The translations under genes and the position numbers were made by a program. Positions 1-64,000 of a stretch of 64,000 nt of DNA are shown piece after piece. The notes beneath the pieces were generated by a model. That model was not told the DNA's origin. It saw nothing but the letters and a program-made list of their open reading frames with translations, and made no database searches. This DNA is from Agreia sp. VKM Ac-1783 (GTDB lineage Bacteria; Actinomycetota; Actinomycetes; Actinomycetales; Microbacteriaceae). Location: positions 372,001 through 436,000 of the forward strand of contig NZ_FXWI01000002.1 of the NCBI RefSeq assembly GCF_900177765.1, written 5' to 3'. Positions within the stretch are counted from its first letter, which is position 1, and the number at the start of each line of letters is the position of its first letter.

Positions 1-269
1 ACGTGCTGCCGTCGGTCATGGCCGAGTTCGCGAAGGGATACTCCGCGATCGGAAGCGTGTCGATCGTCGGCGGATCAAGCGACGACGGTGCCTCGAATCT
101 CGTCGGTGCAGACAGCGCGAAAGCACTGAAGTCGGTCTTCGACACCGTCAGCTCGGCCACAGGTCTCGACCTCGCCTCGATCATTCAGGGACAGGCCGTC
201 GGGCGAGGTATCGGCGAGGGCATGGCTGCGGCCGCTTCCCCGCCTGCCACGGCTCCCAGCGCCGAGTGA
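1..269 (+). CDS. Flotillin/SPFH-domain protein, C-terminal end (5' truncated)
   Basis: The reading frame is open from the window edge and ends at TGA 267-269, so only about 88 C-terminal residues are present. The stretch with LPSVMAEFAKGYSAIGSV followed by a VGG turn resembles the post-coiled-coil end of bacterial flotillins (leucine, proline, an alanine-rich amphipathic helix, then a short hydrophobic strand). The tail is Ala/Pro/Gly-rich and probably disordered. Flotillins are membrane scaffold proteins of functional microdomains. The SPFH domain itself lies outside the window, so the name rests on the tail alone. A strong hairpin follows directly. Confidence 0.6.
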   Translation, partial: VLPSVMAEFAKGYSAIGSVSIVGGSSDDGASNLVGADSAKALKSVFDTVSSATGLDLASIIQGQAVGRGIGEGMAAAASPPATAPSAE

Positions 270-309
270 CACTGAGGGCCGCCCCGCGTTCGCGAGGCGG
301 CCCTCAGTG
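270..309 (+). terminator. Rho-independent-type terminator after the flotillin gene
   Basis: Two perfectly complementary 14-nt arms (270-283 and 296-309, core CTGAGGGCCGCC) surround a 12-nt loop and are followed by a short T-rich stretch (CATCTTTCT). It begins one base after the flotillin stop codon. It can also end transcription arriving from the minus-strand tRNA. Confidence 0.8.
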
Positions 310-325
310 CATACATCTTTCTCGG

Positions 326-399
326 TAGGGCGTGTGGGACTTGAACCCACGACCGACGGATTATGAGTCCGCTGCTCTAACCGGCTGAGCTAACGCCCC
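326..399 (-). tRNA. tRNA with CAT anticodon (tRNA-Ile2 or elongator tRNA-Met)
   Basis: Read on the minus strand, a 7-bp acceptor stem (GGGGCGT with ACGCCCT, G-U at the first pair), a D arm, a 5-bp anticodon stem with loop CTCATAA, a variable loop and a T arm with TTCAAGT fold into a canonical cloverleaf. The anticodon is CAT. The GGACTCATAATCC anticodon arm is the arrangement often seen in the lysidine-modified tRNA-Ile2, but elongator tRNA-Met shares the same loop, so the amino acid is not settled by eye. CCA is not encoded. Length 74 nt. Confidence 0.9.
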
Positions 400-454
400 C
401 TGCAGAATCCGACACTCTCACGAGCGGCCCGGATGCCGAGTCACCACATTACCG

Positions 455-1714
455 CTATTCGTGCGAGGCGCTCGGCGAGACGATCAGGGGGTCTGTGACG
501 ACCTCGCCACGGTACAGCTTCTCGAACGTCGTGAGGGTGCGCTGGATGTCGTGGGCCGCGATGAGACGCAGCGACGCGTTCTTGAGGCGGTCGAGCTCGT
601 CTTGCGGGAGCGTGAGGATGTCGGCGAGACGATCCGCCATCTGCTGGGCGTCTCCGGGAGCGAACAGGTGCCCGTTCTCGCCGTCGTGCACGAGATGGGG
701 AAGGGCCATCGCGTCGGCCGCTACGACGGGCAGCCCCGACGCCATCGCTTCCATCGTCGCGATGCTCTGCAGCTCGGCTATCGAGGGCATGGCGAACACG
801 GTGGCGCGAGTGTAGGCGTCGCGCAACTCCTGTTCGGTGACGTAGCCCGTGAAGGTGACCCTGTCGGCGATGCCCAGCGTGACAGCCATCGCCTCGAGGC
901 TCTTCTTGAGGTCGCCTCCACCCACGATCTCGAGCTGTGCGTCGAGGTCACCGGGCAGAAGCGTCATGGCTTTGAGGAGCACGTCGATCTGCTTTTCACC
1001 CGTGACGCGTCCGACGAACAGAATGCGGTTCTTTGGACGAACGGTGAAGTCGGGCGTGTAGTTCTCGGCGTTGATTCCGCAGGAGATCGCATAGACGTTG
1101 CTGAGTCCGGTCGATTTCTCGAGGAACTCCGCGGCTCGTCTGGTGGGCGTCGTGATCGCGCTGGCTCGGCCGAAGGTACGCTTTGCCGCCTTCCACGCGA
1201 GTCCTACGGCCCAGTCCTGCCACGACTTCGGTAGCAGTGTGAACTCGAGAAGGTTCTCGGGCATGAAGTGGTTGGTGCCCACGATTCGGATGTTGCGCTT
1301 CTCGGCTTCGACAGACAGGCCGCGACCGACGACGATGTGCGACTGGAAGTGGACGACGTCGGGCTTGACGGCATCGAGGATCTTGGCGCTGTTCTGATTG
1401 ATGACCCAGGGAAGGGCGAATCGCAGCCAATCGTGCGGGTACCAGCGCCAGCTGCGCAGACGGTGAACCGTGATGTCGTGACCGTCGTAGGTCTCGGTCC
1501 AGGTGCCGTGCTTCTTCGAGGCTGCCGGAGCGACGACGTGCACATCGTGTCCCCGCGAAGACATACCCGATGCGAGACGCTCTGAGAAACGAGCTGAGCC
1601 GTTGACGTCGGGAGAGAAGGTGTCGGCGCCGATCACGATGCGCAGGGGCCGTTCGGAGGAAGCCGTCGACGGCACCTCCGCCGAGGCGGGACGTGGGTCG
1701 GAGGAATCTGACAC
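455..1714 (-). CDS. GT-B glycosyltransferase, family 4
   Basis: About 419 residues. It has a two-Rossmann-domain GT-B layout: an N-terminal acceptor domain starting with LRIVIGADTFSPDVNG (glycine loop), a linker, and a C-terminal nucleotide-sugar domain starting with RILFVGRVTGEKQID. The retaining EX7E motif is visible near residue 320 (ELQSIATME), followed by SGLPVV. Family members transfer hexoses from UDP/GDP-sugars to lipids or mannan precursors at the cytoplasmic membrane face; this substrate cannot be read from sequence. I chose the GTG at 1714 because AGAAGG lies 8 nt upstream; an upstream GTG at 1759 adds an atypical Pro-rich stretch. A TAGGGT -10-like box lies at 1785-1790. Confidence 0.85.
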   Translation of the reverse strand: MSDSSDPRPASAEVPSTASSERPLRIVIGADTFSPDVNGSARFSERLASGMSSRGHDVHVVAPAASKKHGTWTETYDGHDITVHRLRSWRWYPHDWLRFALPWVINQNSAKILDAVKPDVVHFQSHIVVGRGLSVEAEKRNIRIVGTNHFMPENLLEFTLLPKSWQDWAVGLAWKAAKRTFGRASAITTPTRRAAEFLEKSTGLSNVYAISCGINAENYTPDFTVRPKNRILFVGRVTGEKQIDVLLKAMTLLPGDLDAQLEIVGGGDLKKSLEAMAVTLGIADRVTFTGYVTEQELRDAYTRATVFAMPSIAELQSIATMEAMASGLPVVAADAMALPHLVHDGENGHLFAPGDAQQMADRLADILTLPQDELDRLKNASLRLIAAHDIQRTLTTFEKLYRGEVVTDPLIVSPSASHE

Positions 1715-1787
1715 GGAGTGAGCCTTCTGTTGGGGATAAGGGGGAAAGAGCGGGAGCACCCGAAAGGGGCTAAGGGGACAAACTACC

Positions 1788-2705
1788 CTAGCGTTCGATC
1801 TGCGGGTGGTATCGGGCGAGTCCGAAGACCCCGACGATGGCGATGAGGCCGGTGATGACGTAGCCGATCATCGCCCACCACGGTGCCTGCGCAGCCTCGC
1901 CCAAGACGATGATGCCGATGCCGACAGCGATGAGAGGGTCGACGACGGTGAGACCTGCGACCACCAGGTCGGGCGGACCCGACGAATAGGCGGTCTGCAC
2001 GAAGTACCCACCGAGGGCGAACGCTGCGACGAGACCGGCGACGCAGATGAGCGTGAGCCACTCGAAGTCGCCCTGCTGGAACCGCTTGATGACGACCTTG
2101 GCGAGCGTTGCGACGAAACCGTAGAGCACTCCCGCGCCGATAATGTAGCCGATGGCGCGCACCTTGCGACGGAACACGATGAAACCCGCCCCGAACACCA
2201 GTAGAACCGCGGCCAGGATCACGAGGATCACGGTGAGTTGCACTTCGGTGATCGGACGATCCCGCGCGGTGAACGCGGCAAGCACCACGAACAGGAACAC
2301 GCCTCCGACGCAGAGAACGATCGACAGAATCGATTTTCGATCGAGATTCACCTTGCTGAGCCTGGCGTTCAGAAAGGCCGTCATAACGAGTGCCACGACG
2401 CCGAGCGGCTGCACGACGATGATCGGCGAGAAGCCGAGGCTCGTGAGCTGGAATACGACGGCGAGACCGAGCATCAGAGTGCCGAAGACCCAGGAGGGAC
2501 GCGAGAGCAGCGACCAGAGCTGGGCCAGGTTGAGACCACTCGAGCCGGAGAGATTGGTTTTCGCCTCGACCTTGGCGACCCCGCGAGACTGAAACTGTGC
2601 ACCCAGGCTCAAGAAGACGGCGCCCACGATAGCGATAGGAATGCCGATGAACTGAGCCGGGTCGAGAGCGAACTGGTCCTGAATGTCGGTGAGTTCGGGA
2701 GGCAC
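1788..2705 (-). CDS. DMT-superfamily (NIPA/EamA-like) membrane protein
   Basis: 305 residues with about nine or ten hydrophobic segments from residue 17 to the C-terminus. The first, IGIPIAIVGAVFLSLGAQFQ, has the Gly/Ser/Gln character of drug/metabolite-transporter proteins of the NIPA type, common next to glycosyltransferases in actinobacteria. The substrate is unknown. It starts with GTG, preceded by TAATCT at 6 nt, which suggests a leaderless transcript. It is divergent from def with only 42 bp between starts, so the two promoters overlap. The gene stops next to the putative promoter of the downstream glycosyltransferase. Confidence 0.75.
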   Translation of the reverse strand: MPPELTDIQDQFALDPAQFIGIPIAIVGAVFLSLGAQFQSRGVAKVEAKTNLSGSSGLNLAQLWSLLSRPSWVFGTLMLGLAVVFQLTSLGFSPIIVVQPLGVVALVMTAFLNARLSKVNLDRKSILSIVLCVGGVFLFVVLAAFTARDRPITEVQLTVILVILAAVLLVFGAGFIVFRRKVRAIGYIIGAGVLYGFVATLAKVVIKRFQQGDFEWLTLICVAGLVAAFALGGYFVQTAYSSGPPDLVVAGLTVVDPLIAVGIGIIVLGEAAQAPWWAMIGYVITGLIAIVGVFGLARYHPQIER

Positions 2706-2717
2706 CCCCCGAGATTA
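2706..2717 (-). promoter_or_regulatory. Leaderless-type -10 box for the DMT gene
   Basis: TAATCT (2712-2717, minus strand), then 6 nt, then the GTG start. Transcription would begin at or next to the start codon. Confidence 0.5.
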
Positions 2718-2735
2718 CCCTGAGGACAGCGCCGA

Positions 2736-2747
2736 TAGGCTTAGCGA
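2736..2747 (+). promoter_or_regulatory. Leaderless-type -10 box for def
   Basis: TAGGCT (2736-2741), then 6 nt, then ATG 2748. No Shine-Dalgarno sequence fits between them. Confidence 0.5.
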
Positions 2748-3314
2748 ATGGCTGTTCTCCCGATTCGAATCTCCGGAGACCCCGTTCTCCACTCCCCCGC
2801 ATCCGACGTCACCGTATTCGACGACACGCTGCGTCAGCTGGTCGCCGACATGTTCGAGACCATGGATGCCGCGCCCGGCGTCGGTCTGGCAGGTCCGCAG
2901 GTCGGTGTGCCACTCCGCCTCTTCACCTACGGGTGGACCGATGACGACGACGTAGAACACCGAGGAGTGGCGATCAATCCGGTTCTGCTCATCAGCCCGC
3001 CTCCCGTCGCCGAGAGCGACGAGGACTCCGACGCCGAAGGGTGCCTGTCGTTCCCCGGTGAGCGCTTTCCTCTGGTTCGATCGACAGACGCCCTGTTGCG
3101 CGCGGTCGATCTCGACCAGAACCCCTTCGAGATCGCCGCAACGGGATGGTTGGCCCGCATCTTCCAGCACGAGTTCGACCACCTCAACGGCATCCTGTAC
3201 GTCGACCGGCTGGAGTTCATCTACGGGCGACGCGCGGCGAAGATCGCCCGAAAGCGCGGCTGGACGGAGCCCGGCAGCAGCTGGATGCCCGGGGTCGACG
3301 ACCTCGACGCATAA
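2748..3314 (+). CDS. def: Peptide deformylase
   Basis: 188 residues. It removes the N-formyl group from nascent proteins in the cytosol. The three deformylase motifs are present: GVGLAGPQ (44-51; family consensus GxGLAAPQ), EGCLS (97-101, metal ligand Cys99) and QHEFDHLNG (140-148; His141 and His145 bind metal, Glu142 is catalytic). Length and spacing are typical of actinobacterial Def. There is no Shine-Dalgarno; a TAGGCT box 6 nt before ATG predicts a leaderless message. It converges on azlD with 13 bp between stop codons. Confidence 0.95.
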   Translation: MAVLPIRISGDPVLHSPASDVTVFDDTLRQLVADMFETMDAAPGVGLAGPQVGVPLRLFTYGWTDDDDVEHRGVAINPVLLISPPPVAESDEDSDAEGCLSFPGERFPLVRSTDALLRAVDLDQNPFEIAATGWLARIFQHEFDHLNGILYVDRLEFIYGRRAAKIARKRGWTEPGSSWMPGVDDLDA

Positions 3315-3327
3315 CGTCAGCGACGGG

Positions 3328-3633
3328 TCAGCTCAGAGCCCGGATGCCGGCTGCGACGACGGCCGCGGCAACGATGACCACGATGAACGGCACTCGCAGA
3401 GCAAAGAGGATCGCAGCCACGAGCACTGCGGGCAGACGTGCGTCGAGCTGAAGCTGCTGACCGTGGGCGAAGGTCTGCAGAGAGATCAGTGCGGCCAGGA
3501 GAGCCACCGTGAGCAGGTCGACCGTGCGCGCCGGGGCGGGGCGTTCGATGAGGCGCGCCGGCACGAGATACCCGAGCACCTTCAATCCGAAGCAGACGAT
3601 CGAGGCCAGGAGCACGACGTGCCACGCCGTCAC
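3328..3633 (-). CDS. azlD: AzlD-type branched-chain amino acid exporter subunit
   Basis: 101 residues, three or four hydrophobic helices, with the conserved early segment GLKVLGYLVP and a central VDLLTVALLAAL helix typical of AzlD. AzlD is the small partner of AzlC; together they export branched-chain amino acids or analogues across the membrane. The GTG start at 3633 overlaps the azlC stop as GTGA, so the pair is translationally coupled. A longer reading in this frame runs antisense through azlC and is rejected. Confidence 0.85.
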   Translation of the reverse strand: MTAWHVVLLASIVCFGLKVLGYLVPARLIERPAPARTVDLLTVALLAALISLQTFAHGQQLQLDARLPAVLVAAILFALRVPFIVVIVAAAVVAAGIRALS

Positions 3634-4343
3634 GACGCCTCCCCCAGACGAGGCCGTCTCGAACCGAGCCAGTTCGTGGCCCCGAACACCAGAGCGACCA
3701 GGGCGGCCACCAGAACGGGAAGCCCTGGCATCAGAACGGGCGTCAGGAGCGCCGCCACGAAGGCGGCTGCCACGGCGACGGCCTGCGCCTGCAACTTCGC
3801 GATTCGTGGCCAGAGGAGACCGAGGAACGCAGCGGCTGCAGCGGCATCGAGTCCGTAGGCACTGACATCGCCGAGTAGATCGCCGAGAAGGGCGCCGATG
3901 AAGGTCGTGAGGTTCCAGCCGACGTAGACGACGAGTCCAGTCACCCAGAAGCCGATCCTCTGCGCTCGAGGCGACTGCTGTGCGCTGGACACGGCCGTCG
4001 ACTCGTCGATCGTCAGATGGGCCGCCAGAGCCCGACGTGCGAATCCTCGTCCGACGACCGGCGACATCCGGATCGCATAGACGGCGTTGCGGGAGCCGAG
4101 CAGAGCGGCGGATGCGACGGCCGACGGCCACGCAGACAGTCCGCCCGATGCCAGGACGCCGACGAGCGCGAATTGAGAGCCTCCCGTGAACATCACGAGA
4201 CTGAGCACCATCGTCTGCCAGACGTCGAGCCCGGCCCCTACTGTGGCGAGCGCGCCGAACGAGATCCCGTAGGCAGCAGTCGGCAGCCCGACAGCGAGGG
4301 CGGCACGGTAGGCGCGCGTGTCCTCAGCGTCTCGAGATCGCAC
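3630..4343 (-). CDS. azlC: AzlC-type branched-chain amino acid exporter, large subunit
   Basis: 237 residues with about six or seven membrane segments. Family signatures are visible: GLPTAAYGISFGALA near the N-terminus, the MVLSLVMFTGGSQFALV segment around residue 50, and the HLTIDES segment near the middle, all characteristic of AzlC. It acts with AzlD, which overlaps its stop by 4 nt. It starts at GTG 4343. No Lrp-type regulator is adjacent, so local regulation is not visible. Confidence 0.9.
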   Translation of the reverse strand: MRSRDAEDTRAYRAALAVGLPTAAYGISFGALATVGAGLDVWQTMVLSLVMFTGGSQFALVGVLASGGLSAWPSAVASAALLGSRNAVYAIRMSPVVGRGFARRALAAHLTIDESTAVSSAQQSPRAQRIGFWVTGLVVYVGWNLTTFIGALLGDLLGDVSAYGLDAAAAAAFLGLLWPRIAKLQAQAVAVAAAFVAALLTPVLMPGLPVLVAALVALVFGATNWLGSRRPRLGEAS

Positions 4344-4369
4344 GGTATGTCGTCGGTGTGGGCTGGTAT

Positions 4370-4681
4370 TCAGTACGACGAAGCTTCGCGGAGCTCGACG
4401 GTGGCGGCCCGCTTGTAGAGCGTCGCGCTTCGAACGGTGAGGAGAATACCGAGCACCGTCGGCACGCCGACCATCAGCACGAGGGCGATGATGCGGCCGG
4501 CGATCTCGGCTCCGTTGACCGCAGCGGTAGTGCGCGCGGACATCATCGATCCGGCGATGGATCCGAGAACCACGAGGAGGAAGACGACCCAGGCGACGAT
4601 GGCGCCGATCAGGAAGCCTCTCGCTCGCCGCCGAAGCCGGATGGGATTCTCGAGCACGGTCGGTGTGGAGCGATCACTCAT
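4370..4681 (-). CDS. Small two-helix membrane protein, function unknown
   Basis: 103 residues. A short basic N-terminal part (RLRRRARG) is followed by two hydrophobic helices (about 24-47 and 61-85) and a charged C-terminal tail. No domain is recognised. A TAAAAT box exactly 6 nt before the ATG suggests leaderless expression, supporting a real gene. It ends 26 bp before the azlC start on the same strand, so it may head that operon. Confidence 0.65.
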   Translation of the reverse strand: MSDRSTPTVLENPIRLRRRARGFLIGAIVAWVVFLLVVLGSIAGSMMSARTTAAVNGAEIAGRIIALVLMVGVPTVLGILLTVRSATLYKRAATVELREASSY

Positions 4682-4693
4682 CGTTCCATTTTA
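4682..4693 (-). promoter_or_regulatory. Leaderless-type -10 box for the 103-residue membrane protein
   Basis: TAAAAT (4688-4693, minus strand), 6 nt before ATG. One of the closest matches to TATAAT in the window. Confidence 0.55.
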
Positions 4694-4711
4694 TGGGCGA
4701 TCGAGAACGAA

Positions 4712-4748
4712 AAAAGGCCACCAGGGGTGGAGCCCGTGGTGGCCTTTT
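4712..4748. terminator. Bidirectional terminator downstream of tRNA-Asn
   Basis: Arms AAAAGGCCACCA (4712-4723) and TGGTGGCCTTTT (4737-4748) pair perfectly around 13 nt. A/T runs on both sides let it work on either strand. It lies 3 bp downstream of tRNA-Asn. Confidence 0.85.
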
Positions 4749-4750
4749 CG

Positions 4751-4823
4751 CTCCCCGACTTGGACTCGAACCAAGAACCTGCCGGTTAACAGCCGGCTGC
4801 TCTGCCAATTGAGCTATCGAGGA
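4751..4823 (-). tRNA. tRNA-Asn (GTT)
   Basis: On the minus strand the acceptor stem TCCTCGA pairs with TCGGGGA. The D arm, an anticodon arm with loop CTGTTAA (anticodon GTT) and a T arm with GGTTCGAGT are canonical. Discriminator base G73; CCA is not encoded. 73 nt. Confidence 0.95.
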
Positions 4824-4891
4824 TTGCTGGAAACAGCGTAGTTACACTATCACCAATTCGGCGATGTCTTTGTCACGCTCATCGACCTCCA

Positions 4892-5887
4892 TCAGTATCC
4901 CACAACTGGATCGACCACTCCGTCGAAACCGCCTCGGCCGAGGAACGCGCGCGTGTTGTTCGACACTCTCCGAGCGAGCAGAGGCCGTGTCATCGCGGGA
5001 GTGTCGGCACTGTGCGGCGTGATGATGATGTTCGGGGCGATCCACAGCGGATGCCCGTCGGGAAGCGGTTCGGGGTCGGTCACGTCGATGCCGGCCCCGG
5101 CGATGCTGCCGGTCTGAATTGCGTCGACGAGGGCGTCGGTGACGATGAGACCGCCACGACCGATATTGACGAGCACGGCCGAATTCTTCATCTCGGCGAA
5201 CTGCCTGCCGCCGATGAGCCCGCGCGTGTCGTCGGTGAGTGCGGCCGCGAGTACAACCACGTCAGCTGTCGGGAGAATGGCGTCGAGATCGTTCGTCGAG
5301 ACGGTGGCTGATGCGCCGTCGACCGGCTCGCTGCCTCGCCGCACGACGGTTATGGTGACGCCGAAGGCCCGGAGGAGTCGGATGAGTTCGATCGCGATTC
5401 CGCCCGCTCCGACGATCACGACGTGGAGGCCGTAGAGCGACGTACCCACGGTTCCGTCTCCCCACGAGGTGGCCGACAGGCGCAGGGGAAGACGGCGAAG
5501 CAAGGCCAGAGCGAGCATCAGAGCGTGCTCTGCGACGGGCTGGGCGAAGGCGCCTTTCGCGCTCGTGACCGTCAACGTCGGCCGGGCGAATCTTTTCAGG
5601 ATGTCGGCGAAGGCATCCACCCCTGCGTACGGCAGCTGGATCCAACTGAGTTGCGGGTTGTCCGAGAGTACCTGGCCGAATCTCTCCGATCCTGACGGAT
5701 CGAGCCAGATGAGGCCACGCGTCTCCTCAGAGAGCGCCGATACCCGGCCCCCCGCCGATTCGACGGCATCGACGAACAGCTGCACCGGCTCGGGCAGAAC
5801 GGCGATGGGTCCGGGAACGGGACGTGCATCGTCAGCGGGGACGTACGCCGGTGCAGCGAGGATCTCGCGGTGCTGCTGGGCGCTCAC
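4892..5887 (-). CDS. D-isomer-specific 2-hydroxyacid dehydrogenase
   Basis: 331 residues. It is an NAD(P)H-dependent oxidoreductase interconverting 2-keto and D-2-hydroxy acids. The nucleotide-binding fold begins with VVIVGAGGIAIELIRLL near residue 160. The catalytic Arg lies in VNIGRGGLI, the Glu in DVTDPEPLP and the His in ITPHSADT, so the R-E-H set is intact. Its ATG overlaps the TGA of the upstream ABC ATPase by 4 nt, making it the last gene of the peptide-ABC operon. Substrate is not predictable; the context suggests a 2-keto acid derived from an imported compound. Confidence 0.88.
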   Translation of the reverse strand: MSAQQHREILAAPAYVPADDARPVPGPIAVLPEPVQLFVDAVESAGGRVSALSEETRGLIWLDPSGSERFGQVLSDNPQLSWIQLPYAGVDAFADILKRFARPTLTVTSAKGAFAQPVAEHALMLALALLRRLPLRLSATSWGDGTVGTSLYGLHVVIVGAGGIAIELIRLLRAFGVTITVVRRGSEPVDGASATVSTNDLDAILPTADVVVLAAALTDDTRGLIGGRQFAEMKNSAVLVNIGRGGLIVTDALVDAIQTGSIAGAGIDVTDPEPLPDGHPLWIAPNIIITPHSADTPAMTRPLLARRVSNNTRAFLGRGGFDGVVDPVVGY

Positions 5888-6696
5888 CGAGGATCGCCGG
5901 ACACGGTGCGAGCGAGCCCCTGCACGTAGGGGTGGTGGGGATCGTCGAGCACCTCGTCGATCGTTCCCAGCCCCACGACCATGCCCTCGTGCAGCACTGC
6001 GATCCTGTCGACGGATCGACGAAGGACATCGAGGTCGTGGCTGATGATGATGGCGCTGGCTCCCCTGTCGCGTTGCAGAGAGGCGATGACATCGACGACC
6101 TGCCCGCGAACGGAGACATCGATGCCGGCGGTCGGCTCGTCTGCGACGAGGAAGACGGGGTCCATGACCAGGGCTCGAGCGACCGCGACACGCTGACGCT
6201 GACCGCTGGAGAGCTCGTGCGGCAGCATGTTGAGCATGCCCACCGGAAGCAGCAGGCTGTCGAGGAGAGTCGCCGCTCGCAGTCCGGCGTCGTTGGCGTC
6301 GTAGTGCTTGTCGCGCAGCAAAAGCGGCTCGGCGATGATCTCGGCGACCGTCATGTTCGAGGTCAACGTCGACCCCGCATCCTGCGCGAGGTGGCCGATG
6401 CCGAACGTGAGCCTGCTGAGCTTGCGGCCTCGCGTGCGCTTGAGGTCGTAGCCGAGCACGGAGAGAGCGCCACCGACGATGCGGGGTGCCCCGTCGCGTG
6501 ACGGTGCCATGGCGGCCGAACCAGAGATCACCGACGCGATCGTCGACTTGCCCGACCCGCTCGAGCCGACCAGTCCGATGATCTCGCCCGGCTCGACATT
6601 CAGCGTGAATCCCTTGACCGCGGTGTGCGCGGAACTGACGCTGTGTGCCGGATATTCGATCGTGACGTCAGATGCCGTCATTATCCGTTCGCTCAT
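5884..6696 (-). CDS. Additional peptide-type ABC transporter ATPase
   Basis: 270 residues, one nucleotide-binding domain: Walker A GSSGSGKST near residue 45, signature LSSGQRQRVAVARAL, Walker B VFLVADEP, and an ISHD switch histidine. The C-terminal HHPYVQGL is typical of oligopeptide/nickel-class ATPases. It starts 11 bp after the fused double ATPase and is coupled to the dehydrogenase after it. The importer already has two ATPase domains in one polypeptide, so this third one is surplus. It could be an alternative subunit or serve another permease. Confidence 0.88.
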   Translation of the reverse strand: MSERIMTASDVTIEYPAHSVSSAHTAVKGFTLNVEPGEIIGLVGSSGSGKSTIASVISGSAAMAPSRDGAPRIVGGALSVLGYDLKRTRGRKLSRLTFGIGHLAQDAGSTLTSNMTVAEIIAEPLLLRDKHYDANDAGLRAATLLDSLLLPVGMLNMLPHELSSGQRQRVAVARALVMDPVFLVADEPTAGIDVSVRGQVVDVIASLQRDRGASAIIISHDLDVLRRSVDRIAVLHEGMVVGLGTIDEVLDDPHHPYVQGLARTVSGDPR

Positions 6697-6707
6697 GGAT
6701 ACCGACC

Positions 6708-8432
6708 CTAGCCGTCGACCGCCTGAAGTCGGTGGAGCGCCTCACGTCTCGTCTCTTGTTCCGCGGGATCCGGAACGGGAAGCGACGCCAGGAGCCTCTG
6801 CGTGTAGGGGTGACTCGGAGAGCCCAGCACCTGGGCTCCGGTTCCCTCTTCGACGAGCTCGCCCTTGTAGAGCACCGCAATGCGGTCGGCGAGCATGTCG
6901 ACGACGGCGAGATCGTGGCTGATGAACAGCGACGCGAATCCGAATTCTCTCTGCAGCTCAGTGAAGAGCTCGAGCACACGCGCCTGTACCGAGACGTCGA
7001 GGGCGCTGGTGGGCTCGTCGGCGATGAGCAGCTTCGGGCGAAGGGCGATCGAGCGGGCAAGGCTCGCGCGCTGCCTCTGGCCGCCGCTGAGCTCGTGCGG
7101 GTAGCGATCACCGAAGGCCCTGGGCAGTTGAACGGCCTCGAGCAATTCGTCGACCTGGGCGCGCGCGTCGCGGGCATCGGTAGCCCGGCCGTGCACCACC
7201 AACGGCTCGGCCACGCACTCGGCGATGGTGAGCAGCGGATTGAAACTCGACGCGGGATCCTGGAAGACGAACCCGATGTCGACCCGAGCGCTGCGGAAGG
7301 AGCGCTCCTTGATGCCGAGCATTTCGCGCCCGAGCACGTTGAGCGAGCCGCCCGTGACCTTCGAGAGTCCGGCGATCGCACGGCCGATGGTGGTCTTGCC
7401 CGAGCCAGACTCCCCCACGAGACCCAGAACCTCACCCTCTTTGATCTCGAACGAGACGCCGTTCACCGCGCGGAAACCGCCTCGGCCGAGACGACCGGGA
7501 TATTCGATCACCAGATCGCGTGCGGCCACCACCGGAGTGGTGGAGGACGCGCGCTCGAGACGCTCCTGGGTGCGAACGGCAGCTCGCGCCTCTCCCTGGC
7601 CGATGTGGGGAACGGCGGCAAGGAGCTGCTTCGTGTAGTCGGCCTGAGGAGATGCGAAGAGGGTACGGCTGTCGGCCTCTTCGACGACCTTGCCTTGATA
7701 CATCACCACCACGCGATCGGCGAGGTCGGCGACCACTCCCATATTGTGCGTGATCAGCACGATCGCCGTGTCGAATTCGTCACGCAGGCGCCGAAGCAGA
7801 TCGAGGATCTCTGCCTGGACGGTGACGTCGAGCGCCGTGGTGGGCTCGTCGGCGACGATCAGGCCGGGGTTGAGCACGAGCGCCATGGCGATGACCACAC
7901 GCTGCTTCTGGCCGCCCGAGAACTGATGCGGGTAGTAGTTGACCCGGGTCTCCGGGTCGGGGATCCCGACGCGGCGCAGTATGTCGATGGCCTGCTTCTT
8001 GGCCTCGGCGCGCGAGGTCGATCCGTGCGCCCGGATGCCCTCGGCAATCTGCCAGCCGACGGTGTAGACGGGGTTCAAGGCCGTCGACGGCTCCTGGAAC
8101 ACCATGGCGACGTCTTCGCCTCGGAGGCTGCGCAGGGTGCCGGAGCCGGCCCCGACGATGTCGGTGGTGCGGCTGCGATCGCGGCTGCGCAGAAGGATCG
8201 AACCCGACGACGTGGCCGTCGCCGGCACGAGCCCGAGGATCGACTTCGCGGTGACGCTCTTGCCGCTGCCGCTCTCGCCGACGATCGCCACGATCTCCCT
8301 GGGCCTGACGGCGATGGAGACTCCGTCGACTGCTCGCACCGCGCCCGCGTCGGTCGCGAAGGTGACACGCAGATCGACGATCGAGACGATGTCGGGCTCG
8401 TCGCCCTGGATATCGGTGGGGACTGCACTCAT
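6708..8432 (-). CDS. Fused double ABC ATPase of a dipeptide/oligopeptide importer (DppD-DppF type)
   Basis: 574 residues with two complete nucleotide-binding domains. The first (about 15-265) has GESGSGKSVTAKS, FSGGQKQRVVIAMAL and LIVADEPTTALD. The second (about 305-560) has GESGSGKTTIGRA, LSGGQRQRASLARSI and LLIADEPTSALD. Each ends with the peptide-importer tail (PQADYTKQLL, SHPYTQRLL). It powers uptake through the two permeases encoded upstream. Its ATG overlaps the permease stop by 4 nt. Confidence 0.95.
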   Translation of the reverse strand: MSAVPTDIQGDEPDIVSIVDLRVTFATDAGAVRAVDGVSIAVRPREIVAIVGESGSGKSVTAKSILGLVPATATSSGSILLRSRDRSRTTDIVGAGSGTLRSLRGEDVAMVFQEPSTALNPVYTVGWQIAEGIRAHGSTSRAEAKKQAIDILRRVGIPDPETRVNYYPHQFSGGQKQRVVIAMALVLNPGLIVADEPTTALDVTVQAEILDLLRRLRDEFDTAIVLITHNMGVVADLADRVVVMYQGKVVEEADSRTLFASPQADYTKQLLAAVPHIGQGEARAAVRTQERLERASSTTPVVAARDLVIEYPGRLGRGGFRAVNGVSFEIKEGEVLGLVGESGSGKTTIGRAIAGLSKVTGGSLNVLGREMLGIKERSFRSARVDIGFVFQDPASSFNPLLTIAECVAEPLVVHGRATDARDARAQVDELLEAVQLPRAFGDRYPHELSGGQRQRASLARSIALRPKLLIADEPTSALDVSVQARVLELFTELQREFGFASLFISHDLAVVDMLADRIAVLYKGELVEEGTGAQVLGSPSHPYTQRLLASLPVPDPAEQETRREALHRLQAVDG

Positions 8433-9490
8433 GAGACGCGCTCCTCGTCGTTCGTTGTCGCTCGATCGTCGGCGACCACCGCCTGGCCTGATGCCGCCGA
8501 ACCATGGGGCGCTGCGCCGTTGTCGGGAGCCGGTGCACCGGTGTCGAGGGCGGCACGGCGTCCACGCAGACGCGGGTCGGCCAGGTCGTTCAGACTCTCA
8601 CCGAGAAGGGTGATGCCCAGAACAGCCAGAACGATGGCGAGTCCGGGGAACAGTGACGTCCACCAGATTCCGCTCGTCACGTCTGAGAGGGACTTGTTGA
8701 GGTCGTACCCCCATTCGGCGGCCGCCGAGGGCTCGATACCGAAACCCAGGAAGCCGAGGCCGGCCAGCGTGAGCAGCGCTTCTGAGGAGTTCAGAGTCAG
8801 AAGGAGGGGAAGCGACCGGGTGGCGTTGCGCAGGACATGGCGAAAGACGATCCGAGGGGCGCGAGTTCCGATGACCTTCGCGGACTCGACGTAGGCCTCG
8901 CTCTTGATGCGGACGGTCTCCGCCCTGATCACCCGGAAATACTGCGGAATGAAGACGACGGTGATCGAGATGGATGCCGCCAGAATGCCGCCGAAGAGGT
9001 TGCTCTGGCCGCCCGAGATCACGATCGACATCACGATGGCGAGCAGGAGCGACGGGAACGCGTAGATGGCGTCGCAGACGACGACCAGCACGCGATCGAG
9101 CCATCCACCGATGTAGCCCGACACGAGTCCGAGGAAGATTCCGGCGAAGATCGAGAGGATGACCGAGACGACGATCGTGAGGATCGCCGTCTGGGCACCC
9201 CAGATCACCCGGGAGAGCACGTCGTAGCCGCCGACCGTGGTGCCCAGGAGGTGCTCGGCGTTCGGCGCCTCTTGAGCACCGAACGGCGTGCCGTCGGCGC
9301 GAAGCTGCGCGAACCCGTATGGCGCGAGCAGCGGAGCGAAGATCGCCGTGATCACGAAGACGCCCGTGATGACCAGGCCGGCGACGAGCATGCCGCGCTG
9401 CAGGCCGATGCTCGAGCGTACCTGGGCGAAGAGCGGGATGCGCGTCGCGAGACTGCGGCGCGGGCGGGGGCGAGCGGTGGTGTCCGTCAC
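8429..9490 (-). CDS. Peptide-type ABC transporter permease, DppC/OppC family
   Basis: 353 residues. An N-terminal cytoplasmic stretch and first helix (about 32-55) are followed by an extracytoplasmic loop with the GTTVGGYDVLSRVIWG motif of DppC, then five more helices. The EAA loop with RIVFRHVLRNA contacts the ATPase. The Gly-rich helix AGLGFLGFGIEPS is family-typical. The C-terminal 50 residues are an Ala/Pro-rich tail not usual for the family. The gene lies 2 bp after the companion permease and overlaps the double ATPase. Confidence 0.93.
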   Translation of the reverse strand: MTDTTARPRPRRSLATRIPLFAQVRSSIGLQRGMLVAGLVITGVFVITAIFAPLLAPYGFAQLRADGTPFGAQEAPNAEHLLGTTVGGYDVLSRVIWGAQTAILTIVVSVILSIFAGIFLGLVSGYIGGWLDRVLVVVCDAIYAFPSLLLAIVMSIVISGGQSNLFGGILAASISITVVFIPQYFRVIRAETVRIKSEAYVESAKVIGTRAPRIVFRHVLRNATRSLPLLLTLNSSEALLTLAGLGFLGFGIEPSAAAEWGYDLNKSLSDVTSGIWWTSLFPGLAIVLAVLGITLLGESLNDLADPRLRGRRAALDTGAPAPDNGAAPHGSAASGQAVVADDRATTNDEERVS

Positions 9491-9492
9491 GA

Positions 9493-10593
9493 CTAGTACC
9501 TGACTCTCGGGTCGATCAGCGCGGCGATGATGTCCACGATGAAGTTGGTGACTGCGACGATGACAGCCAGGAGGGCGACGATGCCCTGCACGGCGACGAA
9601 GTCACGGGCCTGGAGGTATTGGGCCAACTGGAAGCCGAGCCCCTTCCACTCGAATGTCGTCTCGGTGAGCACTGCTCCGCCGAGCAGCAGTGCGATCTGC
9701 AATCCGATCACTGTGATGATCGGAATCAGCGCGGGACGGTAGGCGTGCTTGCGCACGAGACGGAACTCCGTGACGCCGCGCGAGCGCGCAGAGTCGACAT
9801 AGTCCGTTCCGAGGGTGCCGATCAGGTTGGTGCGCACGAGCCTCAGGAACACGCCCGCGGTGAGAAGGCCGAGTGCGACCCCGGGAAGCACGGCGTGAGA
9901 GAGCACGTCGCCGATCACATCGGGATTGCCCGTCTGGATGGCGTCGATCAGATAGATGCCGGTCTTCGACTGCAAAAACTGCATCTGCAACTCGGCACCC
10001 GTGGAGGCTCGTCCCGCGACGGGCAGGATCTGGAACCAGACGGCGAAGACGAGCTTGAGCAGCAGTCCGGCGAAGAACACCGGGGTGGCGTAGCAGAGGA
10101 TCGCGAAGATGCGCAGAAAAGCGTCGGGCGTGCGGTCGCGGAAATAGGCCGCGACCATGCCGAGCGGAATACCGACGATGAAGGCGACGATCAGGGCGTA
10201 GAACGCGAGCTCCAGGGTGGCGCCGCCGTAGGTGAGCAGCACCTGGGTGACGGGACGGTTGTCGCTGAGGGTGTTGCCGAAGTTACCGGTGAAGATGTTG
10301 CCGAGGTACTCGAGGTACTGCACGATCAGCGGGCGGTCGTAGCCCGCCTCGTGGATACGCTCCTGAAGCTGCGGACCGGTGAGCTTGCCGCCCAGGGCGG
10401 CCGTGATCGGGTCTCCCGTCGTGCGCATGAGCAGGAAGACGAGGGTGACGAGGATGAACACCGTCGGAATGATGAGCAGGAACCGCACGAGGACGTAGCG
10501 GCCGAGACCTCCCCCGCCCGACGACGAGCCACGCCGGAGTACGGCCGGAGGTGCGGCGGATGCCGGATCCGGAGAGCTGAGTTCTGCAGTCAC
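9493..10593 (-). CDS. Peptide-type ABC transporter permease, DppB/OppB family
   Basis: 366 residues. An N-terminal extension of about 25 Gly/Ser-rich residues precedes the canonical DppB start, RYVLVRFLLIIPTVFILVTLVFLLM. Six membrane helices follow, with the LARTNLIGTLGTDYVDSARSRG-like EAA region (here LVRTNLIGTLGTDY) and the TTFEWKGLG segment near the end. It pairs with the DppC-type permease downstream, separated by 2 bp. The binding-protein gene lies upstream beyond a strong hairpin, a layout that often lowers permease relative to binding-protein expression. Confidence 0.93.
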   Translation of the reverse strand: MTAELSSPDPASAAPPAVLRRGSSSGGGGLGRYVLVRFLLIIPTVFILVTLVFLLMRTTGDPITAALGGKLTGPQLQERIHEAGYDRPLIVQYLEYLGNIFTGNFGNTLSDNRPVTQVLLTYGGATLELAFYALIVAFIVGIPLGMVAAYFRDRTPDAFLRIFAILCYATPVFFAGLLLKLVFAVWFQILPVAGRASTGAELQMQFLQSKTGIYLIDAIQTGNPDVIGDVLSHAVLPGVALGLLTAGVFLRLVRTNLIGTLGTDYVDSARSRGVTEFRLVRKHAYRPALIPIITVIGLQIALLLGGAVLTETTFEWKGLGFQLAQYLQARDFVAVQGIVALLAVIVAVTNFIVDIIAALIDPRVRY

Positions 10594-10630
10594 GTGGAAT
10601 GTCCTTCGGTAAAACGACGGGGTGACGTGA

Positions 10631-10690
10631 CTCAGGGGCGAGACGCCTGTGCGCCTCGCCCCTGAGCCACAATGCTAGAGAGACTCTAGC
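10631..10690 (-). terminator. Intercistronic hairpins between binding protein and permease genes
   Basis: A 12-bp perfect hairpin (arms 10631-10642 and 10655-10666, CTCAGGGGCGAG) and a smaller one (GCTAGAG-AGA-CTCTAGC, 10674-10690) fill the gap after the binding-protein stop. Neither has a good T run, so partial termination or 3'-end protection of the binding-protein mRNA is more likely than full termination. Confidence 0.6.
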
Positions 10691-10700
10691 CTGTGGACGA

Positions 10701-12332
10701 TCAGCCCTTGGTCAGTGCTCCGTAGCGGAACTTGAACGAGGCGTCGAGGGTGTCCTTGGTTCCCTCGACGGTCGTTCCGGTGACCGCCACCTGGGCGCCC
10801 TGCAGGTACGGAACCGTCGAGAGGTCCGCAGCCACAGCATCCTGGATCTGCTCGATCAGCGCGGTGCGCGCTGCCGGGTCGGTCGTGACCGCCTGCTTGA
10901 GGATCAGGTCGTTCACGGCCGGGTTGTCGTAGTGGTTGGCCAGGAAGTTCTCGGTGAGGAAGAACGGCGTCAGGTAGTTGTCCGCGTCGGAGTAGTCCGG
11001 GAACCAGCCGAGCTGGTACGACGGGTACACATCTGTCGTGCGGTCCTTCGAGTACTGCACCCATTCGGTCGTCTGCAGGTTCACCGTGAAGAGGCCGCTC
11101 GACTCGAGCTGGTCCTTGATCAGCGCGTACTCGTCACCCGACGAGGGTCCGTAGTGGTCGTTGCTGTACTGGAGCGACAGCTCGACCGGTCCGGTGATGC
11201 CCGCGGCGGCCAGGGTCGACTTGGCCTTGTCTGCGTCGGGGCCACCGTTTCCGTCGCCGTAGGGAGCCTTGAGCGACTCGGTCGCTCCGGTCAGTCCGGC
11301 GGGAACGTAGGAGTACAGCGGGGTGTAGGTGTCTTTGTAGACCTGCTTCGCGATCTCGTCGCGGTCGATGAGGTCGGCGACGGCCTGGCGAACGGCGAGA
11401 GCCTTGGCCGGGTCGGCCTCGGGAGTCTTGGCACCGAACGGCTGGGTGTCGAAGTTGAAGACGATGTAGCGGATCTCGCCTCCGGGGCCGTCGACGACCT
11501 TCACCTTGTCGTTGCCCTTGAGGTCGTCGATGTCGGTGGCCGAGAGGCTGCGGAACGCCACATCGATGTTGCCCTCCTGGATGTCGAGCTTGAGGTTCGA
11601 CGAGTCGGCGTAGTACTTGACGTTGACCTGGTCGGTCTTCGCCTTGCCCAGCACTCCGTCGTAGCCCGCGAACGCCTTGTACGAGATCAGGTTGTTGAAG
11701 TCGTAGCTGGCGATCTCGTACTGGCCGGCGAAAGCCTTGCCCTTGACGATGTCCTCGTCGCTCGTGAGCTCGGTGGCCGAGAAGACGTCTTCATCAACGA
11801 TCGGGCCGGCAGGGCTCGAGAGGATCTGGGGGAACACCTGGTCGTCAGCAGACTTCAGGGTGAACACGACGGTGGTGTCGTCGGGAGCGGCGACAGAGTC
11901 GAGGTTGTAGAGCAGCGACGCCGGGCCGTTCTCGTCGTTGATCTTGAGCTGCCGGTCGAAGCTGAACTTCACGTCGGAGGACGTGAGGTCGTTGCCGTTG
12001 GCGAACTTCAGTCCGGACTTCAGCTTGACGGTGTACTCGGTGGGCCCGGTGAAGTCAGCGGACTCGGCGATGTCCGGCTTGACGTCCGGGCTGCCGTAGG
12101 GCGTGTTCATGAGGAACGGGAAGACCTGGTTCATCACGGCGAACGAGCCGTTGTCGTACGAGCCGGCCGGGTCAAGCACGGTGACCTTGTCGGTCGTGCC
12201 GATGGTGATGGCCTTGCCGCCGGCGCTGCCGCCGTTCGAACCGCCGGCGCAACCGGCGAGCACGAGGGCCACCGCTGCTGTTCCGGCGAGCGACGCGACG
12301 AGCCTGGTCGTGCGTGTGGATGCGGATCTCAT
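10701..12332 (-). CDS. Peptide-type ABC transporter substrate-binding lipoprotein (SBP_bac_5)
   Basis: 543 residues. A lipoprotein signal peptide ends in the lipobox LAGC (Cys about residue 28), followed by a Gly/Ser linker. The mature part has family 5 features: DKVTVLDPAGSYDNG at the start, an FANGNDLTSSDVKFSFDR block near residue 110, and the C-terminal QLGWFPDYSDADNYLTPFF segment. It would be anchored outside the membrane and deliver peptides or similar solutes to the permeases. An AGAGAGG Shine-Dalgarno precedes ATG 12332. It is the first gene of the operon. Confidence 0.93.
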   Translation of the reverse strand: MRSASTRTTRLVASLAGTAAVALVLAGCAGGSNGGSAGGKAITIGTTDKVTVLDPAGSYDNGSFAVMNQVFPFLMNTPYGSPDVKPDIAESADFTGPTEYTVKLKSGLKFANGNDLTSSDVKFSFDRQLKINDENGPASLLYNLDSVAAPDDTTVVFTLKSADDQVFPQILSSPAGPIVDEDVFSATELTSDEDIVKGKAFAGQYEIASYDFNNLISYKAFAGYDGVLGKAKTDQVNVKYYADSSNLKLDIQEGNIDVAFRSLSATDIDDLKGNDKVKVVDGPGGEIRYIVFNFDTQPFGAKTPEADPAKALAVRQAVADLIDRDEIAKQVYKDTYTPLYSYVPAGLTGATESLKAPYGDGNGGPDADKAKSTLAAAGITGPVELSLQYSNDHYGPSSGDEYALIKDQLESSGLFTVNLQTTEWVQYSKDRTTDVYPSYQLGWFPDYSDADNYLTPFFLTENFLANHYDNPAVNDLILKQAVTTDPAARTALIEQIQDAVAADLSTVPYLQGAQVAVTGTTVEGTKDTLDASFKFRYGALTKG

Positions 12333-12526
12333 ATCCGTCTACCTCTCTGGAGTGATATTTCAGGCACAGATGTACCCCGTATCGGGGCGTACCGTGATTG
12401 CTGTACCCCAGTCATACCGCAGCAGGCGAACTGTCACCAAGCTGACAGGGAGCGGCGATGAACATGTTTACCGGATCGAAACACGTGGGTTGCAGACAAG
12501 CACCATCGGTGTGCCGCTGCGGCGCT
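12333..12526 (-). other. Intergenic region upstream of the binding-protein gene
   Basis: 194 bp between dnaG and the ABC operon. It contains a short dyad GTACCCCG-TAT-CGGGGCGTAC (12372-12392 region) and related GTACC repeats just downstream, which could be an operator or the dnaG 3' hairpin, and a 6-bp hairpin CTGTCA/TGACAG at 12431-12448. No small gene is evident. Confidence 0.4.
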
Positions 12527-14422
12527 CTATTCGCGCAGGGCGCGTCTGTCGGCCTCGACCTGCATCAGCTGCCGCTGCAGCGCGCGATGCTCCTCGGGCT
12601 GGGTGGTCGCGTCGGTGCGCTGGAACTGCCCGAGCAGCTCCTCTTTGCGACGAACCAGATCGCGCTCGACGAGAGAGAGCACCACCTGCTGCAGGTAGAC
12701 GTCGAGTTCGCGCTCCGGGCGCTCCGGCACCGGCGCGACGGCGAGCTGCGCGACGAGGGTCTTCACCGGATCGGGCACGGTCTCCTGGATGATGGACGCC
12801 CACTCTGGCTTGTCGAACGAGTTCAGCCGCATGGCCACGGCATCGCGCACCGCAGCCAGGGCGCCGTTGCTGAAGGCCACCGCTGTTCCCCGCGCCAGCA
12901 GGTCTTTGCCCACGCTGTTCGGAAACTGCAGCATGGCCATCAGAGCGTCACGCTCGAGACGAGTGGCCGTGGTGCTCGGCAGGCTGGTCAGCGAAATCGC
13001 TACGGGCGGCGCGACCTCGAGTGAGGTGATGGATGCCGGACCGCCTTCGGCGGCCGGAGCAAGTCGCGGTGACTCGAGCTCTCGCGACGCGGCGTGATCG
13101 CTCGATCGCCCCGCGGCATCCACGGCTCTGCCGACCTCGCCGAGGTCCATGCCCAGCAGCCGAGCGAGCTCGCGCGCGTAGCCCGGGCGAATAGATGGGT
13201 CGCGGATGTCTGCGACGACGGGGGCTGCGGCCCGCAGCGCGGCGACGCGGCCCTCGACCGTGTTGAGATCGAAGGTCGAGAGTCGCTGCTTGATCACGAA
13301 CTCGAACATGGGCTTCTTGCCCGTGACGAGACGCCGCACCGCATCGTCTCCCCGACCGAGACGGAGATCGCACGGGTCGAGGCCATCCGGAGCGACGGCG
13401 ACATAGGTCTGCGCGGCGAATCGGTGCTCTTCGCTGAACGCGCGCAGCACGGCTTTCTGACCCGCGGCATCCGGGTCGAAGGTGAAGATGACCTCACCGA
13501 GCCCGGCAGTGTCGTCGGAGAGCACACGACGCATGACCTTGATGTGGTCGACGCCGAACGAGGTGCCGCAGGTGGCGACCGCCGTGGTGACGCCCGCCAG
13601 GTGACACGCCATCACGTCGGTGTAGCCCTCGACGATCACGACCTGGTGACTCCGCGCGATGTCGCGCTTGGCCAGGTCGAGCCCGTAGAGCACCTGCGAC
13701 TTGTGATAGACGAGGGTCTCGGGAGTGTTTAGGTACTTGGGACCCTTGTCGTCGTCGAGAAGGCGACGAGCGCCGAAGCCGACCGTCTGGCCGGTCTGAT
13801 CGCGGATCGGCCAGATGAGCCGCCCACGAAACCGGTCGTAGCTGCCCTTCTCGCCCGCACTGGTGAGCCCGGCCGCTGTGAGTTCGTCTGCCGTAAATCC
13901 CTTGCTGCGCAGATGCTTTCCGAGGATGTCCCAGCCCTTGGGGGCGAAACCCACGCCGAACCGCTGAGCGGCCGAGGCGTCGAATCCGCGCTCGCCGAGA
14001 AAGCGTCTGCCGACCTCGGCCTCGGGAGTCATGAGCTGTTCGATGAAGAACTCGCGGGCCGCATCGTTCGCCGCGAGGAGCCGCGCTCTGCTGGAGTAGT
14101 CAGACGGAGCTCCCCCGTCTTCGTAGTGCAGCTCGAACCCGATGCGGGCGGCCATGCGCTCGACGGCCTCACTGAACGAGACGTGGTCCATCTTCTGCAG
14201 AAAGGTGAAGACGTCGCCGCCCTCGCCGCAACCGAAGCAGTGGTAGTACCCCACTTGGGGGCGCACGTGGAAGCTGGGGCTTCGCTCATCGTGGAACGGA
14301 CACAGGCCCTTCATCGACCCCACGCCGGCGCTCTTCAGCGTGACGTACTCTCCGACCACGTCGCCGAGGTTGATGCGCGATCGGACCTCGTCGATATCGC
14401 GTCGCAGAATCAGACCAGCCAT
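12527..14422 (-). CDS. dnaG: DNA primase
   Basis: 631 residues. It makes RNA primers at the replication fork. The N-terminal CHC2 zinc ribbon is complete (Cys41, His44, Cys62, Cys65). The TOPRIM catalytic core is visible with VVIVEGYTDVMA (catalytic Glu) and EVIFTFDPDAAGQKA (the DxD region). The C-terminal 150 residues are the helicase-interaction domain. Its ATG overlaps the dgt stop by one base (TGATG), so dusB-dgt-dnaG reads as one operon, an arrangement common in actinobacteria. Confidence 0.97.
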   Translation of the reverse strand: MAGLILRRDIDEVRSRINLGDVVGEYVTLKSAGVGSMKGLCPFHDERSPSFHVRPQVGYYHCFGCGEGGDVFTFLQKMDHVSFSEAVERMAARIGFELHYEDGGAPSDYSSRARLLAANDAAREFFIEQLMTPEAEVGRRFLGERGFDASAAQRFGVGFAPKGWDILGKHLRSKGFTADELTAAGLTSAGEKGSYDRFRGRLIWPIRDQTGQTVGFGARRLLDDDKGPKYLNTPETLVYHKSQVLYGLDLAKRDIARSHQVVIVEGYTDVMACHLAGVTTAVATCGTSFGVDHIKVMRRVLSDDTAGLGEVIFTFDPDAAGQKAVLRAFSEEHRFAAQTYVAVAPDGLDPCDLRLGRGDDAVRRLVTGKKPMFEFVIKQRLSTFDLNTVEGRVAALRAAAPVVADIRDPSIRPGYARELARLLGMDLGEVGRAVDAAGRSSDHAASRELESPRLAPAAEGGPASITSLEVAPPVAISLTSLPSTTATRLERDALMAMLQFPNSVGKDLLARGTAVAFSNGALAAVRDAVAMRLNSFDKPEWASIIQETVPDPVKTLVAQLAVAPVPERPERELDVYLQQVVLSLVERDLVRRKEELLGQFQRTDATTQPEEHRALQRQLMQVEADRRALRE

Positions 14423-15699
14423 CAGCCCAGCAGTCCCCTGCTCCAGGCAATCGCCGACTGGTCTGTGAGGCTCGCCACCTGATCGACGACGACGCGTTTG
14501 CGCGCCGCGTCATCGGATGCCTCGCGCCAGTCGGCCGCGAACGCCACTTCGAGCGCGCCCTCGCCCAGACGGAGGAGCTCGGTCGCGAGCGAGGTGAGGA
14601 TGGCGCGCTGTTCGACGTAGAGCGGCTGACGGGAATCGCTGGCCATCACGTAGGCGGCGACGATGCCCTTCAGCACGGCGATCTGAGCCTCAACCGGTCG
14701 GGGAACGACGACGCTGCCGCCGAAACGGGCCAGGGCATCGGCGGGGTATGCCTCGCGGGTGGCCGCCGTCGACCTGCCCGCGAAACGACCAATGAGCTGG
14801 CTCGTGAGATTCTTCAACCGGCCTTGGGCGAGCCGCGATCCGTCCCAGCCGTCGAGCCAGATCTCGAGCGAGGTCAGCTCGTCGAAGGCCGCGGTCAATT
14901 CGTCGCGGCTGAAGTCGTCGCCGACCCACGACGAGATCGCCGCGACCAGATCGTCGTGATCGGCTCGAGCCCCGAGGGCTCCCACGTCGATGTAACCGGT
15001 CAAGACGGCGTCTTCGAAGTCGTGCACCGAGTAGGCGATGTCGTCGGAGAGATCCATGACCTGCGCCTCGATGCACTTCTGGCCCGCCGGTGCGCCCTGT
15101 CGAAGCCACCGGAAAGCGGCATCGTCTTCGGGGTACACACCGTACTTCGCGCGACCGCTGGGGTCTCCGATCGCGTCCTCGATAGTCCACGGGTACTTGC
15201 AGCTCGCGTCGAGGCTGGCCCGGGTGAGGTTGAGCCCGGCGCTCGTGCCGTCGGCGTAGATCACCTTGGGCTCCAGCCGCGTGAGGATGCGCAAGCTCTG
15301 CGCGTTGCCCTCGAAACCGCCGATGTCGGCGGCCCACTCCGCCAAGGCACGTTCTCCGTTGTGACCGAAGGGAGGATGCCCGAGGTCGTGGGCGAGGCAG
15401 GCCGTGTCGACGACATCGGGGTCGAGCCCGAGACTCGTTGCGAGTTCGCGGCCGACCTGGGCGACCTCGAGCGAGTGCGTGAGGCGATTGCGGGCGAAGT
15501 CGAGGTCGGCCGGCGAGAGCACCTGTGTCTTGGCGGCGAGTCGACGAAACGCGCTTGAGTGGAGGATGCGGGCGCGGTCACGAGCGAAGTCGCTGCGCCT
15601 CGACGAGTGCTGCTCGGCGACGATGCGCTCGCTGTCGCGGGCCTCGTATCCGGAAGGAAGAGCGGTCGGCAGAGCCGCGATGTCAGAGAAGGTCTGCAT
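14422..15699 (-). CDS. dgt: Deoxyguanosinetriphosphate triphosphohydrolase-like HD protein
   Basis: 425 residues. It hydrolyses dNTPs (classically dGTP) to nucleoside and triphosphate. The HD-domain metal site is seen as RLTHSLEVAQ (His), CLAHDLGHPPFGHNGE (His-Asp pair) and DLSDDIAYSVHDFED (distal Asp). FRRLAAKTQV at the N-terminus is a family hallmark. I chose ATG 15699 (MQTFSDIAA), 4 bp after the dusB stop; upstream codons in frame belong to an antisense reading of dusB. It ends on the dnaG start. Confidence 0.93.
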   Translation of the reverse strand: MQTFSDIAALPTALPSGYEARDSERIVAEQHSSRRSDFARDRARILHSSAFRRLAAKTQVLSPADLDFARNRLTHSLEVAQVGRELATSLGLDPDVVDTACLAHDLGHPPFGHNGERALAEWAADIGGFEGNAQSLRILTRLEPKVIYADGTSAGLNLTRASLDASCKYPWTIEDAIGDPSGRAKYGVYPEDDAAFRWLRQGAPAGQKCIEAQVMDLSDDIAYSVHDFEDAVLTGYIDVGALGARADHDDLVAAISSWVGDDFSRDELTAAFDELTSLEIWLDGWDGSRLAQGRLKNLTSQLIGRFAGRSTAATREAYPADALARFGGSVVVPRPVEAQIAVLKGIVAAYVMASDSRQPLYVEQRAILTSLATELLRLGEGALEVAFAADWREASDDAARKRVVVDQVASLTDQSAIAWSRGLLG

Positions 15700-15703
15700 C
15701 GTT

Positions 15704-16909
15704 CTAGCCGCCACTGTGGTGGAGTTCGGCGCTCGCCAGCTCGGCGCGCTCGGGCAGGTCGAGCTCGCGGGAGTCGAGCCACTTGTCGGGAAGCGACGGC
15801 CGCTTCGGCGAGCCGGCCCGACCTCGGGGGCCCTCGGCGTCGATGCCGGGATACGGAAGCGAGCCGTCGAGCGTGGCGAGGACCTCGTCCATCTCTGCAA
15901 GCGACTTGACCATGCTGAGGCTGGCTCGCACCTCGTGACCGACCGGATAGCCCTTGAAATACCAGGCGACATGCTTGCGGATGTCGCGGCAGGCGCGGTC
16001 TTCGTCTTCGAAGAACTCCGCGAGGAGTTCGGTGTGCCGACGGATCGCCCCGGCGACCTCGCCGAGCGTCGGCGCGGCGCGCGAATCACGAGCGACGGAT
16101 GCGTCGAGCTGGCCGCTGCGAACCCGGAACGCGTCTGCGAGATCGCCGAAGAGCCAGGGTCTGCCCAGGCACCCGCGCCCGACGACGACCCCGTCGCATC
16201 CGGTTTCGTCGACCATGCGAATGGCGTCGTCGGCCGACCAGATGTCTCCGTTGCCGAGAACGGGGATGCTCGTGATCGTCTCTTTGAGGGTGGCGATCGC
16301 CGACCAGTCGGCCTGGCCCGAATAGAAGTCGGCCGCGGTGCGCGCGTGCAGTGCGATGGATTTGACTCCCGCGCCCTCTGCCGCCTTGGCAGCCTCGAGG
16401 TAGGTGAGGTGATCGTCGTCGATGCCCTTGCGCATCTTGACTGTCACCGGGATGTCGCCGGCGGCCTCGACCGCTTGCTCGACGATCTGCCGGAACAGCC
16501 CGAGCTTCCAGGGAAGAGCCGAGCCGCCACCCTTGCGGGTGACCTTGGCCACCGGGCATCCGAAGTTCATGTCGATGTGGTCGGCGAGATTCTCTTCGAC
16601 CAGCATCGTGACGGCCTGGCGCATCGTGGCCGGGTCGACTCCATAGAGCTGGATGGAACGCAACGTCTCGGAGGGGTGGTGGCGGATGAGACGCATGGAC
16701 TCGGGCGTGCGCTCGACGAGCGCGCGACTCGTGATCATCTCGCTCACGTAGAGACCGGCGCCGTATTCGCGGCAGAGTCGCCGGTATGCGGTGTTCGTGA
16801 TGCCCGCCATGGGTGCGAGAACGACGGGCACGTCGAGTTCGATCGGCCCGATGCGCAGCACGGGAGCGGGAGTGACGGCCGTCTCGACCGTTGCAAGGGA
16901 GGAATTCAT
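15704..16909 (-). CDS. dusB: tRNA-dihydrouridine synthase
   Basis: 401 residues. This flavoenzyme reduces uridines in the tRNA D-loop. The TIM-barrel N-terminus has VVLAPMAGITNTAYRRLCREYGAG and the Cys-containing NFGCPVAKVTRKGGGSAL (catalytic Cys), followed by VTVKMRKG and VLGNGDIW for FMN binding. The last 150 residues form the helical tRNA-binding domain, with HVAWYFKG. The start at ATG 16909 gives MNSSLATVE. It is the first gene of the dusB-dgt-dnaG operon. Confidence 0.94.
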   Translation of the reverse strand: MNSSLATVETAVTPAPVLRIGPIELDVPVVLAPMAGITNTAYRRLCREYGAGLYVSEMITSRALVERTPESMRLIRHHPSETLRSIQLYGVDPATMRQAVTMLVEENLADHIDMNFGCPVAKVTRKGGGSALPWKLGLFRQIVEQAVEAAGDIPVTVKMRKGIDDDHLTYLEAAKAAEGAGVKSIALHARTAADFYSGQADWSAIATLKETITSIPVLGNGDIWSADDAIRMVDETGCDGVVVGRGCLGRPWLFGDLADAFRVRSGQLDASVARDSRAAPTLGEVAGAIRRHTELLAEFFEDEDRACRDIRKHVAWYFKGYPVGHEVRASLSMVKSLAEMDEVLATLDGSLPYPGIDAEGPRGRAGSPKRPSLPDKWLDSRELDLPERAELASAELHHSGG

Positions 16910-16977
16910 GACTCGTCGATTCTCCCAGACATTTGTTGGGGTCAGGTCAGACTGAGTGCGTCTGTGGATGACGCACG

Positions 16978-17154
16978 TCAGCTGGGTTCGGCCTCTGCCT
17001 GCCCGGAGGGGGCCACCGGCTCGATGCTGCACACCCCGTCGACGCAGACGGCACCCGACGAGCCGACCATGCGCAGTGTCGGCGCATCCGGAACGGCCGG
17101 CCTCGACGGGGCCGTCGTTTCGGTCGAGGTCATCGACTCTGATGCCGGCGTCAT
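16978..17154 (-). CDS. 58-residue protein with a Cys-x4-Cys motif, coupled to a DsbA-family gene
   Basis: 58 residues, not recognised as a named family. It is rich in Pro, Ser, Thr and Ala and contains one motif, CVDGVC (Cys37 and Cys42), inside GSSGAVCVDGVCSIEP. Its ATG overlaps the stop of the DsbA-type gene by 4 nt (ATGA), so translation is probably coupled. From memory, several actinobacterial FrnE-like proteins end in a CGP-x-GC tail; this protein may be that tail on a separate chain. A role as redox partner or metal-binding tail is inference. It could still be a chance frame. Confidence 0.5.
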   Translation of the reverse strand: MTPASESMTSTETTAPSRPAVPDAPTLRMVGSSGAVCVDGVCSIEPVAPSGQAEAEPS

Positions 17155-17855
17155 GCCTGAGCCGCGTCTGCGGTGTCGCGCTCGCTCGCGACCTGGCCGA
17201 ACACGTCGACGAACGTGGCGGCATCCTGCGCGCCCGACACACCGTACCTGCCATCGATGACGAAGAAGGGCACTCCCTGGATTCCGTATTCCTGGGCCTG
17301 GCGCTGGTCGGCGCGAACCGCAGCGAGGTGCTCCCCCGACTCGAGGGACCGCACGACGTCGTCTCGCTCGAGGCCGATCTCTGCTGCGAGGTCGGCCAGG
17401 TCGTCGATGCGGCCGACGTTGCGGCCCTCTTCGAAGTAGGCCTTGAGCAGGCGCTCCTTGGCCTGCAACTGCAGGCCTTTCGACTTGGCGTAGTGAATGA
17501 GCTCGTGCGCTTTCACCGTGTTCGCGTGCTGCAGGGCGTCGTAGTCGTAGTGCAGCCCCACGTCTTCGGCGATGCCGGTCACACGCTGCAGCATCTCGCG
17601 AGCCTGCTCGGCCGGAATGCCCTTGTGGTTTCGGAGAAAATCGACCTCGTCGCCCTCGAAGTCGACGGGCGTATCGGGCGAGAGTTCGAAGCTGTGGTAC
17701 TCGATCTCGACAGCCGGGGTGCCCGGCTGAGCGGAGTACGCCTCGATGCCGGCTTCGAGCTTGCGCTTGCCGATGTAGCACCACGGGCATGCGATGTCGC
17801 TCCAGACATCGACTTTGATGGAGGCGGGAACGGCAGGGGTCTGGAGATCGGTCAC
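17151..17855 (-). CDS. DsbA-family oxidoreductase (FrnE/YwbO type)
   Basis: 234 residues. Thioredoxin-fold protein with the active site CPWC at residues 23-26, in VWSDIACPWCYIGK. The helical insertion with YHSFELSPDTP and the C-terminal GVPFFVIDGRYGVSGAQ (cis-Pro loop) match the FrnE-like 2-hydroxychromene-isomerase/DsbA group, which is cytoplasmic and lacks a signal peptide, as here. Such proteins act in disulfide handling, oxidative stress or polyketide chemistry. It starts with GTG 17855 and is followed with overlap by the two-cysteine small protein. Confidence 0.88.
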   Translation of the reverse strand: MTDLQTPAVPASIKVDVWSDIACPWCYIGKRKLEAGIEAYSAQPGTPAVEIEYHSFELSPDTPVDFEGDEVDFLRNHKGIPAEQAREMLQRVTGIAEDVGLHYDYDALQHANTVKAHELIHYAKSKGLQLQAKERLLKAYFEEGRNVGRIDDLADLAAEIGLERDDVVRSLESGEHLAAVRADQRQAQEYGIQGVPFFVIDGRYGVSGAQDAATFVDVFGQVASERDTADAAQA

Positions 17856-17946
17856 GATGGGTCGAACGGATGCCCGCGGCCGGCTATTCCCGATCGACAG
17901 CCATCTGCACGGAAGAATTCATTAGACCGCATGGTTTACTCCGTTC

Positions 17947-18435
17947 ATGACGACTTCAGGACGCGACCGGGTAATCGACGATGCGGCACGCCGCGATATT
18001 CAGGTCGAGATCGTGGAACGCCCGCCGGCGAACAGCCTCGAAGATGCTGCAGCGGGACTCGGTCTCGATCCGTTGGCGATCGTGAAGACGCTGGTGGTCA
18101 AGCGGCATGACGGCGACTTCGTGTTCGCCCTCGTTCCAGGCGACCGGCAGATCAGCTGGGCGAAGCTTCGCGCACTCGTGGGCGTCAACAAGCTGTCGCT
18201 GCCGCATCAGGACGTCGCGCTGCAGGCGACCGGTTATGAGCGCGGGACGATCACGCCGCTGGGAAGCACGAGCGCGTGGCCTGTCTTCGCCGACGAGCGC
18301 ATCGTCGGCAAACGTATCGCCCTCGGTGCGGGTGAGCACGGACTGTCGGCCTTTGTCGACGCCGACGCGCTTCTGGATGCCTACGGCGCGACGATCGGGG
18401 ACATCACCGACGAGCTGAAACCGCGCGAGACCTGA
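17947..18435 (+). CDS. YbaK/EbsC-family aminoacyl-tRNA editing hydrolase
   Basis: 162 residues, the length of stand-alone YbaK/ProX-type editing domains that hydrolyse mischarged aminoacyl-tRNA. Visible are IVKTLVVKRHDGDFVFALVPGD (catalytic Lys region), LRALVGVNKLSL and the GSTSAWPVFAD loop equivalent to the family's G-[ST]-x-x-P substrate loop. Which aminoacyl-tRNA is edited cannot be told. It is divergent from the DsbA gene, with 91 bp between starts. Confidence 0.88.
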   Translation: MTTSGRDRVIDDAARRDIQVEIVERPPANSLEDAAAGLGLDPLAIVKTLVVKRHDGDFVFALVPGDRQISWAKLRALVGVNKLSLPHQDVALQATGYERGTITPLGSTSAWPVFADERIVGKRIALGAGEHGLSAFVDADALLDAYGATIGDITDELKPRET

Positions 18436-18453
18436 CGCGCGGGGTAATGCGCC

Positions 18454-18846
18454 CTAGGCTGCCTGGGCGATGACGTGACGCGCGTATTGAACGCGACCGA
18501 AGACATCCGGCGCCGTCGCCGAGTTCGCCGCCGGAATGTTCGTGGTGTGCAGCAGCGGACCGTTGCGCACCGTCACCTGCACGTAGCCCGTGGCGACCTG
18601 GTCGCGCACCAGCAGAAAGAGCAGTCCGAGGAAGAAGAAGAAGAATCCGATGATCGCGAGCACGATCGCCCACGTCGGGGTTTTGGTCTCGACCCGCGTG
18701 AAGTCCGTGACGAAGATCTCGGTGCCGGCGAGGCCAGTGCTGCCGCTCGGCGTGACGAGCCAATGCTCCGTGAGCGTCACGTCACCGATCACGACAAGCG
18801 GCTGCTCGGGTACCGAGGCGTTCGACGACGGAACCATATTCGACAT
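18454..18846 (-). CDS. Single-helix membrane protein with a basic C-terminal domain, unknown
   Basis: 130 residues. A polar N-terminal half of about 55 residues precedes a strong hydrophobic helix (WAIVLAIIGFFFFFLGLLFLL, with five consecutive Phe) and a C-terminal domain with QVTVRNGPLLHTTNIPA. Similar uncharacterised proteins exist in actinobacteria. A TATGCT box 6 nt before the ATG supports expression. It converges on the YbaK gene with 18 bp between stops. Confidence 0.7.
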   Translation of the reverse strand: MSNMVPSSNASVPEQPLVVIGDVTLTEHWLVTPSGSTGLAGTEIFVTDFTRVETKTPTWAIVLAIIGFFFFFLGLLFLLVRDQVATGYVQVTVRNGPLLHTTNIPAANSATAPDVFGRVQYARHVIAQAA

Positions 18847-18858
18847 GCTCGAAGCATA
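18847..18858 (-). promoter_or_regulatory. Leaderless-type -10 box for the 130-residue membrane protein
   Basis: TATGCT (18853-18858, minus strand), 6 nt, ATG. Confidence 0.5.
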
Positions 18859-18934
18859 GCGGCGACCGCCCTATAGCTGGCGGGGCGCTGACTCGGATTT
18901 CGGCGTGAACTGTCCTCGTGGAGTCTGGAACATT

Positions 18935-18945
18935 CCTAGGGGCGG
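18935..18945. repeat. 11-bp direct repeat, left copy, at the edge of the accessory cassette
   Basis: CCTAGGGGCGG, identical to 22026-22036. It covers the stop codon of the alcohol dehydrogenase gene. The two copies bracket four genes over about 3.1 kb. Confidence 0.45.
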
Positions 18946-19970
18946 ATGAGTACTTTGAGTGCTTCGCGGGAGTCCATGAGGCGGTACGCCTCAGCGATCT
19001 GGGAGAGAGGCAGCTCGCGATCGAAGACCTTGCCGGGCGCGATCGTACCGTCGAGGACCTGCGGCAACGCGGCCTCTATATAGGCGCGAATAGTTGCCGG
19101 GCCGCCGGTAAGAGTCGCATTCTTGCCGAACAGCGAGGCGAAGCCGACAGGTGCGTTCTCGTATTGTGGGACGCCGACGCGTGAGATCGTTCCGCCGGGC
19201 CGCACGATGCCGTAGGCCTGCTCGTAGGCGGGCATGTGTCCGACGGCCTCGAGTACGACGTGCGCACCCTCCCCGCCGGTGAACTCGAGCACTTTCTGGA
19301 TACCCGCATCGCCGCGTTCTGCCACGACATGGGTGGCACCAAACTCGCGGCCGAGGTCGGTGCGTGCCTTGTGCCGGCCCATGAGAATGATCATCTCGGC
19401 GCCGAGCTGTCGGGAGGCGAGGATGGCGGACAGACCCACAGCTCCGTCGCCAATGACGACGACGGTCTTGCCTGCCTCTACCCCGCCCTTGTGCGCGGCG
19501 TGATAGCCGGTGAGATACACGTCCGAAAGCGTCAGCAACGACGGCATCAACGCCTCATCCGTCCCCGCCGGGATGACGACTGCCGTGCCGTCTGCCTGGG
19601 GCACGAGCAGCTTCTCGGCTTGGGTTGCCGATGACGCGCCGTCGAAAAAACCTCCATGCACACACGATGTAGTCACTCCATCGCGGCAGTACACGCAGGT
19701 ATTGTCGCACCAGGCGAACGGCACGATAACGGTGTCTCCGACGGCAATACGGGCGACATCGTCGCCGATCTGCTCTACGACGCCGATCGCCTCGTGTCCC
19801 ATCCGGCGACCGTCGGGGGTTTCCTCCAGAGAGTGGTACGGGTGCAAATCGGAGCCGCATACGCACGCATAAGTGACGCGGATGATCGCGTCGGTTGGAT
19901 TCTGGATTGAGGGCTCGGGGACGTCGACAACGCGGACGTCGCCCGCGTTATACATCAGTGTTGCTCGCAT
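18936..19970 (-). CDS. Zinc-dependent alcohol dehydrogenase (MDR family)
   Basis: 344 residues. It oxidises or reduces an alcohol/aldehyde pair with NAD(P). The catalytic zinc site is visible as CVCGSDLH and GHEAIGVVEQIG, the structural zinc as a four-Cys lobe CDNTCVYC...C, and the Rossmann motif as VVVIGDGAVGLSAI near residue 170. Substrate unknown. It lies 42 bp downstream of the cupin gene on the same strand and is divergent from the MmyB-type regulator, which probably controls both. Confidence 0.92.
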   Translation of the reverse strand: MRATLMYNAGDVRVVDVPEPSIQNPTDAIIRVTYACVCGSDLHPYHSLEETPDGRRMGHEAIGVVEQIGDDVARIAVGDTVIVPFAWCDNTCVYCRDGVTTSCVHGGFFDGASSATQAEKLLVPQADGTAVVIPAGTDEALMPSLLTLSDVYLTGYHAAHKGGVEAGKTVVVIGDGAVGLSAILASRQLGAEMIILMGRHKARTDLGREFGATHVVAERGDAGIQKVLEFTGGEGAHVVLEAVGHMPAYEQAYGIVRPGGTISRVGVPQYENAPVGFASLFGKNATLTGGPATIRAYIEAALPQVLDGTIAPGKVFDRELPLSQIAEAYRLMDSREALKVLIRP

Positions 19971-20012
19971 GAGCGTTCCTCTCTTGTTGGTGCTGGCGCG
20001 CAGAACGCGCGC

Positions 20013-20411
20013 TCAGCGGTTGTCGTACTCGTCGTCGGTGACGTGTGCTCCCCAATGGGCGCTGTCGCCACCGTCCGGAGTTTCCCAGAGCGCAAGGTGC
20101 GTCATGAAGCTGTCGGGCGCGGCGCCGTGCCAGTGCTCTTCGCCCGGAGGCGTGTACACGGTTTGTCCCGCGTACACCTCGACCACGTCCCCGCCCCGCG
20201 CCTGCACGAGCGCGGTGCCCTCCATGATTCGGAGCGTCTGGCCGAGCGGGTGGGAGTGCCAGGCGGTGCGAGCTCCGGGGCTGAACCGGACCATGCCGGC
20301 GCTCAGGCGTTGGCCTTCGTCCTGCGGAGCAATGACAGGGTCGAGCCACACGTCCCCGGTGAACCATTCGGGAGGATTTTTCACCGTGGGGGCGATGGGG
20401 AGGATGCGCAT
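20013..20411 (-). CDS. Single-domain cupin protein
   Basis: 132 residues. Cupin motif 1 is HSHPLGQTLRIMEG (about 53-66) and motif 2 is PPGEEHWHGA (about 92-101), so the metal-binding His and Glu residues are present. Similar small cupins accompany oxidoreductases and act as mandelonitrile lyases, quercetinase-like enzymes or sensors; the activity is not predictable. The gene is cotranscribed with the alcohol dehydrogenase and shares a 180-bp divergent promoter region with the regulator. Confidence 0.88.
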   Translation of the reverse strand: MRILPIAPTVKNPPEWFTGDVWLDPVIAPQDEGQRLSAGMVRFSPGARTAWHSHPLGQTLRIMEGTALVQARGGDVVEVYAGQTVYTPPGEEHWHGAAPDSFMTHLALWETPDGGDSAHWGAHVTDDEYDNR

Positions 20412-20571
20412 GATCGTCCTTTCTATGGTTGCGTGGTAGCGATGGTGACGATGAACGGTCCCGTCTGTCCTGCGATCGCTTCGACGTCGTTCGCAAGTAA
20501 AACTCGATCAGACCCCTGGCAGGGAGTCTCTCGCGAAAGGTGTACTGATAGTGCATCCCTCGGTCCCACGG

Positions 20572-20584
20572 ACCGTCGTACGGT
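20572..20584. promoter_or_regulatory. Short palindrome just upstream of the MmyB-type regulator start
   Basis: ACCGT-CGT-ACGGT, a perfect dyad ending 7 nt before ATG 20592, placed where an autorepressor could bind. The rest of the 180-bp divergent region (20412-20591) has no clear -35/-10 pair. Confidence 0.35.
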
Positions 20585-20591
20585 GGGGGGC

Positions 20592-21464
20592 ATGGAAAAC
20601 ATGGCCGAGGTGCGTGAATTTCTCATGTCACGACGCGCGCGACTTTCACCGACGGACGTCGGACTGACAGCTGGCGCGAACCGGCGAGTTGCAGGACTGC
20701 GCCGGTCCGAGGTCGCGATGCTCGCTGACCTGAGCGTCGAGTACTACGCCAAGCTCGAACGCGGGGACATCGCCGGCGCGTCGACTGCCGTGCTGGAGTC
20801 GCTCGCCCGGGCCCTCGTTCTCGACGAGACGGAGCGGATGCATCTGCTTGATCTTGCACGCGCCGCCGACGGCATCCCGACATCGGGTCGCCACCGCCGA
20901 CGTGCCAGCACCCAGCAGCCCTCCCGCCTCGCGTTGCAACGCACGCTCGACGCGATCACCGGCGGGCCGGCCTTCGTCCGAGACCGGCACCAGAACCTCG
21001 TCGCGACGAACCCGCTTGGTGCGGCGTTCTACTCTCCTGTCATCGGGAACGGCGGGAGGACCCCAAACCTGGCGCGGTTCCAGTTCCTCGACCCCGCATC
21101 ACGCGATTTCTACCCCGACTGGGAACTCTTTGCCCAGATGTGCGTCGGTATCATGCGTGTCGAGGCTGGCCGGGACCCGCATGACCGCACTCTGCAGGAT
21201 CTGGTCGGCGAACTCACCACCCGCAGCGAGACCTTCGCGCGACTGTGGTCAGCCCATGACGTTCGCACGCACGGATCCGGCACCAAGCGCTTCCACCACC
21301 CGATCGTCGGATCGCTCACGCTGCAGTACGAAGAACTTACCGTCACGGCCGAGGACGGCCTCAGCCTACTCATCTACACTCCGGAACCCGGGTCGCCGTC
21401 GGCTGAACGCCTACAGCTCCTTGCGAACTGGGCGTCCGATACCCCAGTCACGGAGCACTCATGA
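20592..21464 (+). CDS. MmyB-type helix-turn-helix transcriptional regulator
   Basis: 290 residues. The N-terminal XRE-like HTH (about 10-75) contains LRRSEVAMLADLSVEYYAKLERG, the hallmark of the MmyB group. After an Arg-rich linker comes the PAS-like ligand domain, with DRHQNLVATNPLGAAFYSP and FLDPASRDFYPDWE. Regulators of this type usually sit next to oxidoreductase or hydrolase genes and control them divergently, as here with the cupin and dehydrogenase. I chose ATG 20592; earlier in-frame codons translate the antisense of the cupin. The gene overlaps the acetyltransferase start by 4 nt. Confidence 0.9.
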   Translation: MENMAEVREFLMSRRARLSPTDVGLTAGANRRVAGLRRSEVAMLADLSVEYYAKLERGDIAGASTAVLESLARALVLDETERMHLLDLARAADGIPTSGRHRRRASTQQPSRLALQRTLDAITGGPAFVRDRHQNLVATNPLGAAFYSPVIGNGGRTPNLARFQFLDPASRDFYPDWELFAQMCVGIMRVEAGRDPHDRTLQDLVGELTTRSETFARLWSAHDVRTHGSGTKRFHHPIVGSLTLQYEELTVTAEDGLSLLIYTPEPGSPSAERLQLLANWASDTPVTEHS

Positions 21465-22030
21465 CCCTCGCCGACCTCCTCGCCGCACTGAACGCCGGCG
21501 AGACGATCCCCGGAGGTTCCCCCGGACACGCGGTCATGCACGAGACCAGCCAAGAAGCGCTTCGTATCGCTGGGGAGCTCAACGCCGGATATCACCCGCC
21601 CGCCCGGGTGAGGCAGCTCCTTGCAGAGCTGACCGGCCGTCCCGTCGATGAGACGGTGACGCTGTTTCCGCCATTCACCGCCGACTTCGGCAAGAACATC
21701 CGGTTAGGCGCCCGGGTGTTCATCAACTCCGGATGCCGCTTTCAAGATCAGGGCGGCATCTCGATCGGCGACGACTGCCTGATCGGCCACAACGCGGTCA
21801 TTGCCACTCTCCAGCACGGCATGCAACCCAGCAAACGGGCCGACCTCATCCCGTCGCCCGTTATCCTCGGGCGGAACGTGTGGCTCGGAGCTAATGTCAC
21901 CGTCCTGCCTGGAGTCACCATCGGTGACGACTCCGTCGTCGGCGCAGGCAGCGTCGTGACAAAAGACATCCCCGCCGGGGTCATCGCTGTTGGCTCACCC
22001 GCGCGCGTTATCCGCGCTCTTCCCACCTAG
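21461..22030 (+). CDS. Sugar O-acetyltransferase (maltose/galactoside acetyltransferase family)
   Basis: 189 residues. The N-terminal helical Mac domain is followed by left-handed beta-helix hexapeptide repeats (IRLGARVFINSGC through VVGAGSVVTKDIP) ending in the usual VGSPARVIR. The catalytic His is likely in LIGHNAVIATLQH. It transfers acetyl from acetyl-CoA to a sugar or similar hydroxyl. ATG overlaps the regulator stop as ATGA, so the two are coupled. Confidence 0.9.
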   Translation: MTLADLLAALNAGETIPGGSPGHAVMHETSQEALRIAGELNAGYHPPARVRQLLAELTGRPVDETVTLFPPFTADFGKNIRLGARVFINSGCRFQDQGGISIGDDCLIGHNAVIATLQHGMQPSKRADLIPSPVILGRNVWLGANVTVLPGVTIGDDSVVGAGSVVTKDIPAGVIAVGSPARVIRALPT

Positions 22031-22036
22031 GGGCGG
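22026..22036. repeat. 11-bp direct repeat, right copy, at the edge of the accessory cassette
   Basis: CCTAGGGGCGG, matching 18935-18945. It covers the stop codon of the acetyltransferase gene. Confidence 0.45.
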
Positions 22037-22191
22037 CAGTCGGAACGATGGTCTGGGTAGAGCATCGCAAACGAAGCGAAATCCCTGAGCAGCGAGCGAT
22101 AGAAAGAGACACCGATGAAGATCGCAGAAACGTCCTGCAGCTCTTGCCCGCCTGGCTACTCGCTAATCTGTCCAGGCTCGGGGACGCGCGA
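22031..22191 (+). other. Intergenic segment with two tiny reading frames, possible gene remnant
   Basis: Between the acetyltransferase and the uppS stop. Two overlapping short frames start here: ATG 22115 (26 codons, N-terminus MKIAETSCSSCPPGYS, three Cys, weak AAAGAG upstream) and ATG 22048 (53 codons, Arg/Glu-rich). Both run into the 3' end of uppS. They look more like the truncated start of a lost gene than functional proteins. Confidence 0.25.
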
Positions 22192-23001
22192 CTAGGGGGT
22201 GGCGGGTGAGGAGGGCGCGTCGATCGCTCCGCCGAACCGGCGCGATCGGCCGGTGTAGTGCTCGATGGCCTGCCACAGATCGAGTCGTGTGAAGTCGGGC
22301 CACAGGGTGTCGAGGAAGACCATCTCGGCGTAGGCCGACTGCCACAGCTGGAAGTTGCTGGTGCGCTGCTCGCCGGAACTGCGAACGAACAGGTCGACGT
22401 CGGGCAGATCCGGCAGGTAGAGGTGCTTCTGGATCGTCTTCTCGCTGATACCCGAGGGCTTCAGACGGCCGGCACGCACGTCCTCTGCGATGGCGGTCAC
22501 CGCATCCACGATCTCGTTGCGACCGCCGTAGTTCACGCACATGCTCAGCGTCATGGTGTTGTTCGTCGCCGTCATCTGCTCGGCGATCTGCAGGTCTTTG
22601 ATGACGCTCGCCCAGAGTCTCGGCTTGCGTCCGGCCCAGCGAATGCGCACGCCCCACTCGTTGAGCTGGTCTCGACGACGATGAAGAACCTCGCGATTGA
22701 AGCCCATGAGAAAGCGCACCTCGTCGGGCGAGCGCTTCCAATTCTCGGTCGAGAACGCATAGACGCTGAGGTGCTTGACGCCGATCTGGATGGCGCCGGC
22801 GACGACGTCGAGCAGTGCCGCTTCGCCCGCGCGATGCCCCTCCACTCGGGTCAGTCCGCGGGAGTTGGCCCACCGACCGTTTCCATCCATAACGACGGCG
22901 ACGTGGCCGGGCACCTGCGCGCGAGGAATGTCTGGCGGGTAGACGGCCGTCCAGTCGAGCGCACGGAACTCGGGGACAACGGATGCTCGAGATCTGCTCA
23001 C
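22192..23001 (-). CDS. uppS: Isoprenyl transferase (cis-prenyl diphosphate synthase, UppS family)
   Basis: 269 residues. It condenses isopentenyl diphosphate onto allylic diphosphates to make the polyprenyl carrier for cell-wall synthesis. Signatures: [10 protein letters not shown] (catalytic Asp), [15 protein letters not shown], and near the C-terminus [14 protein letters not shown], which binds Mg-IPP. The GTG start at 23001 overlaps the recO stop as GTGA; earlier in-frame codons fall inside recO. The short Ala/Pro-rich C-terminal tail is not conserved. Confidence 0.95.
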
Positions 23002-23753
23002 GACGCGGCCTCCTGGCGCTGCTTCTGGGCGGTGCGGTCGACGTGTTCGAGAGAGCGCAGACCCCGCTCCAGGTGCCATTGGGTATAGGCCGAGACGACG
23101 CCGCTCGCCTTCGAGCGGGAGGCCTGGTCTGCAGCGTCGGCGCGAGCCCAGTCTCCGGTCAGGAGTGCGCTGAGGAGCCCGATCGTCTGCTCGTCGAGCC
23201 GCACCGTGCCCGGAGGAGCCACGGAGTCGCTGACGACGCCTCCGAGTTGCACGACGAACGCGGAATGCGGCCCGGGTTCGCCGGTCACGGCGCAGTCGTG
23301 GAAGCTCGGAGCCCATCCGGCCATAGAAAGAGCCCGCAGGAGATAGGAGTCGAGAGTGAGGCTTGCGCCGTGCTCGCCGCGCGACAGGGAACGGAGTGCG
23401 CCGACGAGGAGAAGATACTGCGGGAGACCGGCTTCGGCCTCGCTCAGCTTGTCTGCCGTCTCTACCATGGCGCTGGCCGCCGTATAGCTCGCGTAGTCGG
23501 CGGTGATGGCGGCCCCATACGACGAGATCGTCTCGGCCTGGGTGACGGTGTCGAGCGACCGGCCCTCGTAGAACTGAACATCGGCGACCATGAACGGCTC
23601 GAGCCTCGCGCCGAACTTCGATCCCGTGCGCCGCACCCCACGCGCTACGGCACGGACTTTGCCGTGTTGACGAGTGAGCATGGTGACAATGCGGTCGGCC
23701 TCACCCAGCTTGTGGGTGCGCAGCACGACGCAGTCGTCACGGTAAACAGGCAC
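22998..23753 (-). CDS. recO: DNA repair protein RecO
   Basis: 251 residues. It loads RecA with RecR and anneals SSB-coated DNA. The N-terminal OB fold begins [40 protein letters not shown], the standard RecO start (only part quoted matters: the GEADRIV turn). A helical C-terminal domain follows; the zinc-finger Cys set is not evident apart from one Cys near residue 190. GTG start at 23753, with GATAAT 5 nt upstream. It is coupled to uppS by a 4-nt overlap. Confidence 0.93.
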
Positions 23754-23818
23754 GATCCATTATCGACCCTCGGCCAGGTGTTTGCCCGGTGCACGCGCGG
23801 TCGTGGTACACCTTGAGG

Positions 23819-24535
23819 GTGTCTGATGCCGTGGCCTTCTCGATCCCGCTCTGGTCGGATCTGCTGGCTGTGGGGATCGGCAGTCTGCAGGGCGCCATGT
23901 TCGCCTCGCAGTTCCGCGATCGCAGGCTCGATCTTCTCGGAGTCGCTATCATCGGCGTCGCCACCGGGCTCGGAGGCGGTCTTCTCCGCGACATCTTCCT
24001 CGTCGTGCCGCTCGTGGCCCTGCACACGAACTGGTATCTGAGCGTCGCCGTTCTCTCGGCGCTGTTCGGCATGCTCCTCGTGCGCCTCTTCGAGAGGCTC
24101 GACACGGTCATCACGATCCTCGACGCTCTGACCATCGGCCTCTTCGGCGCGATCGGTACGACCAAGGCCCTCTCGTTGGGTCTTCCCGTGATCCCCTCGA
24201 TCTTCGTGGGTGTCGTCTCGGCCGTCGGCGGCTCCGTCGTTCGAGACGTGCTGCTCGCGATGCCGATCGCGCTGATGCACGTCGGTTCGCTCTATGCCGT
24301 CGCCGCCGGAGCGGGCTCCGCGGTACTCGTCGCGTTCTGGGCCGGCGGTATGGACATCACCGTCGCCGCCGTGATCTGCGTACTCGTCACCACGGTGGTG
24401 CGTCTCCTCGCCGTGCGCTACGGGTGGAGTCTCCCCGAGCAGCGCGCCATCCGCAGCATGCCCAGGATTTCACGCGCAGCGCTGCGCCCGCGCTGGCCCC
24501 GACTTCGCCGAACGGCCAAGCCGGGCCAGCACTGA
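23819..24535 (+). CDS. TRIC-like/UPF0126 membrane protein (YicG family)
   Basis: 238 residues and seven predicted helices in two repeats, each carrying the family motif: TGLGGGLLRDIFL near residue 50 and SAVGGSVVRDVLL near residue 140. Bacterial members resemble the animal TRIC cation channels and are thought to be small-ion or amino-acid channels. The C-terminal 25 residues are strongly basic (Arg-rich). I chose GTG 23819, preceded at 6 nt by TACACC; GTG 23789 would add ten residues. It is divergent from recO. Confidence 0.83.
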   Translation: MSDAVAFSIPLWSDLLAVGIGSLQGAMFASQFRDRRLDLLGVAIIGVATGLGGGLLRDIFLVVPLVALHTNWYLSVAVLSALFGMLLVRLFERLDTVITILDALTIGLFGAIGTTKALSLGLPVIPSIFVGVVSAVGGSVVRDVLLAMPIALMHVGSLYAVAAGAGSAVLVAFWAGGMDITVAAVICVLVTTVVRLLAVRYGWSLPEQRAIRSMPRISRAALRPRWPRLRRTAKPGQH

Positions 24536-24554
24536 CGACGAGCGCCGGTCTCGA

Positions 24555-26345
<1,791 letters not shown>

Positions 26346-26370
26346 TCAGATTGTCAGCCAATGGCGAACT

Positions 26371-26408
26371 CCGCGACGAGGAAGGCCTGAGATTAGGACT
26401 CGTCGCGG
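26371..26408 (-). promoter_or_regulatory. leuA leader hairpin (attenuator candidate)
   Basis: CCGCGACGAG (minus strand, 26399-26408) pairs perfectly over 10 bp with CTCGTCGCGG (26371-26380) around 18 nt. The upstream arm lies in the last codons and stop region of the leader peptide, so a ribosome stalled at the Leu codons or finishing at the stop would change whether it forms. No U run follows, so control may act through an alternative structure, Rho, or leuA ribosome-site access. Confidence 0.65.
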
Positions 26409-26437
26409 CAGCTAAGAAGAAGCAGACCGAACAGCAT
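26393..26437 (-). CDS. leuA leader peptide (Leu-rich)
   Basis: 14 codons: M-L-F-G-L-L-L-L-S-C-R-D-E-S then TAA. Five of the 14 residues are Leu, four consecutive (CTG CTT CTT CTT; CTT is otherwise uncommon in this high-GC genome). The ATG is preceded by TAGCGT at 7 nt and has no Shine-Dalgarno, so the transcript is probably leaderless. Leu-rich leader peptides upstream of leuA are known in actinobacteria. The peptide is expected to sense Leu-tRNA charge; the protein itself has no further role. Confidence 0.8.
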   Translation of the reverse strand: MLFGLLLLSCRDES

Positions 26438-26450
26438 GGTGGATACGCTA
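26438..26450 (-). promoter_or_regulatory. Promoter -10 for the leuA leader transcript
   Basis: TAGCGT (26445-26450, minus strand), then 7 nt, then the leader ATG. A TTGCCG about 14 nt upstream is the nearest -35-like hexamer; the spacing is short. Confidence 0.5.
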
Positions 26451-26531
26451 GCACCGTTTGCTGTCGGCAACGATGACTTCTGGGGCTGATCGCCCTGTGC
26501 GGTTAGGCTGAAAGAAACAGGGAGAGGCCGA

Positions 26532-27452
26532 ATGCCTGAACAGCAGACCATCGTCATCGCCGGCGCATCCGGCATGATCGGCACCGAACTGACCCGGCAA
26601 CTCGAGGCTGCCGGGCACCTGGTGATCCGGCTCGTGAGGCGCCCGACACATCACCCGAAGGAACGCCAGTGGGATCCTGAGGTGTCGTGGCTCAACGTCG
26701 CCACCGTCGACGCCGCCGACGTCATCGTGAACCTGTCCGGCGCATCCATCTCACGGCTGCCGTGGACGCTGCCCTACAAGAAGCAGATCCTGTCGTCGCG
26801 GCTCCAGGCCACGAATACGATCACGACGGCGATCTCCAAATCTTCGTCTCCCCCGCACACCCTGGTGAATGGGTCGGCTGTCGGCTTCTACGGAGATCGA
26901 CCCGGCGAGATCCTGACCGAGTCGTCTGTGCAGGGCACCGGCTTTCTCGCCAAGGTCGTCGAGGCGTGGGAACGCGCGGCCGCCAAAGCATCGCCGACCA
27001 CGCGCGTGGTCATGGCACGAACCGGCCTCGTGCTCGGCAACGGCGGCGCATTGAAGCCGCTGGAGATGCTCGCCCGCCTGGGCGTGGCGGGGCCCCTCGG
27101 CTCCGGCACGCAGATCTGGCCGTGGATCAGCCTCCATGATGAGGCGGCCGCGATCGCTCATCTGGCACTCGGCTCGTCGCTCGCCGGCCCGGTGAATCTC
27201 GCCGCCCCACGTCCGGTGACGGCGACCGAGCTCTCCGAGACCCTCGCTCGCTCGCTCAATCGACCGTTCTGGCTCCCGGCTCCGAGCTGGGCTATCAAGG
27301 CCGCCTTGGCCGACGCAGGAAAAGAGTTGCTCCTGTCAGACCAGAACGTGTCATCGCAGCTCCTGGTCGCAGACGGCTTCGGCTTTCGTGACCAGAACGT
27401 CGATGACGGCATCGAAGCCGCGTTGTCGGCGTCTCATCACGTGGCGCGCTGA
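26532..27452 (+). CDS. TIGR01777/YfcH-type NAD-dependent epimerase-like protein
   Basis: 306 residues. An extended short-chain-dehydrogenase fold begins with VIAGASGMIGTELTRQLEAAGH (nucleotide loop). The family's own motifs are present: NLSGASI, NGSAVGFYGDRPGEILTE and LVLGNGGALKPL, plus a C-terminal domain with LLSDQNVSSQLL. The substrate is unknown for this group; some relatives (SulA/cell-division-inhibitor name) are historical. GGAGAGG precedes the ATG. It is divergent from the leuA leader, with 94 bp between. Confidence 0.9.
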   Translation: MPEQQTIVIAGASGMIGTELTRQLEAAGHLVIRLVRRPTHHPKERQWDPEVSWLNVATVDAADVIVNLSGASISRLPWTLPYKKQILSSRLQATNTITTAISKSSSPPHTLVNGSAVGFYGDRPGEILTESSVQGTGFLAKVVEAWERAAAKASPTTRVVMARTGLVLGNGGALKPLEMLARLGVAGPLGSGTQIWPWISLHDEAAAIAHLALGSSLAGPVNLAAPRPVTATELSETLARSLNRPFWLPAPSWAIKAALADAGKELLLSDQNVSSQLLVADGFGFRDQNVDDGIEAALSASHHVAR

Positions 27453-27459
27453 GCGGCGC

Positions 27460-27903
27460 TCAGGCGGCCTGCCTGTTCAGCGCGATGGCACGACGCAGAG
27501 CAGCCCGCGCCCTACGACGGTCGCCGCTCGCGTCGTAGGCGAGACCGAGCCTGAACCAGGCGCGCCAACTCTCGGGGGCCGCATCGACCTCTGCCCGGTA
27601 GCGATCGAACTCGGCATCGGCGGCCGCTCTGTCGGGTCGGCCGCTGGGCCTCTTCGGAAGGTCGTCCTCGGGCAGAGAATCCTCGGCCTCGAGGTCTTTG
27701 GCCAGGCGCTCCGTGCGGATACCGAACAGCAACTCTCGCATCAGCGCCCAGGCCGCGATGAGCGGAAAGACGATGAGCGCCACCCCCAGGCCGATGGCGA
27801 CCGGCTGTCCTGTTGCGACAAGACGCACCGATCGGTCGACCACGAGGATCAGGTAGAGGGCCAGGAGCACGGCCATCGACCATGCGGCGATACGGCCTTT
27901 CAC
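27460..27903 (-). CDS. Two-helix membrane protein with a single C-terminal TPR-like unit
   Basis: 147 residues. Two hydrophobic helices (about 8-30 and 38-58) are followed by an acidic linker (LEAEDSLPEDDLP) and a C-terminal segment, WRAWFRLGLAYDASGDRRRARAALRRAIAL, which matches one tetratricopeptide repeat (quoted for its W, LG, Y, G, A pattern). It may be a membrane-tethered scaffold. It lies downstream of dapB on the same strand with a 34-bp gap. No family name assigned. Confidence 0.72.
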   Translation of the reverse strand: MKGRIAAWSMAVLLALYLILVVDRSVRLVATGQPVAIGLGVALIVFPLIAAWALMRELLFGIRTERLAKDLEAEDSLPEDDLPKRPSGRPDRAAADAEFDRYRAEVDAAPESWRAWFRLGLAYDASGDRRRARAALRRAIALNRQAA

Positions 27904-27937
27904 GTCGTCGCTCGCGACAGAGACGGATGCCGGCGGC

Positions 27938-28681
27938 TCATCGCTCGCCCGCGGTCAGATCGATGAGCTTGTCGAGGCCGACCACGACGCCCCTCGCCTG
28001 AGTCGCCGCGCGCAGCGCGATGGCGATCCCCGCTTCGTACGCGCTCGGCGACAGAGTGTCATGACTGATGGTGAGCACCTCTCCGACACCGCCGAGGATC
28101 ACGTCCTGCTTCGCGACGACACCCTGCAGACGCAGGCTGTGGATCGGAACGCTGGCGACCTGCTGGCCTCTGGCGCGCTGGTCGGTGTGGGGAGCCGACA
28201 CGGGACCCAACGCTCCACGCGCAGCGGCGATGAGTTCTGCCGTTCTGACCGATGTTCCCGAGGGCGAGTCGATCTTGGTGGCGTGGTGCGCCTCGACGAT
28301 CTCTATCGAATCGTAGAAACGGGCCGCCATCGCCGCGAACGAGCTTGCGAGGACCGAACCCACAGAGAAGTTCGGGATGATCACGGCGCCGAGCTCTGGA
28401 CTGTCGACCAGACGACGCTCCAGACCTCTGATGCGATCGGCCGACCATCCTGACGTTCCGACCAGCACAGGGATGCCGTGAGACAGCGCGTAGTCGACGA
28501 TCGAATGCGACACGGCTGGCACTGTGACATCGACCGCGAGATCGGCGCCGACCATGTCGGACAGATCACCCGTAGAGCCGATCTGCGCGAAGACCTCGAA
28601 TCCCTCGGTCTCGTCGACGATTCTCGTAAAGAGCTGCCCCATTCGGCCGGATGCGCCGACGACGGCGACCTTCGTAGTCAT
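27938..28681 (-). CDS. dapB: 4-hydroxy-tetrahydrodipicolinate reductase
   Basis: 247 residues. It reduces the DapA product in the lysine/diaminopimelate pathway, feeding peptidoglycan. The NAD(P) loop is VAVVGASGRMGQLF. The catalytic signature EAHHATKIDSPSGT (two His, Lys, and the SGT phosphate-like loop) is intact. The C-terminal part is shortened in loop regions, as in other actinobacterial DapB. The ATG is preceded at 6 nt by TAGATT with no Shine-Dalgarno, predicting a leaderless transcript; the GNAT gene diverges 44 bp away. Confidence 0.96.
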   Translation of the reverse strand: MTTKVAVVGASGRMGQLFTRIVDETEGFEVFAQIGSTGDLSDMVGADLAVDVTVPAVSHSIVDYALSHGIPVLVGTSGWSADRIRGLERRLVDSPELGAVIIPNFSVGSVLASSFAAMAARFYDSIEIVEAHHATKIDSPSGTSVRTAELIAAARGALGPVSAPHTDQRARGQQVASVPIHSLRLQGVVAKQDVILGGVGEVLTISHDTLSPSAYEAGIAIALRAATQARGVVVGLDKLIDLTAGER

Positions 28682-28693
28682 GGCACCAATCTA
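28682..28693 (-). promoter_or_regulatory. Leaderless-type -10 box for dapB
   Basis: TAGATT (28688-28693, minus strand), 6 nt, ATG. Confidence 0.5.
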
Positions 28694-28713
28694 CCAACGC
28701 CGGTCTCCTCCCC

Positions 28714-28725
28714 TAGCCTTGACCC
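28714..28725 (+). promoter_or_regulatory. Leaderless-type -10 box for the GNAT gene
   Basis: TAGCCT (28714-28719), 6 nt, ATG 28726. Confidence 0.5.
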
Positions 28726-29199
28726 ATGGATATCCGCGAGGCCCGCACGGATTCGCCCGAGGCGCACCGACTGCTGACCGACTACTTCACGTGGCGCGCG
28801 AGCGAGTTCCCTCCGGCGCAGGGGGCCTACACGATCACGTATCCCGATCCGAGCGCTTTCATCGCGCCCGATGGCGCGTTTCTCATCGCCGTCGACGAAG
28901 AACCCGTCGGATGCGGTGGGATCCGACGCATCGCACCCGATGATGCCGGGCGCGTGCGATTCGAGGTCAAGCATCTCTGGCTCGCGCCCTCCAGCCGCGG
29001 TCGAGGGCTGGCCACGGCGATGATGGACGAACTCGAGTCGCGGGCGCGATCCTTCGGGGCGGAGATGATGGTGCTCGACACTCATCACACGCTCACGGGC
29101 GCCGCGCGTCTCTACGCCGCCCGGTCCTACGTGCCCGTGGAGGCATACAACGAGAACCCGAATGCCACCGTCTGGTACGCCAAGGATCTCGGCGTCTAG
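28726..29199 (+). CDS. GNAT-family N-acetyltransferase
   Basis: 157 residues. The acetyl-CoA pyrophosphate loop is visible as SRGRGLATAMMDELE (motif A, Q/RxxGxG/A pattern) near residue 90, preceded by the VKHLWLAP strand. A C-terminal TGAARLYAARSYVPVEAYNENP matches motif B of small GNAT enzymes. The acceptor is unknown. Its TAG stop and the TAG stop of the opposing phosphatase gene share the palindrome CTAG. Confidence 0.9.
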   Translation: MDIREARTDSPEAHRLLTDYFTWRASEFPPAQGAYTITYPDPSAFIAPDGAFLIAVDEEPVGCGGIRRIAPDDAGRVRFEVKHLWLAPSSRGRGLATAMMDELESRARSFGAEMMVLDTHHTLTGAARLYAARSYVPVEAYNENPNATVWYAKDLGV

Positions 29200-29798
29200 T
29201 ACGGCTGCGACTCGGGAAGGCCCGTTCGGAGCTCGACCGGAAGGTGACCCAGGTCGTTGTGTGTCACGAGTTCCGGCAGTCTTCCCGCCTTCACGTTGAT
29301 GATCGTGAGGCCGCAGTTCGCCTGGTTCACGCCCACCCAGCGCCAGTCCGGAGCACCCATGGCCTCGCGCACGAGCCATCCGATCACGAAGTTGTGCGTG
29401 ATCAAGAGGTCGTTCGTCGTCTCACGCGTCGGCGAGAGGAACTCCGCGACGGCGTCGGCCATCTGCGCCCTGCCCGCGTCGACCTGTTCGATCGTCACCG
29501 AGTTGAAGAACGGCTGGAACGAGTGGGGCATCTGCGGCGAGTACCCCGTGGGTACGCAGTCGAAGAGCAGCGCCGTGGGCTCCGGCTGGAGCGCCGGCAG
29601 ATGGGCGGCCATGATCGTGGCCGTGTCCTCTGCGCGTTGCAGCGGGGAGTGCCAGACGTTCGTAAAGGGCACACCGCCGAGACGCTCCGCGACGAGTCGC
29701 GCCTGGCGCTGACCGCGAGGCGAGAGCGGCCCGTCGTCCATGCCGTACTCGGCGTCCTGCTGCTCGCCGTGTCGAACGAGATAGAGCGTGCGGGTCAC
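29196..29798 (-). CDS. Histidine phosphatase superfamily protein
   Basis: 200 residues. The catalytic motif LVRHGEQ is at residues 6-12 (phospho-accepting His9), the second Arg/His pair in NVWHSPLQRAEDTA, and the distal His in LLITHNFVIGWLV. Members are phosphoglycerate-mutase-like or broad phosphatases; the substrate is unknown. The ATG overlaps the M16 peptidase stop by 4 nt, so it is coupled to that gene. Confidence 0.9.
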   Translation of the reverse strand: MTRTLYLVRHGEQQDAEYGMDDGPLSPRGQRQARLVAERLGGVPFTNVWHSPLQRAEDTATIMAAHLPALQPEPTALLFDCVPTGYSPQMPHSFQPFFNSVTIEQVDAGRAQMADAVAEFLSPTRETTNDLLITHNFVIGWLVREAMGAPDWRWVGVNQANCGLTIINVKAGRLPELVTHNDLGHLPVELRTGLPESQPY

Positions 29799-31192
29799 GA
29801 CGCTGCCCCCTCGAGGATCGAGCCGAGGCCGTCGAAGGCGTTCTCGGAGATGGCTCCGACGGCCGAGATGGAGATCGGACGGGAGGCGATGTCGCGAGCG
29901 AGACTCTGCACGTCTGACGGTGTCACTCGGTCGAGGCGTCTGAGCGCCTCGTCGAGGTCGACGAACTCGCCCTGGGTTATCTCGGCGCGCCCGAGCCGCG
30001 ACATCCGGGTGTCAGAATCTTCGAGGGCGAGGGCGGCCGAGCCCGACAGCTGACCGTGGGCGCGCCGCAACTCCTCGTCGGTGATCCCGCCGTCGGCGAG
30101 CAGCTGGAGCTGCTCGATCATCAGCTCGGCGACGTCGCCGACGCGCGCCGGCGTGCATCCCGCGTTCATGCCGAAGACACCGGCGTCGGAGTAAGACGGG
30201 GCGAACGAGTAGACGGAGTAGGCGAGGCCACGCTTCTCGCGGATCTCCTGGAAGAGTCTCGACGACATGCCTCCGCCGAACGCCGAACCCAGCACGCTGA
30301 GGGCCGATCGGCGCTCGTCGTTGGCCGTGAATCCGGAGGTTCCGACGATCAGACTCGCCTGCTCATTCGGACGTTGCACAACGACCAAAGGCGCGCCGCG
30401 GTGGATCTCGACTCCGGCCGACCCCCGTCGTGCGACAGGTTCGGCAACGCGCTCGAGGTCCCAGCCTGCGGCGGTCAGCGCCGTCGTGACCCGCGCGACG
30501 AGCTCATCGTGGTCGACTGCACCGGCGGCGGTGATCACGAGATCTTGCGGGCGGTAGTTCTCGAGGTAGTGCTGCCACACGGCGTCACGCGTGACCTCGC
30601 GGATCGCATCGGCGCTGCCGCCCACGGGGCGTCCGAGAGGATGATCACCGAGCACCGCCTCGAAGAATCGTTCTCCAGCCACGTCGGACGGATCGTCCGA
30701 CGCCTCGGCGAGTTCTTCGAGAATCACGCCGCGTTCCGTCTCGAACTCGCCTCGCTCGATCAGCGACGACGTGAGCATGTCGGCGATGACATCGACCGCC
30801 ATGGGCAGATCTTTGTCACGGACCTTGGCGTAGTAGCAGGTGTACTCCTTGCTGGTCGCGGCGTTGTGCTCGCCGCCCACGGCATCGAAGGCGACGGCTA
30901 TATCGAGGGCTGATCTCGTCGGCGTGCCTTTGAACAGCAGATGTTCCAGAAAATGCGTGGAGCCGTAGCGCGAGGGCAGTGCTGGAGCGGTGGGCGTGGC
31001 CAGCACACTGCCGAGCTCGTCTCGAGAGCCGACGGCGACCCAGTATCCGACGGTGGCGCTCTGCGCGCCCGGCATCTTCTCGGTGAGGATGCGCACCCCC
31101 GACGGAAGAATGGTTCGGCGGACCAGAGACCCTCCAGACGCTTCGACACGGAGTTCGGGCAGGTTCAGAGGGAGGGGCACGGCGTTGTTCAT
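29795..31192 (-). CDS. M16-family zinc metallopeptidase
   Basis: 465 residues, two M16 lobes. The inverted zinc motif HFLEH is at residues 80-84 (His80, Glu83, His84), with the third ligand region ERGVILEELAEA about 75 residues later. The C-terminal lobe has the RGLAYSVYSF segment near residue 310. This peptidase, often downstream of pnp and upstream of dapB in actinobacteria, resembles mitochondrial processing peptidase beta; its substrates are unclear. TAGGCT lies 7 nt before the ATG. Confidence 0.93.
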   Translation of the reverse strand: MNNAVPLPLNLPELRVEASGGSLVRRTILPSGVRILTEKMPGAQSATVGYWVAVGSRDELGSVLATPTAPALPSRYGSTHFLEHLLFKGTPTRSALDIAVAFDAVGGEHNAATSKEYTCYYAKVRDKDLPMAVDVIADMLTSSLIERGEFETERGVILEELAEASDDPSDVAGERFFEAVLGDHPLGRPVGGSADAIREVTRDAVWQHYLENYRPQDLVITAAGAVDHDELVARVTTALTAAGWDLERVAEPVARRGSAGVEIHRGAPLVVVQRPNEQASLIVGTSGFTANDERRSALSVLGSAFGGGMSSRLFQEIREKRGLAYSVYSFAPSYSDAGVFGMNAGCTPARVGDVAELMIEQLQLLADGGITDEELRRAHGQLSGSAALALEDSDTRMSRLGRAEITQGEFVDLDEALRRLDRVTPSDVQSLARDIASRPISISAVGAISENAFDGLGSILEGAAS

Positions 31193-31205
31193 CGCGCCCA
31201 GCCTA
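31193..31205 (-). promoter_or_regulatory. Leaderless-type -10 box for the M16 peptidase gene
   Basis: TAGGCT (31200-31205, minus strand), 7 nt, ATG. The box lies in the 15 bp after the upstream aldo/keto reductase stop. Confidence 0.45.
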
Positions 31206-31207
31206 TG

Positions 31208-32140
31208 TCACTCAGACGCGCGATCGAGGGCCATGAGCTGGTGCGGCTCGAGAACCAGATCGGGGGATGCGACGAGTTCGGCGACCTGCTCGGCCGACGC
31301 CGCCCGCACCACGGGGGCGATCACGTTGGGTTTCGACCGCACCCATGCGAGGGCGCACGCTGCCAGCGAGACGTTCTGCTCGGCCGCGACCTGTTCGAGT
31401 GCTTTCAGCACGCGGAATCCGTCGCGGCCGACATGCGATGCGGCGTCGGCGAACATGCTCGACTCCGGCACATCCGCTCTGACCCGGTAGTTGCCGGTCA
31501 AGAAACCGTTTGCCAGGGGCAGTCGGGCGAAGATGCCGATATTGAGGGATCTGACCGCGGGAAGGAGGTCGTGCTCGACGGGCCGTCTCGTCATCAGACT
31601 GTACGGGCTGAACACCGCCCGGAAGCGTGGGAGGTTGTTGTCGTCGGCGAGCTGCCGGGCCTGGAGGAGACGGGCCCCGGAGTACGCCGACGCCGCCAGC
31701 GCGCGCACCTTGCCACTCGCGATCAGCTCGGAGGCAGCGGCCAGACTCTCCTCCAGTGGGGTGTGAGGATGCTCGCCGTCGAAGGAGAGCAGATCGAGGT
31801 GATCGGTCTGGAGACGCTCGAGACTCGCCTCCGTCGCCGTCACGATATCGTCGGCCGACAGGCCTGGCGCATCCGGATGACGGCCGATCTTCGTGGCGAG
31901 GAAGACCCGGGAGCGCGCTTTCCTGCTGCGCACCCAGTTGCCGATCATGATCTCGCTGCGACCCCCGGCGTAGTGATCGGCCGTCGAGATGAGCCGGCCC
32001 CCGGCTGCGTGAAACGCGTCGAGAGCCTCGGCTGTCGCGGACACGCCGGACGCCCATCCGAAGACGTTTCCGTCGATCGCGAGCCGGAAACGGGAAGGAG
32101 GCGTGCCGGTGCTGGTAGTGGCGTCGTTGTTCGGCGTCAT
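31208..32140 (-). CDS. Aldo/keto reductase-like protein with altered catalytic residues
   Basis: 310 residues with the (beta/alpha)8 layout of the AKR family. Aligned to the usual F-D-T-A-x-x-Y-G-x-G-R-S-E motif, it reads I-S-T-A-D-H-Y-A-G-G-R-S-E, so the catalytic Asp is Ser52 while Tyr57 remains. Lys84 (LATKIG) is kept. The usual D-L-Y-Q-x-H is D-L-L-S-F-D, so the catalytic His is Asp121. Two of the four tetrad residues are therefore replaced; it may bind NADPH without normal reductase activity. TACACT lies 6 nt before the ATG. Confidence 0.85.
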   Translation of the reverse strand: MTPNNDATTSTGTPPSRFRLAIDGNVFGWASGVSATAEALDAFHAAGGRLISTADHYAGGRSEIMIGNWVRSRKARSRVFLATKIGRHPDAPGLSADDIVTATEASLERLQTDHLDLLSFDGEHPHTPLEESLAAASELIASGKVRALAASAYSGARLLQARQLADDNNLPRFRAVFSPYSLMTRRPVEHDLLPAVRSLNIGIFARLPLANGFLTGNYRVRADVPESSMFADAASHVGRDGFRVLKALEQVAAEQNVSLAACALAWVRSKPNVIAPVVRAASAEQVAELVASPDLVLEPHQLMALDRASE

Positions 32141-32152
32141 GAGGGCAGTGTA
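32141..32152 (-). promoter_or_regulatory. Leaderless-type -10 box for the AKR-like gene
   Basis: TACACT (32147-32152, minus strand), 6 nt, ATG. Confidence 0.45.
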
Positions 32153-32172
32153 GTTGTGAGAAGGGCGAAACG

Positions 32173-32210
32173 ACGAAGGCCCGCCCCACCGGAGTGGGAC
32201 GGGCCTTCGT
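32173..32210 (-). terminator. Terminator downstream of pnp
   Basis: ACGAAGGCCCG with CGGGCCTTCGT (32173-32183 and 32200-32210), extended by an inner CCCCAC/GTGGG stem. It starts about 10 bp after the pnp stop. The T run on the minus strand is weak. Confidence 0.75.
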
Positions 32211-32219
32211 TCTGGGTGA

Positions 32220-34493
32220 CTAGCCTTCGGCCGGAGCCTCGGGGCCCTCGCTGGCTGCAGCGGAGCCTTCGGTGTCGGCTTCGTCGGCGACGACGGGAGC
32301 GAGCGACAGCTTTCCGCGGTCGTCGATCTTCGTGATCTCGACCAGGATCTTCTGGCCGACGCCGAGCACGTCTTCGACGTTCTCTACGCGCTTGCCACCG
32401 GCGAGCTTGCGCACCTCGGAGATGTGCAGCAGGCCGTCCTTGCCCGGGAGCAGCGACACGAACGCACCGAACGTCGCGATCTTGACGACGGTTCCGAGGA
32501 ACTGCTCGCCGACCTCGGGGTTGGTCGGGTTGGCGATCGCGTTGACCTGGGCACGGGCGGCCTCGGCAGACGGACCGTCGACGGCACCGATGTACACGGT
32601 TCCGTCTTCCTCGATCGAGATGTCGGCGCCGGTCTCGTCTTGAATCGAGTTGATCGTCTTGCCCTTCGGGCCGATCAGCTCACCGATCTTGTCTACCGGG
32701 ATCTGAACGCTGATGACGCGCGGCGCGGTCGGCGCCATCTCGTCGGGCGCATCGATCGCGGAGTTGATGACGTTGAGGATCGCGGTACGCGCGGCCTTCG
32801 CCTGCTTCAGGGCGCCATCGAGCACACTCGTCGGCAGACCGTCGAGCTTCGTGTCGAGCTGGATCGCGGTGATGAAATCACTCGTTCCGGCGACCTTGAA
32901 GTCCATGTCGCCGAGCGCGTCTTCGGCACCGAGGATGTCGGTGAGCGCCGCGTAGCGGGTCTCTCCGTCGATGGTGTCGGAGACGAGACCCATGGCGATA
33001 CCCGCAACAGGTGCACGCAGCGGCACACCGGCGTTGAGCAGCGACAGGGTCGAGGCGCAGACGGAACCCATCGACGTGGAGCCGTTGGATCCGAGAGCCT
33101 CGGAGACCTGGCGGATTGCGTAGGGGAACTCGTCGCGGCTCGGGAGCACGGGTGCGATGGCGCGCTCGGCCAGGAAGCCGTGCCCGATCTCGCGGCGCTT
33201 CGGTGAACCCACACGACCCGTCTCTCCGGTGGAGTACGGCGGGAAGTTGTAGTGGTGCAGGTAGCGCTTCTTCTTGATCGGGCTCAGTGAGTCGATCTGC
33301 TGCTCCATCTTGAGCATGTTCAGCGTGGTGACGCCCAGGATCTGGGTCTCACCGCGCTGGAAGATGGCGGAACCGTGCACGCGCGGGATGACCTGGACCT
33401 CGGCGTCGAGCGGACGGATGTCGGCGAGGCCACGACCGTCGATGCGGATGCCCTCGGTGAGGATGCGGCCGCGCACGACGGTCTTGGTGACCGACTTGTA
33501 TGCTGCCGAGACCATCGGCGGGATGTCGCCCAACAGCTCGCCCGCGGAGACCTTCTCGTTGATGGCGAGCTTGACGCGCTCCTTGAGAGCATCGTCGGCG
33601 TCCTGACGCTCGGTCTTGTCGGCGATCTGGTAGATCGAGACGAGCTCGTCGTATGCGAGTTCGGCGACCGCGTCGTATCCGGCCTGGCTGTAGGCGGGGA
33701 ACACCGGGTATTCGCGGACCGGCTTGTTGACCTGAGCGGCGAGCGAGGCCTGGGCCTCGACGAGCTGCTTGAGGAACGGCTTGGCAGCCTCGAGGCCCTG
33801 GGCGACGATCTCCTCGTTCGGCTTCGTGGCGCCGGCCTGAATCAGGTTCCAGCTGTTCTCGGTGGCCTCGGCCTCGACCATCATGATCGCGACGTCCTGG
33901 TTGCCCTGGGCGTCGGTGACGACGCGGCCGGCGACGGTCAGGTCGAACACGGCCTCCTCGAGCTGCGAGTACTTGGGGAAGGCGACCCACTGGTCACCGA
34001 TCAGCGCGAGGCGCACGCCGGCGATGGGGCCCGAGAACGGGATGCCCGAGATCTGGCTCGACGCGGAGGCCGCGTTGATCGCCAGGGTGTCGTAGAACTC
34101 GTCGGGCGCGATGCTGAGCACCGTGATGACGACCTGGACCTCGTTGCGGAGACCGTTGACGAACGACGGACGCAGAGGGCGGTCGATCAGGCGGCAGACC
34201 AGGATGGCCTCGGTCGAGGGGCGTCCCTCGCGACGGAAGAACGATCCGGGGATCTTTCCGGCGGCGTAGCTGCGCTCTTCGACGTCGATGGTGAGCGGGA
34301 AGAAGTCGAAGTTGTCCTTCGGGTGCTTTCCGATGCTGGTGGCACTCAGCAGCATGGTTTCCTCGTCGAGGTAGGCCGCGACCGCGCCCTGTGCCTGCTG
34401 TGCCAGACGTCCCGCTTCGAAGCGGACCGTGCGGGTGCCGAACTTGCCGTTGTCGATGACGGCTTCGGCGAATTTGATTTCTGGACCCTCCAT
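32220..34493 (-). CDS. pnp: Polyribonucleotide nucleotidyltransferase (PNPase)
   Basis: 757 residues. This 3'-5' phosphorolytic exoribonuclease has two RNase PH-like domains (about 1-230 and 330-560), a KH domain ([17 protein letters not shown] near residue 610) and an S1 domain ([20 protein letters not shown] near residue 665). In actinobacteria it also has guanosine pentaphosphate synthetase history. The ATG follows AAGGAG at a good distance, so this gene uses an ordinary leadered transcript. It is separated from rpsO by about 2.9 kb of other genes. Confidence 0.97.
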
Positions 34494-34864
34494 ATGGGGG
34501 TTTTCTCCTTATGTGTTGTCTCTCGCCATGCAGGCGAAGAGAATTCGCGGCCCCGTGTGGGCTCTCGCGATGCGTACAGCGGAGTGGGGTGACAGAGCGA
34601 CATGCGGGTACTCGCCTAGTGCGAGACCCGTACACGTACGCGCCTTGTCGAATCCGAGGGATTCGAGGGATTCGTCAGAACCATCAGAGCATGGGGCGCA
34701 TGTCTGGCCAACAGTAGAAAACCTCGGACCGCTTCTCACGCGTTCCGAAACCCACCACCGGTGACCAGCGTCCTGCCGGCCTGCTCCGCATTTGATGCTC
34801 GTGTATTGATTTGTTCGAGTTGCCCACGAGGGGCAACAGGCCGATCTTAGCAGGCGTGCGCTCT
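34494..34864 (-). other. 371-bp intergenic region upstream of pnp
   Basis: No convincing gene. It holds the pnp Shine-Dalgarno (AAGGAG, just before the ATG), a hairpin CGGGTACTCGC/GCGAGACCCG (34605-34615 and 34621-34630) in the likely pnp 5' leader, and a 9-bp tandem duplication CGAGGGATT at about 34655-34672. A long pnp leader with a hairpin would fit post-transcriptional autocontrol as known in E. coli, but that is inference. Confidence 0.5.
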
Positions 34865-35503
34865 CTACGGCTGGATAGCGGCGATTGCGTCATCGGCGGG
34901 TCGTCCGACCTCGACGGTGAGAGGGCGGGCGAGACGTGTGAACGGCCGCGCCGGATCGGTCAGCTTGCCGTCGCCGAAGACCCGCGCCGGTACGGTGACG
35001 AGCACGCCCCCATCGCGCAGCTTCTCGAGGGCCTGACCGATGGATGCGTCGGTGCCGCGAGGCAGGAATCCCGCGCGAGCAGGTCTCGGGCCGCCCACGA
35101 AGTACGCCTCGACACGGAGTTCGCGGCCGAGCCACCGCGTGGCGCCGGGCCAGAGAACGACGGTGAGCGCTGGATCGGTCCAGCCGAGAGCGAGGTCGAT
35201 TGAATCCTGACGCCGACTGGTCTCGTCGAGCATGAGAACTCCATCGACGGAAACGGCGCGCACATCGAAGCCGTCGAGAGTCGCGAGCCGCGATGTCGAG
35301 TTGCGCTCTCCCCCACTCCTGAACCCGAGGCGCACGAGCTGCACGACCCCCGAGAGAGCGATCACGATGGCGATCGCACCGATGATCATGCCGATCACGG
35401 GCAGACGTGCCGTTATGGATGCGGCGAGAGCTGCGACGATCACGAGGCCGAGGAGAAACGGTTCCCATACGACGACGGAGAGCTTTCGGCGAGGTGCGGG
35501 CAT
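34865..35503 (-). CDS. Membrane-anchored member of the G-F-[LV]-P-R-G family, unknown function
   Basis: 212 residues. Two adjacent hydrophobic helices (about 12-32 and 34-58) are followed by a soluble domain. Near residue 150 it has ARAGFLPRGTDASIGQALEKL, matching the core shared with the next two genes upstream on this strand (GFVPRG, then an Ala/Leu helix and a Gly turn). The C-terminal part adds a unique strand-rich extension. A TTGGAT box lies 6 nt before the ATG. The core resembles the end of HIRAN-type domains by eye; this is uncertain. Confidence 0.72.
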   Translation of the reverse strand: MPAPRRKLSVVVWEPFLLGLVIVAALAASITARLPVIGMIIGAIAIVIALSGVVQLVRLGFRSGGERNSTSRLATLDGFDVRAVSVDGVLMLDETSRRQDSIDLALGWTDPALTVVLWPGATRWLGRELRVEAYFVGGPRPARAGFLPRGTDASIGQALEKLRDGGVLVTVPARVFGDGKLTDPARPFTRLARPLTVEVGRPADDAIAAIQP

Positions 35504-35543
35504 GGTTCAATCCAAGCATGTCCGCCCTCGGTGGATGGACCGC

Positions 35544-35969
35544 TCAGTATGCCTGGCCCATTCCGAGCTCGACTCGAAGTCCGTGTCGGGTGACGATGAT
35601 GGCGCACGGAATGCGAGGCGCTTTTCCTCGGTCTGACAGACGCCCGAGGCAGGCGTCGACCGGTGCTTCGAGCCCGCGAGGCACGAAACCGATGACTCCG
35701 CTCAGCTCCGGCCCCATCCAGAGACGCACCGGCATCGGGGCGTCGATACGATCCTCGGCTGGAGGCCGGCGTTCGACGAAAGCCTCCGTCGGCGAATCCG
35801 GAGACTCTCGCAGCTGGGCCAGTTCGCTCTGGAATGGCATGCTCCCCGCCGCTCTCAGGGTGACGTTCGTGAACCGGGGAAACAGGTTGTAGGTGTAGTC
35901 GGCGAGAGATCCCGCGCCCGCGTCGTGCCTGTCGGGAATCCCCGAGCCGCTCCGATCGCCCATGACCAT
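35544..35969 (-). CDS. Soluble GFVPRG-family protein, paralogue of the 143-residue neighbour
   Basis: About 141 residues, no signal peptide or membrane helix. Compared with the gene 56 bp upstream, it shares GSLADYTYNLFPR (versus GSLDDYLYDLMPR), TEAFVERR (TEAFIARR), DAPMPVRLW (DAPTPVRLF), GFVPRGLEAPVDACLGRL (GFVPRGLEAPVEAALGRL) and HGLRVELGMG (NGLRVDLAIG). They are clear tandem duplicates. I chose ATG 35969; ATG 35963 or TTG 35981 are alternatives. Function unknown. Confidence 0.75.
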   Translation of the reverse strand: MVMGDRSGSGIPDRHDAGAGSLADYTYNLFPRFTNVTLRAAGSMPFQSELAQLRESPDSPTEAFVERRPPAEDRIDAPMPVRLWMGPELSGVIGFVPRGLEAPVDACLGRLSDRGKAPRIPCAIIVTRHGLRVELGMGQAY

Positions 35970-36025
35970 AGGGCCATTCAACTCCCCTGGAGTTCCGGAG
36001 GGAAGATCGAGTTGCTCGATTCGAG

Positions 36026-36457
36026 TCAGCGCGTCAGACCGATGGCCAGATCGACACGCAGACCGTTCTTGGTCTTGCGGACAGTGGCCTGCATCCGGGT
36101 GGACTTGCCCGAATCGGCCAGCCGTCCGAGGGCCGCTTCGACGGGGGCCTCGAGGCCACGGGGAACGAAACCGACGACGGGCGTTGGCCGCTGGTTCACG
36201 AAGAGCCGCACGGGCGTCGGCGCATCGGTTCTCTCGTCGTCTGCGCTTCGTCTCGCGATGAAGGCCTCCGTCTCGCTCACACCCTGATCCACGACCGCCC
36301 GCAACGCGTCCTGACAGGGGTCGCTGTCGGCGATCTGGATGCGCACTTTCTGGTTACGCGGCATCAGGTCGTAGAGGTAGTCGTCGAGCGAGCCCGAACC
36401 CTGGTCGGTCTTCGCAAGTTCTGGGTTGTTGACGCGACCGAAGGAAAGAAATCTCAT
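36026..36457 (-). CDS. Soluble GFVPRG-family protein, unknown function
   Basis: 143 residues, starting MRFLSFGRVNNPEL. An N-terminal FGRVNNPE stretch, then GSGSLDDYLYDLMPR, a strand KVRIQIADSD, and the C-terminal core TPVRLF, GFVPRGLEAPVEAALGRL, NGLRVDLAIG. The strand-strand-GFVPRG-helix order resembles a HIRAN-like fold, where an Arg-containing G-[FY]-x-P-R loop precedes a helix, but the N-terminal part does not match closely. A TTGGAT box lies 6 nt before the ATG. The ATG (36457) lies 17 bp after the VanZ-like gene on the same strand. Confidence 0.77.
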   Translation of the reverse strand: MRFLSFGRVNNPELAKTDQGSGSLDDYLYDLMPRNQKVRIQIADSDPCQDALRAVVDQGVSETEAFIARRSADDERTDAPTPVRLFVNQRPTPVVGFVPRGLEAPVEAALGRLADSGKSTRMQATVRKTKNGLRVDLAIGLTR

Positions 36458-36473
36458 GCGTCTATCCAAGCGC

Positions 36474-36929
36474 CTACGCGGCTCGTGCGCGAACGCGCGT
36501 GCGGCGACCACGACGCGCCAGCGATATCGACATGAGCACGACACCGAGGAGAACACCGATCGTGCCTCCGGAAGTGTTCGCCACGATGTCGGACACATCG
36601 GCGACGCGCGTCGGCAGGAGCGCTCCCTGCCAGATCTCTATGGCGCAGGAGATGCCACCACAGAGGATCATCGCGAGCCACCACTGCTTTCGGCCGAGAA
36701 GGAGTACGAAGAACATGCCCAACGGCACGAACATCGCAATATTCGCAACGAATTCGACCCGGTCGAACGTGATCCAGTCGGTCGCGTCATAACGGCCGAA
36801 GAAGTCGAGAAAACGCCACAGGATGCTGCTCGTGCCGTCGTCGTAGGGCTCCGGACCCAGGGTGACCCAACCCACGCCCGCCAGATAGAGCACCGTGAGA
36901 ACGGAGAGCACGGGATGGCGTCGGAACAT
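36474..36929 (-). CDS. VanZ-family membrane protein
   Basis: 151 residues, four helices. Family features: GVGWVTLGPEP at the end of helix 1, a D-W-I-x-F-D-R-V-E-F-V-A-N-I stretch, FVPLGMFFVLL, IEIWQGALLPTRVADVSDIVANTSGG and a last Gly-rich helix. VanZ-like proteins are implicated in teicoplanin resistance, but most family members have no known role. ATG 36929 gives MFRRHPVL; upstream in-frame codons add a hydrophilic stretch lacking family similarity. It is divergent from the acidic-protein gene. Confidence 0.87.
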   Translation of the reverse strand: MFRRHPVLSVLTVLYLAGVGWVTLGPEPYDDGTSSILWRFLDFFGRYDATDWITFDRVEFVANIAMFVPLGMFFVLLLGRKQWWLAMILCGGISCAIEIWQGALLPTRVADVSDIVANTSGGTIGVLLGVVLMSISLARRGRRTRVRARAA

Positions 36930-36979
36930 GAGTCGATCCTGCCGCACAAGTCTTGGTGGATCGTGTGCATGCACTGTTC

Positions 36980-36991
36980 TAGAGTCGAGAT
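36980..36991 (+). promoter_or_regulatory. Leaderless-type -10 box for the acidic protein gene
   Basis: TAGAGT (36980-36985), 6 nt, ATG 36992. Confidence 0.45.
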
Positions 36992-37291
36992 ATGACTGAC
37001 AGAGAACTGGACGAGAGTAGCAACAACGACGGCAACGAGGACCTGCTTGAGGTATCGAGCGAACTCGACGACAGGGGCGACGCCGAATTCACGAACCCGG
37101 GCGATCCCTCGGTCGACGATGAGGAGTCCCTCGACGAGGATCTGCTCGACGGCACAGACACTGAGTTCAGTGTCGAGGAGAGCATCGACACCCTGCAGAT
37201 CGATGATCCCGACGAGACGAACGACGATCTCGACGACGAGGACTACAAGGCCGAGAGCGCCGAAGAGCTCGGCGACGACGACCGCGTCTGA
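36992..37291 (+). CDS. Highly acidic, probably disordered small protein
   Basis: 99 residues, of which about 43 are Asp or Glu and only four Lys or Arg. No hydrophobic core, no Cys, and one Tyr; the predicted state is an intrinsically disordered polyanion. No family is recognised. Its own -10 box at 6 nt from ATG, a terminator 25 bp after the stop and intact codon bias argue for a real gene. Possible roles by analogy include a nucleic-acid mimic, chaperone-like solubiliser or ion buffer; none can be shown from sequence. Confidence 0.72.
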   Translation: MTDRELDESSNNDGNEDLLEVSSELDDRGDAEFTNPGDPSVDDEESLDEDLLDGTDTEFSVEESIDTLQIDDPDETNDDLDDEDYKAESAEELGDDDRV

Positions 37292-37316
37292 GAACCGAAC
37301 GCCGCCACATATGCGA

Positions 37317-37350
37317 ATGGGCCGTTCTCCCCTCGGGGAGAACGGCCCAT
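37317..37350. terminator. Bidirectional terminator between the acidic-protein gene and rpsO
   Basis: Arms ATGGGCCGTTCTCCCC (37317-37332) and GGGGAGAACGGCCCAT (37335-37350) pair perfectly with a tight loop. It sits between convergent stops. Confidence 0.85.
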
Positions 37351-37369
37351 CGTCAAGAAATGCGGCGAA

Positions 37370-37639
37370 CTATCGACGCAGGCCGAGACGCTCGATCAGT
37401 GCGCGGTAGCGCTCGATCTCGACGTCGGCCAGGTAACCCAGCAGGCGGCGACGCTGTCCGACCAGAAGCAGGAGTCCACGACGCGAGTGGTGGTCGTGCT
37501 TGTGCTCCTTGAGGTGCTCCGTGAGGTCCTTGATGCGACGCGTGAGCATCGCGACCTGGACCTCGGGGGATCCGGTGTCACCGGGGTGGGTTGCGTATTC
37601 TTCGATGATCGCCTTCTTGACATCAGCTTCAAGAGCCAT
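37370..37639 (-). CDS. rpsO: 30S ribosomal protein S15
   Basis: 89 residues, the exact usual length. It binds 16S rRNA helices 20-22 in the platform. Hallmarks: [49 protein letters not shown] and the terminal Y-x-x-L-I-x-x-L-G-L-R-R. AAAGGGG precedes ATG 37639. A standard promoter lies at 37731-37760, giving a leader of about 90 nt that could carry the autoregulatory site known for S15. Confidence 0.98.
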
Positions 37640-37673
37640 AGTTGGTGATCCCCTTTCTCCTCATTGCGCGGTG

Positions 37674-37721
37674 CCCGGCACAGTATGTGCGGGCTCTCTT
37701 TATCCGCGGCCGTTAGACGGC
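37674..37721 (-). promoter_or_regulatory. Hairpins in the rpsO leader
   Basis: Two small stems: CCCG-CACA with TGTG-CGGG (37674-37693, imperfect) and GCCGT-CTA-ACGGC (37709-37721, minus strand). S15 commonly represses its own mRNA through leader structure; these are candidates only. Confidence 0.35.
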
Positions 37722-37730
37722 AACCTTGAG

Positions 37731-37760
37731 ATTCTAGCAGATCGCGCGAGAGGCGGTCAG
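37731..37760 (-). promoter_or_regulatory. rpsO promoter
   Basis: Minus strand -35 CTGACC (37755-37760) and -10 TAGAAT (37731-37736) with 18-bp spacing, close to the housekeeping sigma consensus. The -35 abuts the MFS stop codon. Confidence 0.7.
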
Positions 37761-39035
37761 CTAGTGCTGAACGATCGCGATGAGAGGCAGGCGACGACGC
37801 AACCGAACGGTGAATCGGCCGCTTCGAGCGAGAAGCACGCCGACTACCAGGGCGGCCACCGCGGGCACCACACCCGACACGAGCATGCCGAACTGCGGGC
37901 CGTAGCTCTCGACGAGCCACCCCATCAGCGGACCGCCCAGCGCCTGGCCGCCGAGAAGCACCAGCACGTAGACCGACATGACACGACCGCGAATAGACAC
38001 GTTGCTGGAGAGCTGGATCAGCTGATTCGCGCCCGTGAGGAATTGCAGAGTGCAGAATCCGACCAGGACGAGCAGCACGCAGACGATGGGCTCGTTGGGC
38101 GCGCCGGAGACGATCGCCTGAACGGTTCCCCACGCGAGACCCGTGATCACCACGGCGCGAAGCCGGATGCTCGTTCGGCGAGTCGACAGCACGGCCCCGG
38201 CCAATGCGCCGACGGCGACGAGCGAGTTGAACAGACCGTAACCCCCGGGTCCGCTGTCGAAGACGTCTGAAGCATAGGCCGCGAGCAGCACGGGCATGTT
38301 GAGGGCGAAGACCGCGACGAATGCCACCATCACGACGGTCCAGAGGATCGTGGGCTTGGCGAAGACGTACGACAGGCCCTCTTTCAACTGGCCTTTCGCC
38401 CGCGGCGCGACCGGAGCCGGATACAGGGTCGCGGGGTTGAGCATCAAGACCGTGATCACAACGCCGAGGCACGCCACCGCGTTGATGGCGAACGACCAGC
38501 CCGCACCGACAGACACGAGCAGCACTCCGCCGATCGCCGGCCCGATCAGGGCGCCGAGCTGGAAGACGGACGAGTTGAGGCTGATCGCGTTGCGCAGATA
38601 CTTCGGCCCGACGAGTTCGTTGACGAAGACCTGGCGGGTGGGATTGTCGATGACCGTGGCGAGTCCCACGATCAGGGCGACGAGCATGATGTGCCACACC
38701 TCGACGACTCCGGTCAGCGCCAGCACCGCGAGGGCCACACTGGCGAGCAGCGAGACGCTCTGCGTGATCGCCAGCAGCATCCGCTTCGAGTAACGGTCTA
38801 CGAGAACGCCGCCGTAGAGCCCGAGAAACAGCATCGGAGCGAACTGGAGGGCGACCGTCAGACCAACGGCTGCGACGCTTCCCGAGAGCTCGAGCACCAG
38901 CCAGTCCTGGGCGATCCTCTGGATCCAGAGGGCTGTCATGGCGACGATGTTGGCCGAGGTGAAGAGCCGGAAGTTGGGGACTCTCAGAGAGGAGAAGGTG
39001 TCTTTCCACGGAGGTGCCGAGGTCAGAACGGGCAT
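37761..39035 (-). CDS. MFS transporter (MFS_3/EntS-like)
   Basis: 424 residues, about 12 helices. The N-terminus FSSLRVPNFRLFTSANIVAM precedes helix 1; GLYGGVLVDRYSKRMLL is motif A between helices 2 and 3, and the IDNPTRQVFVNELVG segment near residue 125 is characteristic of the EntS/MFS_3 branch. Likely an efflux permease, substrate unknown. I chose ATG 39035; upstream in-frame GTG/ATG codons would add a hydrophilic, unconserved 20-45 residues overlapping the regulatory region. It is divergent from the LysR gene, which may control it. Confidence 0.88.
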   Translation of the reverse strand: MPVLTSAPPWKDTFSSLRVPNFRLFTSANIVAMTALWIQRIAQDWLVLELSGSVAAVGLTVALQFAPMLFLGLYGGVLVDRYSKRMLLAITQSVSLLASVALAVLALTGVVEVWHIMLVALIVGLATVIDNPTRQVFVNELVGPKYLRNAISLNSSVFQLGALIGPAIGGVLLVSVGAGWSFAINAVACLGVVITVLMLNPATLYPAPVAPRAKGQLKEGLSYVFAKPTILWTVVMVAFVAVFALNMPVLLAAYASDVFDSGPGGYGLFNSLVAVGALAGAVLSTRRTSIRLRAVVITGLAWGTVQAIVSGAPNEPIVCVLLVLVGFCTLQFLTGANQLIQLSSNVSIRGRVMSVYVLVLLGGQALGGPLMGWLVESYGPQFGMLVSGVVPAVAALVVGVLLARSGRFTVRLRRRLPLIAIVQH

Positions 39036-39078
39036 GGGAGCGGTTACGGGAAACGGGTCGGAGGGAGGGGGTGTCACG

Positions 39079-39171
39079 AATAATCCAGGTGCGAGATAAC
39101 GAAGGCGGTTACGTATAGAAAGTGGATGCCGGGCATCCGTTTCTTCAACGCTATTGCCCACCTGGATCATT
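39079..39171. promoter_or_regulatory. Divergent promoter region of the MFS and LysR genes with inverted repeats
   Basis: AATAATCCAGGTG (39079-39091) and CACCTGGATCATT (39159-39171) form a 12-of-13 inverted repeat 67 bp apart. Between them lies the smaller dyad TAAC-GAAGGCG-GTTA (39097-39111), close to but 2 nt wider than the usual LysR T-N11-A box. Suitable sites for LysR-family tetramer binding with DNA bending. Confidence 0.4.
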
Positions 39172-39212
39172 CCCCGACTAAATTGACCCTATAACTCCCA
39201 TTACGTTTCGGA

Positions 39213-40076
39213 ATGAGACCCGTGTTCGACCCCACTCTGCTCCGCACCTTTCTCGCCGTCGCCGAGACCTCGAGCTTCACCGTGGCCGCCCAGCGCCTGG
39301 GCATCAGCCAGCCCACCGTGAGCCAGCACGTCCGGCGGCTCGAGCAGGCATCCGGCCGTCTTCTCGTCGCCCGCGATACGCGCGATGTGTCCTTGACTGA
39401 CAACGGGGATGCCATGGCCGGCTTCGCGCGCACGATCCTGGCGGCGCACAGCGCCGCCGACGACTACTTCAGCGGTTCGGCCATGAAGGGCAAACTCCGA
39501 TTCGGCACCGCCGACGACCTGGCCATCACGCAACTCCCCCGCATCCTCAGGCACTTTCGCCAGCTCTATCCCCAGATCAACCTCGAACTCACCGTCGACC
39601 AGTCGGGGCCGCTCTTTCGCAAACTGCACGCCGGCTCGCTCGATCTCATCTTCATCAAGCAGAAGCCCGAGACCACGGATGGCACCGTCGTTCGGCGCGA
39701 CCAGCTCGTGTGGGTCGGCCAGGAGAAGACGATCGTCGAGCCCGGAGCGCCGGTTCCGCTGATCACCTACCAGGGAACGACCGTCAGCCGCACCAGCGCG
39801 ATCGAGGCGCTCGAACAGGCCGGACGGCGATGGCGAATCACCTGCAACACACGCGAGGTGAACGGTCTCCTCGCCGCCGTGCGGGCGGGTATCGGCGTCG
39901 CCGTCTTCCCCCGCTCCCTCATCCCCGACGACCTGGTCGTGGTCGGAAACCGGTTCGACCTGCCGGAATTGGGCGAGGTCGACCTGACTCTGCTCCGCAA
40001 TCCCGCTGCTCCCACGGAACCGGTCGACGCGCTCATCTCGGCCATCATGGGCCGCACTCTCAATCGCACGGCGTGA
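39213..40076 (+). CDS. LysR-family transcriptional regulator
   Basis: 287 residues. The N-terminal winged HTH (about 6-65) has LLRTFLAVAETSSFTVAAQRLGISQPTVSQHVRRLE (parts of the LTTR hallmark: A-A-x-x-L-x-x-S-Q-x-x-V-S). A periplasmic-binding-like effector domain follows from about residue 92 (KLRFGTADDLA). Its effector is unknown. It sits between two MFS genes, one divergent and one downstream, so it is a plausible regulator of one or both. Confidence 0.93.
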   Translation: MRPVFDPTLLRTFLAVAETSSFTVAAQRLGISQPTVSQHVRRLEQASGRLLVARDTRDVSLTDNGDAMAGFARTILAAHSAADDYFSGSAMKGKLRFGTADDLAITQLPRILRHFRQLYPQINLELTVDQSGPLFRKLHAGSLDLIFIKQKPETTDGTVVRRDQLVWVGQEKTIVEPGAPVPLITYQGTTVSRTSAIEALEQAGRRWRITCNTREVNGLLAAVRAGIGVAVFPRSLIPDDLVVVGNRFDLPELGEVDLTLLRNPAAPTEPVDALISAIMGRTLNRTA

Positions 40077-40131
40077 TGGCGATCGTCGTGCACGATAGAA
40101 CGACTCCCCCGATGATCGGAAACCCCGCGCA

Positions 40132-41457
40132 GTGAATACACCCCAGGCAGACGCGCCGACCCGCAGAACGCACTTCGTCGACCTCGCCCCGTTCCGCCGC
40201 AGCCCCGCGTTCTTCCGCCTCTGGCTCGGTGGCCTGATCGCAGGAATCGGCGGCCAGATGACCATCATCGCGGTCGGTCTGCACATCTACGACATCACCG
40301 GGTCGACGACCGCGGTGTCACTCGTCGGCGTGTTCGCACTCGTTCCGATGATCGTCGCCGGCGTCTACGGTGGCGTCCTCGCCGACAGCTTCGACAGGCG
40401 AACGGTCGTACTCGTGGCCGAATTCCTGGCCTGGGGGTCCACGGTCGGACTCGCCCTCCTGGCTTGGAACCGCATCGACGAACTGTGGATGTTCTATGCC
40501 CTCACGACCATCACGGCGGTCGCCACGACGGTTGTCGGCGCCACCCGCTCGGCGATCGTGCCCAGACTGCTGTCGCCCGATCTGCTTCCTGCTGCGTCGG
40601 CTCTCGGGGGGATCAGCTTCGGTGTACAGGTGACCGTCGGGCCCGCGCTCGCCGGTGTGCTCGTGGCCACGGTCGGATTCCAATGGACCTACACGGTCGA
40701 CGTCGTGCTCTTCGTCGCCGCGTTCACCGGTGTCGTGACTCTTCCCCGGATCATTCCGGAGGGAGGAACCCGCCGAGCCGGTTTCGCCGCCGTCTGGGAG
40801 GGCCTGGCGTTTCTGAGACGAGCCCCGAACATCCGCATGTCGTTTCTCATCGACATCGTGGCGATGACGTTCGGGATGCCGCGGGTCGTCTTCCCGGCGG
40901 TCGGCGCGTTGCTGATCGGCGGAGGCGCGATAACGGTGGGCATCCTCTCGGCCGCGTTCGCCGTCGGCGCCCTGCTCTCGTCGGTCTTCTCGGGCAGGCT
41001 CGGACACGTGCGGATGCAGGGTCGCGCCATCGGCAGCGCCGTCGCCGTGTACGGAGGGTTCATCGCGGCGTTCGGACTCGTGCTTCTCGTGATGGACCAC
41101 GGCTCGGCAGCCGGCATAACCTCATCGTTCGACGACGCCAATCTGCCCGCGCTCGCTCTGGCGAGTCTGGCACTCGCCGGCGCCGGCGCATCCGACAACG
41201 TCAGCGCCATCTTCCGCCAGACCATGATGCAGTCGGCCGTTCCCGACGTCATGCGCGGTCGCATCCAGGGCATCTTCACCGTGGTGGTCACGGGCGGGCC
41301 ACGTCTCGGCGACGCCTACGTCGGGCTTGCCGCGGCGACCGCACTGCTGTGGTTGCCGCCCCTGCTCGGTGGGGCCATCGTGGTTCTCTTCTCCCTCGCG
41401 GCCGTGCGCCTGCATCGCTCGCTGAGGGAGTACGACGCGCTGAATCCGACGCCGTGA
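40132..41457 (+). CDS. MFS transporter
   Basis: 441 residues, 12 predicted helices. The N-terminal FRRSPAFFRLWLGGLIAGIGGQM precedes helix 1, and YGGVLADSFDRRTVVL is motif A. GATRSAIVPRLLSPDLLPAASAL matches the conserved cytoplasmic loop of the MFS_3 group. It starts with GTG 40132, 55 bp after the LysR gene on the same strand, so cotranscription is likely. Likely efflux; substrate unknown. It is a distant relative of the MFS protein divergent from the same regulator. Confidence 0.9.
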   Translation: MNTPQADAPTRRTHFVDLAPFRRSPAFFRLWLGGLIAGIGGQMTIIAVGLHIYDITGSTTAVSLVGVFALVPMIVAGVYGGVLADSFDRRTVVLVAEFLAWGSTVGLALLAWNRIDELWMFYALTTITAVATTVVGATRSAIVPRLLSPDLLPAASALGGISFGVQVTVGPALAGVLVATVGFQWTYTVDVVLFVAAFTGVVTLPRIIPEGGTRRAGFAAVWEGLAFLRRAPNIRMSFLIDIVAMTFGMPRVVFPAVGALLIGGGAITVGILSAAFAVGALLSSVFSGRLGHVRMQGRAIGSAVAVYGGFIAAFGLVLLVMDHGSAAGITSSFDDANLPALALASLALAGAGASDNVSAIFRQTMMQSAVPDVMRGRIQGIFTVVVTGGPRLGDAYVGLAAATALLWLPPLLGGAIVVLFSLAAVRLHRSLREYDALNPTP

Positions 41458-41494
41458 CGCGTCATGGCGCGGAACGCATCGTCTCAGACGACGA

Positions 41495-41529
41495 CGGCGG
41501 GGCGTGGAGACCTGCTCCACGCCCCGCCG
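41495..41529. terminator. Bidirectional terminator between the MFS and FKBP genes
   Basis: CGGCGGGGCGTGGAG and CTCCACGCCCCGCCG form 15-bp perfect arms around 5 nt, between convergent stop codons. Confidence 0.8.
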
Positions 41530-41551
41530 CCCCGATCGAGACGAGAGAACC

Positions 41552-41923
41552 TTACGGAACGCTGATCAGGTCGATCACGAAGACGAGGGTCTTGCCGCCG
41601 AGGAAGTGGCCGCCGGCGGGACCGTAGGCGAGGTGAGGGGGAATGGTGAGCTTGCGACGTCCGCCGGCCTTCATACCGGGAATGCCTTCCTGCCATCCTG
41701 CGATGAGGCCGTTGAGCGGGAAGCTGATGGTCTCGCCCCGACCCCACGACGAGTCGAACTCCTCGCCGGTCTCGTACTCGACGCCCAGGTAGTGCACCTC
41801 GACGGTTGCTCCGGGGGTCGCTTCTGCGCCGTCTCCGACGACGATGTCCTCGATGACCAGCTCGGTGGGAGCGGGGCCCTCGGGGAAGTCGATCTCTGGC
41901 TTGGTGTTCATGTTTTCGGTCAT
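41552..41923 (-). CDS. FKBP-type peptidyl-prolyl cis-trans isomerase
   Basis: 123 residues, a single FKBP domain: TVEVHYLGVEYETGEEFDSSW, the active-site strand FPLNGLIAGWQEGIPGMKAGGRRKLTIPPHLAYG and the last strand LVFVIDLISVP. The LIAGW Trp and AYG Tyr of the pocket are kept. It has no signal peptide, so it is cytosolic and assists protein folding. ATG 41923 is preceded at 6 nt by TTGGAT, the same variant box seen at the GFVPRG-family genes. It lies 66 bp downstream of helD. Confidence 0.94.
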   Translation of the reverse strand: MTENMNTKPEIDFPEGPAPTELVIEDIVVGDGAEATPGATVEVHYLGVEYETGEEFDSSWGRGETISFPLNGLIAGWQEGIPGMKAGGRRKLTIPPHLAYGPAGGHFLGGKTLVFVIDLISVP

Positions 41924-41989
41924 GGCTCCATCCAACCGCTCCCGGGGTGCGCCGGTCAAAAGCGTTCTCTCAGGGGGTAATCGCGACGA

Positions 41990-44254
41990 TCAGGCGGGGC
42001 GCACGAGGTGCAGGCGCTGCGTGGGCCTGGTCATCGCCACGTAGAGGCCGGATGCGCCGCGGCTCGACTCGGCGAGAATGCCGTCGGGGTCGACGACGAC
42101 GACCGCGTCAAACTCCAAACCCTTCGCGTCCTGCGCCGTCAGCACGGCGATCGCGCGGTTCAGACCCTGAGCGCCCAATCCGATGTCGCGGCCGAACGAC
42201 TCCGAGAGGGCGGGGTAGAGCGCGTCGACCGTCGCCTCAGGGGCGATGACGGCCACGGTGCCCCGGTCGTCGATATCGCGGTCGTCTTCGATGACAGTGA
42301 TCACCGCATCTCCGAGCGCATCGGGATCGACAGGCCGACCGGAGGGCCGGAGGTCGACGACGGTCGTGGTGACAGGCCACTCGCTCTCTCGCACCGCCGT
42401 GGCCCGGGTGATCGGCAGATGGTTCTTCTCGGCCATCGCCTCCGCCTCGAGGGCGATCTGTGCCGGGGTGCGGTAGTTGACGGTGAGTTCCTCCAGCCGC
42501 CACCGCTCTCCGAGAGGCGAGGAGCCCACGAGCGGCTGAACGGCATCCCGCCAACTGCGCGCGCTGGCCGCCGCGCTCGCCTGTGCCATGTCGCCGACGA
42601 CGGTAAACGACCGCAGGGGGCAGCGCCGTGCAAGAACACGCCACTGCATGGGCGACAGCTCCTGAGCCTCGTCGACCACGATGTGGCCGTACGTCCATGT
42701 GCGATCGGCTGCGGCCTGCTCGGCTGTCGTTCCGCGCACGCTGCGCTCAGCGAATCCGGCAGCCAGGTCCTCCGCGTGCACGAGGCCCTCGACCTGCATG
42801 TTGCGGATCGCATTCTCGGCATTCTCGATGTCGCGTTTCTTCTGCAGCTTCTCCTCGCGCTTGAGGGCCGCATTCTGCGCGTTGTACTCGCCGAGGAGTT
42901 CGGCCGCCTCGTCGAGTAGGGGCACATCAGAGATGGTGAACGGTGCGTCGCGGTCGCGGCGCAGGAGCGCGCGCTTCGCGTCTGACCACTGCGGGGTGAG
43001 CGAGGCGAGCCACTGCGGCCTCGCGTAGAGGTCTTGCAGTAACTTCTCTGGGGTGAGGGGCAACCAGGCCGTATTGAGTGCGACCACGACATCCTGCGAC
43101 GTGCGAAGGTCTTCGCGCAGCACGGCCTGATCGGCATCGTCGACCGTGTTGCCGTGCGAACGCAGCTGCTCGGCGAGAAGACGGCTCAACTGATTGAGGG
43201 CGCTCTTGACGAAGACCACGCGAGCCTCGTTGTGCGGCTTGCGGGTCTCCCATGCCCGGTTCATCGCGGAGGCGATCAGCCCAGGCTCGAGTGTGAGACG
43301 TTCACCGTTGACGTCGAGGTCGATCGCCTCGAGAGGCACGCGTTGCCTGGAGCGTACGGCTCGCTTGATCAGCCCCGACATCTCGGCGGCGCCTTTCACC
43401 CGAGCGGTCTCAGGAGCATCGTCGTGCACCGCCTCGAGGCCTGGATACAGGCCGCCGACGCTCGAGACCACGACGCCGGTCTCTCCGAGGCTCGGCAGGA
43501 CCGCCTCGATGTACTGCAGAAAAGCCCGCGAGGGACCCACGACGAGAACACCGGATGACGCGAGTCGCTCGCGATGCGAGTAGAGCAGGTAGGCAGCGCG
43601 GTGCAGAGCGACGGCGGTCTTGCCTGTGCCAGGGCCGCCCTGCACGACGAGCACTCCCCCGAGCTCGGATCGGATAATTCTGTCTTGCTCGGCCTGGATG
43701 GTGGCCACGATGTCGCTCATGCGACCGGTGCGCTGGCTGGTGAGCGCCGCGAGAAGCGCGGCTTCGCCCTGCAGGGAGTCGGCCTGCTCGACGAGGAGTT
43801 CGGCATCGAAGATCTCGTCGTCGATGCGAGTGACCACGCGGCCCTCGGTGATCAGGTGGCGCCTCGCCCGAGCACCCAGCGGAGTAGCCGCCGTCGCCTG
43901 GTAGAACGCGGCGGCCTGAGGCACGCGCCAGTCGAGCAGAATCGGCTTCAGCTGTTCGTCGCGCAGCCCGATACGGCCGATGTACCGGAACGGCGAGTCG
44001 TCGTCGGAGTCATCGACGTCGGCCAGCTCGAGTCGTCCGAACGCGAGCCGGTCATCGACCTCGTCGAGCTGTGCGATGCGGTCCTCGTAGAGCCGAGCGT
44101 AGGCATCCCTCTCGGAACGGCTCTGGTGGTTGCCGCCCACGTCGTCGCGGCGCACCCTCTCGAGTGCCGTTCTGGCCTCCACCCTGAGCGCATCGAGACG
44201 GGCGTACAGCTCCTCGACGTAGCGACGTTCTTGGGCGAGCTCGGTTGAAACCAC
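41990..44254 (-). CDS. HelD-type UvrD/Rep-like helicase (RNA polymerase recycling factor)
   Basis: About 754 residues. An N-terminal coiled coil (LAQERRYVEELYARLDALR) precedes a split SF1 helicase core: Walker A GGPGTGKTAVALHRAAYLL near residue 215, motif II HIVVDEAQELSPMQWRVLARR, motif III VVGDMAQAS and NYRTPAQIALEAE. HelD proteins pry stalled RNA polymerase off DNA; some actinobacterial homologues (HelR) confer rifampicin tolerance. I chose GTG 44254 because AAGGAG sits 9 nt upstream; ATG 44281 places that Shine-Dalgarno inside the gene. Gene symbol withheld as the subclass is uncertain. Confidence 0.9.
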   Translation of the reverse strand: MVSTELAQERRYVEELYARLDALRVEARTALERVRRDDVGGNHQSRSERDAYARLYEDRIAQLDEVDDRLAFGRLELADVDDSDDDSPFRYIGRIGLRDEQLKPILLDWRVPQAAAFYQATAATPLGARARRHLITEGRVVTRIDDEIFDAELLVEQADSLQGEAALLAALTSQRTGRMSDIVATIQAEQDRIIRSELGGVLVVQGGPGTGKTAVALHRAAYLLYSHRERLASSGVLVVGPSRAFLQYIEAVLPSLGETGVVVSSVGGLYPGLEAVHDDAPETARVKGAAEMSGLIKRAVRSRQRVPLEAIDLDVNGERLTLEPGLIASAMNRAWETRKPHNEARVVFVKSALNQLSRLLAEQLRSHGNTVDDADQAVLREDLRTSQDVVVALNTAWLPLTPEKLLQDLYARPQWLASLTPQWSDAKRALLRRDRDAPFTISDVPLLDEAAELLGEYNAQNAALKREEKLQKKRDIENAENAIRNMQVEGLVHAEDLAAGFAERSVRGTTAEQAAADRTWTYGHIVVDEAQELSPMQWRVLARRCPLRSFTVVGDMAQASAAASARSWRDAVQPLVGSSPLGERWRLEELTVNYRTPAQIALEAEAMAEKNHLPITRATAVRESEWPVTTTVVDLRPSGRPVDPDALGDAVITVIEDDRDIDDRGTVAVIAPEATVDALYPALSESFGRDIGLGAQGLNRAIAVLTAQDAKGLEFDAVVVVDPDGILAESSRGASGLYVAMTRPTQRLHLVRPA

Positions 44255-44317
44255 GAATAGACACTCCTTGACAGCGGCCATCTAGTTTACTCGGGTCTCG
44301 AGCCCGTGTCCGTGCGC

Positions 44318-45649
44318 TCAGATCACAGGCGGACCCTGCTGCGGCGGCTGAGGGGCGCCGTACTGGTCTGAGGGCTGCTGCTGATACTGCGGCGTCGCAG
44401 CTTGAGCGGGTGCCTGGGGGCCCGACGCGAGCAGTGACGCCCTGTCGGCGGCCACCGCCTGGAGCAGCTCGGCCTCGTCGCGTTGGCCGCCGATGCCATC
44501 GCGACCGGTGACGACCCGCTGTCGGGCGAAAGCCAGCCGCGTCGCATCCAGCGTGAAGCGTCGCATGACGCGACCCTTGTCGCCGCCCTGCGCCTGGGCC
44601 CAGGCGCGTGCCTGCCGTCGGCCCGCTCCGGTCGAGAGCATCGAGACCTCTTCGGGCGTGAACCAGCCGGCCGACGCGTACTCCTCGAGGCGCACACGCG
44701 TGAGCGCGGCCTCGCGTTTGCGCAGGAAGACGACCGCCACGATCGCCAGGGCGAACAGGGGAACCTGCACGATCGCGTAGACCAGGAAGAAGCCGCCGAG
44801 GCCCTCGACGATGAAGGAGGACCCGTTCCAGAGGGCGTGCAACAGGATGGCCGGAATAAGACCGACGAAGAAGAAACCGATGCCCGGAAGCCAGCCCTTC
44901 TTCTGCGACGCGAAGCCGAGGGCGACACCGGTGCAGGCGGTGAACATGACGTGTGCGAACGGCGACATGATGCCGCGGAGGAAGAACGTGAAGCCGAGGC
45001 CGATTCCCCCGGACTCGATCAGCGACGAACCGAAATAGAGGATGTTCTCGGTGAAGGCGAATCCCGCGGCCACGGTGGCGCCGTAGACGAGCCCATCGAT
45101 CGGGCCGTCGAAGTGACGACGCAGCACGAAGAAGAGAATCAGCACGCCGAGGCCCTTCGCGCTCTCCTCGACCAGGGGTGCCTGGATGACCGCGGAGAAG
45201 AAGTCACCTACCCCGCCCTGACCCTCCGTGGCGTAGTAGACGGCGAGCTGAATCCCGAGACCCACGAGAAGGGCGATCGCGACCGATGCCGCCGCTCCCC
45301 AGAGGAACGCGAACCACAGTGCGCCACGCGGCTCCGGTTCCCAGCGGTCGATCCAGGTGATCGTGAGGATGACCACGGCGAGAGGAATCAGTGCGACGAG
45401 ACCGCAGATCACCAGCGCGACAGGTCCGAGCCCGATCGCCACGTATGCAAGGACAGCGAGAAAGACGAATCCGAGCACGCTGATGCCGATGATCGACAGC
45501 ACCAGGCCGGTGGACTTCTGCGCCGGAGGAGTGGGCGCCGACCACACCGCGTGCTCGGCGTAGACAGGGCTCACCGCCTGCTGGGGCTGAGGGGCGAAGG
45601 CAGGCTCGGCCTGCTGGGGATAGTAGCCGGGCTGATAATGCTGGGACAC
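44318..45649 (-). CDS. PrsW-family intramembrane metalloprotease
   Basis: About 443 residues. A Gln/Pro/Tyr-rich N-terminal tail (about 1-45) precedes eight or so helices. The PrsW motifs are visible: APLVEESAKGLGVLI (Glu-Glu), DGLVYGATVAAGFAFTENILYF (Glu-Asn) and an HVMFTACTGVALGF helix with His. The C-terminal cytoplasmic part is Gln-rich with an Arg-rich helix. PrsW cleaves anti-sigma factors in Bacillus; substrates here are unknown. GTG 45649 has AGGAG 4 nt upstream; ATG 45661 is the alternative. Confidence 0.88.
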   Translation of the reverse strand: MSQHYQPGYYPQQAEPAFAPQPQQAVSPVYAEHAVWSAPTPPAQKSTGLVLSIIGISVLGFVFLAVLAYVAIGLGPVALVICGLVALIPLAVVILTITWIDRWEPEPRGALWFAFLWGAAASVAIALLVGLGIQLAVYYATEGQGGVGDFFSAVIQAPLVEESAKGLGVLILFFVLRRHFDGPIDGLVYGATVAAGFAFTENILYFGSSLIESGGIGLGFTFFLRGIMSPFAHVMFTACTGVALGFASQKKGWLPGIGFFFVGLIPAILLHALWNGSSFIVEGLGGFFLVYAIVQVPLFALAIVAVVFLRKREAALTRVRLEEYASAGWFTPEEVSMLSTGAGRRQARAWAQAQGGDKGRVMRRFTLDATRLAFARQRVVTGRDGIGGQRDEAELLQAVAADRASLLASGPQAPAQAATPQYQQQPSDQYGAPQPPQQGPPVI

Positions 45650-45716
45650 AATGCTCCTCATCGGTGACAGGCCACCGATCCTAGCGGCACAGCACCTCTT
45701 TGGGGGGAACCGGGCG

Positions 45717-47138
45717 TCAGAAGACGGCGCCCGGATTCATGATCGACAGAGGGTCGAAGACACTCTTGATGCCGCGTTGCAGTTCGAGGCTCTGAGGCCC
45801 GAGCTCGTTCTCGAGCCAGCGTTTCTTGAGCACGCCCACACCGTGCTCCCCCGTGAGTGTCCCGCCCAACTCCATGGCCGCGACGAACAGCTCGTCGGCC
45901 GCGGCCCAGACGGACGCCGGCACCCACGACTCGCTCAGCACGCCCGATTCCGCTTCGCCCTCGGAGCTGCGTGGCGGCAAGACGAAGTTGGGGTGCAGGT
46001 TGCCGTCGCCGGCGTGCGCGATCGTCGGGATCGGGATGCCGTGGCGGCGAGAGATCTCATCGATCGCGTCGAACATCGCCGCGAGACGCGATCGGGGCAC
46101 ACAGATGTCTTCGATCAGCACGTCGCCGACGGAGGCGAGGGCGGGATGAAACGAGCGCCGAACGGTCAGAAGCGCCTCCCCCTCCTCCACGTCGCGAGCC
46201 ACGCGAACATCGGCCCCGAGGCGCGTCAGGATCTGGGAGATCGCCGAGGCCTCCTCGGCCGCACCGCGCGCATCCGTTTGCACGAGGAGATACGCGCCGC
46301 CCCCGTCAGAGAGCCGGGTGCCGGAGTATGCGTCGATAGCGACCAGCGACGCGTGATCCATCAACTCCATCACGGCCGGTCTGATGAGGGCAGCCGTGAT
46401 CGCTGCGGCCGCCGCCGCACCGGCGCGCACGTCGGGAAAGAAAGCTCCGAGCGTGACGATGTCGCCCGACGGAATCGGCCGGAGGCGCACGGTCGCCTCG
46501 ACGATGACCCCGAGCGTGCCTTCGGATCCGGTGAACAGTGCTGTGAGGTCGTAGCCGGTCACACCCTTCACGCTGCGTCTTCCCGTTCGAAGCAGCGAGC
46601 CGTCGGGCAACACGACGACGAGCCCCAGAACGGCTTCTCTCGTGACCCCGTACTTCGCGCAGAGGAGTCCTCCGGCGTTCGTGGCGATGTTGCCCCCGAT
46701 CGTCGAGATGGCCTTGGATGCCGGGTCGGGCGAGAACACGAGGCCGTGCGGAGCCACGACATCGCTCAGCTGCTGATTGATCACGCCGGCCTGCACGACG
46801 GCGAGTTCGTCGGCCGGGTTGACCTCGAGAATCGCGTTCATGAGCTCCGTCGAGATCACGAGCGCGCCGTCAGTGCCGACGCCTCCGCCGGCCAGTCCGG
46901 TGCCCGCACCGCGCGGTACGACGGGAATCCTGAATCTGCTGGCGATCCGCATGGCCGATTGCACGTGTTCCGTCGTGCGGGCGAGAACCAGCGCGAGGGG
47001 AACGCCCGGCGCCACCCATCCCGACTTGTCGGTGCGCACGGACTGGAGAAGCGCCGGATCGGTGGACACCGCATCGCCTAATTCCGCCTGGAGCAGCTCG
47101 AGTGCGGACTGAGTCGACGTTGGCTCGGAGGAGAACAT
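45717..47138 (-). CDS. FAD-binding oxidase, GlcD/D-lactate dehydrogenase type
   Basis: 473 residues. The N-terminal PCMH FAD domain has VPRGAGTGLAGGGVGTDGALVIST and the TIGGNIATNAGGLLCAKYGVTREAVLGL stretch (only the Gly-rich pattern matters). The C-terminal domain ends in HAGDGNLHPNF and LTGEHGVGVLKKRWLENELG, hallmarks of glycolate oxidase subunit D and D-2-hydroxyglutarate/D-lactate dehydrogenases. The specific 2-hydroxyacid is not predictable. TAGCAT lies 6 nt before the ATG. It is divergent from brkB-like gene by 56 bp. Confidence 0.93.
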   Translation of the reverse strand: MFSSEPTSTQSALELLQAELGDAVSTDPALLQSVRTDKSGWVAPGVPLALVLARTTEHVQSAMRIASRFRIPVVPRGAGTGLAGGGVGTDGALVISTELMNAILEVNPADELAVVQAGVINQQLSDVVAPHGLVFSPDPASKAISTIGGNIATNAGGLLCAKYGVTREAVLGLVVVLPDGSLLRTGRRSVKGVTGYDLTALFTGSEGTLGVIVEATVRLRPIPSGDIVTLGAFFPDVRAGAAAAAAITAALIRPAVMELMDHASLVAIDAYSGTRLSDGGGAYLLVQTDARGAAEEASAISQILTRLGADVRVARDVEEGEALLTVRRSFHPALASVGDVLIEDICVPRSRLAAMFDAIDEISRRHGIPIPTIAHAGDGNLHPNFVLPPRSSEGEAESGVLSESWVPASVWAAADELFVAAMELGGTLTGEHGVGVLKKRWLENELGPQSLELQRGIKSVFDPLSIMNPGAVF

Positions 47139-47150
47139 ACGGCCATGCTA
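47139..47150 (-). promoter_or_regulatory. Leaderless-type -10 box for the FAD oxidase gene
   Basis: TAGCAT (47145-47150, minus strand), 6 nt, ATG. Confidence 0.5.
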
Positions 47151-47182
47151 GGCCGTGTCGCCGCACTCTTCAGGGCGCCCTC

Positions 47183-47194
47183 TACTATCGAATC
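47183..47194 (+). promoter_or_regulatory. Leaderless-type -10 box for the BrkB-family gene
   Basis: TACTAT (47183-47188), 6 nt, ATG 47195. Confidence 0.5.
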
Positions 47195-48241
47195 ATGACG
47201 AGCGCGGGTGATCCCCTTCCCACCCGCCGACAGCTCGACCGACGAGCGACCCGCTATGCATTTCGTCGCACCTGGCACGGGTTCATCCTGCATCGCGACA
47301 TCGACGCTGCGGCAGCGATCACCTTCTTCTCGGCGCTGTCGCTATTTCCTGCGGCGCTCGCGCTCGTATCGGGACTCGCCCTGTTCGACAGCCGTGGGTC
47401 GACCATCGAGCTCATCCTCGATGTTGTCGGGCGGCTCTCACATCCCGAGACGACAACGGCGGTGCGCGCGATCTTCGACCAGCTCTCGCTCCTTCCGAAC
47501 TCGGGGTGGGCGCTCCTGGTCGGCACCCTGCTCACCCTCTGGACGGTGTCGGGGTTCGCCACGGCGTTCGGCCGCGCCATGAACAACGTGTACGGAGTCG
47601 AGGAAGGGCGTCGGCTGACGAAGAACCGGGTGTTGATGCTGGGCGTCGCTGCGGGACTGATCGCCTGCTACCTCCTGATCGGCCTCATCGTGGCCATCAC
47701 TCCCTCGGTGGCGGACGCTCTCGTCGCGTCCCTGGGCTGGCCCGAGATCATCGCCCAGCTCTGGTCGGCGCTCAAGTGGATCCCCCTCGCCCTGGTGGCG
47801 ATCTTCACCGTCGGCTTCCTCTACTACGGAACACCGAATCTGCATCGACCACGCCTGCGCTGGCTCTCGGTGGGCGCCACATTCACGGTGACCGTCTGGA
47901 CCCTCGCAGCCGTCGCCTTCGGTATCTACCTCGCCACGTTCGCCAACTACGACCGCTTGTACGGCTGGCTCGGAGTTCCGATCGCCGCACTCATTTGGTT
48001 GTACATCTCGTCGGCGGTGCTGATGCTCGGGGTCGAGGTGGATGCCGAGCTCACCCGCGCACGGCAGTTGCTCGCCGGGCTGCCCGCCGAGGAGACGATC
48101 CAGGTGCCGCTGCGCGATACCGCGCGCAACGGCATCCTGGCCCGACGACTATCGGCAGACCTCGCAGACGGTCGCGAATTGCGTCGTCTCTCGCAGATGC
48201 TGCACGAGACGGAGTCGAAGGCTAGCGATGGTCGTTCCTAG
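47195..48241 (+). CDS. YihY/BrkB-family inner membrane protein
   Basis: 348 residues with six helices. It starts with the family's AAAAITFFSALSLFPAALAL helix near residue 32 and has YGTPNLHRPRLRWLSVGATFTV and YGWLGVPIAALIWLYISSAVLMLGVEVDAEL, the most conserved C-terminal block. The family was once called ribonuclease BN by error; its true role is unknown, possibly in envelope function. Its 3' end overlaps the convergent aspA gene by 20 bp. ATG 47195 was chosen because a TACTAT box lies 6 nt upstream. Confidence 0.9.
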   Translation: MTSAGDPLPTRRQLDRRATRYAFRRTWHGFILHRDIDAAAAITFFSALSLFPAALALVSGLALFDSRGSTIELILDVVGRLSHPETTTAVRAIFDQLSLLPNSGWALLVGTLLTLWTVSGFATAFGRAMNNVYGVEEGRRLTKNRVLMLGVAAGLIACYLLIGLIVAITPSVADALVASLGWPEIIAQLWSALKWIPLALVAIFTVGFLYYGTPNLHRPRLRWLSVGATFTVTVWTLAAVAFGIYLATFANYDRLYGWLGVPIAALIWLYISSAVLMLGVEVDAELTRARQLLAGLPAEETIQVPLRDTARNGILARRLSADLADGRELRRLSQMLHETESKASDGRS

Positions 48242-49772
48242 ACGCCTCGGCCTCGGCCTGTGCGATCACCTGGATCACGTCGGTCACCGGCTCGAGTCCG
48301 GTGAGCCGAGCGGGCGACAGCAGCTTCAGCACGCGCTCTCTGTCCATCAGACCCGCCTCCACGACGAGGTCGGCGATGTTGCGCTTCGTCAGAAGGGCCG
48401 CATGCGCCAACGAGGATGCCGCTGAGTAGCCGATGTAGGGGGTGAGAGCGGTGACGACGCCGACGCTGGATGCGACCATGGCATCGAGCCGTTCGTGATT
48501 GGCCGTGATGCCGTCGATGCAGTTGATGCGCAGCGTTCGGCAGCCCTGCCTCATCCACGCCAGGCTCTGCAGCAGGGAGTGGGCGATGACAGGCTCGAAG
48601 GCGTTGAGCTGCAGCTGGCCGCCCTCGGCTGCCATGGTGACGGTCAGGTCGGCGCCCGCCACAGAGAAGGCGATCTGGTTGACCACCTCGGGAATGACGG
48701 GGTTCACCTTGCCGGGCATGATGCTGGAACCCGCCTGGCGCGGCGGCAGGTTGATCTCGCCGAAACCGGCCTGGGGCCCGCTCGAGAGGAGCCTGAGGTC
48801 GTTGCAGATCTTCGACAGCTTGATGGCACTGCGCTTCAGAATTCCCGACAGCTGCATGAAAACGCCGGCGTCGCTGGTCGCTTCGATGAGGTCGGCCGCG
48901 GTGATGTGCTCGTAGCCGGTCAAGGCGCTGAGGTGGGCACGCACCGATTCGACATAGCGAGGGTCGGCCGTGATGCCGGTGCCGATGGCCGTGGCGCCGA
49001 GATTGATCTCCCACAACAGCGGGACGGTCTCTTCCAGCCGGTCGAGATCTTCGGTGAGCGTGGTCGCGAAGCCGTGGAACTCCTGGCCGAGGGTCATCGG
49101 CACCGCGTCTTGCAGCTGCGTGCGGCCGACCTTGAGCACGCCGACGAACTCCTTGCCCTTCGCGGCGAAGGAGTCGCGCATCAGAGCGTGCTCGACCAGC
49201 AGTCGTTTGAGCGAGAAGCACAGCGCGAGTTTCACCGCGGTCGGGTACGTGTCGTTGGTGCTCTGGCTGCGGTTGACATCGTCGAGGGGATGCAGCAGGT
49301 CGTACCGCCCCTTCTCTTCGCCCGCGAGCTGGAGGGCGACGTTGGCGATCACCTCGTTGGTGTTCATGTTCGTCGACGTGCCGGCGCCTCCTTGGATGAC
49401 GCCCACGACGAACTGGTCGTGGTACTCGCCCTGACGGATCGCCTCGCACGCCGCATCGATCATGGCGCCCTTCTCTGCCGAGAGAACGCCGATCTCGACG
49501 TTCGCCCTGGCGGCGGCCTGCTTGACGATCACGAGCGCGTCGATCAGATCGGGGTAGACCGAGATGGGTCGACGGCTGATCGGAAAATTCTCGAGTGCTC
49601 GCGCTGTGTGCACCCCCCAGAACGCATCGAAGGGAATGTCGACACTGCCGAGCGAGTCGGTCTCGGTGCGAAAGCGGGTAGCCGTCGAAGGCTTGGCCGC
49701 GGTCTCGGCCGAGGTCTGCGCGGCGAGTCTCTCAGCGGCCGTTGTGGGCGCCGTCGTCGGGGCATTCTCCAT
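48222..49772 (-). CDS. aspA: Aspartate ammonia-lyase
   Basis: 516 residues. It deaminates L-aspartate reversibly to fumarate and ammonia. The fumarase/aspartase signature GSSIMPGKVNPVIPE (catalytic Ser loop) is intact, with GAGTSTNMNTNEVIAN and NRSQSTNDTYPTAVK earlier, the latter distinguishing aspartases. The first 40 residues are an Ala/Thr-rich extension not usual for the enzyme. ATG 49772 has GGAG 11 nt upstream; a TAGGGT box lies at 49824-49829. The 3' end overlaps the BrkB gene. Confidence 0.92.
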   Translation of the reverse strand: MENAPTTAPTTAAERLAAQTSAETAAKPSTATRFRTETDSLGSVDIPFDAFWGVHTARALENFPISRRPISVYPDLIDALVIVKQAAARANVEIGVLSAEKGAMIDAACEAIRQGEYHDQFVVGVIQGGAGTSTNMNTNEVIANVALQLAGEEKGRYDLLHPLDDVNRSQSTNDTYPTAVKLALCFSLKRLLVEHALMRDSFAAKGKEFVGVLKVGRTQLQDAVPMTLGQEFHGFATTLTEDLDRLEETVPLLWEINLGATAIGTGITADPRYVESVRAHLSALTGYEHITAADLIEATSDAGVFMQLSGILKRSAIKLSKICNDLRLLSSGPQAGFGEINLPPRQAGSSIMPGKVNPVIPEVVNQIAFSVAGADLTVTMAAEGGQLQLNAFEPVIAHSLLQSLAWMRQGCRTLRINCIDGITANHERLDAMVASSVGVVTALTPYIGYSAASSLAHAALLTKRNIADLVVEAGLMDRERVLKLLSPARLTGLEPVTDVIQVIAQAEAEASRNDHR

Positions 49773-49826
49773 GTGAATATCAGCTCCATTGCTTGGTGAA
49801 AGGGGCTCGTGGCCCAGCAACCAACC

Positions 49827-51221
49827 CTAGCTCAGCCTGCGCAGGAGGCCGCGGATGAATGAGGTGCGCTTGGGCGTATACGGCGGGTACACCAGACCGA
49901 GGGTGTCGGGCGACAGGGGCTTCGAGAACACCGCCTTCTCGTGGCTGAACGTCTCCAGGGTCCGCCTTCCGTGATAGCTGCCGGTTCCACTCTCGCCGAC
50001 GCCACCGAACGGCAGATCTGGAACGCTCAAATGCGCCACGGCGACGCCGAAACCGACGGCGCCAGAGGACGTCTCGGTCAAGAACCTGCGCCGCGCCGAC
50101 GTGTCATCGGTGAAGGCATACAGGGCGAGCGGTTTGTCACCGGAACGAATGTAGGCGATGGCGTCGTCGAGCCCGGTCACGGTCACGATCGGGAGGATCG
50201 GTCCGAAGATCTCTTGCGCCATGACATCGTCTCGTCGATCGACATCGGTCAGCACGGTCGGCTCGATGTAGCGCTCCGATGCTTCGGAGCGGCCTCCGAT
50301 AGCGGCGTTGCCTGCCTCCGCGAGTGCTGACAGACGGCCGAACTGAGCGTCGTTGACGATCCGCCCGTAGTCCGCGGTCTGGCGCGGGTCGTGGCCGTAG
50401 AGCGAACCGATCGCTCCTCGCAGCGCCTCGACGAGGCGACCCGCGACATCCGGTGTTGCCAGCACATAATCGGGGGCGACGCACGTCTGACCGGCGTTCA
50501 GAAACTTGCCCCACGCGATCCGTCTCGCCGCGGCGTCGATATCGACCGTGTCGTCGACGTAGACCGGCGACTTTCCCCCGAGTTCGAGCGTCACCGGCGT
50601 GAGATTCTTGGCCGCTGCAGCAGCGACGATTCGTGCAACCCTCGAGTTGCCCGTGTAGAAGATGTGGTCGAAGCGCTCGGCGAGCAACTCGGTCGTCTCG
50701 TCGACCCCGCCCTCGACGACGAGAACCGACTGGGCGTCGAGATAGCGCGGCAGAAAGCGTGCCATGACGGCGGAGGTCGCGGGCGCGAGTTCGCTCGGTT
50801 TGAGGACGACCGCGTTGCCTGCTGCGAGCGCGCCGACCAGCGGCGCGAGGAGAAGCTGAACCGGGTAGTTCCAAGGCGAGATGATGAGCACGACACCCAG
50901 CGGCTCGAGCATGACGGATGCGGATGCCGGAGCCAGAGCCAGGGGAACCCGCACGTGGCGCGGACGGAGCCAGGACTTGAGGTTCGAGATCGTGTGGGAG
51001 ACCTCGGCCAGAACGACGCCGATCTCGGTCAGTTGCGACTCGCCGGGGTTCTTGGCCAGGTCGTCGCGGAGAGCACGCTCGAGTTCGGGGCCACGCTCGA
51101 CGAGGAAGGCACGGAGGCCGGTGAGCTGCTCCAGTCTCCATCGGAGCGACCGCGTGCGCCCCGAATCGAAGCTGCCGCGAACAGCGGAGATGAGTTCGGG
51201 AATAGCCGGAGTTGAATTCAT
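49827..51221 (-). CDS. Aldehyde dehydrogenase (class 3-like)
   Basis: 464 residues. NAD(P)-dependent oxidation of aldehydes to acids. ISPWNYPVQLLLAPLVGALAAGNAVVLKPSE is the coenzyme loop; the catalytic Glu is in LELGGKSPV and the catalytic Cys in NAGQTCVAPDY. The short length and C-terminal FSHEKAVFSKP are typical of ALDH3/coniferyl-aldehyde types, which accept fatty or aromatic aldehydes and can lie at membranes. ATG 51221 is favoured by TAGGGT 7 nt upstream; GTG 51227 is the alternative. Confidence 0.93.
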   Translation of the reverse strand: MNSTPAIPELISAVRGSFDSGRTRSLRWRLEQLTGLRAFLVERGPELERALRDDLAKNPGESQLTEIGVVLAEVSHTISNLKSWLRPRHVRVPLALAPASASVMLEPLGVVLIISPWNYPVQLLLAPLVGALAAGNAVVLKPSELAPATSAVMARFLPRYLDAQSVLVVEGGVDETTELLAERFDHIFYTGNSRVARIVAAAAAKNLTPVTLELGGKSPVYVDDTVDIDAAARRIAWGKFLNAGQTCVAPDYVLATPDVAGRLVEALRGAIGSLYGHDPRQTADYGRIVNDAQFGRLSALAEAGNAAIGGRSEASERYIEPTVLTDVDRRDDVMAQEIFGPILPIVTVTGLDDAIAYIRSGDKPLALYAFTDDTSARRRFLTETSSGAVGFGVAVAHLSVPDLPFGGVGESGTGSYHGRRTLETFSHEKAVFSKPLSPDTLGLVYPPYTPKRTSFIRGLLRRLS

Positions 51222-51234
51222 GGCCACGACCCTA
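51222..51234 (-). promoter_or_regulatory. Leaderless-type -10 box for the aldehyde dehydrogenase gene
   Basis: TAGGGT (51229-51234, minus strand), 7 nt, ATG 51221. Confidence 0.45.
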
Positions 51235-51246
51235 GCGTCACCGACC

Positions 51247-51543
51247 TCACGACGAGTGGAAAACCGGCACGATCAGATAGATGCCGAAGAGCACCGCGCC
51301 ACTGCACAGCGTGAAACACGCGATAGCGGCTACCGTCGCCCATCGAGGTCGCCGCTCCGCCTGGCCGCTCACAACCGAGACGGAACCCGACGGCGTGGTC
51401 TCGATGATGCCGGGGGTGTCGTCGGCGTCGAGGCCGCGCCCCACGTTCAACAGCCTCAGGCCGAAAGCGAACAGGCTCACGACGACAGACGCCGAGACGA
51501 GTGCCGCTGCTGCCACGATGGCGAACGCTGCCCAGTCGATCAT
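51247..51543 (-). CDS. Small two-helix membrane protein coupled to the phosphate transporter
   Basis: 98 residues. Helix 1 is at about 5-29 (WAAFAIVAAAALVSASVVVS), a charged 35-residue loop follows (DADDTPGIIETTPSG), and helix 2 is at about 70-93. No named family recognised. Its ATG overlaps the pit stop as ATGA, so it is translated with the transporter and may be a subunit or modulator. That partnership is inferred from coupling only. Confidence 0.7.
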   Translation of the reverse strand: MIDWAAFAIVAAAALVSASVVVSLFAFGLRLLNVGRGLDADDTPGIIETTPSGSVSVVSGQAERRPRWATVAAIACFTLCSGAVLFGIYLIVPVFHSS

Positions 51544-52733
51544 TCGGCTGCCTGCCTCTTCTTCTTGCGGTTCTTGCGAGTGGCCTTCGGCGTGCGCACC
51601 GCGCCGACAGCTGCGTCGACCTCGCTGACGACGGTTCCGCTCGTGACCTTGTCGCGAGACGAGATGATAAAGATCGCCACGATCACACCGAGACCGAGCA
51701 CCGCATCGATGACGATGCCGACCGGGCCGATGCTGGCGAGCAGTGCAGCCACGGCGCCGACGGCAGCAGCAGCGGGGAGCGTCAGGAGCCATCCGAGAGC
51801 GATGCGGCCGGCGGTGCGCCAGCGCACGGACGCTCCCTTTCGTCCCAGACCCGACCCGATCACAGAACCGGATGCGACCTGGGTGGTCGACAGGGCGAAG
51901 CCCAGGTGGCTCGACGCGAGGATGGTCGCTGCGGTACTGGTCTCCGCCGCGAATCCTTGCGCCGGCTTGATGTCGGTGAGACCCGTTCCCATCGTCTTGA
52001 TGATGCGCCAGCCACCCGTGTAGGTTCCCAGCGCGATCGCGAGGGCACAGGCGGCGATGACCCAGAACTCCGGACCCGTGCCGACGGCCTGGGCTCCGGT
52101 GGCGATCAGGGTGAGGGTGATCACTCCCATCGTCTTCTGCGCGTCATTCGTGCCGTGCGCGAGCGCGACCAGCGACGACGAGAAGATCTGCGCGTAACGG
52201 AAGTTGCCGCGGCCGAGGCCGCGTCCCGTCGCGGGATCACGCGTGATGGCATACGCGAGCCGCGTGGCGACGAAGGCGACGACGCCGGCGACGATGGGCG
52301 CGACGAGTGCGGGAAGCACGACCTTCGACACGAGGACGGTGAAGTCGACCGACCCGAGGCCCGCCCCGACGATCGCCGCGCCGATCAGACCTCCGAAGAG
52401 CGCGTGAGACGAACTCGACGGAAGGCCGAAGAGCCACGTGACCATGTTCCAGCAGACGGCTCCGATCAGGCCGGCGAAGATCATCTCCGGCGTGATCTGG
52501 ATTCCTCCGTCGCCCTCCTTGATCAAACCGCCCGAGATCGTGCGAGCGACCTCGGTGCTGAGGAAAGCGCCGACGAGGTTGAGGACCGCAGCGAGTGCGA
52601 CGGCCATTCGCGGCTTCAGTGCGCCCGTGGCGATGGGGGTGGCCATCGCGTTCGCGGTGTCGTGGAAGCCGTTCGTGAAGTCGAAGAAGAGGGCCAGAAC
52701 GATGACCAGGACAACGATGAGGGTGAGATCCAC
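51540..52733 (-). CDS. pit: Low-affinity inorganic phosphate transporter (Pit family)
   Basis: 397 residues, about ten helices in two inverted repeats. Both PiT signatures are visible: DFTNGFHDTANAMATPIATGAL near residue 20 and LVALAHGTNDAQKTMGVITL near residue 215 (GF/A-N-D core). It imports metal-phosphate with protons. The C-terminal tail is Lys/Arg-rich and cytoplasmic. GTG 52733 has GAGAGAG upstream. It is coupled to the small membrane protein that follows; no PhoU-like gene is adjacent. Confidence 0.94.
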   Translation of the reverse strand: MDLTLIVVLVIVLALFFDFTNGFHDTANAMATPIATGALKPRMAVALAAVLNLVGAFLSTEVARTISGGLIKEGDGGIQITPEMIFAGLIGAVCWNMVTWLFGLPSSSSHALFGGLIGAAIVGAGLGSVDFTVLVSKVVLPALVAPIVAGVVAFVATRLAYAITRDPATGRGLGRGNFRYAQIFSSSLVALAHGTNDAQKTMGVITLTLIATGAQAVGTGPEFWVIAACALAIALGTYTGGWRIIKTMGTGLTDIKPAQGFAAETSTAATILASSHLGFALSTTQVASGSVIGSGLGRKGASVRWRTAGRIALGWLLTLPAAAAVGAVAALLASIGPVGIVIDAVLGLGVIVAIFIISSRDKVTSGTVVSEVDAAVGAVRTPKATRKNRKKKRQAAE

Positions 52734-52903
52734 CAGCGACTCTCTCTAGAGGTGCACACACGTTCGCGCAGGGGAATTTCACCGCTTCACTTCGCGATGA
52801 GTTCACACACTATTAGGGTGTCTAGGGTTGCCCTGTTCACGGGCATCTCGATAATCGCATCCTTCGCTCCGCACGGTCAACTTCTCCGGCGGGTCCCGAG
52901 CAG

Positions 52904-53788
52904 ATGGACCTGAATCGCCCCATGCGCCGACAGCTCGTGCTCGTGTGCGCAATCGTGCTCGCGTCCCTTGCGCTCGGCGGATGCCAGCCGACGTCGGACC
53001 CGGCAGTACCCGAGCGCGTCGCCGCAGCATCCGGAGCGGAACCGGCGGCGCAGGCTCTGGTGGGCGGTGTGACGAGCGAGATCTTCTCGAGCGCGTCGAA
53101 GCCGACAGACACTCAGGTGCTGTTCATTCACGGCGGGTCGTACGTGCACGAGGCTTCGGCCCTTCACGCTCCCTTCTTCGAGAAAGTTCTTCGCAACGCG
53201 AACGCGACGATCACCATGCCGCTCTACGCCTTGGCTCCCGAGCACGGTTACCGTGTCGCGTACAAGCAGGTGCTCGACGTCTACCTCGAGCTGCGGGCAG
53301 CGCACCCCGATTCACCGATCGTTTTGATGGGCGGCTCCGCAGGCGGCGGCTTCGCGCTGGGCTTCGCGCAGAGCCTCGTGGAACAAGGCCTCCCTCAACC
53401 GGATCGCATCGTTCTGATCTCGCCATGGCTCGACCTGACCCTCACGAATCCCGAGATCCCCGCTATCGACGCGACGGACGTGCTGCTCGACCGCAAGGCC
53501 CTCGTACCGAACGGTCTCGCGTGGGCCGACGGCGACGATCCGCAGAGCTACAGACTCAGCCCCATCAACGGATCACTCGTCGGGCTCGCTCCGACGACCG
53601 TGTTGGCTGGCACGAACGACATCCTCTACCCGGATGCGCAGAGGCTCGAGGTCCGGGCGAAAAAGGCGGGTCTCGATTTCGAGCTGGTCTCCTTCTCTGG
53701 AGCGAACCATGTCTTCGCGATGTCGTCGGGAGCATCGGGCGACGAGGCTCGCAGCATCGTCGAGAAGCTCATCAGCACTCTCGACTGA
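52904..53788 (+). CDS. Alpha/beta-hydrolase lipoprotein (hormone-sensitive-lipase-like)
   Basis: 294 residues. A lipoprotein signal peptide ends in the lipobox LGGC (Cys about 27), so the enzyme is anchored outside the membrane. The oxyanion HGG motif (FIHGGSYVH) and nucleophile GGSAGGG (usual GDSAGG) place it in the HSL/family IV esterases; the Asp is in GTNDILYPD and the His in GANHVFAM. It would hydrolyse small esters. ATG 52922 (MRRQLVLV) is an equally good start and gives a more standard signal peptide. Confidence 0.9.
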   Translation: MDLNRPMRRQLVLVCAIVLASLALGGCQPTSDPAVPERVAAASGAEPAAQALVGGVTSEIFSSASKPTDTQVLFIHGGSYVHEASALHAPFFEKVLRNANATITMPLYALAPEHGYRVAYKQVLDVYLELRAAHPDSPIVLMGGSAGGGFALGFAQSLVEQGLPQPDRIVLISPWLDLTLTNPEIPAIDATDVLLDRKALVPNGLAWADGDDPQSYRLSPINGSLVGLAPTTVLAGTNDILYPDAQRLEVRAKKAGLDFELVSFSGANHVFAMSSGASGDEARSIVEKLISTLD

Positions 53789-53790
53789 GT

Positions 53791-53824
53791 GTCACTGCTC
53801 GTTGTCGGTCACTGCTCGTTGTGC
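53791..53824. repeat. 17-bp tandem duplication at the hydrolase/AKR gene junction
   Basis: GTCACTGCTCGTTGTCG and GTCACTGCTCGTTGTGC, adjacent and identical over the first 15 nt. The second copy supplies the stop and last codons of the aldo/keto reductase gene. Confidence 0.8.
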
Positions 53825-54648
53825 GTGACGGGGTCTGCACCGAACAGCCGCCCGTCGGGCCGCCCCAGCAGAGTGATGGCCTCCATCTCGTCCGAGGAGA
53901 GCTCGAAGCCAAAGACGCCGAGATTCCCTTCCTGTCGCACCGGATCAGCTGACTTCGGAAGCGGCACACTGCCGAGTTGAACGTGCCAGCGAAGCACGAC
54001 CTGGGCCTCGGTCACGTCGTGTGCCCTGGCAGCTTCGACGATGACCGGCGACGTCAACACGTCTGACCCTTTACCCAAGGGACTCCACGATTCCGTGCGG
54101 ATGTTGTGCACCTCGTGGAATTCCAGGAGCGCGAGCTGAGGGAAGTAGGGATGCAGTTCGACCTGGTTCACCGTGGGCAACACTCCCGTCTCGGATTGCA
54201 GGCGGGTGAGGTACTCCTCGGTGAAGTTCGAGACGCCGATCGATCGCGCGAGGCCCTGCTCGTGCAACTGCACCATTGCCCGCCAGCTGTCTACGTAGCG
54301 GTCGTCGCCCGGATTCGGCCAGTGGATGAGATAGAGGTCGATGCGATCGAGCCCGAGCCTGTCGAGCGACTCCTGGAACGAGGCGAGGGTGCTCTCGTAT
54401 CCGTGGGCGCGACCCGGAAGCTTCGTGGTCACGACGATGTCGTCGCGCGGTACGTCGGAGTTCCGCACCGCCTCCCCCACGGCATCCTCGTTGCCGTAGT
54501 TCACAGCACTGTCGATCAATCGATACCCTGCGGTCAGGCCCGCGCCCACCGCGGTCACCGCCTCGGCTCCCTTCAACGGATAGGTGCCCAGCCCCACGGC
54601 CGGGAGGGTGTTGCCGTCTGCAAGCAGGTGAGTGGGTGCGATCGTCAT
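53809..54648 (-). CDS. Aldo/keto reductase (DkgA/AKR5-like)
   Basis: 279 residues. The complete catalytic tetrad is present: Asp and Tyr in LIDSAVNYGNE, Lys in VTTKLPG and His in LYLIHWPNPG. C-terminal PLPKSADPVRQEGNLGVFGFEL is the NADPH-binding block (KS..). It reduces sugar or 2-keto-acid carbonyls; the exact substrate is unknown. TAGGCT lies 6 nt before the ATG. It is divergent from the maltokinase-like gene with 69 bp between starts. Unlike the AKR at 31.2 kb, its catalytic residues are intact. Confidence 0.93.
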   Translation of the reverse strand: MTIAPTHLLADGNTLPAVGLGTYPLKGAEAVTAVGAGLTAGYRLIDSAVNYGNEDAVGEAVRNSDVPRDDIVVTTKLPGRAHGYESTLASFQESLDRLGLDRIDLYLIHWPNPGDDRYVDSWRAMVQLHEQGLARSIGVSNFTEEYLTRLQSETGVLPTVNQVELHPYFPQLALLEFHEVHNIRTESWSPLGKGSDVLTSPVIVEAARAHDVTEAQVVLRWHVQLGSVPLPKSADPVRQEGNLGVFGFELSSDEMEAITLLGRPDGRLFGADPVTHNEQ

Positions 54649-54660
54649 GTATCGAGCCTA
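54649..54660 (-). promoter_or_regulatory. Leaderless-type -10 box for the DkgA-like gene
   Basis: TAGGCT (54655-54660, minus strand), 6 nt, ATG. Confidence 0.5.
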
Positions 54661-54717
54661 AACCTGTGCGCGGCAAGCCCCCTGGGTGTCGACATCTGCC
54701 CGGGGTATGGTCAAGGA

Positions 54718-56142
54718 ATGAGCGCTGGTGCAGTCCGTCCTGATCGCCGTCCGAACACTCTGCCCGGCTGGGTCGCCCGCCAACGGTGGTACCAGAGCGC
54801 GGCCCAGACCGCCGAGCTCGTCCTCGTCGGCGAGTGGCTCCTTCCGCCGGCGCCCGACGGCACCGCCTTCGTGACGCATCTGCTTCGCGACGGGTCGGGC
54901 GACGCATCCACTCTCTATCAGGTGCCGCTCGCCTACCGATCCGCACCCAGGTCCGACGCCGCCGAGTCCACGCTCGTCGGCACCGTAGAGGGCGACGTCG
55001 ACGGCTCACCGGCCACACTGTGGGTCTACGACGCTCCGCATGACCCGGCGTACTGCGCCGCGCTGCTCGCATTTATGCTCGACGGCGGCGTGAGCCTCGA
55101 GAGCGCGCATTCGTCGGGAGCCGCGGCGGCGGGGCATCGCCATCCGACGACGTCGAACTCCGTCTTCGCTGCGGCACATGTGCTCCGCGGCGAGCAGTCG
55201 AACACGTCGATCATCTTCGAGACCGTCGATTCCGCAGGCGAGCCGTCGCTGCCCGTCATCTGCAAGGTCTTCCGCACCCTCCACCACGGTGAGAACCCCG
55301 ACATCGTCGTTCAATCGGCGCTCGCGGAGGCCGGCTGCACGCTCGTTCCTCCGTCTGTCGGCTACGTCTCCGGAGTGTGGCGGGCTGAGGCATCAGACGA
55401 CTCTCCCGTGGACAGCGGGCATCTCGCGTTCGCTCAGCGATTCCTGCCGGGCGTGCGAGACGCCTGGCGCGTCGCCCTCGAGGCTGCGGAACAGGGCGAG
55501 GACTTCAGCGACCGAGCACGAAGCCTCGGAGCGGCAACCGCGGAGGTGCACGCTGTTCTCGCCGACATCCTGCCGACGGTAGCTGCCTCGACAGACGAGA
55601 GGGCGCAGGTCGCGGCCAGCATGCGTCGTCGGCTGGGCGCCGCCGTGGCCGAGGTGCCCGAACTCGAGGTCTACGCATCCGCCGTCGACGCCATCATCAC
55701 GCGCGCGGAATCGGCCGAGTGGCCTCGCCTCCAGCGCATCCACGGCGACTATCACCTCGGTCAGGTCGTCGCCGTTCCCGATCGTGGGTGGGTTCTCCTC
55801 GACTTCGAGGGCGAGCCCCTCCGGCCGCTTGCCGAACGGTCGCAACCCGATCTCACTCTCCGTGATGTGGCCGGCATGCTCAGGTCGTTCGACTACGTCT
55901 CCGGTTCCTACGAGCAGGCCCACCCGGGTGAATCCGCTCGCGACTGGGCCTCGGCGTCCCGAGCGGCGTTTCTCCAGGGATATTCCGAACGCGCCGGCAT
56001 CGACGTCGCCCACTTCCGCGTGCTTCTCGACGCACTCGAGATCGACAAGGCACTCTACGAATCCATCTACGAGGCTCGAAATCGTCCCGCATGGCTGCCG
56101 ATACCCGTGACCGCTATCTCCCGACTGATTGCCCTGCCGTGA
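54718..56142 (+). CDS. Maltokinase-like (Mak/Pep2-family) kinase
   Basis: 474 residues. The N-terminal cap has the family start LPGWVARQRWYQ, like LPxWLxxQRWF of maltokinases. The kinase core has HGDYHLGQV (His342, Asp344) and DFEGEPLRPLAER (Asp362, Glu364), followed by LRDVAGMLRSFDY. Mak phosphorylates maltose for GlgE glucan synthesis; related enzymes phosphorylate glucosamine. Neither treS nor glgE is adjacent, so substrate is open. ATG 54718 has both AAGGA and a TATGGT box 6 nt away. It overlaps the oligopeptidase start. Confidence 0.88.
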   Translation: MSAGAVRPDRRPNTLPGWVARQRWYQSAAQTAELVLVGEWLLPPAPDGTAFVTHLLRDGSGDASTLYQVPLAYRSAPRSDAAESTLVGTVEGDVDGSPATLWVYDAPHDPAYCAALLAFMLDGGVSLESAHSSGAAAAGHRHPTTSNSVFAAAHVLRGEQSNTSIIFETVDSAGEPSLPVICKVFRTLHHGENPDIVVQSALAEAGCTLVPPSVGYVSGVWRAEASDDSPVDSGHLAFAQRFLPGVRDAWRVALEAAEQGEDFSDRARSLGAATAEVHAVLADILPTVAASTDERAQVAASMRRRLGAAVAEVPELEVYASAVDAIITRAESAEWPRLQRIHGDYHLGQVVAVPDRGWVLLDFEGEPLRPLAERSQPDLTLRDVAGMLRSFDYVSGSYEQAHPGESARDWASASRAAFLQGYSERAGIDVAHFRVLLDALEIDKALYESIYEARNRPAWLPIPVTAISRLIALP

Positions 56143-58274
56143 CCAAATTCTCGGACGCTCCGCGAGCGGAGCGACGACCGTCTCCGCGCATCCACCACGG
56201 CGACACCGTGATCGACGACTTCGAGTGGCTTCGCGACAAAGACGACCCTGCCGTTCGCGCCTATCTCGACGAGGAGAATGCGTTCGCAGAGGCCTCGACA
56301 GAGCATCTCGCGGGGCTTCGTCGATCGATCTTCGACGAGATCAAGTCCCGCACGCTCGAGACAGACTTGTCGGTGCCCGTGCGTCAGGGTCGGTACTGGT
56401 ACTACTCGCGAACGGTGGAAGGCCGGCAGTACGGCATCCACTGCCGGATTCCCCTCGCGCGTGACGACGATTGGACACCTCCCGACGTCTCCTCTGGCGA
56501 CAGTCGAGAAGAGGTCCTCCTCGACGACAACGTAGAGGCGGAGGGATTCGACTTCTACTCACTCGGGAGTTTCGATGTCTCGACCGACGGACGGCTGCTG
56601 GCCTACTCGGTCGACACCACCGGCGACGAGCGGTACACGCTCTACATCCGTGACCTCGAGACGGGCTCCAATCGAGCCGACGTGGTGCCCAACACCTTTC
56701 CGGGCGCGACCTTCTCACCCGACGCGAGCGTGGTCTTCTACCCGACCGTCGACGACGCCTGGCGCCCCGACACCATCTGGCGCCACGCGGTCGGCACCCT
56801 GGCATCCGACGACATCGCCGTGTTCACCGAACCCGACGAACGATTCTGGGTCGGCGTCGGGCTCACCCGCAGCGGCAGGTATCTCGTGCTCGACATCGCG
56901 TCGAAGATCACCAGCGAGGTGCGACTCCTCGACACGCGCGACCTGTCGTGCGATTTCGAGATCGTCTGGCCGAGGCGAGAGGGAGTCGAGTACCAGGTCG
57001 AGCACGCCATCGTTGCGGGAGAAGACCGTCTGCTCATCGTGAACAACGATGGTGCCGAGGACTTCCAGGTGATCGATGTGCCGGCGGACCGTCCGCTCGA
57101 TGAGAGCTCGTGGCGAATACTCGTGCCGGCCAGCCCCGGACGGCGCGTCGAAGAGGTCGACGCCTTCGCCGACCATCTCACCCTCGAGTATCGCCGCGAC
57201 GGACTCACTCGAGTCGCTGTCATCAGGCTTCGGGGCGGCACCCAACCATTCGGCCCCATCGAGGAGATCCCGTTCGACGAGCCCCTCTTCCAGGTCGGCA
57301 CGGGCGGCAATCCGGAGTGGACGCAACAGACGGTGCGACTCGGCTACACGTCGTTCGTCACTCCGTCGACGGTCTATGACTTCTCAGTCGCCGACAACAC
57401 GATGACTCTTCTGAAGCGGCAGGCGGTGCAGGGCGACTACGACCCCGACGACTACCAGCAGGAGCGCGTCTGGGCGACGGCGTCCGATGGCTCGCGCATC
57501 CCGATCTCGCTCGTCAGCCGTCGAGTCGACGGACCGCACGCACCCCACCCGACGCTCCTCTACGGCTACGGCTCGTACGAGGCCAGCATCGATCCGGGCT
57601 TCTCGATTCCGAGGATCTCGCTCCTCGACCGCGGAGTCGTCTTCGCCATCGCTCATGTGCGGGGTGGTGGGGAGCTGGGTCGGGCCTGGTACGAGCAGGG
57701 AAAGATGCTGGCGAAGAAGAACACCTTCACCGACTTCGTCGCAGCGGCCGACGAACTCATCGCGTCTGGCAGAACGCGCCCTGAGCTCTTGGTCGCGCAG
57801 GGCGGGAGCGCGGGAGGACTGCTCATGGGCGCCGTCGCGAACATCGCCCCGGATCGATTCGCCGGAATCCTCGCGCAGGTTCCGTTCGTCGACGCCCTGA
57901 CGTCGATTCTCGACCCGGATCTGCCGCTCACGGTGATCGAATGGGACGAATGGGGTGACCCGCTGCACGACGCAGAGGTCTACGCATACATGAAGTCGTA
58001 CTCGCCCTACGAGAACGTGCGCGACGACATCCGGTACCCGCCCATCCTGGCGGTGACAAGCCTGAACGACACGCGAGTCCTCTACGTCGAGCCGGCCAAA
58101 TGGACGGCGCGGCTCAGACAAGCGGGCGCTCCCGTGCTGTTGCTGACCGAGATGACAGCCGGACACGGCGGGGTGAGCGGTCGATACGAACGGTGGAAGG
58201 AAGTCGCCCAGGAGTACGCCTGGGTGCTCGACCGCATGGGCCTCGGGACCGCACCGCTCATCAAAAATAGCTAG
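56139..58274 (+). CDS. ptrB: Oligopeptidase B-type prolyl oligopeptidase family serine peptidase (S9A)
   Basis: 711 residues. A seven-bladed propeller (about 70-400) precedes the alpha/beta-hydrolase domain. The catalytic Ser557 is in [10 protein letters not shown], Asp644 in [12 protein letters not shown] and His676 in [31 protein letters not shown] is the conserved block before the nucleophile. It cleaves short peptides after basic residues in the cytosol. I chose GTG 56139, which overlaps the kinase stop as GTGA; ATG 56091 would lie inside the kinase gene. Confidence 0.94.
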
Positions 58275-58310
58275 GAATCTGCGCGCCGTTTACCTCTCAT
58301 TCAAGGAGGC

Positions 58311-58373
58311 ATGGTTTATTGGATGCAAACGCACGGAGGTCGCCCGAGCCTTCGGCATCACACCCGAGGTTGA
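58311..58373 (+). CDS. Possible 20-codon upstream open reading frame before the phosphodiesterase
   Basis: ATG 58311 (or 58323) to TGA 58371-58373, ending one base before the phosphodiesterase ATG. A perfect AAGGAGG lies at 58303-58309, too close to the first ATG (1 nt) and rather far from the second (13 nt). The peptide (16 or 20 residues, His/Arg-rich) has no known match. It may couple translation to the next gene, or the Shine-Dalgarno may be chance. Confidence 0.3.
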
Positions 58374-58374
58374 C

Positions 58375-59331
58375 ATGCCTGTCAGAACCGCCGAGTACCC
58401 CCGCCCCGATCACTTCATCCTGCATCTGAGTGACACGCACTTCATCGGGGAAGACGGTCTTCTCTACGGGGCCGTCGATGCAGAGGCCCACCTCGCCCAG
58501 CTGCTGAGCGAACTCGAGAGTTCGAATGCCAGGCCAGAGGCCATCGTCTTCACGGGAGATCTCGCCGACAAGGGCGATCCCCGCGCTTACGAGAAGCTCC
58601 GCGCCATGGTCGAACCCGTGGCCGCACGGCTGGGTGCCCAGCTCATCTGGGTGATGGGAAACCACGACAACCGTGCGTCGTTCCGGGCGGGCCTGCTCGG
58701 TCAGCTTCCCTCGATGAAGCCCATCGACAGGGTTCACGACGTGAACGGACTGCGGGTCATCGCGCTCGACTCGAGCGTGCCTGGCTCTCACTACGGCGAG
58801 ATCACGCCGGAGCAGCTCGACTGGCTTGCCGAGGAGCTCTCCTCCCCCGCTCCCCACGGCACCATTCTCGCTTTGCATCACCCGCCCGTGCCCAGCGTTC
58901 TCGACCTGGCCGTTCTCGTCGAGTTGAGAGATCAGTCGGCCCTGGCCGAAGTTCTCGAGGGAACAGACGTGCGTTCCATCCTCGCGGGGCACCTGCACTA
59001 TTCGAGCACCGCAACCTTCGCCGGCATCCCCGTGTCTGTCGCCTCGGCCACGTGCTACACGCAAGACCTCAATGTCCCCGTGGGTGGCACGCGAGCTCGA
59101 GACGGCGCACAGGGGTTCAACCTCGTGCACGTCTACGAGAACACGATCCTGCACACCGTCGTTCCGATCGGAACGTACAGCACGACGTCGTACACCTCGG
59201 CCGAGGAGACCGCGCGGATCCTCGAACGCGAGAACGTTGTGATCCGTCCGGCGAAGCCGACGGCGATTCCTATCGACCCGGTGCTGACCGTTCCCCAGCT
59301 GCTGCCCCAGGAAGCCACGATCTCTTCCTGA
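58375..59331 (+). CDS. Calcineurin-like metallophosphodiesterase (CpdA/Rv0805-type)
   Basis: 318 residues. All five class III phosphodiesterase motifs are visible: LSDTH (Asp20, His22), [24 protein letters not shown] and AGHLHY. The layout and the 280-plus length with a C-terminal extension resemble Rv0805 and CpdA, which hydrolyse cyclic nucleotides or phospholipid-derived diesters. The actual substrate cannot be read. The ATG is preceded by GAGG. A hairpin at its 3' end overlaps the stop codon. Confidence 0.9.
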
Positions 59332-59356
59332 TCGACTCGTTCGTTCGATCAGGAAG
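59324..59356. terminator. Bidirectional terminator between the phosphodiesterase and Stealth genes
   Basis: CTTCCTGATCGA (59324-59335) and TCGATCAGGAAG (59345-59356) pair perfectly around 9 nt. The phosphodiesterase stop lies in the first arm. Confidence 0.75.
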
Positions 59357-59379
59357 CGTACTTCTGAGGCCGGCAGTTC

Positions 59380-61002
59380 TCAGGCGGACGTCTTCTCCCA
59401 GGGCGCCGGGATGGGGAAATACTTCTCGAGGAAGTCGACCATCAGCTCGGCGCGTTCGTCGGCCGGAACCTCCGGAAAACTGCCATCGTTCAGACAGAAG
59501 AGGTCGTACTGCCGCCGACGTAGCAGCGCCGGTAGCCTGCCGAGCCCGCTCTTCAGCGTGGTGTCGACGTATAGCACCTTCGCGTCGTCCTGAGTGACGG
59601 CCCGCCCCTCGAGGAGCGCGTAGTAGTGGTAGAGCGAGTTGGTGACCGAGATATCCGACTTCGATCGGAACCGACTGGCGGCCGTGCGCCGGAACTCCTC
59701 GGGAAAGTCCGCCTCGAGGAGATCGATGACGCTCTTGCGCAGCGGCGCCGGCGTGTGCTCGAGGTGACGCGTGATGACGTGGCCGAACTTCTTCAGGAGA
59801 AGGTCGCGGTTGATTCGGGCCGAGTTCTCGAAACCACTGCGGCTGGGATCGCTGAAGCCCAGGCCGATGCGCGTCGTCGCCTCGATGAACTTGGTGACGC
59901 CGCCCGATGAGAAGAACATCGACGGAGGAACAGGACGGCCGAAGAACATGTCGTCGTTCGAATACAGGAAGTGCTCGCTGAGGCCCGGGATGTTGTGCAG
60001 CTGGCTCTCGACAGCCTGCGAGTTGTGCGTGGGCAGCACCGAAGGGTCGGCAAAGAACTGTTCGCTTCGCATCAGCTGCACGCGGGGGTGGTCGTCGAGC
60101 CATGCCGGACGCGGCGAATCCGTCGCGATGAAGATGTTTCGAACCCACGGGGCGAAGAGGTAGACCGATCTGAGGGCGTACTTGAGCTCATCGACCTGGC
60201 GGTAGCGGGCGTCGGCCTCGTCTCCCTCGCCGACGACGACGCCCTCCATGCGGGCCGCTCTCGCCTTCTGATATTCGACATCGTTGCCGTCGACCCACGA
60301 GAAGACGAGGTCGATGTCGAAGGTGACGTCGGTCGCGTGCGGCTCGAACATGCCCTGGAAGGTGTCCCAGCTGCGGCCGTACAGTTCGACGGTCGCGGGA
60401 ATTGCCTCCACCAGGGGCAGCTCTCGACGGGTGAGCGAGTTCTCGACGGGACACACGTAGTGGTCGCCTTCGATACTCCAGAACTGCAACTCGATGCCGG
60501 TCGACGACCCGTAGCTGAGACCCCCCAGGGGCTCGAGCCTCGGACGGAAGAGCCGGAAGATCATTGCGGAGCGCTTCTCCGAGAGAAGTCCGTCTCCTAA
60601 CAAGACCGGTGGGCGACGCCGGCCGCCGACCGTGCGCGAGTAGAACGGCTCGTCGGCGCAGGCGAGCGCGAGAGTCTTCTCGACTCGTCGGCGCAGCGGC
60701 GCGTCGACCACGAGGACCGGGCGCTCATCATTTCCGCGCACGAGAACGAAATCGATGCCCCCCGCGATGAAGGCGTCGCGAATGAAGAGCAGATCTTCGA
60801 CCATGGCCTGGTGCGGCGTCAGCGACGTGTTGATGAGGGTCGCAAGACCCTTCTTGATGATGACGTCGGGCCGACCGTGGACCTCGGGCCACGAGCGAGG
60901 TGCGCCATGTACCCCCGTGGCTGCTGTGAAGAGTTCTTCGGGGGTGAAAGCTTCGACACCTTCGTCGATGTCGATGTTGTGAGTGGCAGAGCTTCCGGAC
61001 AA
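59380..61002 (-). CDS. Stealth-family sugar-phosphate transferase
   Basis: 540 residues. The four conserved regions of Stealth proteins can be followed: CR1 IDLVFSWVDGNDVEYQ near residue 230; CR2 ELKYALRSVYLFAPWVRNI through ESQLHNIPGLSEHFLYSNDDMFFG; CR3 around residue 420; CR4 near the C-terminus. These enzymes transfer hexose-1-phosphate to a glycan (capsule or cell-surface polymers) and resemble eukaryotic GlcNAc-phosphotransferase. The first 220 residues are a separate domain of unknown role. It starts with TTG 61002, with AAAGG upstream. No capsule locus is adjacent. Confidence 0.9.
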   Translation of the reverse strand: MSGSSATHNIDIDEGVEAFTPEELFTAATGVHGAPRSWPEVHGRPDVIIKKGLATLINTSLTPHQAMVEDLLFIRDAFIAGGIDFVLVRGNDERPVLVVDAPLRRRVEKTLALACADEPFYSRTVGGRRRPPVLLGDGLLSEKRSAMIFRLFRPRLEPLGGLSYGSSTGIELQFWSIEGDHYVCPVENSLTRRELPLVEAIPATVELYGRSWDTFQGMFEPHATDVTFDIDLVFSWVDGNDVEYQKARAARMEGVVVGEGDEADARYRQVDELKYALRSVYLFAPWVRNIFIATDSPRPAWLDDHPRVQLMRSEQFFADPSVLPTHNSQAVESQLHNIPGLSEHFLYSNDDMFFGRPVPPSMFFSSGGVTKFIEATTRIGLGFSDPSRSGFENSARINRDLLLKKFGHVITRHLEHTPAPLRKSVIDLLEADFPEEFRRTAASRFRSKSDISVTNSLYHYYALLEGRAVTQDDAKVLYVDTTLKSGLGRLPALLRRRQYDLFCLNDGSFPEVPADERAELMVDFLEKYFPIPAPWEKTSA

Positions 61003-61096
61003 GTAGATATCAAGCCTTTCCGAGCAGTACGGGGCGGCCCCAGTTTTCGCTTCCGTTATTCTATCGTGCGTCCGCGACGCCGGACGCGATGCGTTA

Positions 61097-62230
61097 TTAC
61101 AGCCAACCCCGGCGGCGGAACATTACGTACAGGCCCGTCATGGCGACCAGCATGACGCCGATCGCCACGGGGTAGCCGTACTGCCAGTGCAGCTCGGGCA
61201 TGGCGTCGAAATTCATGCCGTAGATGCCCGCAATCACCGTCGGAGCGAAGAAGATTGCGGCCCAGGCCGAGATCTTCTTCACCTCCTCGTTCTGCCGGTT
61301 GCTCGCCTCGGCGAGCACCTTCATGTCTTCGTTCTGGCGCTGCGCGACGAGCGTCGCGTTCACGGCCAGGATCTCGCGGAGCGTGCCGCGGAATCCCTCG
61401 ACGCGATCGTTCACGACGGCGGTGTGGTCGGCCACGTCGCGCAGTGCTCGGCGAAGCTCGAGGTTGGTCTCGAACGCGTCGAATCCGGCGCGGAGGGTCT
61501 CGAGCATGCCCACGAGCGGAAGGGTTGCGCGTTGGAAGTCGAGCACCTCCTGCGAGAGTTCGTAGATGCGCCTCGACACTTCGGCGTCGCCCGCGAAGAC
61601 CTGCGCCTCGATCTCGTCGATGTCGTTCTCGAGCCCTGAGACCACAGGCAGATATTGATCGACGACCGCGTCGAGGATGCCGTAGAGCACCGCGACCGGG
61701 CCGAGTGCGAGCAGTTCTGGTTCGGCTTCCATGCGCTGACGCACGACGGCGAGATCCGGTGACTCGCTGTGCCTGACCGAGACCACGAAGTTGGGCCCGA
61801 CAAAGAGATGCAGCTCGCCGAAGTCGACTTCTTCTCGCTCGTCGGAATAACTGGCCGCCCTGAGTACGACGAAGAGGGTGTCGCCGTAGCGCTCGAGCTT
61901 CGGGCGCTGGTGCGCGCCGATCGCATCCTCGACGGCGAGGGGGTGCAGGTCGAATTCCTTCTGGATGGCTGCCAGCTCTGCCTCGTTGGGCCGATAGAGG
62001 CCGATCCACGCCATCGAGTCGGTGAACCGGGCACATCCCGACAGCGTGTCCTCGAGGCTCGTCGGCGAAAGAACGCGACGGCCGTCGGCGTACACGGCGT
62101 TGTCGACCGTGCTGCTGTGTCGGGGCGAGGGCACCGTGTCGACCTTGGCGACGGACGGCGTGTGCGGGTGAGATCCCGGTCGGAGCGACGACATCGCCCG
62201 GAGGGCCTGGGACACGCTGGGCTTCTTCAT
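61097..62230 (-). CDS. corA: CorA-family magnesium/divalent cation transporter
   Basis: 377 residues. A large cytoplasmic domain with long helices (about 1-310) precedes two membrane helices. The signature GMN motif is in IAGIYGMNFDAMPELHWQYG between the helices (about residue 330). The C-terminus is a short basic tail (FRRRGWL). It works as a pentameric channel for Mg2+ or related ions. ATG 62230 is preceded by AGAGG at 5 nt. The hydroquinone-reductase gene diverges 66 bp away. Confidence 0.94.
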   Translation of the reverse strand: MKKPSVSQALRAMSSLRPGSHPHTPSVAKVDTVPSPRHSSTVDNAVYADGRRVLSPTSLEDTLSGCARFTDSMAWIGLYRPNEAELAAIQKEFDLHPLAVEDAIGAHQRPKLERYGDTLFVVLRAASYSDEREEVDFGELHLFVGPNFVVSVRHSESPDLAVVRQRMEAEPELLALGPVAVLYGILDAVVDQYLPVVSGLENDIDEIEAQVFAGDAEVSRRIYELSQEVLDFQRATLPLVGMLETLRAGFDAFETNLELRRALRDVADHTAVVNDRVEGFRGTLREILAVNATLVAQRQNEDMKVLAEASNRQNEEVKKISAWAAIFFAPTVIAGIYGMNFDAMPELHWQYGYPVAIGVMLVAMTGLYVMFRRRGWL

Positions 62231-62278
62231 CGTCACCTCTTCTGCACGCGCCCGGATTTGGGCGGTTAACCTTGACAC

Positions 62279-62299
62279 ATGGATGTGAACGAGACATGA
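62279..62299 (+). CDS. Possible 6-codon leader frame before the hydroquinone-reductase gene
   Basis: ATG 62279 reads M-D-V-N-E-T then TGA 62297-62299, overlapping the next ATG (62296) as ATGA. A TTAACC -10-like box lies 7 nt before it, which would make it the first codon of a leaderless transcript. The main gene lacks a Shine-Dalgarno, so termination-reinitiation coupling is plausible. Confidence 0.3.
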   Translation: MDVNET

Positions 62300-63342
62300 A
62301 CGACGACCTGAGCACGGCCGGCTCCTACGTGACCGCCGGAGCAGAATTCACCCGCGACACCAACTACATCGACGACCGCATCACGGCCTTCACGACGGAG
62401 TCGGGTCGCGACAACGAAGGACGTCTGCTCTGGCCGGTCGAATCCGACCGCTACCGGCTGATCGTAGCCAGGGGGTGCCCGTGGGCCAACCGCGCCGTCA
62501 TCTCTCGGAGACTTCTCGGCCTCGAGAACGCCATCTCTCTCGGCATCGCCGGCCCCGTGCACGACAAGCGCAGTTGGAGCTTCGACCTCGATCCCGACGG
62601 CCTCGACCCCGTGCTGCGCATCCCCCGCCTGCAGGACGCGTTCCTGGCACGTTTCCCCGACTATCCGCGCGGCATCACCGTTCCCGCGCTCGTCGAGGTG
62701 TCGAGCGGACAGGTCGTCACCAACGACTATCCGCAGATCACCATCGATTTCGCACTCGAGTGGACCGCCTTCCATCGTGAGGGGGCACCGCAGCTCTACC
62801 CAGAGCACCTCAGAGCCGAGATCGACGAGATCAACTCCGTGGTCTTCTCCGACGTGAACAACGGCGTCTACCGCTGCGGTTTCGCCGGATCACAGAAGTC
62901 TTACGAGCGCGCCTACCGCACGCTCTTCGCCCGGCTCGACTGGCTCACCGAACGGCTCAGCACGAGACGCTACCTGGTGGGCGACACGATCACCGAAGCC
63001 GACATTCGACTGTTCACGACTCTCGTTCGCTTCGACGCCGTCTACCACGGCCACTTCAAGACGAATCGGCAGAAGCTCACCGAGATGCCCGTGCTCTGGG
63101 CATACGCGCGCGACCTGTTCCAGACACCCGGTTTCGGTGACACGATCGATTTCGAGCAGATCAAACAGCACTACTACATCGTGCACACCGATCTGAATCC
63201 GACCCAGATCGTGCCGGTCGGTCCGGATGCGACCGGCTGGCTCGAGCCGTCGGGTCGCGAGGTCCTGGGCGGGCGTCCGTTCGGAGACGGCACGCCTCCT
63301 CCTCCCCCGCCCGCGGCCGAGAGAGTACCGGATCTGGTCTGA
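62296..63342 (+). CDS. Glutathionyl-hydroquinone reductase homologue (Xi-class GST, YqjG/EcM4 type)
   Basis: 348 residues. The thioredoxin-like N-terminal domain has RGCPWANRAVI with catalytic Cys61 (CPW motif of Xi-class enzymes); the helical C-terminal GST domain has ITEADIRLFTTLVRFDAVY and the PVLWAYARDLFQTPGFGDT block. Classical members reductively deglutathionylate hydroquinones. Actinobacteria generally use mycothiol, so the physiological thiol may differ. The tail is a proline run. ATG 62296 is chosen; TTG 62272 is in frame. Confidence 0.9.
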   Translation: MNDDLSTAGSYVTAGAEFTRDTNYIDDRITAFTTESGRDNEGRLLWPVESDRYRLIVARGCPWANRAVISRRLLGLENAISLGIAGPVHDKRSWSFDLDPDGLDPVLRIPRLQDAFLARFPDYPRGITVPALVEVSSGQVVTNDYPQITIDFALEWTAFHREGAPQLYPEHLRAEIDEINSVVFSDVNNGVYRCGFAGSQKSYERAYRTLFARLDWLTERLSTRRYLVGDTITEADIRLFTTLVRFDAVYHGHFKTNRQKLTEMPVLWAYARDLFQTPGFGDTIDFEQIKQHYYIVHTDLNPTQIVPVGPDATGWLEPSGREVLGGRPFGDGTPPPPPPAAERVPDLV

Positions 63343-63384
63343 TCCGCACCTACCCCGAGAATCGAGCAGGCGCGGAGCGTCGAC

Positions 63385-64000
63385 CTAGCCCTCCAGCGCC
63401 TGCTCGAGAAGGTGCACGAGCGCATCCAGCTGCACGCTGTCGCCCGAGGATACCTCTTCGTCGCTGCCGTCGAGGGCGCGGGCCGCGAGACCCTGTTTGC
63501 TGTCGATGAGCTCGGCGATCTTCGCGTCGATCGTCTGGGCTGCCACGATGCGCCACGCCGTCACGGGCTCCTCCTGGCCGATCCGGTGCACGCGGTCGAT
63601 CGCCTGCGTCTGCTCGGCGGCAGTCCACGACAACTCGGCGAGCACGACGTTCGACGCGGCCTGGAGGTTGAGTCCGACGCCAGCGGCGGTCAGCGAGCAG
63701 ACCGCGACCGAAACGGCGGGATCGTTGTTGAACGCGTCGATCTCCTTCTGACGGTGCAGCGCCGACTGGTCTCCGCGGATGGAGACCGTCTGCAGCCCCG
63801 CCTTGGCGAAAGCCTCCTCAGCCTGGTCCATCACGTCGATGTGCTTGGCGAAGAACACGACCTTGCCCACCGATCGGGCGAGCTGGGCCGTGTAGTCCGC
63901 GGCGAGCGACGCCTTGGCTTGGCCGATGAGCCTCACCATGGTGAAGACGTTGTCTCCGCTGCCGCCCTGAGCCTTCGACTCCTCGACCTCCTGACGCGCG
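63385..64000 (-). CDS. SNF2-family DEAD/DEAH helicase, C-terminal part (5' end beyond the window)
   Basis: About 205 residues from the window edge to the TAG stop. The second RecA-like domain of SF2 helicases is present: KVVFFAKHIDVMDQAEEAF (motif IV region), SLTAAGVGLNLQAA (motif V) and QAIDRVHRIGQEEPV (motif VI). RVHRIGQ is typical of SNF2/RapA-like proteins. Motifs I-III lie outside the window. The C-terminal tail of about 40 residues is acidic. Confidence 0.9.
   Translation of the reverse strand, partial: ARQEVEESKAQGGSGDNVFTMVRLIGQAKASLAADYTAQLARSVGKVVFFAKHIDVMDQAEEAFAKAGLQTVSIRGDQSALHRQKEIDAFNNDPAVSVAVCSLTAAGVGLNLQAASNVVLAELSWTAAEQTQAIDRVHRIGQEEPVTAWRIVAAQTIDAKIAELIDSKQGLAARALDGSDEEVSSGDSVQLDALVHLLEQALEG

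Follow-up and report, generated by a model that had tools for sequence, protein, structure and literature searches.

Three adjacent small genes of Agreia sp. VKM Ac-1783 (Microbacteriaceae), here called A, B and C, are best explained as a fast-diverging branch of the HIRAN superfamily, usually found between rpsO and pnp, whose proteins are likely to hold a single-stranded nucleic-acid end with the ligand altered. About half of our confidence is placed in this explanation as a whole. C would be a soluble protein with one HIRAN-like domain, B an Agreia-only duplicate of this soluble one-domain protein, and A a related domain standing behind two predicted membrane helices, with the domain in the cytoplasm. 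The window, i.e., the whole stretch of 64,000 nucleotides that was analysed, carries the following features at this place:

32220-34493, minus strand: pnp (polynucleotide phosphorylase), the downstream boundary of the interval
34703-34769, minus strand: Actino-pnp RNA (RF01688), full-length, E 1.3e-5, 38.6 bits, which is below the gathering score of 47.7
34865-35503, minus strand: gene A, 212 residues, a hydrophobic N-terminus (7-62) and then a divergent HIRAN-like domain (about 85-200)
35544-35969, minus strand: gene B, 141 residues, a soluble HIRAN-like paralogue of C
36026-36457, minus strand: gene C, 143 residues, soluble and HIRAN-like, the most constrained of the three
36474-36974, minus strand: VanZ-family membrane protein (PF04892, E 4.6e-20, 72.9 bits against a cut-off of 30.1)
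36992-37291, plus strand: a strongly acidic protein of 99 residues, its gene oriented divergently to the VanZ gene and separating it from rpsO
37370-37639, minus strand: rpsO (ribosomal protein S15), the upstream boundary of the interval

On the minus strand, the ORFs of the window follow the order rpsO, VanZ, C, B, A and pnp, with 16 bases between VanZ and C, 56 between C and B and 40 between B and A, all on one strand. The ORF coordinates agree with a preliminary description of this DNA as to the three genes and their flanks, and the neighbour it called VanZ-like is a PF04892 protein. The VanZ gene, lying immediately upstream of C, is probably co-transcribed with it. The Actino-pnp RNA between A and pnp is probably the 5′ leader of pnp, which suggests that pnp has a transcript of its own. 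As for the acidic protein, tblastn detected it at 77-99% identity in each of six further Agreia loci examined and gave no match in the other 39 loci.

The dN/dS values against five Agreia strains are low, being 0.17-0.26 for A, 0.09-0.14 for B and 0.07-0.09 for C; A, B and C are thus real genes, and all of them are under purifying selection. The Agreia relatives found were A. pratensis, A. bicolorata and three Agreia sp. B and C had been taken for tandem duplicates, and this was confirmed by their identity of 48% over C residues 16-140 (E 3.6e-32). In the tree, the four B rows form one clade (100/100) inside the C family. The two genes occur together in seven of eight genomes of the genus Agreia, with B in every C carrier, and no second full-length copy of C was found in other genera among 299 family genomes.

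The profile of A matches C proteins with E-values down to 2.3e-9, where positions 82-195 of A, approximately, correspond to residues 30-140 of C. By hhalign, the two align at 96.5% and 96.1% over 114 and 122 columns, and at 93.9% with the helices of A included. Decoys made from segments of seven other proteins (17 alignments) never exceeded 0.57% with A or 2.27% with C, and reversed ORFs gave no match to any of the six profiles. By these comparisons, the soluble domains of A and C are homologous. The common GF[LV]PRG core described earlier is real in that the three genes share sequence, but the shared part is a whole domain of about 115 residues and not the core alone. C is conserved in a DxGxGxLxDYxY arm, an RRxxxEERxDAP loop and a VGxVPRGLE segment; A has three invariant residues in 19 rows.

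The hydrophobic N-terminus of A is one long stretch, sufficient for two helices, and the weak model of A (pLDDT 49) also draws two; the earlier reading of A as a membrane-bound protein with two N-terminal helices therefore stands, as a reading. Such a segment was seen in none of the 32 C/B rows. Arg and Lys residues flank the stretch on both sides, so that, according to the positive-inside rule, the domain of A would be cytoplasmic.

When the A profile was run on 150 family genomes, four soluble-domain matches fell outside the A and C families (L158, L159, L160 and L161). All four match the Pfam HIRAN family, PF08797 (E 1.2e-8, 3.9e-5, 6.8e-7 and 9.3e-5, respectively), two passing its cut-off and two lying just below it. 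Five further matches in these genomes (E 4e-5 to 6e-4) lie on membrane helices, two of them extending into the start of the domain, and the soluble profile of A also gives an unexplained match to L126 (E 0.0011). It was also observed that L158 (745-1956), L160 (1054-2133) and L161 (1028-2263) carry a second, weaker HIRAN-like copy behind the first, L158 having two DUF2510 stretches as well.

In the other direction, a HIRAN profile of the same order, made of 16 rows from Pfam matches with no A or C inside, was run on 9,616 ORFs of the fetched loci. It gave 19 matches at E<=0.05, comprising five entries for four HIRAN proteins, 13 A entries (seven distinct genes) and one C, and nothing else. The best A match has an E-value of 2e-4 and the C match 0.025; reversed ORFs gave none. 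The set of ORFs is not a random one, as it comes from the fetched loci and is rich in A (43) and C (60) entries with duplicates; L158-L161 owe their inclusion to the A profile search. Independent evidence comes from the Pfam matches of these four proteins and from the matches of the HIRAN profile to A and C. By hhalign, A scores 94.8% against the 16-row same-order set (60 column shuffles reach at most 0.25%) and C 36% (shuffles at most 2.5%). The first HIRAN set, of 16 rows, was made without L113; the second was made without L180 and L183 and took 11 of the 16 rows of the first.

A canonical HIRAN domain with a hydrophobic N-terminus, near the Pfam cut-off, was seen in one related genus, g8 (L159, 1380-1937, and L213-L215). 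The orthologues of L159 in two further genomes of this genus are 74% and 67% identical to it; L214 passes the PF08797 cut-off and L215 does not. Against L213-L215, A aligns at 95% over 93 columns with the first half included, and C at 8.4% with the second half only. For A, the earlier remark that the first half fits HIRAN poorly does not hold in this alignment. A is detectably homologous to accepted HIRAN proteins, through profile matches in both directions and through hhalign scores of about 95% with two HIRAN sets. The direct evidence for C is modest, and its assignment rests mainly on its homology to A. As far as sequence can tell, A is related to HIRAN, and C mainly through A. Of nine papers that mention HIRAN domains as well as transmembrane proteins, none has membrane-anchored HIRAN proteins as its subject, judged by title and opening lines of the abstract, and no account of the g8 layout came up.

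The Pfam scan found no match of PF08797 to A, B or C at E<=10, none in the window's own genome and no HIRAN in 32 C/B rows; for 19 A rows, HIRAN was absent among the best 25 of the 29 Pfam families listed, the remainder having E >=0.25. No credible library match was obtained for the three proteins (best NCBIfam E 0.05, Pfam E 0.14 and PHROGs E 0.92), and where single A rows match Pfam, down to E 0.0018, the families are those of membrane proteins and scatter across one to five rows. Among solved structures searched with the C and A profiles, nothing credible was found, the best being ribosomal P0 (E 0.018). The AlphaFold models are weak, with a pLDDT of 61 for C (12 rows) and 49 for A (6 rows). 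Beyond residue 36, the low-confidence C model shows six strands and two principal helices, and among the best 50 of 647 Foldseek matches there was no HIRAN structure. The leading Foldseek matches, PilB/PilF ATPases, were set aside as not meaningful (best E 0.016, TM 0.2).

A rival reading is that A, B and C are unrelated to HIRAN, their G-[FY]-[LV]-P turn and the helix after it having arisen by convergence in a small β-barrel. The missing Pfam match would agree with that, and so would the 39-row HIRAN profile, built largely on sequences of the wider phylum, which matched five HIRAN entries and no A or C among the 9,616 ORFs. Against the 39-row set, hhalign gives A 50.5% and C 33%, and against a 14-row phylum set A only 6.8% and C 53%; the hhalign score depends on the HIRAN sample. 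Furthermore, SmpB-like and OB barrels are reported to resemble HIRAN (PMC4666394, PMC11090510). Against convergence, all four soluble-domain matches of the A profile outside the A and C families are Pfam HIRAN proteins, and the same-order profile picks up A and C and nothing unrelated. Of the 17 decoy alignments, some of them built from the S1 and KH domains of PNPase, none scores above 1.85% against the 39-row set, and over 93 columns A can be aligned with a membrane HIRAN family whose layout resembles its own. Convergence is considered unlikely on this evidence. That the link is strongest with HIRAN proteins of the same order is what is expected of a divergent branch. The three proteins are filed as a divergent branch of the HIRAN superfamily, outside PF08797, since they neither reach its gathering cut-off nor carry the NPxD loop. 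Of the HIRAN-like resemblance that had been noted by eye, the relation of the domain to HIRAN is upheld, but the Pfam cut-off is unreached and the loop that holds DNA is missing.

In HLTF, Y72 and Y93 are described as flanking the cavity that takes up a dinucleotide, and the HIRAN point mutant is altered at N90/N91 (PMC4666394). The HLTF loop reads NNPYD. This NN-x-YD or NPxD loop is absent from the proteins studied here: C has EERxDAP, keeping only the Asp, and A has RWLGR, the loop PGATRWLGRELRV standing in gene A where the NPxD loop would be. As the DNA-holding loop has been replaced (R70...E-E-R-x-D78-A-P in C, RWLGR in A), the ligand has probably changed. C has 13 invariant residues in 32 rows, and eight of them (A43, R70, D78, R84, G96, P99, G101 and E103) fall in three segments that align with the cavity loops of HLTF, onto which they may be mapped. 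The predicted pocket of C probably still works, though not as in HLTF.

The C gene was found in 77 of 299 family genomes (25 of 85 genera), a tally that includes one doubtful carrier (G021, E 0.0075), and the A gene in 20 of 150 (11 of 85 genera), again with one doubtful carrier included (G047, E 3e-4, two in-frame stops). The C profile, on 198 genomes of the order, found the window's own genome only. The A profile, on 296 genomes of the phylum, gave four weak matches outside the family (E 4e-4 to 1e-3), on membrane helices or the start of the domain. By these profile searches, the family is found in Microbacteriaceae only.

Neighbours were tabulated across Microbacteriaceae, as had been proposed, for 40 loci of about 12 kb from 38 genomes, hand-picked among the profile matches. 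Twenty of them show both rpsO and pnp, in every case with an A or C gene in between; 15 show one of the two and five show neither. The A or C gene shares the strand of rpsO or pnp in 35 of 35 loci. Two loci with neither in view (L061 and L064) are second loci of genomes that have an A gene in the interval. The genomic place of the family is conserved, and the position between pnp and rpsO, which had been pointed out for the window, recurs in the family; VanZ is in view in 12 of the 40 loci. Twenty genomes selected as non-carriers have neither gene within 10 kb upstream of pnp, a stretch in which rpsO is visible in 13 of them, and the idea of A/C as a universal occupant of the interval was rejected accordingly. 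One weak match of the C profile in these genomes (L203, E 0.045) overlaps rpsO in a different frame.

A and C are seen together in one of the 40 loci, that of Agreia (L059), and the other 39 show one of them. Counted by hand, and assuming that the 150 genomes are among the 299, 19 genomes have a full A, 41 have C and five have both, against about five by chance; A and C as obligate partners were thus rejected. That the three genes belong to one system, as had been suggested, is plausible for Agreia, given the close spacing of its VanZ, C, B and A genes, but the idea does not extend to the family, in which 39 of 40 loci lack the pair. Where both ends are in view (loci L059-L098 and L193-L212), the interval measures about 0.5 to 10 kb and holds varied small gene sets, including VanZ, as if it were a place that tolerates insertion. 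Among its genes are some that we take to be FMN-reductase-like, luciferase-like and thioredoxin-like; a neighbour presumed to be of the first kind is present in 14 of the 40 loci, and one presumed to be of the second in 12.

From the biology of the fold, the barrel cavity of these proteins would most likely serve to hold a single-stranded nucleic-acid end or a short oligonucleotide. The ligand is probably a small polar one, most naturally a single-stranded nucleic-acid end, with the specificity altered and perhaps shifted to RNA or to a nucleotide. The part of A would be to recruit this ligand, or a complex of it with C/B, to the membrane. A link with PNPase is an appealing idea, as the HIRAN domain of HLTF takes 3′ DNA ends, to go by the title of Kile et al. 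2015 (cited in PMC8262856), and PNPase is described as degrading RNA from 3′ ends (PMC5872136); gene order is its sole support, and a role in PNPase-linked RNA turnover is speculative. The fuller version of this idea, in which A is a membrane-tethered end-binder that acts with soluble C and B, recognises RNA 3′ ends and links decay by PNPase to the membrane, the genes being kept beside pnp for this reason, is held to be quite unlikely.

Two other accounts accept the relation to HIRAN and differ on what the domains do. The barrels may be derived from HIRAN and yet bind no nucleic acid, serving as protein or envelope modules, perhaps with VanZ, and their position between rpsO and pnp would then be simply inherited. 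This reading is a tenable one, though we hold it somewhat doubtful. It gains from the loss of the DNA-holding loop in all three proteins, from the pI of the soluble part of A (6.5) and of B (6.1), which is not basic, and from the few invariant residues of A; the leader that pnp has of its own and the closeness of VanZ to C, here and in the loci where VanZ is in view, also fit. C, however, retains invariant charged residues at the expected site of the HIRAN cavity, and VanZ is out of view in 28 of the 40 loci and is thus not an obligate partner. The remaining account makes A, B and C a toxin-antitoxin or phage-defence set, of the kind that HIRAN proteins next to HipA kinases may form; HIRAN domains are reported in HipL/HipN proteins and beside diDNases (PMC8262856, PMC11706625). 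No kinase or nuclease is encoded from A to VanZ, PADLOC reports nothing for A, B, C or VanZ, and inheritance in a conserved position with low dN/dS speaks against such a set; lacking both a partner gene and a PADLOC match, it was rejected as highly improbable. The constant place across genera, together with the absence of any kinase, nuclease or recognisable defence gene from A to VanZ, makes a housekeeping or regulatory role likelier than defence for the end-binding branch proposed here.

Bacterial HIRAN domains have been placed with kinases, diDNases and, by resemblance, restriction systems (PMC8262856, PMC11706625, PMC11090510), and those of prokaryotes were called uncharacterized in 2024 (PMC11090510). 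A branch that Pfam does not see, one of whose forms is apparently anchored in the membrane and whose ligand loop has been rebuilt, would widen the possible uses of the fold. Its proteins are small, conserved and open to experiment, and in a large actinobacterial family their genes adjoin the principal gene of RNA decay. With PF08797 itself (the N-terminal domain of HLTF/Rad5, a barrel of six strands with two capping helices; lp_0118, PDB 3k2y, in bacteria), A, B and C share the order of the conserved segments and are alike above all in the G-[YF]-[LV] turn, the helix that follows and the closing strands; they differ in lying below Pfam detection and in the replaced NPxD/NN-x-YD loop, and C also has an extra conserved N-terminal arm. 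HipN and HipL are bacterial HIRAN proteins too, but theirs is joined to HipS-like or kinase domains, of which A, B and C have none; for actinobacterial HipN, a loss of DNA-contact motifs has been reported (PMC8262856). The adjacent gene is a clear member of the VanZ family, whereas A has no Pfam match and its helices are not VanZ by the Pfam scan. The closest parallel in layout is given by the membrane HIRAN proteins of g8 (L159/L213, L214 and L215) and by L161, which, like A, have a hydrophobic N-terminus followed by HIRAN. L159 itself has 186 residues and the type 186-188, against the 212 of A; L159 and L213-L215 keep the canonical NPFD motif, unlike A, and in G014 the gene of this type is distant from pnp, at 3714 kb against 987 kb.
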